Shown here piece after piece: positions 1 through 24,251 of a stretch of 24,251 nucleotides of DNA (positions are counted from its first letter, which is position 1; every line of letters begins with the position of its first letter). Made by a program: the position numbers and the translations under genes. Under the pieces are notes generated by a model. The model did not search any database and was not told the origin of the DNA. It worked only from the letters and a program-made list of their open reading frames with translations. Origin of the DNA: a virus; IMG/VR virus record IMGVR_UViG_3300024518_002892, positions 1 through 24,251 of that record. The stretch is one strand, 5' to 3'.

Positions 1-141
1 AAGGTCTACGGCGATGCGCGGGTCTACGGCGATGCGTGGGTCTCCGGCAATGCGTGGGTCTCCGGCAATGTGGAGGTCTACGGCGATGCGTGGGTCTCCG
101 GCAATGTGGAGGTCTACGGCGATGCGTGGGTCTCCGGCAAT
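1..141 (+). repeat. Tandem 36-bp / 18-bp coding repeats
   Basis: Positions 70-105 and 106-141 are identical 36-bp units, each encoding VEVYGDAWVSGN. Positions 1-69 hold degenerate 18- and 36-bp units of the same type (GTCTACGGCGATGCG and GTCTCCGGCAATGCG modules). The repeats are in frame and encode the beta-helix rungs of the partial gene. Confidence 0.9.
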
Positions 142-399
142 GCGGAGGTCTTGTGGGTCAGCCATGTCGGCAGCGAAGGCGGAACGCTGACGCTCTACCG
201 GACCAAGGACGGTGAGGCCGTCAATCGTGGGTGCTTCTCTGGGTCGCTTGATGAGTTTGCGGCTGCGGTCAAGCGCACGCACCCGGACAACCTTTACGGT
301 CGCGAGTACGCCTTGCTCATCCAGATGATGCGTCTTCGCGTCGCGTCATGGGGGCCGCGAGACTTTAGCGACACCGAAGCCAAGGGAGAGGCAGCATGA
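1..399 (+). CDS. Beta-helix repeat protein, phage type (5' partial)
   Basis: The frame is open from the first base, so the true start lies outside the window; a GTG at 70 is only an internal repeat codon. The first ~50 residues are hexapeptide-like repeats of the form V-x-G-[DN]-A (VYGDAWVSGN units), the pattern of a left-handed beta-helix. A C-terminal domain follows (TLTLYRTKDGEAV, GCFSGSLDEFAAAVKRTH, YGREYALLIQMM). This pairing of repeats and GCF.G..eEF...V..TH domain is familiar from many phage-encoded proteins of unknown function. Its position at the head of a run of small early genes suggests an accessory early protein; it ends in an ATGA overlap with the next gene. Family resemblance is recognised by eye; function is unknown. 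Confidence 0.75.
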   Translation, partial: KVYGDARVYGDAWVSGNAWVSGNVEVYGDAWVSGNVEVYGDAWVSGNAEVLWVSHVGSEGGTLTLYRTKDGEAVNRGCFSGSLDEFAAAVKRTHPDNLYGREYALLIQMMRLRVASWGPRDFSDTEAKGEAA

Positions 400-656
400 G
401 CGCCCTCCCCGCCTGTCTCTCCCCCCGTATCAGCCCTCTCACTCTCGCTGACAGGCTGGCCCATGTGATCCGCGCCCGCCTGTCAGGCCGCGACCCCCGC
501 CAGTCGGATGCCGGGCAGACGCTGCCAGTGGATCGCCTGACCCGCGTTGGCCCCGGCCTCTATGAAATGAGCGTCGATTTCGAGGGTCAGCTCTATCGGG
601 TCCGCGTCGAGCGCGAGATTGACGCCATGCGTCATGAGATCCGGGAGGCGAACTGA
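396..656 (+). CDS. Hypothetical phage protein (86 aa)
   Basis: I do not recognise this protein. ATG 396 overlaps the upstream stop as ATGA and its own TGA overlaps the next start as TGATG, which supports translation as part of the operon. The N-terminal half is rich in Leu, Arg and Pro; the C-terminal half has a short strand-like stretch (GLYEMSVDFEGQLYRVRVE) followed by a charged helix. No signal peptide, membrane segment or catalytic motif is visible. It is one of a run of small coupled early genes. Confidence 0.6.
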   Translation: MSALPACLSPRISPLTLADRLAHVIRARLSGRDPRQSDAGQTLPVDRLTRVGPGLYEMSVDFEGQLYRVRVEREIDAMRHEIREAN

Positions 657-937
657 TGGAGGTCCGCGAAGCACTTTTCGTTTCTGGCTTTCCCGTTGGC
701 GAGCATGGCGAAGACGGCGTTTTCTATCAAGTTGGGAGTGAATACTGGCGGACCGTCTCTGGCGCCCTCCAGCAATGCGGCCCTGTAACACGGATCACCG
801 TGACGGCCGACCTGCCGGGCCTTCATTGCGACATGGAGCGAGTCCGCGTGTTCGACGGTGAAACGGTCATTTTTGAAGGCCCGCTGCACAACCTTGAAGG
901 CGTCACCTATGCCGCCCCGAAAGGCGGTGACGCATGA
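656..937 (+). CDS. Hypothetical phage protein (93 aa)
   Basis: Not recognised. The start overlaps the upstream stop (TGATG at 654-658) and the stop overlaps the next start (ATGA at 934-937), so it sits in a tightly coupled operon. The protein is acidic and looks mainly beta (VTRITVTADLPG, RVRVFDGETVIFEGPLHNLEG), with two cysteines and no membrane segment. The opposite strand is open over part of the region, but the overlapping start/stop junctions favour the plus strand. Confidence 0.6.
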   Translation: MEVREALFVSGFPVGEHGEDGVFYQVGSEYWRTVSGALQQCGPVTRITVTADLPGLHCDMERVRVFDGETVIFEGPLHNLEGVTYAAPKGGDA

Positions 938-1260
938 CCCGCCGCGAGATCGATCCGTATTGGCAAGAGGCCGTCGAATGCGCGCTGGAGGAAGCCGGTG
1001 TTGCGGCAACCAAGGAGCAGGTCGCAGTTATATCCCAAGACATTGAGCGCGCTGCCGGCATGGAGAGCGAAGCGAAGGGGTATCACAACATCCCCAATCC
1101 GCTTCAATCCGAAGTCGATGCGCGGGATCGGGCATTGAAAGCTGCTGACGAAGAGCGCGAACGCCAAGTCGAGATCGCCCAGAAGGAAATCGACACCCAT
1201 TGGCGCCCGCTCGTCACCCGACTTCGTTGGGAGCTGGAAGACGCGAGGTCCGCCTCATGA
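934..1260 (+). CDS. Hypothetical phage protein with C-terminal coiled coil
   Basis: 108 residues. The N-terminal part (PYWQEAVECALEEAGV, KEQVAVISQDIERAAG) resembles a small protein common in alphaproteobacterial phages, in which an 'ALEEAG...t.eQ...ia.di' helix pair precedes a charged coiled coil. Residues ~60-100 are strongly charged and predicted coiled coil (RDRALKAADEERERQVEIA). Versions I recall often end in a CxxC zinc motif; none is seen here. ATGA overlaps exist at both ends. Function unknown. Confidence 0.65.
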   Translation: MTRREIDPYWQEAVECALEEAGVAATKEQVAVISQDIERAAGMESEAKGYHNIPNPLQSEVDARDRALKAADEERERQVEIAQKEIDTHWRPLVTRLRWELEDARSAS

Positions 1261-1370
1261 GCTGGACCGGCCCCTCCAACACCACCGTCTACCCGTCCGA
1301 CTGGATCAAAGCTGCGGCCCTGACCGCCAGCGTTTCCCCACTGATTTTTCTTCTCTGGATTGGAGGCTGA
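1257..1370 (+). CDS. Small putative membrane protein (37 aa)
   Basis: A 37-codon frame starts at an ATG that overlaps the previous stop as ATGA and ends 1 bp before the next ATG. The N-terminal half is polar (MSWTGPSNTTVYPSDWIK) and the C-terminal half is a short hydrophobic stretch (AAALTASVSPLIFLLWIGG) that could span or dip into the inner membrane. The exact junctions on both sides make it a plausible real gene. Function unknown. Confidence 0.55.
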   Translation: MSWTGPSNTTVYPSDWIKAAALTASVSPLIFLLWIGG

Positions 1371-1371
1371 C

Positions 1372-1740
1372 ATGGCTTTTCTGCCGCACCTTGAGCGCGC
1401 ATCTCATGAGCTGCGCGACGTGTTCGACCCGCTCACCGCAGCGATTGAACAGACCGCGACCGCGCGCATTCTGGGCCTGCCGACCGGCATCCCGCTGACC
1501 AGCGCCCGGCGCAACTTGGAGCGTGCGCGCGCCAAGATCAACGCCGCGCTGGACGCCCTCACGCTGGCTGCTGACGGTGCCGAGATCGAAACCCCTGATT
1601 TCGAGCTCACCCCCGCCGGATACGCGGCTATTTTCGACGCCAAGAAGGGCGCACCGCCGAAACGTGGCCCGCGCCTGATTGCCTCGAACAGCCAGCCCGT
1701 CCGGGACTATCCCGATGGCGACGGCCCGGAGGCAGCATGA
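1372..1740 (+). CDS. Hypothetical phage protein (122 aa)
   Basis: I chose ATG 1372 because GGAGG at 1362-1366 is at good distance, rather than the in-frame TTG at 1360. The protein begins MAFLPHLERASHEL and is mostly helical in its first 70 residues (two amphipathic helices, rich in Ala and Arg), then has a Pro/Lys-rich tail (KKGAPPKRGPRL). No known domain was recognised. The stop overlaps the next ATG (ATGA at 1737-1740). Confidence 0.6.
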   Translation: MAFLPHLERASHELRDVFDPLTAAIEQTATARILGLPTGIPLTSARRNLERARAKINAALDALTLAADGAEIETPDFELTPAGYAAIFDAKKGAPPKRGPRLIASNSQPVRDYPDGDGPEAA

Positions 1741-1844
1741 TGCGCCGAGGCCCCATCCTCACCCCATACGGCATGCAGGCGGTTTGCTCGCTTGTGATGG
1801 CCGTTCTCGTCCTCGCCTTCGCGGCTTTCCTCGCGCTGGCCTGA
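1737..1844 (+). CDS. Small single-span membrane protein (35 aa)
   Basis: This 35-codon frame starts in an ATGA overlap with the preceding gene. It encodes a short basic N-terminus (MMRRGPILTPYG) followed by one strong transmembrane helix (AVCSLVMAVLVLAFAAFLALA) running to the C-terminus. It is the last frame before the intrinsic terminator at 1859-1899. Tiny one-span proteins are common in phage early operons; no specific role can be assigned. Confidence 0.6.
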   Translation: MMRRGPILTPYGMQAVCSLVMAVLVLAFAAFLALA

Positions 1845-1858
1845 CCCCCTCCCCAACT

Positions 1859-1899
1859 GGGCCGGGCGCCCTGATCTCACGCGCCCGGCCCGCTTTTTT
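1859..1899 (+). terminator. Strong intrinsic terminator upstream of the ERF gene
   Basis: A perfect 11-bp GC-rich stem (1859-1869 GGGCCGGGCGC pairing with 1881-1891) with an 11-nt loop is followed two bases later by six T residues (1894-1899). The ERF gene's Shine-Dalgarno (GGAG, 1900-1903) follows immediately and its ATG is at 1912. There is no room for a promoter between terminator and gene, so expression of the recombination genes must pass through it. Confidence 0.85.
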
Positions 1900-1911
1900 G
1901 GAGACTGAATT

Positions 1912-2667
1912 ATGACCACCCACGCCCTGATCGCTGATCAGCCTGAGACGCCAGCAAGCAATTCCGCGGCGATTGTCTCGGTTATCGAGCGCGCCGCCTT
2001 GAACCCCGACGTCGATGTTTCCAAAATGGAACGCCTGCTTGATATGCAGCAGCGCATTTTGGACCGATCGGCAAAAGAGGCATTCAACGCCGACTTCGCC
2101 GCCATGCAGCCGGATCTGCCAGTCATCCCCAAGCGGGGTGCGATCAAGAACCGGGATGACAAGGTGCAGTCTACCTATGGCAAATGGGAAGACACCGACC
2201 GGCTTATCCGCCCTGTTCTTCACGGACATGGTTTTGGCCTGTCCTTCCGCACCGAGGAAGGCGACGGCTGCCTCTACGTTACAGCAGTCCTGGCGCACCG
2301 TGAGGGCCACAGCGAGCAAACAACGCTTCGCCTGCCCATTGACACGTCCGGCAGCAAGAACGTTGTGCAAGGCGTCGGCTCGTCCCTTTCCTATGGCAAG
2401 CGGTACTCTGCCGGCGCGATCCTTAATCTGATTTATCAGGACGATCCGGGCGACGATGACGGACATCTTGCCGGGCGCATTTCTGTCGAACGCATCGGAG
2501 AAAGCCATCTGGCCAATCTCCGCCGGGAAATGAAGGAGCTCAGCGTGAACGAGGCCAAGTTCTGCCGAGTTCTGCGCATTGAGGCTTTGGACGATCTGCC
2601 CGCCGAAAGGTTCGCGGATGCCGTCGATATTTTGGCGGCGCGTCGGAGGGAGCGGGCAAATGGCTGA
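1912..2667 (+). CDS. erf: ERF family single-strand DNA annealing protein
   Basis: 251 residues, the usual size of ERF-superfamily recombinases (P22 Erf-like). These proteins bind single-stranded DNA and anneal complementary strands in phage recombination and genome circularisation. Family hallmarks: STYGKWEDTD at 87-96 (the 'Y..Y.d...i.P.L...G...SF' block continues to ~112) and VVQGVGSSLSYGKRYS at 151-166, equivalent to the conserved 'QgiGSaitYarRY' motif. The C-terminal third is a charged variable region. SD GGAG lies 8 nt before the ATG. It overlaps the exonuclease gene by 8 bp, giving an annealase + exonuclease pair like lambda Bet/Exo. Expression is probably gated by the terminator directly upstream. 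Confidence 0.9.
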   Translation: MTTHALIADQPETPASNSAAIVSVIERAALNPDVDVSKMERLLDMQQRILDRSAKEAFNADFAAMQPDLPVIPKRGAIKNRDDKVQSTYGKWEDTDRLIRPVLHGHGFGLSFRTEEGDGCLYVTAVLAHREGHSEQTTLRLPIDTSGSKNVVQGVGSSLSYGKRYSAGAILNLIYQDDPGDDDGHLAGRISVERIGESHLANLRREMKELSVNEAKFCRVLRIEALDDLPAERFADAVDILAARRRERANG

Positions 2668-3289
2668 TCAACGCACAGAAGAATGGTTTGCCGAGCGCAT
2701 GGGCAAGGCTACCGGATCTCGCATTGCTGATATTGTTCGCAAGACCAAAAGCGGCCCGGCGGCATCGCGCAAGAACTATCTGGCGCAGCTCATTTGCGAG
2801 CGGCTGACCGGCTATCGCGAGGAGACCTTTCAGTCTGGCGCGATGGCTTGGGGTAACGACACCGAGCCGCAGGCACGCACGGCCTATGAGTTCTACCGCG
2901 ATGCTGAGGTGAAGGAGGTTGGCTTTATCCAGCATCCGCGCATCAACGAATCCGGCGCCAGCCCTGATGGCCTTGTGGGGAATGAAGGGCTTGTCGAAAT
3001 CAAGTGCCCGAACACGGCCACGCATTTGGAAACCCTGCGCGTCGGCCGGATTGCCCCCGACTACATCATCCAGATGCAATGGCAGATGGCCTGCACGGAT
3101 CGGAGCTGGTGCGATTTTGTATCTTTCGACCCGCGCCTTCCCGCAGCCATGCAGATGTTCTGCCAGCGCATCGAGCGCGATGACGAGCGCATCGCCGATC
3201 TGGAAAGCGAAGTCGAGGCTTTCCTCGGTGAGCTTCACGCGGCGGTTTCCGATCTTGAAGCCCGGTTTGGACAGGAGAAGGCCGCATGA
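2660..3289 (+). CDS. YqaJ/lambda-exonuclease-family viral recombinase
   Basis: 209 residues from ATG 2660, which has GGAGGG at 2645-2650; the open frame extends upstream but only as out-of-frame ERF sequence. The family degrades one strand of duplex DNA 5'-3' to make single-stranded tails for the annealase. Motifs of the PD-(D/E)xK nuclease fold are visible: RTEEWFAERMGKATGSRI at 5-22, GNDTE at 65-69, catalytic Asp103 in SPDGLVG, Glu113 and Lys115 in VEIKCP, and QMQWQM at 138-143. All core residues are present, so it should be active. The C-terminus is a short coiled coil. It is coupled to ERF by an 8-bp overlap and to the next gene by ATGA. Confidence 0.9.
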   Translation: MADQRTEEWFAERMGKATGSRIADIVRKTKSGPAASRKNYLAQLICERLTGYREETFQSGAMAWGNDTEPQARTAYEFYRDAEVKEVGFIQHPRINESGASPDGLVGNEGLVEIKCPNTATHLETLRVGRIAPDYIIQMQWQMACTDRSWCDFVSFDPRLPAAMQMFCQRIERDDERIADLESEVEAFLGELHAAVSDLEARFGQEKAA

Positions 3290-3804
3290 CCCGGCCCGTC
3301 CTCACACGCTGGACCGGCGCGGCATTTGAGCCTGCCAATTCATATCAGGCCCGCATCGCTGGCGAAGCGTATGAGGTGGGCCAGATCATCACTATGGCAC
3401 CGCAGCAAGATCGGTCCATCGCCAGCCACAACCATGCTTTCGCGTGGATTGCGGAAGCATGGGCCAGCCTGCCTGATGAGCATTCTTGCCAGCCGTGGGC
3501 CGCGACCCCGGACCACTTGCGCAAATTCGCGCTGATCCGAACCGGGTATTGCGACGTTAGGTCAATTGTCGCTGCCAGCAAGGCGGAAGCCGTCCGGGTG
3601 GCTGCATTTATCCGCGAGATTGACGAGTTTTCCTACGTCACCATCGAAGGCGCAACCGTCACCCACCTTACCGCGCAAAGCCAGTCCATGAAGGCGATGG
3701 GCAAAAAGCGCTTTGAGGAAAGCAAGCAGGCAATCCTGGAATACATCGCGGATCTGATCGGCGTAGAGCCGGGCGTGCTGATTAAGCAGGAGCGCGCCGC
3801 ATGA
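3286..3804 (+). CDS. Conserved phage protein next to recombination genes
   Basis: 172 residues, starting in an ATGA overlap with the exonuclease. The sequence resembles a protein I recall beside recombination genes in alphaproteobacterial phages: SHNHAFAWIAEAWASLPDE at ~46-64, HLRKFALIRTGYCD at ~76-89, and AQSQSMKAMGKKRFEESKQAILEYIADLIGV near the C-terminus. The blocks look well conserved but I know no biochemical function. Its placement suggests a recombination or replication accessory role, which is inference only. Confidence 0.65.
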   Translation: MTRPVLTRWTGAAFEPANSYQARIAGEAYEVGQIITMAPQQDRSIASHNHAFAWIAEAWASLPDEHSCQPWAATPDHLRKFALIRTGYCDVRSIVAASKAEAVRVAAFIREIDEFSYVTIEGATVTHLTAQSQSMKAMGKKRFEESKQAILEYIADLIGVEPGVLIKQERAA

Positions 3805-3959
3805 CCCGCCTCGACTGGATCCTGGCTGTCACCCGCCTCTGGGTCGTGTCTCCAATGACACGTGACCAGTTGATCGAAGCAAACAAGCCCCTGTTGTCGT
3901 GCCTGTCGCCTGACGAGAAGCGGATCGCATGGGATGAAATGAGGAAGGCCGGAGGATGA
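3801..3959 (+). CDS. Small hypothetical protein (52 aa)
   Basis: A 52-codon frame begins in an ATGA overlap with the upstream gene and ends in an ATGA overlap with the next one. Sequence: MTRLDWILAVTRLWVVSPMT, then a charged helix (SPDEKRIAWDEMRKAGG). It has no membrane span or known motif. The exact junctions on both sides support it as a gene; function unknown. Confidence 0.5.
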   Translation: MTRLDWILAVTRLWVVSPMTRDQLIEANKPLLSCLSPDEKRIAWDEMRKAGG

Positions 3960-4036
3960 CCAGACGCCGGGAGTTTACCCTGTGGGCCATTATCGCGCTG
4001 CTGACGGCCGCGCTCGTTCTTGGAGAACTGACATGA
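3956..4036 (+). CDS. Tiny single-span membrane protein (26 aa)
   Basis: A 26-codon frame lies between two ATGA overlaps. It has a basic N-terminus (MTRRREF) followed by a hydrophobic helix (TLWAIIALLTAALVLGELT), i.e. an inner-membrane microprotein with its basic end likely in the cytoplasm. GGAG for the following gene lies within its last codons, so it may also serve mainly as a translational-coupling leader. Function unknown. Confidence 0.45.
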   Translation: MTRRREFTLWAIIALLTAALVLGELT

Positions 4037-4416
4037 ACAAAGAACGCATCCTGGAAATCGCTGACCTGATCGAAGCCGGTCACAAAGGTATGGTGTTTGA
4101 CATGAGCACCTATGGTCACAAGCACCCTTGTGGCACTGCGGCCTGCATCGCCGGGTGGACGGTGGCCCGCTTTGACACGACTGGCCAGGCCACGAGAATC
4201 GACCACCGCCGTCCGCTGAGCGCTGACAACGTGCTTGGCTGGGCAAGGGATGCCTTGGGGTTGGAGCACGAACGCGCCTGCGACCTCTTCATCCCGACCG
4301 GCTACGAACACGGCGTGGGCGTGTTCGACATCACCGCATCTCACGCTGTCCGCGCCCTCCGTCACCTTGCTGTGACCGGTGAAGTCGATTGGTTCGCTAC
4401 TATGGAGGAGAACTGA
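4033..4416 (+). CDS. Conserved phage hypothetical, CGTAACIAGW motif
   Basis: 127 residues from ATG 4033 (ATGA overlap; GGAG at 4022-4025). A more upstream start is possible in the frame but would run through the microprotein. The protein has the motif HPCGTAACIAGW at ~31-42, with the two Cys close together; I recall this 'CGT.aCiAGW' signature from small phage and bacterial proteins of unknown function. The rest is helical with several His residues. Next gene starts 1 bp after the stop (ATG 4418). No enzymatic role is claimed. Confidence 0.6.
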   Translation: MNKERILEIADLIEAGHKGMVFDMSTYGHKHPCGTAACIAGWTVARFDTTGQATRIDHRRPLSADNVLGWARDALGLEHERACDLFIPTGYEHGVGVFDITASHAVRALRHLAVTGEVDWFATMEEN

Positions 4417-4417
4417 C

Positions 4418-4957
4418 ATGAACATCACAGAACAAGACTGCATTGATGGCCGCGAAGCCGTCCGGCGTGACGGTGAGATCGTGAAGCTGAAGGATTGGGC
4501 TGACCCCGAAGAATACCCGGTGTGGGCGAGTGACGGACGTATGCGCCGTAAGGACGGCCTCATTATCCACTGGGAGAAAAACCAAGCGGACCTTCTCTGC
4601 TGGCGCGAAGACCTCGTGCATGAAGTGCGGGGTTTCACTGTTGAAGATGCGCAGAAGGCGCTGGGCGGTAACTCCATCGGGTTGTCTGCAGGTTTCAAGT
4701 GGGGGTGTTCGCCTCAAGGCGATGACTACTGGTGCAATTTGCACGCAGCAATGCGACGCGGCAAACCCCTGCCCGACGACGCCCGCGACATCCTGCTTGC
4801 ATCCATCGCCGTCGCGAAGCGTGAGGCTGAGCCGAAGCCCGCCGAGAGACCCGAGCCGGTCAAGCAACCGTTCGTCCAGATCGTGGTCAGCGTTCCTCTG
4901 GATCGCGTGGGAGAGCTGCATGAGTTCGCGGCTGGGCTTTGTGGGGAGGGCGCGTAA
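4418..4957 (+). CDS. Hypothetical phage protein (179 aa)
   Basis: ATG 4418 is preceded by GGAGGA at 4404-4409; the longer in-frame version from 4379 would overlap the previous gene's tail. The sequence is polar with many Trp residues (DWADPEEYPVWASDGRM, HWEKNQADLLCWREDL, YWCNLHAAMRRGK). A Pro/Glu/Lys linker (~136-148) is followed by a strand-helix element (PFVQIVVSVPLDRVGELHEFAAGL). No known domain was recognised. The TAA stop overlaps the next ATG (TAATG). Confidence 0.55.
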   Translation: MNITEQDCIDGREAVRRDGEIVKLKDWADPEEYPVWASDGRMRRKDGLIIHWEKNQADLLCWREDLVHEVRGFTVEDAQKALGGNSIGLSAGFKWGCSPQGDDYWCNLHAAMRRGKPLPDDARDILLASIAVAKREAEPKPAERPEPVKQPFVQIVVSVPLDRVGELHEFAAGLCGEGA

Positions 4958-5436
4958 TGGCCGTTGAAGACGCTGTTAAGCGGGAGCGCGCAAAGCAACT
5001 TGCCGCCCAGCCTGTACCTGATGAGCTGGTGGAGGCTGTGTTGCGAGCGGCGAACCTTCTGGCCCTTTGGTGTCCGAGCGATGCGCAAGTAGAAGCCGCC
5101 CGCCTCCGCGCCGCCCTCGACGCACCACGCAAGACAGAGGCGAAGATTCGGGTGTGCCAAATGCAACGGATGAGCGCCCGAGCTTGGGGGCAGCATGAGG
5201 CGATAGCGAAGGAGCTTGGAGAAGACCCCAACCTTGCAACATCAGACGCCCGCACAGCTTGGGAATGGCTTGTCTCTCAAGGCGATGCCGCACCACTCAA
5301 GACAGAGGCGGAGATACGGGCTGATGAGCGGGATCGCCTTTTGTGCCTCGCGTTGGGTTCCGAGGAAGACGACTATTACGCCAGAGATGGCTATGTTGCG
5401 GAGTGGCTCCGCTCTCAGACGCAGGTTGAGGAATAA
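4957..5436 (+). CDS. Hypothetical phage protein with internal duplicated motif
   Basis: 159 residues from ATG 4957, which overlaps the previous TAA; GGGGAGGG at 4943-4950 is its likely SD. The protein is helical and charged. The motif AP-x-KTEAxIR occurs twice (around residues 56-65 and 112-121) and is mirrored at DNA level by a ~32-bp imperfect direct repeat. No membrane segment or catalytic motif was seen. The gene ends 3 bp before the excisionase-like gene. Function unknown. Confidence 0.55.
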   Translation: MAVEDAVKRERAKQLAAQPVPDELVEAVLRAANLLALWCPSDAQVEAARLRAALDAPRKTEAKIRVCQMQRMSARAWGQHEAIAKELGEDPNLATSDARTAWEWLVSQGDAAPLKTEAEIRADERDRLLCLALGSEEDDYYARDGYVAEWLRSQTQVEE

Positions 5437-5439
5437 CCA

Positions 5440-5775
5440 ATGGCGTCTCTGCTCACCATACAACAGGTCTGCCACCGCCTGCTGGTGGATCGAAAGACCT
5501 TGCGCGCAATCAGCGCCAGTGGTGAGCTGCCCCGCATTGTTCTGGGTCGGCGGTCGATCCGCTATGACCCGGACGATGTGAAGGCATTCGAGGAAGGTCG
5601 CAAGCAGTGGGGGTCTACAAGCGAGGGCGCGTCTACTGGTATGAGTTTTGGCAAGCGGGCATCCGACACCGCGCCTCGACCGGCTGTACGTCGAAGCGTG
5701 AGGCAGAAGACATCGAGCGCGAAGCCCGCCGCGCTGCCCGTCTGGGAACAAGCGCTCAGACACGGCTTACCGTAA
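5440..5775 (+). CDS. HTH excisionase-like protein (MerR/AlpA type)
   Basis: The first ~56 residues form a compact helix-turn-helix module: LLTIQQVCHRLLVDRKTLRAI, a turn, then ELPRIVLGRRSIRYDPDDVKAFEEG. This is the HTH_17/AlpA-like pattern (helix, recognition helix, then 'R.gr..ry...dv..fle') used by phage excisionases and directional factors. SD GAGGA at 5428-5432. Residues 57-111 overlap the integrase N-terminus in another frame (169 bp) and have poor-quality composition, so the functional part is probably only the HTH. Its position directly before int supports a role in controlling integration or excision, bending DNA at attP; this is inferred. Confidence 0.65.
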   Translation: MASLLTIQQVCHRLLVDRKTLRAISASGELPRIVLGRRSIRYDPDDVKAFEEGRKQWGSTSEGASTGMSFGKRASDTAPRPAVRRSVRQKTSSAKPAALPVWEQALRHGLP

Positions 5776-6716
5776 ACGAGGCCGCGACCGCGTGGTTTAC
5801 CGACCACGCCCGGCACCTCAAAAGCTGGCGCACCGTGGCTTTCCAGCTCCGAGTCTGTCGCCGGGTTCTCGACTTCTCCAAAGACATAGCCGAGCTTTCT
5901 ACCGCGGACATTGCCGCCGCGATTGCCGCGCGCCGGGCCGAAGAGACCCACAACAAGCGCGCCCCGGCCAATGCGACCATAAACCGTGAAATCATCGACG
6001 TGATGCGGCCGATTCACGGCTATGCCCGGCGTGTGCGCGGGTGTCAGGTTCAGGAAATCGACTGGAAGCCCGTCCGGCTTAAAGAACGCAAAAACCGGGT
6101 GCGGGAGTTCACCCCGGACGAGCAAGCCGCCGTGGTCGCGCAGCTCCTCGATCATCACCGGCTAATCTTGGCATTCTTTGCCCGCTACGGCGCGCGCATG
6201 TCGGAGGGCTGGTTTTCGCTGTCAGCCTTCAATGCGCAGACCGGGCGAATCTGGCTTCGCGACCGCAAAGATGGCGGCGACCATGTAATCAGGCTGATCG
6301 AGAGCGACCGTAAACTGATGGCAGAACGCGCCAAGCGGGCCAAAGAAGCCGGACTCGACACGGTATGGTTTCGGGAAAATCGGGAGGGGGAATTGGTGGC
6401 GATACCGCCGGCCACATTCCAGACGGCCATGAAGCGGGCCTATAAGCGCGCGGGCATCACCGACGCCAGGGCGGTCCATGACTGGCGCCACCATGCCGCC
6501 ACGGCCTTCGTCAGAGCAACCGGCGATTTACGCGCGGCACAGCACCTTCTTGGGCACAGCCAGATTGCCATGACCGGACGCTATGCGCACCCGGAAGAGA
6601 GCGCCGTTACCGACGCGCTGGAGGCTATGGCCGCTGCAGCGACTACCCACAAAATCACCCACAGCAAGGGCGATGGGGAGGCAGGCGAGCGCGACGGCAA
6701 CCCCGGAAAAGACTGA
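5607..6716 (+). CDS. int: Tyrosine site-specific recombinase (phage integrase)
   Basis: 369 residues from GTG 5607, with GAGGAAGG at 5591-5598. The N-terminus (MGVYKRGRVYWYEFW) is the usual short beta-strand arm-binding-like start of phage integrases, followed by a helical core-binding domain (~50-165). The catalytic domain shows Arg197 (YGARMSEGW), Lys221 (DRKDGG), His291 and Arg294 (VHDWRHH), His317 (LLGHSQ) and the nucleophile Tyr326 (TGRYAH); all are present, so it should be active. It catalyses integration and excision at attP/attB. The C-terminal ~40 residues are a polar tail whose DNA contains one 19-bp arm-type repeat. The attachment core, a tRNA-His half, begins 16 bp after the stop codon. 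Confidence 0.95.
   Translation: MGVYKRGRVYWYEFWQAGIRHRASTGCTSKREAEDIEREARRAARLGTSAQTRLTVNEAATAWFTDHARHLKSWRTVAFQLRVCRRVLDFSKDIAELSTADIAAAIAARRAEETHNKRAPANATINREIIDVMRPIHGYARRVRGCQVQEIDWKPVRLKERKNRVREFTPDEQAAVVAQLLDHHRLILAFFARYGARMSEGWFSLSAFNAQTGRIWLRDRKDGGDHVIRLIESDRKLMAERAKRAKEAGLDTVWFRENREGELVAIPPATFQTAMKRAYKRAGITDARAVHDWRHHAATAFVRATGDLRAAQHLLGHSQIAMTGRYAHPEESAVTDALEAMAAAATTHKITHSKGDGEAGERDGNPGKD
6646..6664 (+). repeat. Left arm-type direct repeat (integrase arm candidate)
   Basis: The 19-bp sequence CCCACAAAATCACCCACAG lies inside the 3' end of int and recurs perfectly, in the same orientation, at 6912-6930. The two copies flank the tRNA-His core. Each contains two CCCACA hexamers 12 bp apart. 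Best read as integrase arm-binding sites. Confidence 0.6.
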
Positions 6717-6732
6717 TTATAAAGGGGGAAAA

Positions 6733-6783
6733 TGGTACCGCCTTCCCGGATTGAACGGGAGACCTCTAGATCCACAATCTAGG
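6733..6783 (-). other. attP: attP core: 3' half of tRNA-His (GTG)
   Basis: Read on the minus strand this is the 3' half of a tRNA-His gene: anticodon stem CTAGA/TCTAG (6782-6778, 6770-6766) around loop TTGTGGA with anticodon GTG, variable loop AGGTC, T arm TCCCG-TTCAATC-CGGGA (6760-6744), acceptor 3' strand AGGCGGT, discriminator A (6736) and CCA (6735-6733). No D arm or 5' acceptor strand (ACCGCCT) precedes it, so it is not a functional tRNA gene. Position just downstream of int marks it as the attachment site. A73 in tRNA-His fits an alphaproteobacterial host. Confidence 0.85.
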
Positions 6784-6911
6784 CAGCAGAGCGGAGAAAA
6801 TCGGCCTTCACGCCCTGCTATAAAGGGCTGAACGCCTGAAATAGCGGGCCATGCGCATCAGCCAAAAAGGGCGGTTTGGGGCGGAACGTTCGCGGAACAC
6901 CGCAGAAAGTC

Positions 6912-6930
6912 CCCACAAAATCACCCACAG
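6912..6930 (+). repeat. Right arm-type direct repeat (integrase arm candidate)
   Basis: Second perfect copy of the 19-bp repeat found at 6646-6664, same orientation, 128 bp to the right of the tRNA-His core. It lies in non-coding DNA, which argues against coding constraint as the reason for the match. Confidence 0.6.
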
Positions 6931-7054
6931 TGCGCTTGCTCGGAAACCCCTGTCCGGTTATCCCTGACACAGCCCATAACCAGCAATCAAAGGCCGGTTA
7001 ACTTGCGCCACATCGCGCGCCGCCGGGCATAGCGCCACTGCTTGAGGCGGTTGA

Positions 7055-8842
7055 TCAGGCGGCGGAACACTGGCGCACACCCTCCGACCGATCCGCTCGC
7101 CATTGCAGCCCGCGCATGATCATCATTGTCCGCTTGCCGCCGAGATAGGTGGCCACCAGAGCGCGCGACCACGAGGACGGGCCAGAGTTATAGCCCATAT
7201 CCAGATCGTCCAGTGTGCCGGCTGTAACGCCGGTTTGCCAGCAGCCTTCAAATATTCCGGCGCTGTGGCTGTGGCCTATCGTGGATTTGCTACCTGTTTT
7301 CGCAATAGAGCGAGCCGAGCCGCGCGACCCGTTGGGGCCTTTGTCGCCATGCAGCCCGCATTCAATCCCCTCGACCTGCCATGACTGGTCCGGTTGCAGG
7401 AAGACGGCCGCCCCCGGCGCCCCCATTTCCCGACAAGCCCATTCCAGCAAATGGAAGCCGTTATCTTTGTCCTCGATCGCGCCAAGCATCCGCTCGGCAC
7501 AGCGCAGATAGAAGCGCGCGTTGACCGGATCTGACTTCCAGTCGGAATCCGTGACCCAGCGCCGCAAATGGTCATCATGGTTCGAGGCGATGACGACGGT
7601 TTGAAGCCAGTCACGATGGCAGTATTTCAGGAAGTCGGCATCGGCCCGCACTTCGTCCAGCACGCTATCCTTGCCCGCCTGTCGAAGCTGGAACAGCTTG
7701 AACGGATCGCGGGCGTTGTGGTGCGAGCGTGAGAGGTGGTCGTGCAGATCATGGAGGTGCAGCTCTGCAGGGCGCAAAACATCAACCATGCCGCCGGGAC
7801 CGAAAAGCGTTGACCTGATGGATTGGTCAAGCTGGGCAACGTGGATGTCACCAGGGGTCAGCGCCGCGATATTGTTTGCCGGTCGAACCCGTCCACCACG
7901 CACGGTCAAGCCGATGTCATTGCAGGTTCCGTCTTCACCCGCGATGATATGGCGGGGCCACCACCGGCCAGCGCTGTCTACTTCGACCAGCATGGCCCCG
8001 TAGGTGTGGTGGTGGTCGGCTTTCTGGCCGGTCTTGGTCTCGGTATAATTGCGCTGGGTGACGGCGCCGGTCGTAAACAGCAGCTTGGCCGGTTCAGCGC
8101 GCATCGTGGCGACTGACCGCATTTCAACCTTGGTGGAAGCAAATATGCCAGAGGCCCGACCGGTGAAGGTGTCATATCCAGAAAGCGGGGTTGCCGCGGT
8201 GGCCGTGATCGGCGCATCGCCGGCAAAATGACAATCCGGCGCCAGAGCCACGCGGTCGGTGGACAGATAGGGCCTGACAGCAGGGTCAAACCATATCTCG
8301 TCACCCTCTGCGCTAGCGTCCTCGGTGTCAGCGCCCATGCGGCGGTAAGCGTTCAAATTGTAGTGAATAGGCCGCACGATGATTTCTGCATCATAGTGCC
8401 GGGCCAGCGCCTGCAGATTGCGCCAGAAGGCCGGGTGAATATGGGTATTATTCACGGCCCCGGTGATCAGATAGGTGGCCACCTCGTTCGGGCCGGGCAG
8501 CGCACGCGCTTGCGCCTCACGAGGGTCGATGCGTCCATCCGCGATGGGCCGGGCGTCCTCTTCGTCGAGCAATCCGTCTTCCACCGCGATTTTGCGGCGG
8601 CGCTGCTCTGCCATGCTGTCGGGGTCGCGCTGGCCCGCGGCACGATTGACAGGCGGATCCGGGATTTCGACACCCTGACGGCGGGCCAGATCGCGCCGGT
8701 AGCGCATAGAGCTGTCTGTGTACTCGACCCCGTGCTTGTCATAGATCAGCCGGGCCGCAGCCGCGACCGCGCCATTACACTCGAGCAGGGCCTCAACAGC
8801 CATGTCCTGAGTGATTTTTTGGAGGTTCGAGCCGCGCGGCAT
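7055..8842 (-). CDS. HTH + calcineurin-like metallophosphoesterase-type phage protein (T5 A1-like?)
   Basis: 595 residues, last clear gene of the late operon. The N-terminal ~55 residues look like a small DNA-binding helix-turn-helix (ITQDMAVEALLECNGAVAAAARLI then SSMRYRRDLARRQG-type helices). The second half carries, in order, motifs expected of calcineurin-like metallophosphoesterases: D332-x-H334 (GDIHVAQLD), D365/D368 (LHDLHDHL), N421-H422-D423 (ASNHDDHL), H498 (LHGD) and H524-x-H526 (GHSHSAG). This set coordinates two metal ions in phosphoesterases and Mre11-type nucleases. The protein resembles the T5 A1-type family of large phage proteins; that assignment is from memory and uncertain. 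A nuclease or DNA-processing role is inferred. It starts 8 bp after the Rz1 stop. Confidence 0.7.
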   Translation of the reverse strand: MPRGSNLQKITQDMAVEALLECNGAVAAAARLIYDKHGVEYTDSSMRYRRDLARRQGVEIPDPPVNRAAGQRDPDSMAEQRRRKIAVEDGLLDEEDARPIADGRIDPREAQARALPGPNEVATYLITGAVNNTHIHPAFWRNLQALARHYDAEIIVRPIHYNLNAYRRMGADTEDASAEGDEIWFDPAVRPYLSTDRVALAPDCHFAGDAPITATAATPLSGYDTFTGRASGIFASTKVEMRSVATMRAEPAKLLFTTGAVTQRNYTETKTGQKADHHHTYGAMLVEVDSAGRWWPRHIIAGEDGTCNDIGLTVRGGRVRPANNIAALTPGDIHVAQLDQSIRSTLFGPGGMVDVLRPAELHLHDLHDHLSRSHHNARDPFKLFQLRQAGKDSVLDEVRADADFLKYCHRDWLQTVVIASNHDDHLRRWVTDSDWKSDPVNARFYLRCAERMLGAIEDKDNGFHLLEWACREMGAPGAAVFLQPDQSWQVEGIECGLHGDKGPNGSRGSARSIAKTGSKSTIGHSHSAGIFEGCWQTGVTAGTLDDLDMGYNSGPSSWSRALVATYLGGKRTMMIMRGLQWRADRSEGVRQCSAA

Positions 8843-8850
8843 AGGCGGAT

Positions 8851-9120
8851 CTACTCGCTGTCCTGGCTGGCGACCAGATCAGCCACGTCTGCCAAGGTGT
8901 CCCGGCAATCGCGCCATGCGTCCTCGCCTCGCAGCATGAACACGGCTAGATCCACATCGCTTGCGGTGTCCGGGTCCGGCTCGACCGGGAAGTCAGCGCA
9001 GCTCAGGAGGGACGGCGGAATCACCAGCGGCGGGCGTATCACCCGCTCGACGGTCCCGCAGGATGCCAAGAGCGCCGCGCACAGCGGGGCTAGAAGCGCA
9101 TTCGTAAGTTTCCGGCGCAT
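8851..9120 (-). CDS. Rz1-like outer-membrane spanin lipoprotein
   Basis: 89 residues with a classic lipoprotein signal: basic MRRK, a hydrophobic stretch, and lipobox LLASC with Cys21 as the lipidation site. A proline motif follows (RPPLVIPPSLLSCADFP), typical of o-spanins of the Rz1/LysC type. The start lies inside the Rz gene in a different frame (128-bp overlap), the common overlapping spanin arrangement. With the i-spanin it would fuse inner and outer membranes at the last step of lysis. The C-terminal ~40 residues are acidic and longer than in lambda Rz1. Confidence 0.85.
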   Translation of the reverse strand: MRRKLTNALLAPLCAALLASCGTVERVIRPPLVIPPSLLSCADFPVEPDPDTASDVDLAVFMLRGEDAWRDCRDTLADVADLVASQDSE

Positions 9121-9370
9121 CTCTTACGGTCTCCTCGTCTTGGCGCTGTGTGGCGGTCTGTGCCGCCCGGTCGCGCGCTCTCGCTTCGGCCGCATCCAGA
9201 GCGGCCCGTGTGCGGGTGATTTCGGCTTCTGCTTTTGCGGTGGCGTCGAGGGCGTCGGCAAGGTCTTCGCGAGCAGATACCCAGCGAGAGCAAAAAAAAG
9301 CCGCCGCGATAAACAGCACCACGACAGCCCCCATCATTGCCTTGCCCCAAACGCTTGCCAGAAAACCCAT
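8993..9370 (-). CDS. Rz-like inner-membrane spanin
   Basis: 125 residues from ATG 9370, which overlaps the endolysin stop as TGATG; an in-frame GTG at 9382 is an alternative. One N-terminal transmembrane helix (MMGAVVVLFIAAAFFCSRW) is followed by a periplasmic coiled coil rich in Ala, Glu and Arg (EDLADALDATAKAEAEITRT). This is the i-spanin architecture. The Rz1-like gene starts within it. Together with holin and endolysin it forms the lysis cassette. Confidence 0.85.
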   Translation of the reverse strand: MGFLASVWGKAMMGAVVVLFIAAAFFCSRWVSAREDLADALDATAKAEAEITRTRAALDAAEARARDRAAQTATQRQDEETVRDAPETYECASSPAVRGALGILRDRRAGDTPAAGDSAVPPELR

Positions 9371-9807
9371 CACAGCCCCCACCGCACAGGCGAGCCCGGC
9401 CCGCCCTCTTGCGTCTTGACCTCACGGCGCAAGCGCGGGTCAAAGCTGATATGCGTGATGCCCCGGTTAGGCTCATGAATAAGCTGATCAAATGTGAGCA
9501 CGCTTTTTTCGATGGCTTGGCAGACCTCCAGCGGCGTCATTTCAGGATGCGCAAAATCGGCCGCATGACCCAAAGCGTGCGCGCTGGTCGAAACGCCACC
9601 CACGGCCCTGTTGACGAGCGGCGAGCGATAGCCTGACGTGATTTCCAGCGGCTGGTCGCCAAGAAGCCGGCGCACCTGCTCGAGACCGATTGCCAGCGCC
9701 TTGATGTTGGCCAGATGCTCCGGCTCTGGAATGTTCGACAGCCCACGCCGGGCGGCGGTCGCGGACTTGGTGAACTCTGGCAGGGTGAAGTGCTTACTGA
9801 TCCGCAT
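9370..9807 (-). CDS. Endolysin, peptidase M15 family
   Basis: 145 residues matching the M15 (Peptidase_M15_3) zinc peptidases that cleave peptidoglycan stem peptides. The zinc motif S-x-H-x-x-G-x-A-x-D is perfect at 75-84 (SAHALGHAAD: His77, Asp84) and the third ligand is His119 in THISFD. It begins MRISKHFTLPEF, the usual 'hFtl.Ef' N-terminus, and SGYRSPLVN at 58-66 is also typical. It has no signal peptide, so release depends on the holin. It overlaps the holin gene by 14 bp and the Rz gene by TGATG. Confidence 0.92.
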   Translation of the reverse strand: MRISKHFTLPEFTKSATAARRGLSNIPEPEHLANIKALAIGLEQVRRLLGDQPLEITSGYRSPLVNRAVGGVSTSAHALGHAADFAHPEMTPLEVCQAIEKSVLTFDQLIHEPNRGITHISFDPRLRREVKTQEGGPGSPVRWGL

Positions 9808-10018
9808 CGGCCCGCCCCTTCCAGATCCGCAGCCACTCGGTCAACTGGCCTTTGTCGATGATGCCGCGCATGAAGTAGAGCGCGCCACCGGCCACCAGCA
9901 GAGCGACCAGAGCGGCCACCGCGCCTTCCGGCGGAACCTTGCTCGTCACCCATAGAAGGCAGACGATAACCGCAGCGCTGAATAGCGGGCGCTGCCAGGT
10001 GCGGGCCTGATCAATCAT
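9794..10018 (-). CDS. Putative holin (two transmembrane helices)
   Basis: 74 residues from ATG 10018; the longer open frame upstream is out-of-frame sequence of the preceding gene. It has two hydrophobic helices (PLFSAAVIVCLLWVT and GAVAALVALLVAGGALYFM) separated by a short turn, and a charged C-terminus (RIWKGRADADQ), the layout of a class II-like holin. It lies directly before the endolysin (14-bp overlap) and after another small membrane protein (8-bp overlap). Assignment rests on topology and context. Confidence 0.7.
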   Translation of the reverse strand: MIDQARTWQRPLFSAAVIVCLLWVTSKVPPEGAVAALVALLVAGGALYFMRGIIDKGQLTEWLRIWKGRADADQ

Positions 10019-10292
10019 TGGGGCGCTCCTGTCTGCGTTCGATGCGGTTGATGGCCTCGACCATGAAAACCGTTCGCTCGTCCATCCGGCCAACCGTTTC
10101 CTGCATGGATGTGAAGCTAGCCGAATTGCGGATCGCCAGAGCTTCGACGCGCGCAATGTCGCGGTCTTGCTCCTCGTTTTTGGCCTGCATGAGAAACCAC
10201 TGCCCCACAAGGCCGGAGCAGATCGCCACGGTCGTCAAGATGTGGCCGACTGTGACTTCTCGTTTCACTGTCCAATGGTTTTGGTCAGCCAT
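10011..10292 (-). CDS. Membrane-anchored coiled-coil protein of the lysis region
   Basis: 93 residues: a cytoplasmic start (MADQNHWTVKREVTVG), one transmembrane helix (HILTTVAICSGLVGQWFLM) and a long charged coiled coil (EEQDRDIARVEALAI..., MDERTVFMVEAINRIERRQE). Such one-span coiled-coil proteins are frequent next to phage holins and may be an accessory or second holin; the role is not established here. It is the first gene after the terminator at 10313-10333, with AAAGGA as SD, and overlaps the holin gene by 8 bp. Confidence 0.65.
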   Translation of the reverse strand: MADQNHWTVKREVTVGHILTTVAICSGLVGQWFLMQAKNEEQDRDIARVEALAIRNSASFTSMQETVGRMDERTVFMVEAINRIERRQERPND

Positions 10293-10312
10293 CGGGGTTC
10301 CTTTCGGGCATG

Positions 10313-10333
10313 AAAAAGCCGCCCGGAGGCGGC
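10313..10333 (-). terminator. Intrinsic terminator between tail-tip and lysis genes
   Basis: Read leftward, GCCGCC-TCCG-GGCGGC forms a 6-bp GC stem with a stable UUCG-like tetraloop position, followed at once by TTTTT (10317-10313). It sits 5 bp after the J-like gene's stop codon and 21 bp before the next start, so transcription into the lysis genes must read through it or be re-initiated in a very short gap. Confidence 0.75.
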
Positions 10334-10338
10334 GCGAT

Positions 10339-13300
10339 TTACGGAGAGATAAGGACCGACATTTGCGTGCCGGTTCCGCCCAGCAAAATCTGGTCGGTCG
10401 TTGCTGCTGTCAGCTTGAGCAGGAGGCAGACGTGGGCTGTGCCTTCGTATGCGGTTGGTATGCGATAATCGACCCCGCCGCTAACGCCCTGCTGCTTCAC
10501 AAAGCCGCTCGACCCGTCAGCATTTAGCACCACATTCGCCCCATCAAGCTGGAAAGTAATGGTGCGCCCGTCCTGAATGATGTTTTCGGTTCCGGTGCCA
10601 ATCCAGGCATCGCCCGGCGCGCGCGAAGCGTCCACGATGCCAATGGCCCACTCCCCGACCACCGCTGCGTCAGTGGCTTCATTTGGCGACTGGAAATTGA
10701 TCGTGATGTCGGTGACTTGCAGAACGTCCAGCTCTTTAAGACCCGGCGCCTCAATCGCAACAACCACTTTGTACGCCGTCCCGCTAAACCCGGTATCTGA
10801 ACCAAGATTGTCTTGGAGGAGCTGGCGAGAAATGCGGCGAATGTTCGTGCCGTCGTCGTACCAGATCACGTCGTTTGTGGTGTCATTGTAGATTCGGCGC
10901 GCCGTGGCAGTCGGAACACCCGCACCCTCTTGAACGAAGGCCCGGTTGGCGGCGACCTTGTCATCATCAACTGAGTTATTTGCGAGCTTGGCGGTGGACA
11001 CCACGCCATCAGAGAGAAGCCCGGCACTGTCAATTGTGGCTTTCAAAGCCAGCGCGCCAAGGCCGGTCACTTGTGCGTTAGGGACATTTGTTTGCAGCAC
11101 GCCCGACGCATTAAGGGCCGTGCTGATGCGGCCGTCTGTCAGTTCGGTCGGAATGCTGGCGACGTTGCTTCCCCACGTCGCGCCGAGCGTCGCATTCGGC
11201 TCAGGCCGGTTGCCGTCATCATCAGCAACGCCGGACCAGCCGACCGAGGTGGCCCCGCCAACCGTCCAGGTCGAAGAAACCGTCACGTCAGCCCAGCTCG
11301 TCCAGCTTCCACCGCCGTAAACGTCTTCAGCCCGCGCCCGGACATTGTAGGTAGCCCCGCCGATCAGGCCGGCTACGGCTTTGGCCGTTTCGTCCGCCTC
11401 CACATAGAGCGTGGTGACATTGGTTGTTCCGTCCAGCCGGTATTGCACCGCAATCGAGCGCGTGCGCTGCAGATCATCGCCGGACAGAGCATCCCATGAA
11501 GCCGAAAAGCCCGGCAAAGCAAAGCTGCCCGCGGTCTGCGATGTCGAGGAAACCGCAAAGCTCGTCAGGGCCACGGCGCCCGTGGCGTCCACGCTGACCG
11601 GGATAATCTGGGCTTGTCCCCAAACGCCCCCATCGGAGCCATACCGCACGCGGACGTAATAGCTATTTCCCGCAATGGCCTGAATAGTCCGGCCGCGCGC
11701 CGCTTCGCCTCGGCTCAAAACCGTCTGGTCTGAAAACTCGGAATCTGTGGTTTTGCGAATGTCGATGGCCACTAGGCTTGCGCTTGCCGGAACACCGGCA
11801 GTCGGGGCCGTGACTGTCACCACGGGCCGGGCGTAGCCCTCTGCGCTGGCCTGCGTGGATCCGGCAGCAGTCCAGCCGCTTGGGGCCGCAATCGCCGCGC
11901 CACCCTGTTCGACCGCCGTTTCCAGCGTAAGCCAGTCCGAAGCGATATAGAACGAGCTGCGGTATCGAATGCGGATTGAATAGCCCCGCGCGCGCTCGAC
12001 GTTGGGGATGCGATAGCCGTTCAGGGCTTGAGCGCGCGAAAGGGTTGCGAGCGGGATATAGTCGCTATCGCCGGCAACGGACCCGCTTTCGCTGGAAAAC
12101 TGACCGCCAAGAAAATCGAGGCCAAGGCTTGCGCCCGCCTGTCGCTGATATTCGATTTCGACCGAGAAAACCGAAGCATCAATGCTGCCCGGAGCCGAAA
12201 TATTGAGGACAGACTGAACCGCGCCTTGCGGGCCGCTGACCTCTGTTGCCGTCACACTCCAGCCGGTCGGGGTCGCCGTGGTCGGAGCCGTTGCCGCCGC
12301 GACCGTGCCGGCGGGCGGGTCTTGCTCCTCGCTTGCGGCGGTCCAAGCATATTTGCTGTCAGTCTCGGAGCGGGCGGTGATGTCCACCGAGCCGTCAGGA
12401 TTGATCTTGCGCGCAATGACGCGATATTTTCCGTTTGCCGCGGAGCCATAGCTGTCGCTGTCGAGCGTGAAGACCTCGCCTTCCTGTATCTGGATAGCCT
12501 TGATCTTGTAACGCGCGGAAATTTCGCGAGGCTCGCGCTTGTTGCCGCCGTGTATCTTGGCCAGGCGCTGGGCGACCCGGTGGTCATCCGTGAACGGCAA
12601 GCGCAGCTCGGCCCACAAAACCTCGCCATCGTCCTCAGTTTCCCAAGTCGAATTGCGATAGGCCGGCGCTCCCGCGAAATTATAGCCCGCTGAGGGTTCG
12701 CGATACTGGACCGATACCGCGTTGGCCGTTTCCCGAATTGAGCGGGCGCCGGTCACGCGGATCGGCCCGGCCAAATCGTCGTCAGTCAGGGTGACGGTTG
12801 CGGTTTGAGCCTCGCCCGCATAGATCGAGATCAGGCCAGAGCGCGTGGTCAAAACGCCGGCTATAGCCGACATTATCGCCTCAAGCACTGCAATCGGATC
12901 GTCAGCCGCTGAGACAATTCCGCCGCCGCCAGTATAGCGCGCAATTGTGCCGCCTGCCTTCACCGCGACCGTCTCATCACACACGTCTGCAGCGTCAGCA
13001 AAGCTCTGCCAGTCGATCAGGGCATCCGGCACACCGAGCCCAAGAACGCGCGTCCCGTTCGTCTCAACGCCCCGGATGTAGTCAAGCGCCCACAAAGCCG
13101 GGTTTTGGCTCCATGCGATATACGAGGCATTTGTCGGGTCATTGCCGGGCGAGCTGTCGAGGCGCGGGTCATAAACCTGCCGACCGCGCATGATGAACAG
13201 AGGCGAAGGAATGCCGCTGGTCCAGACTTCCGGGTCGTACTCATAGCGTAGATGAGCCAGCGCAACGCCCTTCCCCGCATGCGCACTGGTCCAGTCGCTG

Positions 13301-13791
13301 ATTTCGGAAACCGCTGTTGCAAATGCGGTCTGGCTCTCCGTCCCGAGCTTGGTTTCGATCCGGCATTTAGAATCGGCCCACTTTGACGGGACGGTAACAA
13401 AACCGGACCCGTCGAGCGTCACGGTCTCGTTATTCAGCCGGATGGCCTCGACGCTCTCATATGGCCCGCCATCACCAAGAGCCGCTATAAAGTGCGCGTA
13501 TTTGTTATTCGAGGAGGTGCGCTGGGCGATGATCTGGCCGGCAATGGCCGTCTCGCCATAGATGACCTGCCGCGGCGCGTCCGGGTTAGGCTGGAAAGCC
13601 AGCGGCCGGCCCGGATCATTGAAGCTGGGAGATTTGGGCTTGGGCGTCAGGGCGCTTGACGCAAGGCCAAGCCCGACCGATATGAGCGCGCGCTGGGCGA
13701 AGCCCCAAAGCGTGGCCCCTACCGATTGCGTAAATCCGGCGGTGAGCGCGGATGCAATGAAGGTCGTGACAGCACCGACGACAGGAGGCAT
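10339..13791 (-). CDS. J-like tail tip / host specificity protein
   Basis: 1150 residues from ATG 13791 (TGATG overlap; AGGAGG-like SD absent but coupling is exact; a GTG at 13803 is an alternative). The N-terminus has a Gly/Ala-rich hydrophobic region (~10-45) and then DAPRQVIYGETAIAGQI, typical of lambda J/GTA gp15-type central tail proteins. Residues ~150-450 form the hub-like part (IPSPLFIMRGRQVYDPR, NPALWALDYIRG). The middle third has fibronectin-III-like repeats (e.g. PTGWSVTATEV, NVRARAEDVYGGGSW), and the C-terminal ~190 residues are a distinct module likely for receptor contact (RRIYNDTTNDVIWYDDGTN). It would sit at the tail tip and govern host binding and DNA delivery. Confidence 0.88.
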   Translation of the reverse strand: MPPVVGAVTTFIASALTAGFTQSVGATLWGFAQRALISVGLGLASSALTPKPKSPSFNDPGRPLAFQPNPDAPRQVIYGETAIAGQIIAQRTSSNNKYAHFIAALGDGGPYESVEAIRLNNETVTLDGSGFVTVPSKWADSKCRIETKLGTESQTAFATAVSEISDWTSAHAGKGVALAHLRYEYDPEVWTSGIPSPLFIMRGRQVYDPRLDSSPGNDPTNASYIAWSQNPALWALDYIRGVETNGTRVLGLGVPDALIDWQSFADAADVCDETVAVKAGGTIARYTGGGGIVSAADDPIAVLEAIMSAIAGVLTTRSGLISIYAGEAQTATVTLTDDDLAGPIRVTGARSIRETANAVSVQYREPSAGYNFAGAPAYRNSTWETEDDGEVLWAELRLPFTDDHRVAQRLAKIHGGNKREPREISARYKIKAIQIQEGEVFTLDSDSYGSAANGKYRVIARKINPDGSVDITARSETDSKYAWTAASEEQDPPAGTVAAATAPTTATPTGWSVTATEVSGPQGAVQSVLNISAPGSIDASVFSVEIEYQRQAGASLGLDFLGGQFSSESGSVAGDSDYIPLATLSRAQALNGYRIPNVERARGYSIRIRYRSSFYIASDWLTLETAVEQGGAAIAAPSGWTAAGSTQASAEGYARPVVTVTAPTAGVPASASLVAIDIRKTTDSEFSDQTVLSRGEAARGRTIQAIAGNSYYVRVRYGSDGGVWGQAQIIPVSVDATGAVALTSFAVSSTSQTAGSFALPGFSASWDALSGDDLQRTRSIAVQYRLDGTTNVTTLYVEADETAKAVAGLIGGATYNVRARAEDVYGGGSWTSWADVTVSSTWTVGGATSVGWSGVADDDGNRPEPNATLGATWGSNVASIPTELTDGRISTALNASGVLQTNVPNAQVTGLGALALKATIDSAGLLSDGVVSTAKLANNSVDDDKVAANRAFVQEGAGVPTATARRIYNDTTNDVIWYDDGTNIRRISRQLLQDNLGSDTGFSGTAYKVVVAIEAPGLKELDVLQVTDITINFQSPNEATDAAVVGEWAIGIVDASRAPGDAWIGTGTENIIQDGRTITFQLDGANVVLNADGSSGFVKQQGVSGGVDYRIPTAYEGTAHVCLLLKLTAATTDQILLGGTGTQMSVLISP

Positions 13792-14162
13792 CAGATCACC
13801 CAAGCATGAGAGCAGGCGCGAAGCGGGCGGCGCGTATAGCCGCCGTCCGGCGCAAGGAAGATTGCGAAGGAGCCGTCAGCGATGCCCAAGGCATCCACGG
13901 GCGGCGAAGGCAGGGCCACGATGGCGCCCCAAGGCGCGCGGGCGGGGTCTGTTGGGGTTCCCGCGTAGTCGGCCATCAGATCGGCCAGGCGGTATCCGTT
14001 GCGCCGGATGACGCGCAGGGCGCCGAACTTGTTTGACCAGTAGGGGAGGCTGACGGGGTGTCCACTGTCAGCCAGCCATGCGGCGGCATAGCGCGCGCAA
14101 TCCCAATCGCGATAATCCACCAGGCGGCGGCGGTTGCGGGCGAGGAATGCCTCAAGCCGCAA
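13791..14162 (-). CDS. DUF6950/NlpC-P60-like tail-tip protein
   Basis: The frame encodes a protein like DUF6950/GTA gp14-type cysteine peptidase-like tail proteins: RDWDCARYAAAWLADSG (the Cys position of the NlpC/P60 fold), FGALRVIRRNGYRLADLM, APWGAIVALP, ALGIADG and a final SHAWVI. Homologous start regions suggest translation begins near residue KDRLRLEAFLARN. The only standard start there is TTG 14162; GTG 14240 would overlap the previous gene by 71 bp, and ATT 14174 sits on the upstream stop codon. No good SD is seen for any. In GTAs the equivalent protein helps penetrate the cell wall; whether the catalytic His is kept is unclear. The end overlaps the J-like gene as TGATG. Confidence 0.75.
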   Translation of the reverse strand: MRLEAFLARNRRRLVDYRDWDCARYAAAWLADSGHPVSLPYWSNKFGALRVIRRNGYRLADLMADYAGTPTDPARAPWGAIVALPSPPVDALGIADGSFAIFLAPDGGYTRRPLRACSHAWVI

Positions 14163-14169
14163 GCGGTCT

Positions 14170-14805
14170 TTAATAATCGCGCAGCGTCCGGCCGGGCGAA
14201 ATGCCAGTTCCGGCACCCGACCCGCCGCTGCCAGATCCACCGGTCACACCGGCACCGGGCGCGCCCCAATTAAGCGGCGTGCTGTCAGCCACAAACTCAA
14301 AGATTTCATCGCCGGTGAAAATGGCTTCCTGATCGGCACCGTTGCGCCGATGCTCTGTCCGGCGAAGCGCCGCGCCGACGCCATCAAGGCAAGAGACGGT
14401 GATGTCGATTCCGTCTTCTTTCTCGGTGACAGACGGCTCATCGACCTTGCCAAAAAAGGCCAGCCAGGGGTCGGCAATGATGGCGTCAGTCGCCAGATCG
14501 AAGAAGCCCAGATAGATGTAGACATCGGAGCCGCGCACCAGCTCATTAAGGGCGTCCGCCTTGACTGAGGCATTGAGGCCGGAAAGCCCGATTTGCACCC
14601 TCCCGGCGCGCAATTCCGTAGCGCTTTCAAGCGGGCCGATGAAGCCCAGATCGCCGGCGCCGGTCCATGTCTGGCTGTCCCATGACAGTTCCCCGATGCC
14701 GGTGAAAAACCTCACGGTGCCGGAAGGCAAATCGAGCCGAACCATTGCGAAGGGCGCGTTCTGGGCGGCGGTGGTTTCAGCCTTGAAATTCGCTGTCTGG
14801 CTCAT
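14170..14805 (-). CDS. Tail-tip hub-type minor tail protein (GTA gp13-like position)
   Basis: 211 residues from ATG 14805 (ATGA overlap with the previous gene). Sequence features such as MVRLDLPSGTVRFFTGIGEL, WTGAGDLGFIGPLES, and a DITVSCLDGVGAALRRTEHRR ... GDEIFEFVADS stretch resemble minor tail proteins of the DUF2163 / hub type found at this position in alphaproteobacterial phages and GTAs. The C-terminus is a Gly/Ser-rich linker (GGSGSGGSGAGTG) ending in RTLRDY. It probably forms part of the baseplate hub linking distal tail protein and J-like protein. Family assignment is moderate. Confidence 0.7.
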   Translation of the reverse strand: MSQTANFKAETTAAQNAPFAMVRLDLPSGTVRFFTGIGELSWDSQTWTGAGDLGFIGPLESATELRAGRVQIGLSGLNASVKADALNELVRGSDVYIYLGFFDLATDAIIADPWLAFFGKVDEPSVTEKEDGIDITVSCLDGVGAALRRTEHRRNGADQEAIFTGDEIFEFVADSTPLNWGAPGAGVTGGSGSGGSGAGTGISPGRTLRDY

Positions 14806-15497
14806 CGCAGGAACTCCCGCAGTTTGAGACCAATCGAGCGCGTCCCGTTTACCCCGTCGAAGTCTTCCGCTGCCTGGTTATTGTCAGCGGCGATGAACTC
14901 ACCAGTGGCGCGCTCTATGATCAGCGCTGCATTGTCCGCCGGGCTGCGCCGGATCTTTGGGGAAAGCGTGATAGTCATGTCGCCGTTGCTGTCAGCGAAG
15001 CTGTCTGCCGTGACCATGTGAAGCTCACGGAAGGTGCCATTTTCAAACGCGATCCAGTCGCCTTTATTGAGGCCGTCGCCTTGACTCCAGCCATCCGTGT
15101 CAAGCGTCGTGCCGGTCTGCGAGCCGCCGTCAACTAGGGGCGTCGGGGTCGTCACCCAGCGGGCCGCATATTCCCCGGCGATAAAATCGAGCGAGAGGCT
15201 GGCCGATTGCGGGTGTTTGGGATTGACGGTTGCGTCATAGTAATCGACCGGGCGCGGGCAGTGTGGGCCGGCATAGATTGAACCGGAGACGCCATTGGCC
15301 TCGGTGAGCACAGAAAGCCACTCGCCGGCCTGCCGCCGGGACAGGGGCGGAAGCTCAATATCGAGCATCCACGTTGCCCCGAAGCGCGCGCTGGTCTGCG
15401 TGGCCCCGGTGATTGGGCTGACATGGCTTGCGCTATTGGCTGCGAGGCGGATATTGACACGGCGCGGGCCGGGCGCGGTTGGAAGGCTGGCAACCAT
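14802..15497 (-). CDS. Distal tail / minor tail protein
   Basis: 231 residues, ATG 15497 overlapping the tape measure stop codon. It starts MVASLPTAPGPRRVNIRLAA, has a beta-rich N-terminal half (ATWMLDIELPPLSRRQAGEW, VSGSIYAGPHCPRP) and a second half with KGDWIAFENGTFRELHMVTAD and MTITLSPKIRRSPAD, which looks like a barrel domain found in phage distal tail proteins. Its place directly after the tape measure gene is that of Dit (GTA gp12 position). It should form the ring joining the tail tube to the tip. Function rests mainly on context. Confidence 0.72.
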   Translation of the reverse strand: MVASLPTAPGPRRVNIRLAANSASHVSPITGATQTSARFGATWMLDIELPPLSRRQAGEWLSVLTEANGVSGSIYAGPHCPRPVDYYDATVNPKHPQSASLSLDFIAGEYAARWVTTPTPLVDGGSQTGTTLDTDGWSQGDGLNKGDWIAFENGTFRELHMVTADSFADSNGDMTITLSPKIRRSPADNAALIIERATGEFIAADNNQAAEDFDGVNGTRSIGLKLREFLR

Positions 15498-17305
15498 TAA
15501 ATCGCGCTCCTCATGCCTGACTGCTGCGTGACGGCTTCAACCGAAGCTGAGACCGATTGTTGCACCAAAGCCGGAGCGTTCTGCTGGAAGGCGCGGGCGA
15601 TCATCTGGGCGGTGCCCTCGGTCGCATATTTGGCGTCGATATTGATGATGGTGGGCGCCACGGCCTGCGAAGCCGATTTGGTCGCCGCGCTGGTCAGCCC
15701 GCCAGCGCTGGCCGTCCCGATAGCCCCGCCAAGCGCTCCGTCAAACAGGCCCTGCGTGAAATTGGCGATGGGCTGGGCTATCAGGTTGTTAAACGCGATG
15801 CGGGCCATGATCGACATGATCTCGCTGGCCAGGTCATTAAACGTCACCTTGATGCCGCGGGCCATATTGTCGAAGGCCGATCCTATAGCTTCGGTGACGG
15901 AATAGGCCGCGCGCTCGCTGTCGATTGTAAACCGGGAGAAGGCTTGCGCTGCCTCTTCCATGGCCTCGCGCGCCCGGCGCGCTGGTGCGTCCTGCTTGAT
16001 TTTGTTCTGCAGGGCGGTCTGCTCGGCCAGTTGGCGGCGCTCAGCCTCGACCGTGCGGGACAGTCCATTGAGATATTCATTAAGTTCGGCGGTCGCGGCG
16101 GCGCGGGATGCAGTGTTTGCATCAGTCGAGCCGGTGTTATTGTTTTGGGTCTCTGTCAGGCCATCAAGCTGCTCCCGAAGCTCGGCAAGGCGGTCGCCGA
16201 GGGCGCCGACGATTGTGAGCTGTGCGCCGATGCTGCCAGTATCTGCGCTTCCGTTTGCCTGTGGAAAGCTTTCGCTCAACCCATCCAGGAAGTCCGCTCC
16301 AAGGAATGAAGTAAGCGAGCCTAAGCTTTGCGCCCCGCGGCGCTCATTGCGCTCGATGGTATCCCAGTAGCTTTCCAGCGCTTGCTCGATGGCGGTGATT
16401 TCAGCCTCGATAGCCCCGGCCGTCTCCGGGTTGAACTGGTCCTCAGCAAAGGTGCGACCGAACGTGTCGAACATATTGCCGAGGAACACACCCACGCGTT
16501 CAAGATGCGGCACAATGTCTATTGCCCACTGCATCATAACGCGGGCGGCGGGCATAAAGCTGTCACCGATAGCCACTGCGGCATCGCGCAATTCCGCTTG
16601 CAGGGCGCGATATTGATTCGTGGCGCTGTCCGCGGTGCGCGCGGCATCACCTTGGGCGTCTGACGTTCCCGCCATGATGATATTCAGGCGGGCCATTGCC
16701 ATCTGCTGCGCAGTGGCGGCGTCTGTGCCGCCCCGAATGCCCATATTAAGAAGCTCGGCTTCCAGCGCAGCCTGATTGATAATCACGCCATAGCGGCGCA
16801 CGGTCTCATGGTTGCCGACCAGCGCCGATTGCAGCGCGCGAACGGTCTCGGGCTCGCTTTCATTGTTGAAGCTGGCCAGATCGACCGCAAGCTGGGTCAG
16901 CGTCTGCGAGAATTGCGCAGCCTCAGCCCGGGCAAAGCCGAGCGGAACAAAGGTGTCTTGGAAGGTCGAAAGGTATTGCTCGAAGGCAATCGAGGAGCGA
17001 GATACCGCGTCAGCGGTGGTCTGCGCCCATTCGCGCACCCCGTCCGCGCTGTCACGAAAAACCGCGTCGAACTTGGACCGGATTTCCTCAGCGCCCGCAG
17101 CCTCGCGAACCGCCAAACCGACGCCGGCCGCAACCGCAGCGGCCATGATAGCGCCGATCTGGGCAAACCGGCGACCCAAGGCCGCAAAGTCCGCGCCCAT
17201 GCGATCAGTTGCCCGGCCGGTTGCCGCTTGAGCCTGACGAAGCGCGACATCAAGGTCACGCATATCGCCGGTAATGTGGACTTTGACTTCGCCCGCGCTG
17301 ACCAT
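15497..17305 (-). CDS. Tail tape measure protein
   Basis: 602 residues, ATG 17305. The N-terminal region is a coiled coil (MRDLDVALRQAQAATGRATD), followed by hydrophobic stretches (IGAIMAAAVAAGVGLAV) and the conserved tape-measure pattern ...SIAFEQYLSTFQDTFVPLGFA...FSQTLTQLAVDLASFN (split here), TVRALQSALVGNHETVRRYG and ALEAELLNMGI, typical of phage tape measures. The C-terminal part resembles the lambda H-type tail region (MARGIKVTFNDLASEIMSIM). It sets tail length and may exit with the DNA. By the usual ~0.15 nm per residue, 602 residues suggest a tail near 90 nm. It overlaps the next gene by one base (TAATG-type). Confidence 0.9.
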   Translation of the reverse strand: MVSAGEVKVHITGDMRDLDVALRQAQAATGRATDRMGADFAALGRRFAQIGAIMAAAVAAGVGLAVREAAGAEEIRSKFDAVFRDSADGVREWAQTTADAVSRSSIAFEQYLSTFQDTFVPLGFARAEAAQFSQTLTQLAVDLASFNNESEPETVRALQSALVGNHETVRRYGVIINQAALEAELLNMGIRGGTDAATAQQMAMARLNIIMAGTSDAQGDAARTADSATNQYRALQAELRDAAVAIGDSFMPAARVMMQWAIDIVPHLERVGVFLGNMFDTFGRTFAEDQFNPETAGAIEAEITAIEQALESYWDTIERNERRGAQSLGSLTSFLGADFLDGLSESFPQANGSADTGSIGAQLTIVGALGDRLAELREQLDGLTETQNNNTGSTDANTASRAAATAELNEYLNGLSRTVEAERRQLAEQTALQNKIKQDAPARRAREAMEEAAQAFSRFTIDSERAAYSVTEAIGSAFDNMARGIKVTFNDLASEIMSIMARIAFNNLIAQPIANFTQGLFDGALGGAIGTASAGGLTSAATKSASQAVAPTIINIDAKYATEGTAQMIARAFQQNAPALVQQSVSASVEAVTQQSGMRSAI

Positions 17306-17308
17306 TGC

Positions 17309-17578
17309 TTAACCCTTTTGCCGCGCCTCATCCCATGCGATGGCCGCTTCGATTTCTTCCATCGTAGGGAGATCGGGCTTTGCGCCCCCGTGAAACTCGG
17401 CAAAGCCCTCAGCCGCCGCGATCCATTCGACAACGCTCATAGCCCAGAAGTCGGCCGGGCGAAGGCCCATCTTGCCAATTCCAAGCGCGATCCAGCCGCG
17501 CCAAGGGATGGCGTCTAGGTCTTCGCCCCGTCGCCGTTTCCCGGTTTGTCCTCGCCGGCAAATGCCGCCGAGACACAA
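17309..17578 (-). CDS. Tail assembly chaperone, downstream frame (GTA gp10.1/gpT-like)
   Basis: The open frame runs from ATG 17578, but the first 14 codons are only shadow of the upstream chaperone. The conserved part is AIPWRGWIALGIGKMGLRPADFWAMSVVEW, matching the Phage_TAC_6 / GTA orf10.1 pattern (W..LM..g...L.P..FW.mt..E). This begins before any plausible in-frame start codon (the next ATG, 17470, would cut the domain). The frame is -1 relative to the upstream gene, and a GGGAAAC slippery site lies in the overlap (17536-17542). The likely product is a 178-residue fusion (103 residues of the upstream protein + 75 from here), as lambda gpG-gpGT. It helps load tail tube protein on the tape measure. 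Confidence 0.8.
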   Translation of the reverse strand: MCLGGICRRGQTGKRRRGEDLDAIPWRGWIALGIGKMGLRPADFWAMSVVEWIAAAEGFAEFHGGAKPDLPTMEEIEAAIAWDEARQKG

Positions 17579-17844
17579 GCCCCAACCGCCGTGGCAAGAC
17601 CGCCCAGGTCATTGCAATTGCGAAGTGCGGAGAGATCAGACGCCCCACCCGCCTTGGCGAACGCCTCAGCGCAAGCCAGCAGAACCCGCACAGAGACCGA
17701 ACCGGACTGCATGCCGGCCGCAATTTCTGGAAAGGGCTTGTCGAGGGTGTCTTCAATGTCTGCGAGCGCGCCAAGATTGGCGACGAAGACAAACGCCTCG
17801 CCGCCGATCTCGACCCGCACTTCGCCGCGTGCCTTATTGGCCAT
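17515..17844 (-). CDS. Tail assembly chaperone, upstream frame (GTA gp10/gpG-like)
   Basis: 109 residues from ATG 17844. GEVRVEIGGEAFVFVANLGALADIE and a following amphipathic helix match the GTA-gp10 / Phage_TAC_11 family. It lies between the major tail protein and the tape measure, the standard place for the tail assembly chaperone. Near its end, the codons CCG GGA AAC form the heptamer G-GGA-AAC, allowing part of the ribosomes to shift -1 into the downstream frame. The unshifted protein ends at TAG 17515. Confidence 0.85.
   Translation of the reverse strand: MANKARGEVRVEIGGEAFVFVANLGALADIEDTLDKPFPEIAAGMQSGSVSVRVLLACAEAFAKAGGASDLSALRNCNDLGGLATAVGACVSAAFAGEDKPGNGDGAKT
17536..17542 (-). promoter_or_regulatory. 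Predicted -1 ribosomal frameshift site GGGAAAC
   Basis: Minus-strand heptamer GGGAAAC is in the correct X-XXY-YYZ phase for the upstream chaperone (CCG GGA AAC) and differs from the lambda G/T site (GGGAAAG) only in the last base. Downstream GC-rich sequence (GGCGACGGGGCG) could add pausing. The downstream frame is exactly -1. Confidence 0.75.
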
Positions 17845-17853
17845 CTATTGCCC

Positions 17854-18261
17854 CTATGCCGCCGAGAAGGCCCAGGCGTCACCGGACTGCAGCGAGATCG
17901 AGAACTCGCCGCCGCCCTCATAGGCGCCGCTGTGCGAAAGATCGGTGATGATGAAACCGCCTTCATAGGTGCCGAAATCGGGAATGAGGATCTGGAAGTC
18001 GCGCAGCGTGCCAGCCTCGAAATCGGTCTGCAGGGCGGCATCGGCGGCTGCGTCGGTGAAGATGCCGGAAAAAGACACGTCCAGAGTTTTCTTGCCGGCG
18101 GTCGAAAGCAGTTCGCGAGCAAAGCCCGAGCTGTCTGCATTGGTGACATCAACCGGCATGCGGTTCATGCGCATTTCCAGCGAGCGCATGCCAGCAATGG
18201 TGGTGAAGGTCGAAGAAATATCGATCTTGAGAAGGTAAGCGAGACCTTTTTGAGCGGCCAT
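17854..18261 (-). CDS. Major tail (tube) protein
   Basis: 135 residues from ATG 18261. The sequence MAAQKGLAYLLKIDISSTFTTIAGMRS, then TLDVSFSGIFTDAAADAAL and the C-terminal FGTYEGGFIITDLSHSGAYE match the TP901-1/GTA gp9-type major tail protein, which forms the stacked hexameric rings of the tail tube. Length (~135 aa) fits this family. It lies between the tail terminator and the tail assembly chaperones, with only a few bases between genes. Confidence 0.9.
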   Translation of the reverse strand: MAAQKGLAYLLKIDISSTFTTIAGMRSLEMRMNRMPVDVTNADSSGFARELLSTAGKKTLDVSFSGIFTDAAADAALQTDFEAGTLRDFQILIPDFGTYEGGFIITDLSHSGAYEGGGEFSISLQSGDAWAFSAA

Positions 18262-18272
18262 GATTTAAGCTC

Positions 18273-18818
18273 CTAGTTGGAAGGGCTGATGAGAGCGCGG
18301 AACGTCACGACACCGCTGATGGATTGGCCCCGCGCTTTGCCAAGCACGACACCGCCCGCCGGATCATCATTTAGCCCAGGAATGATGGCGGCCGAGACAT
18401 AGCGACAGGACACCAGCCGCTTGTCCGCAGCCGGTGCGACCCGCATGGGGCCTGTCAGAAAATCAAGTGAGACAGTTTCGCCTTCCGCCGGGCTGGCGTT
18501 CAGGTCAAAGCCGTCGCGATGGGTGAGCACATCACGAATGCGCTCGATAGCCTTGGACACGTCCAGCGCGCCCGTTGCAGATCCAGACTTGCCACGCTCG
18601 AAATGGGCCGCAACCTGAAACTGGATCTCATCGCCGTCAAAGTCCGCAGCGCTCCAATCGGTCGCGCTCACGAATGACAAGGTGACGTAGGGCAGGCTTT
18701 GATTGTCGGGAGCATCAAGGGTGAAGACATTTGCTGTCCCGCCCATGAATCCGGCCAGCAGGCCGTCGCCCGTCAAAGCTGCCCTGACGGTTTCCAGTAG
18801 TGGCAATCCTGAGAGCAT
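18273..18818 (-). CDS. Tail terminator protein (DUF3168-type)
   Basis: 181 residues from ATG 18818, starting 2 bp after the stop of the gp10-like gene. LPYVTLSFVSATDWSAADFDGDEIQFQVAAHFER plus AIERIRDVLTH has the 'P.Y.t.g...' then 'v..w....g..ea..i...v...L' pattern of DUF3168 tail terminators (GTA gp8 position). It would cap the tail tube and join it to the head. The protein is longer than typical (~130-140 aa), with extra C-terminal strands (GLNDDPAGGVVLGKARG). The assignment uses both sequence pattern and position. Confidence 0.75.
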   Translation of the reverse strand: MLSGLPLLETVRAALTGDGLLAGFMGGTANVFTLDAPDNQSLPYVTLSFVSATDWSAADFDGDEIQFQVAAHFERGKSGSATGALDVSKAIERIRDVLTHRDGFDLNASPAEGETVSLDFLTGPMRVAPAADKRLVSCRYVSAAIIPGLNDDPAGGVVLGKARGQSISGVVTFRALISPSN

Positions 18819-18820
18819 GA

Positions 18821-19249
18821 CTAGGGCCTTTGAAGAATACGGCGAGCTGCCCAGAGGACAATCTGATGAATGCGCCCCTCGTTTTCCTGCAGGCCGCGGC
18901 GCATGAAGGGGCGCCCGCCGCGGGCCGGGTCTTTGAACTCCAGCCGCTCGGCATAGGGTGCGCGCGCCACCACGTCCGCGCCTTCTTTGCGGCGATCGGT
19001 CGAAATGGAAGAGGCAAGAACGCCCATATCTGTCATCGGGTATTCGCCCGGCGCCGAAGCGCGGGAGGCACCGTTGGCGCGAAGCCGCCCGGTGGCCGGG
19101 CCTTGATTGAGCGCCGTGACAATGTGGCGTTCAAGATCCAAAGCGGCAACGTGTGAGGCCTCTTGAATGACCTTGCGCTGGAAACGCTGGCTGACCTTCT
19201 CCAGCTCGATCCTGAGCTCTGCAACACCCGTGATACGAGCGCCGGGCAT
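18821..19249 (-). CDS. HK97 gp10-like head-tail joining/tail completion protein
   Basis: 142 residues from ATG 19249, which overlaps the preceding TGA (TGATG). The start is MPGARITGVAELRIELEKVSQ, then ASHVAALDLERHIVTALNQG, RLRANGASRASAPGEYPMTDMG and PYAERLEFKDPARGGRPFMRRGL. This is the HK97-gp10/'phage virion morphogenesis' pattern (helix, then 'aP.geyP...tG.L..si', 'YA..lEfG', 'rPf...a'). The family connects the head closure to the tail terminator. It lies immediately upstream of the tail terminator gene, the usual order. Confidence 0.82.
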   Translation of the reverse strand: MPGARITGVAELRIELEKVSQRFQRKVIQEASHVAALDLERHIVTALNQGPATGRLRANGASRASAPGEYPMTDMGVLASSISTDRRKEGADVVARAPYAERLEFKDPARGGRPFMRRGLQENEGRIHQIVLWAARRILQRP

Positions 19250-19530
19250 CACATGAACCCTTGCTCGCCTTCGGGGGTGATCCGATAGGCCGCCGCGTCC
19301 GGGTATTCGACCGGCAAGAGGATCACAAACGGCGCTGAGCGCGTGCCCGGGGTTTCGACTGTCTGCTCTCCTGTATCCGGGTCCGGGTCGCTCATAACCG
19401 GCTGTGTCAGCCATACACCGCGCTCGGAGCGCAGAAAGGCGCCTGCCGTGAGCTCGTCACCATTCCAGACATCGGGCAATTCCTGCCCGCATGTGGCGGC
19501 GTCTTCAAAGGCGTAGAAATAGCCAGTCAT
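19249..19530 (-). CDS. Hypothetical protein, head-tail region (93 aa)
   Basis: Not recognised. It starts at ATG 19530, 2 bp after the stop of the spike-like gene, and its TGA overlaps the gp10-like start. Begins MTGYFYAFEDAATCGQELPD, with WNGDELTAGAFLRSERGVWL in the middle and a Pro-rich C-terminal half (TPGTRSAPFVILLPVEYP). It is acidic with no membrane span. Position suggests a small virion or assembly protein, or a partner of the preceding fiber. Confidence 0.6.
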   Translation of the reverse strand: MTGYFYAFEDAATCGQELPDVWNGDELTAGAFLRSERGVWLTQPVMSDPDPDTGEQTVETPGTRSAPFVILLPVEYPDAAAYRITPEGEQGFM

Positions 19531-19532
19531 GA

Positions 19533-20762
19533 TCAGTTACCTACCAAGGCTTCTAGCTCTGCGTTTGACACACGGCGCGGCAAGTAGCGGAAATCCTGCA
19601 GATAGAATTGAGCAGGCGATCCGCCAGCAGGCGCTTGCCCAAAAACAATACCGCTCGCCAAAGTCGGTAGGGTCATGGAGGCGTCAGTGATTTGCGTTGC
19701 GCCGCTCACTGACAACGCGCCGTTATTGGTGTCAGCGCCAAGAGCAAAGCTGAATGCTGTGCCGAGTGCCAAACTTGCGTCTGTGGAGGCTGCGCTCCAT
19801 TGGGTCACGCCGCCAAAATTGACAAAAGCTGCGAGCTCATCAGAGCCGGAAAGACTTACAGTGATCCGGTTGTTGTTATCAGCGCCACTGGAAACCAAGG
19901 CGCCGCTAAAATACTGCACCGGCTTGATCTTCGCGTAAAAGCTGTTTTCCCCGTCATTTTCCCAGGCGCCACCAGCAATACTGATCACGTCATCAGCGCG
20001 CGTTGACACAGCAGGGCTTGCCTCGACAGGCCTGACCGGGCTTGTGGGATATGCTTTGTTTTCGCACTGCGGCAGGTAGACACGAAGAACAAAACTCACC
20101 GCCCCGGACGCCGCAAAGTCAACGCGAAAGCCCGTTGTGATCGCATTGCATGTATTGGAAATGGTGGCAGTATCTGCGAACCGGCGGTGAGAGCTGTCCA
20201 GCGATGCCGAAAAGAGCGAATCGGTCCCCAGCTCTTGCGCCGTGGCTCCCGACAGAAAAGCCACAACCCGGCTTCTGATTTGTGACACTCCGGTAAGGTC
20301 GCCGCTAACGAGCCGCATCCCCACCGAACTCGTCCAAGTTTCGCCACTCGCCGCTGCCGTTTGCGTTGTGCTTTCAAAGCGAATTTCCGCGACCTTGCTA
20401 TTTGCGGTGCCGCTGTATCCGAAGTCCACATACGGCCAGTCGTTTTCAACCCCGCTTCCTTCAATTGTATAGGTGACGGTGGAAGAGCCTTGCAGAAACG
20501 AAGTCCAGTTGGTCGGCAGCGAACCACCTGAACCAATTGTTCCCACGACCGCACCCTCGCCACGAGGGTTGCGAATTTCGTTAGTCGTGCCGGTGCGCTC
20601 GATCAGAACGCCCGCCGTAGGGTGGATCGCCGCAGCGCCGGAGGCGTATTCAGTCAGCGTGCCAACCGCGCTGGCATTGGTAAAATCCCAGCCGCCCGCA
20701 TCGGTCTTTTTAGACGCGCGGCTGACGGTCGCCAGGTTTGCAAAACTGGACGTGATAGCCAT
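19533..20762 (-). CDS. Head spike/fiber-like protein with lectin-type C-terminus
   Basis: 409 residues from ATG 20762; a longer frame to 21119 is open but its first 118 residues are low-complexity shadow of the adjacent closure gene. The N-terminus has TTNEIRNPRGEGAVVG ... LPTNW, a signature I recall from proteins labelled 'phage head spike fiber domain-containing'. The central part is beta-rich (WTSSVGMRLVSGDLTGVSQI). The C-terminal ~140 residues look like a LamG/concanavalin-type carbohydrate-binding jelly roll (ENSFYAKIKPV, NNNRITVSLSGSDELAAF, ending YLPRRVSNAELEALV). It would bind surface glycans or decorate the capsid. Base composition seems less GC-rich than its neighbours, suggesting a mobile fiber module. 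Confidence 0.7.
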   Translation of the reverse strand: MAITSSFANLATVSRASKKTDAGGWDFTNASAVGTLTEYASGAAAIHPTAGVLIERTGTTNEIRNPRGEGAVVGTIGSGGSLPTNWTSFLQGSSTVTYTIEGSGVENDWPYVDFGYSGTANSKVAEIRFESTTQTAAASGETWTSSVGMRLVSGDLTGVSQIRSRVVAFLSGATAQELGTDSLFSASLDSSHRRFADTATISNTCNAITTGFRVDFAASGAVSFVLRVYLPQCENKAYPTSPVRPVEASPAVSTRADDVISIAGGAWENDGENSFYAKIKPVQYFSGALVSSGADNNNRITVSLSGSDELAAFVNFGGVTQWSAASTDASLALGTAFSFALGADTNNGALSVSGATQITDASMTLPTLASGIVFGQAPAGGSPAQFYLQDFRYLPRRVSNAELEALVGN

Positions 20763-20778
20763 TGAATCTGTCCTTGAA

Positions 20779-21132
20779 TTAGCGGGCCTGACAGACCCAT
20801 GTCGCAGCCGCGGGGTCGCGCTGGACCGTGATAATTTCGTAATCGGTGCCTTCCGCTGTCTCGGTGTCGCCAACCTCTGGGTCAGCCGACAGGGACGCGG
20901 TGAAAAGCGTGATTTTGCGGTCAGTGATCGGGATGCCGCCCATCTGCCGGGCGGTCGCCGCGTAGTCTTCAATGAAGCCGCGCCCGGTCGTGTCCGTCGT
21001 GGCTTGCGTATAGCCGCCATAGGCGTCAACAGTCGCCGCGCCGCGCTTCTTGAGGGTGATGTCCCAAGTCGTCCCGCCGACGCCATTGGCGGCGCTGTAG
21101 ACGATGCCGGCAATATCATCGAGAAGCGCCAT
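20779..21132 (-). CDS. Head closure (stopper)-type protein
   Basis: 117 residues, ATG 21132 overlapping the stop of the connector gene. It has GIVYSAANGVGGTTWDITLKK, GAATVDAYGGYTQATTDTTG (Gly/Thr loop) and KITLFTASLSADPEVGDTE, then DYEIITVQRDPAAATWVCQAR. The 'tlt....g.........g......d...l........P..gD.v...g..y.v..v...p....y....r' layout is that of small barrel proteins acting as head closure or stopper rings. Position after the connector fits. Family assignment is by pattern only. Confidence 0.7.
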   Translation of the reverse strand: MALLDDIAGIVYSAANGVGGTTWDITLKKRGAATVDAYGGYTQATTDTTGRGFIEDYAATARQMGGIPITDRKITLFTASLSADPEVGDTETAEGTDYEIITVQRDPAAATWVCQAR

Positions 21133-21635
21133 TAGGACTTCACCAGCGCAATAGCGGATGCGCCGACGCGAGCCGTCACAATCGGAGTAAGCATGCGCTC
21201 AGCGCGGTCGAATGCCTTCTGAACAGAAAAACCGGCCTCGAACTCGACCTCGACTGAACCGGCTTTGACCCGGCTGGCCCGGTCATTGCGCGAGACAGTG
21301 ACGAGCAGATCAGCAGACAGGGCCTCCCGCGCAAGCTCAGCGGTCGCGTTCTCCAAGAGGCTCGGCACGCGGTTATCGAGCTGCCGGTCCTCGTGGTCAT
21401 AGGCGCCAGATCGGGGCCAGCCGAGCGCCTGCGTGGCAGATGAAATGACACCCACCCAGCGGAAAGTCGCGTCAAGATATTCAGTGGCCTTGCGCAGCGC
21501 GGCTTCCTTGGCCGGGTCCGTGGCAGCGCTCCAGGTCGTGTCAGCCCGGTTCGACCAGTAGGTGTCCGCATCCGCGACGGACAGATATGATTCAGCCGAC
21601 GCAAGGCCGGTGCCGTCTTCGGTCACAAGTGCCAT
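21132..21635 (-). CDS. Head-tail connector/adaptor protein
   Basis: 167 residues. MALVTEDGTGLASAESYLSVADADTYW, KEAALRKATEYLDATFRWVG and SSATQALGWPRSG are characteristic of the phage head-tail adaptor family often labelled 'DnaT-like ssDNA-binding protein' in databases ('AnSYvsvaeaday...t...k..aL..At.ylD...w.G....t.QaL.WPR.g'). The rest is helical. It should form the ring below the portal. GAGGT lies 5' of the ATG. The gene follows the coat gene, from which a hairpin at 21655-21680 separates it. Confidence 0.85.
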   Translation of the reverse strand: MALVTEDGTGLASAESYLSVADADTYWSNRADTTWSAATDPAKEAALRKATEYLDATFRWVGVISSATQALGWPRSGAYDHEDRQLDNRVPSLLENATAELAREALSADLLVTVSRNDRASRVKAGSVEVEFEAGFSVQKAFDRAERMLTPIVTARVGASAIALVKS

Positions 21636-21654
21636 GTGGTAGACCTCATAGAAA

Positions 21655-21680
21655 CGGGGGCGAGCCGAAACCCGCCCCCG
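21655..21680 (-). terminator. Hairpin after the coat gene (possible weak terminator)
   Basis: An 8-bp perfect GC stem (CGGGGGCG at minus 21680-21673 pairing with CGCCCCCG, 21662-21655) with a 10-nt loop lies 15 bp after the coat stop codon. It is followed by TTTCT rather than a long T run, so termination would be partial. It may lower expression of connector and tail genes relative to coat, or protect the coat mRNA 3' end. Confidence 0.5.
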
Positions 21681-21694
21681 GCTTCAAACGTGGG

Positions 21695-22861
21695 TTAGCC
21701 GAGCAGAAGGCCGATGTGTTCCGGCTTCCAGGCTTTGGTGCCCCACACGGCGCCGACCGAGATCATGGACTTCTTGTAGCCCTTGTAGACGGACACCTCA
21801 AAGACCAGACCGGAGTGCGGATCTTGCACCACCATCATGTCGACAGCAGCGTCACCGCCGACCGGGTTGGCCGGGGCGCGCATGGCAAGCTCCAGAGCCG
21901 AGCGGTGGAAAGCGACGTTGCCGGTATAGGCGGCGCCAATAGTCACGGCCTTGTTGTTCACAAACGCCGCATCCTTGATCAGGGCCGCGTTCAGAACCAC
22001 GTCGCCGTCGCCGTCACCGGCAAAGCCAGTGCCGATCACGTACTTGCCGCCAAACGGATCGTCAGCAACCGTGATGACATCACCGGCAACAAACGTGCCA
22101 GCCCCGGTGTCAACGTGGATCGTCTTGTCGCCGGCCGAATAGCCAGCCACCAGGTCGATCAAGTAAGAGGCGCCAGTCCCGATAGTGTGGCTCTGGACCT
22201 GCGCGGATTCACGCATGGCCAGACCCTGCAGATCGAGCAGAACGCCCTGGCGAAGCAGGTTGTCCGAACCGGCCTCGTTCGCTTTCTGGAGCTGAGCGAG
22301 ATTGCGCAGCTTGGTCGAAGCGGACGTGTCCATGACCAGCGAAATCTGCCGGTCATTCATCGGGCAACCGTTGTCAGCCAGGATCTGGCGAACCTCGGCA
22401 ACCGTGTTGAAGTTGGACGCGAAGGGCGTGGTGCCAGCAGTGCCAACAGCGCGTGAGGCGTTCTGATAGGCTTCGGTGGCGAGGTCGGCCTCGATCAGGT
22501 TGGACAGAGCACGCATCGCCTGGGCGATCTGGTCGCCATAGATGGTCTCATAGCCAGAGCCGTTGTTGACGTGGCGAATGTCTTCGCCGGTCCACGGGAT
22601 TTCCGCAGCCTTGGCCGTGTCCAGCGTCAGGGTCTTGTTATCGACCGTCTGGTCATCGCCTTCCGGGATGGTCATGGACGGGGCGACATTGTTGATGGTC
22701 GCGGCGCGCGTGGCGTGCGAGCGAACCGTGTCATTCAACGCGGCCTGCTCAGAGCCGTCGGCGTTGATGGTCGCGGCGGGAATGAAGCCGACCAGTTCGC
22801 GGCCGACAACATCGGCGGCCTTGTAGATGTCGGCCGCCAGATCAGTGAGAACGTTTGCCAT
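21695..22861 (-). CDS. Major capsid protein, P22 coat-like
   Basis: 388 residues from ATG 22861, with GAAAGG as SD. The sequence MANVLTDLAADIYKAADVVGRELVGFIP, then MTIPEGDDQTVDNKTLTL, AAEIPWTGEDIRHVNNG and NLIEADLATEAYQNAS matches the P22 coat (gp5) family, an HK97-fold shell protein. An Ig/barrel-like insertion is seen in residues ~225-300 (YSAGDKTIHVDTGAGTFVAG, DVITVADDPFGG), followed by the C-terminal HRSALELAMRAP and VFEVSVYKGYKKSMISVGAVWG strands. It is preceded by a scaffold gene. It would build the procapsid on the scaffold; a hairpin after the gene may set its relative expression. Confidence 0.87.
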   Translation of the reverse strand: MANVLTDLAADIYKAADVVGRELVGFIPAATINADGSEQAALNDTVRSHATRAATINNVAPSMTIPEGDDQTVDNKTLTLDTAKAAEIPWTGEDIRHVNNGSGYETIYGDQIAQAMRALSNLIEADLATEAYQNASRAVGTAGTTPFASNFNTVAEVRQILADNGCPMNDRQISLVMDTSASTKLRNLAQLQKANEAGSDNLLRQGVLLDLQGLAMRESAQVQSHTIGTGASYLIDLVAGYSAGDKTIHVDTGAGTFVAGDVITVADDPFGGKYVIGTGFAGDGDGDVVLNAALIKDAAFVNNKAVTIGAAYTGNVAFHRSALELAMRAPANPVGGDAAVDMMVVQDPHSGLVFEVSVYKGYKKSMISVGAVWGTKAWKPEHIGLLLG

Positions 22862-22923
22862 GATAATTGCCTTTCAAGCTGATGGCGTAGGAGGATGAGA
22901 AGCTGGCGACCGGCCTTGCCGGG

Positions 22924-23586
22924 TCAGGCTTCATCGACGACTTTGAAGCCGTCTTTCACCTTTGCGGCGCGCTCAGCATGGCCAAGGCCATCGAACGCGC
23001 TGCGGGTGATCGTCTTGCCGGAGCCATCAGCCCCAAGCGCCCCTTGGGCGTTGCCACCGGAATTTGCAGGGGCGGCAACAAAGTGCTTGCCCGTATCGCC
23101 CTGCGCCCATCCGGTGACGAACTCGGCCAGGGGTTTCCCATCGACCACGGCGGCGCGCTGGCCGTCGAAGTCGGAAAGCTCAATTTTCGATTGCGTCTGC
23201 AGCAGCGCCTTGGCCGCATCCATGTATTCCGGCTTGACGTTGGCCTTGGTCAACGCAGCGCTCAGGCCGTTTTCCACCAGCAGCTTGTGGTTTACGCCCT
23301 TCTCGGCTTCCAGAGATGCGGTCAGCTTCTCAATGTCTTTCGCGTGGCGCGCCTCGAGCTGTTCGCGCAGCTTTGCAAAGTCGCCCTCTTTTTCGGCCTT
23401 TTCAGCCTCGGCGGTTTCCCGCGCGGCCTGAATCTCGTCGAACTGGGCTTTCAGCGTGGAAAGCTCGTCTTTCTGGGCTTTCAGCTTGCCCAGCAGCTCA
23501 TCATTTTTGGCTTTCAGTCCTGCGGTGGCTTTGGCCACAGCTTCGTCATCGCCGCCGTTGCCGGCGTCGTTCGGTTGATCGGTCAT
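22924..23586 (-). CDS. Scaffolding protein (GP20-like coiled coil)
   Basis: 220 residues from ATG 23586. Residues ~15-105 form one long charged coiled coil (AGLKAKNDELLGKLKAQKDE, AQFDEIQAARETAEAEKAEK), followed by LSAALTKANVKPEYMDAAKALL and a small globular part (AEFVTGWAQGDTGKHFVAAP) and a C-terminal KTITRSAFDGLGHAERAAKV. This matches phage scaffolding/GP20-like minor structural proteins that guide coat assembly and leave before DNA packaging. It lies immediately before the coat gene. It follows the terminator at 23606-23628, with only a weak SD (GCGAGG). Confidence 0.85.
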   Translation of the reverse strand: MTDQPNDAGNGGDDEAVAKATAGLKAKNDELLGKLKAQKDELSTLKAQFDEIQAARETAEAEKAEKEGDFAKLREQLEARHAKDIEKLTASLEAEKGVNHKLLVENGLSAALTKANVKPEYMDAAKALLQTQSKIELSDFDGQRAAVVDGKPLAEFVTGWAQGDTGKHFVAAPANSGGNAQGALGADGSGKTITRSAFDGLGHAERAAKVKDGFKVVDEA

Positions 23587-23605
23587 GTCGGGATGGCCTC
23601 GCCAT

Positions 23606-23628
23606 AAAAAAAGCGGCCCTGAGCCGCT
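23606..23628 (-). terminator. Intrinsic terminator upstream of the scaffold gene
   Basis: Read leftward, AGCGGC-TCAGG-GCCGCT gives a 6-bp stem (7 with the next A-T pair) with a 5-nt loop, followed by a run of seven T (23612-23606). It lies 43 bp after the zinc-ribbon gene's stop and only 19 bp before the scaffold ATG, so scaffold and coat transcription must pass through it unless a promoter overlaps it. Confidence 0.8.
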
Positions 23629-23671
23629 TGCTTCATTCTGCCAGGCATCGCCCGGCGCTAGGTCGGCGCGC

Positions 23672-23902
23672 TTACAAAAGCGTCACCTTGCCCCGTGAGA
23701 GGCAATCGAGGCATGCGAGGCCCTTCTGGCCACCCACAACGCGGGAGCCTTTAAGCAGCGGCATGCGCTTGATCTCGATAAAGCTGGTCCCCGCAACGCC
23801 GGTATCCGCCCGGCAGACATTGCAGGTCAGCAGGCCGTGACCCGTTGGGGTCTCCGGCTCTTCATTCTTCACGACGCGAAGGTGGGGCGGCAAATCAGCC
23901 AT
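23672..23902 (-). CDS. Small zinc-ribbon-like conserved phage protein
   Basis: 76 residues from ATG 23902. It has LPPHLRVVKNEEPE at the start and two CxxC pairs (CNVC at ~27-30, CLDC at ~64-67), suggesting one bound zinc, with RMPLLKGSRVVGGQKGLACLDCLSRGKVTLL between and after. This protein is familiar from phage head modules between minor head and scaffold genes ('LPphLRvV.n....C.vC...g........i...pl...grv.gG....vC..C...Gk'). Function unknown. It starts 5 bp after the minor head gene stop and is followed by a terminator. Confidence 0.75.
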   Translation of the reverse strand: MADLPPHLRVVKNEEPETPTGHGLLTCNVCRADTGVAGTSFIEIKRMPLLKGSRVVGGQKGLACLDCLSRGKVTLL

Positions 23903-23907
23903 GCACC

Positions 23908-24251
23908 CTAAATATCAAGCCCCTCGCGGCGGCGCAATTCATCAAGCGACCACGCCCGGCCTTTGCGGTCCACAAAGCGGCCTAGCGGGATCGCGCCCGC
24001 GCGCCACGCCTTGGCCCGTGTCGGCCCGAGCACTTCGTCCTGAAACTCTTTTGGCTGGCGTTTCAGCCAGTCTTCATAGGTCGTGCGGTCTGGCGCCGGA
24101 AAGCCGTCAAGGACCGCCGTGATCTGCGAACGGCAATTGGGATGAGCGGGCGGCCGTGGCCCCTCATTCATTGGGTACTCTTTGCCATCCCGAGCAGCGC
24201 ACACAAGCGAGGTGCGACCGTCAAGAACCGAAGTCCACTGCACGCCCCGGA
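23908..24251 (-). CDS. Phage minor head (head morphogenesis) protein, 3' part
   Basis: The frame is open to the window's right edge, so the gene is cut at its 5' end; the GTG at 24243 is internal. Visible residues: RGVQWTSVLDGRTSLVCAARDG, PMNEGPRPPAHPNCRS, and a C-terminal LKRQPKEFQDEVLGPTRAKAWRAG ... SLDELRRREGL. These are the hallmarks of SPP1 gp7/Mu gpF-type head morphogenesis proteins ('W.s.lD.rTs..C...dG', 'pP.HpnCRs', 'w....r.l.leel..r'). The family sits in the procapsid near the portal. Upstream portal and terminase genes are expected just beyond the window. Confidence 0.88.
   Translation of the reverse strand, partial: RGVQWTSVLDGRTSLVCAARDGKEYPMNEGPRPPAHPNCRSQITAVLDGFPAPDRTTYEDWLKRQPKEFQDEVLGPTRAKAWRAGAIPLGRFVDRKGRAWSLDELRRREGLDI

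Follow-up and report, generated by a model that had tools for sequence, protein, structure and literature searches.

What would a temperate phage do with a protein that combines a helix-turn-helix (HTH) with the motifs of a two-metal phosphoesterase and is encoded between the lysis genes and the attachment site? The question is raised by a 595-aa protein (P0001) encoded in the 24,251-base virus record IMGVR_UViG_3300024518_002892, the whole of which was analyzed and is referred to here as the window.

The gene lies between the spanin genes and attP

The reading frame called in the initial annotation is real; it starts with an ATG located 8 nt past the stop codon of the gene for the Rz1-like o-spanin, and a plus-strand reading of the same stretch is interrupted by stops (Table 1). 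The window phage looks like a temperate siphovirus, with genes for a CII-like activator, an O-like initiator, DnaB, TerS/TerL, portal, scaffold, a P22-type coat protein, tape measure, Dit, and a tail fibre as well as Erf and a RecE-type exonuclease. Downstream of the tail genes, the order is endolysin, Rz/Rz1, the gene for P0001, attP, and a convergent tyrosine integrase gene, confirming the initially described location after the spanins and next to attP. A second record (G001; 36,314 bases) carries the same phage, with 100% identity over positions 45 to 12000 of the window. We note that positions 1 to 151 of the window contain 18-bp tandem repeats (~8 copies) within an open frame, which encode YGDA/SGNA-type hexapeptide-like repeats, and that G001 has a diverged copy (88%) of these repeats at its other end.

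Table 1. Features of the lysis-attP region, in window coordinates
Feature	Position	Strand	Basis
Tyrosine integrase, convergent with the A1 gene	5607..6716	+	PF00589, 66.8 bits; phrog_1, E 1.1e-31
attP core, 50-bp copy of the tRNA-His(GTG) 3' half	6733..6782	-	46/50 identical to the intact tRNA-His in L179
A1-family protein (P0001), 595 aa, ATG start	8842..7055	-	phrog_1745, E 2.4e-152; AlphaFold; motif conservation
C-terminal MPE domain of P0001	7088..7891	-	Ligand conservation; A1 HMM versus phrog_221-type MPEs; Foldseek to phage MPEs
Conserved alpha/beta domain of P0001 (aa 112-316), which may be a catalytically inactive MPE-like fold	7895..8509	-	Separate model and Foldseek
Helix-turn-helix of P0001 (aa 12-55)	8678..8809	-	AlphaFold helices; HTH_8 in L016; N-terminal HMM
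Rz1-like o-spanin	8851..9120	-	phrog_456, E 1.4e-8, and sequence
Rz-like i-spanin, one hydrophobic segment, no family match	9090..9491	-	Position and hydrophobic segment
Endolysin, peptidase type	9370..9807	-	phrog_894, E 3.6e-33

P0001 is a homologue of T5 A1 with a conserved metal site

The profile search that the initial annotation had called for matched residues 91 to 582 of P0001 to positions 60 to 541 (of 542) of the PHROGs profile phrog_1745 ("DNA transfer protein"), and tblastn detected relatives in 1123 phage records, T5-like phages included. Since this membership is by sequence, P0001 is a homologue of T5 A1; the earlier naming of T5 A1 as the closest analogue is correct in that A1 is the closest known protein but understates the relationship. 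P0001 and T5-like A1 are homologous over the conserved middle and the metallophosphoesterase (MPE) domains (33-34% identity) and share the same eight metal-site positions. In a phylogenetic tree, P0001 pairs with the protein of L016 (support 99), and this pair is joined by L018/L019 (98) and then by the nearest larger clade, that of RcCronus and Rhodobacterales prophages (89). The RcCronus protein is 44% identical to P0001; members of this clade also have an HTH, and their genes are located at the end of the tail module. An SSB gene follows in RcCronus and some relatives, and RcCronus has RepA/ParA-type genes. In a search of genome contigs, P0001 as a single query gave 0 matches, and an alignment query gave 68 loci.

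The initial annotation had listed ordered DxH, D, NHD, H, and GHxH motifs. These are present as D332-x-H334, D365, N421-H422-D423, H498, and H524-x-H526, i.e., all eight ligand/catalytic residues of the five motifs of the calcineurin-like MPE superfamily (D332, H334, D365, N421, H422, H498, H524, and H526) are found in P0001. Among 109 relatives with 26-54% identity, 12 columns are invariant, and seven of these correspond to D332, H334, D365, N421, H422, H498, and H526, while H524 is kept in 105/109 and D423 in 95/109. As judged from this alignment, conservation of the predicted ligands is far beyond chance. The phrog_1745 motifs GDxH, HDxxD, SNHD, HG(D/H)xGxNG, GHxH, and GPSSW-type all occur in P0001. 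We also observed substitutions in the middle domain of P0001 at three positions that are nearly invariant in the family (Q130 to V, P214 to A, and H236 to S).

Searches with P0001 gave no match in Pfam, Metallophos included, or among PDB sequences. Because Pfam finds nothing, it matters that motifs I-III of phrog_221-type MPEs align in register with an A1-family HMM (GDiH/GDTH, HDvldf/GDMGDF, and SNHd/GNHE; E 7.5e-8 in a set of ~30). The GHxH motif of P0001 also gave a local profile match with SbcD (p 8.6e-4; controls >=0.2); hhalign comparisons with CpdA and with T5-like D12 gave no signal. P0001 shares a predicted two-metal MPE site with SbcD/Mre11; however, we found no full-length sequence or fold match to these nucleases and saw no SbcC/Rad50 partner gene beside the A1 gene in the late operon, which together place P0001 outside the Mre11/SbcD group.

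We note that the family and fold assignment is already known. T5 A1 orthologues have been placed in the calcineurin-like superfamily as phosphodiesterases (PMC7824862), so that the kind of protein, initially put forward as a candidate for an undescribed function, was already described.

The predicted structure contains an HTH, a middle domain, and an MPE domain

AlphaFold modeled P0001 with a pLDDT of 92.1 and a pTM of 0.83 as an HTH, a low-confidence linker, an alpha/beta domain (approximately aa 112-316), and an MPE domain (aa 318-585). The initial annotation had proposed comparisons with Mre11/T5 A1 and calcineurin folds. Using Foldseek against viral models (BFVD), the full-length model matched A1 and phage MPE proteins (E 1e-7 to 1e-4 for the MPEs). 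Matches of the full-length model in the PDB were weak (best E 0.03) and led by MPE folds, namely DNA polymerase delta p50, MPPED2, acid sphingomyelinase, and purple acid phosphatase; no Mre11 was among the top 50. The fold and profile matches agree with a predicted MPE site in P0001.

The middle domain, which has no metal motifs, gave a pLDDT of 94.3 when folded alone, and its top Foldseek matches were Vps29, DNA polymerase delta p50, and Mre11, all of which are MPE folds (E ~1e-3 to 0.2; TM ~0.3-0.45). These matches hint at a possible tandem of one dead and one live MPE domain; a profile-profile comparison of the two halves gave no support for an internal MPE duplication (p 0.46, inside the shuffled controls).

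The HTH-like segment noted initially is modeled as three helices (aa 12-21, 26-37, and 43-55; pLDDT 92-96). On its own, the N-terminus of P0001 is weak (E 0.1 with the HTH model); the L016 protein, which is 52% identical to P0001, scores above the Pfam HTH_8 cut-off, whereas no Pfam HTH is recognised in T5-like A1. An N-terminal HMM built from few members matched the N-termini of 71/161 family proteins, seed members counted in. By these sequence comparisons, the HTH appears to be common but not universal in the A1 family.

A1 genes occupy different places in different phages

T5 A1 is encoded in the pre-early, first-step-transfer DNA in the terminal repeat, whereas the gene for P0001 belongs to a temperate, integrase-encoding phage and follows its lysis genes. 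Location varies in the family and, hence, a pre-early terminal-repeat location is not family-defining. A1 genes are found at the end of a GTA-like tail module in RcCronus and Rhodobacterales contigs, between coat and tail genes in Nanhaivirus, between the genes for DnaB helicase and ligase/polymerase in Autographiviridae, after a cell-wall hydrolase gene and before the ribonucleotide reductase gene in RcSimone-Hastad and RcRudolph, and in the first-step region in T5. The initial annotation regarded the place of the gene as outside the standard order. Instead, it recurs: A1 of Rhodobacter-type phages, Nanhaivirus, and others is located within a late module or closes it. A "unique position" of the window A1 was likewise rejected by this neighbourhood survey, in which A1 often follows tail or lysis genes.

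A small gene encoding a hydrophobic segment was present at most 2 kb upstream of A1 in 42/126 loci compared to 23/341 for other large genes; the p-value of 5e-12 overstates the case because the loci are related and not independent. Among the upstream small membrane genes tested, two were spanin-like (L112 and L132). In seven loci (L023, L024, L025, L038, L041, L075, and L078), the gene directly before A1 encodes a small membrane protein that may be a holin, and in the two that were tested (L023 and L041), this protein is phrog_6420/DUF6127-like. An integrase gene was found in 11/50 A1-bearing virus contigs, many of which are fragments. We also observed A1 relatives on contigs binned as Woesearchaeota, Nanoarchaeota, and Pacearchaeota (L140, L144, L150, and L157) and on contigs of candidate-phylum bacteria, all of which possibly represent viruses of these groups.

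Other phosphoesterases replace A1 between Rz1 and attP

A search with the attP sequence identified L173, which has 85-92% DNA identity to the window phage over the tail fibre gene, pieces of Rz/Rz1, attP, and the integrase gene. No A1 was found in L173. Instead, the slot between Rz1 and attP holds a gene for a 365-aa MPE (phrog_221, E 1e-29; Pfam Metallophos above cut-off), which has no BLAST similarity to P0001, is shorter, and is without the A1 middle domain. A phrog_221-type MPE occupies the slot in L173/L182 and in L185, the latter of which also carries a convergent integrase gene and RecE/Erf, and, in L184, L185, and L186, the same Rz1 is followed by relatives of the L173 MPE. Altogether, an A1 or a phrog_221-type MPE is encoded behind Rz1 in 5/5 loci of this Rz1 family. 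L173 additionally has a gene (L173:3085-3702) between Rz and Rz1 for a 205-aa endonuclease VII/HNH-like protein (phrog_1035, E 1.5e-12), and none is present in the window phage.

A survey based on the integrase gave A1 in L214 (the same phage) and L221 (identical to L016) and a phrog_221-type MPE in L215 (identical to L173) and L223 (identical to L185). In L222, with the order endolysin, spanin-like gene, MPE, and integrase, we found a third HTH+MPE protein, which matches the A1 HTH model (i-E 9e-12), has MPE motifs, and is 38-40% identical to annotated phage phosphoesterases. Yet another HTH+MPE protein is encoded on the other side of the lysis genes in L224; its N-terminus resembles that of the L173 MPE (33%, E 2.6e-6), and the remainder has no significant BLAST match. 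The MPE assignment of both proteins is motif-based and, for L222, is backed by the annotated phosphoesterase matches. In the more distant integrase relatives L225-L228, L230, and L232, there was no MPE match in the corresponding place and, therefore, the slot rule is limited to the nearer group. Thus, three MPE families (A1, phrog_221-type, and the third HTH+MPE family of L222) occur in one place. That one MPE family can stand in for another at a constant location points to selection that keeps phosphoesterase activity rather than one particular gene, with the counts being small.

P0001 may be a late DNase acting on host DNA

T5 A1 is an essential protein with pleiotropic mutants known since the 1960s. 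A1 is essential for host DNA degradation (PMC13250531, PMC8541194), is needed for second-step DNA transfer (PMC13250531), and has been called a putative DNase (PMC7232257); nuclease activity had not been reported (PMC8541194), and our search of open-licence papers found none for purified A1. Gp48, a cluster A MPE encoded by an early gene of mycobacteriophage A10ZJ24, digests DNA in vitro, be it linear, plasmid, or genomic, and also fragments the genome of the host; active-site mutants do neither (PMC12287305). The L173 MPE is weakly similar (E 7e-6) to cluster A mycobacteriophage MPEs. Thus, with the T5 A1 data taken into account, each of two slot occupants has a relative that is connected with the breakdown of host DNA.

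The requirement of T5 A1 for host DNA breakdown and the in vitro DNA degradation by Gp48, a weak relative of the phrog_221-type replacement, lead us to favor the reading that P0001 is a late, DNA-tethered DNase acting on host DNA, and we hold this reading to be evenly poised between right and wrong. P0001 would be an HTH-tethered, two-metal phosphodiesterase of the T5 A1 family, the metal probably being Mn2+. Going by gene order, its synthesis would follow that of the lysis proteins from the late transcript and would thus be confined to the lytic cycle, with no expression in the lysogen. Double-stranded DNA would be nicked or resected by the C-terminal MPE site, positioned on it by the HTH together with the conserved middle domain. 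The likeliest use would be breakdown of the host chromosome late in infection, which would supply nucleotides and end host expression or repair before lysis. In favor of this reading are the kinship with T5 A1, the MPE ligands, the HTH, the place directly after Rz1, the MPE swap, and the excess of small membrane genes upstream of A1. Against it are the lack of a reported nuclease activity for T5 A1, the pre-early timing of T5 A1 versus the late position of the window A1, by which the roles may differ, the full-length model without a close solved relative, and the weakness of the window HTH in Pfam. Moreover, many MPEs act on small molecules or proteins.

Small-molecule substrates are at the core of one alternative, according to which P0001 is an anti-defence phosphodiesterase that hydrolyzes cyclic-nucleotide or similar alarm signals of host immunity, with the HTH being merely regulatory or a scaffold. 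Iyer and colleagues predicted such an activity for T5 A1 orthologues and suggested nucleotide signals as targets (PMC7824862), and the slot content varies, as it does with defence-related cargo. However, expression from the end of the late operon would be late for counter-defence, a slot shared by several HTH+MPE families suggests DNA as the substrate, and the Gp48 and T5 A1 data favor DNA; we consider an anti-defence role unlikely, if worth weighing. It is quite unlikely that P0001 trims or resolves the phage's own replication, recombination, or packaging intermediates, as recombination and terminase genes lie at a distance from the window A1 and L185, a relative with the same Erf/RecE genes, has another MPE, even though A1 neighbors the DnaB helicase and ligase/polymerase genes in Autographiviridae, the window phage itself has Erf and a RecE-type exonuclease, and L173 has the endonuclease VII-like gene in its lysis region.

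There is a slim chance that P0001 is made late because it is packaged and then ejected to act at DNA entry, as the name "DNA transfer protein" suggests. The requirement of T5 A1 for second-step transfer and the location between coat and tail genes in Nanhaivirus relatives would fit this idea, but T5 A1 is synthesized once the first-step DNA has entered, the window A1 follows spanin rather than structural genes, and our literature search found no virion proteomics. Very little credence is given to a transcription shut-off by binding of host RNA polymerase with a secondary phosphoesterase, since the metal site is conserved across all branches and unrelated MPEs replace A1, although T5 A1 binds RNA polymerase and this role has been proposed for the A1 proteins of KASIA and phiCbK (PMC8541194, PMC3556154).

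Returning to the host-DNA nuclease, we found no description of a late A1 gene in a temperate phage or of an interchangeable HTH+MPE slot in the open-licence papers searched. We tentatively suggest, with the balance leaning against it, that a set of temperate phages keeps a dedicated lysis-attP slot for a late HTH+MPE DNase, with at least three MPE families (A1, phrog_221-type, and S-CRES/S-CBS2-like) as alternating occupants, in which the HTH head is shared and the catalytic part exchanged. If true, the slot would be a lysis-linked module for destruction of the host genome, not described before, and would put a name to end-of-cycle DNases as a class in temperate phages. With a late A1-family gene whose slot other MPEs can occupy, the enzyme is uncoupled from DNA entry and its function can be probed by gene swaps.
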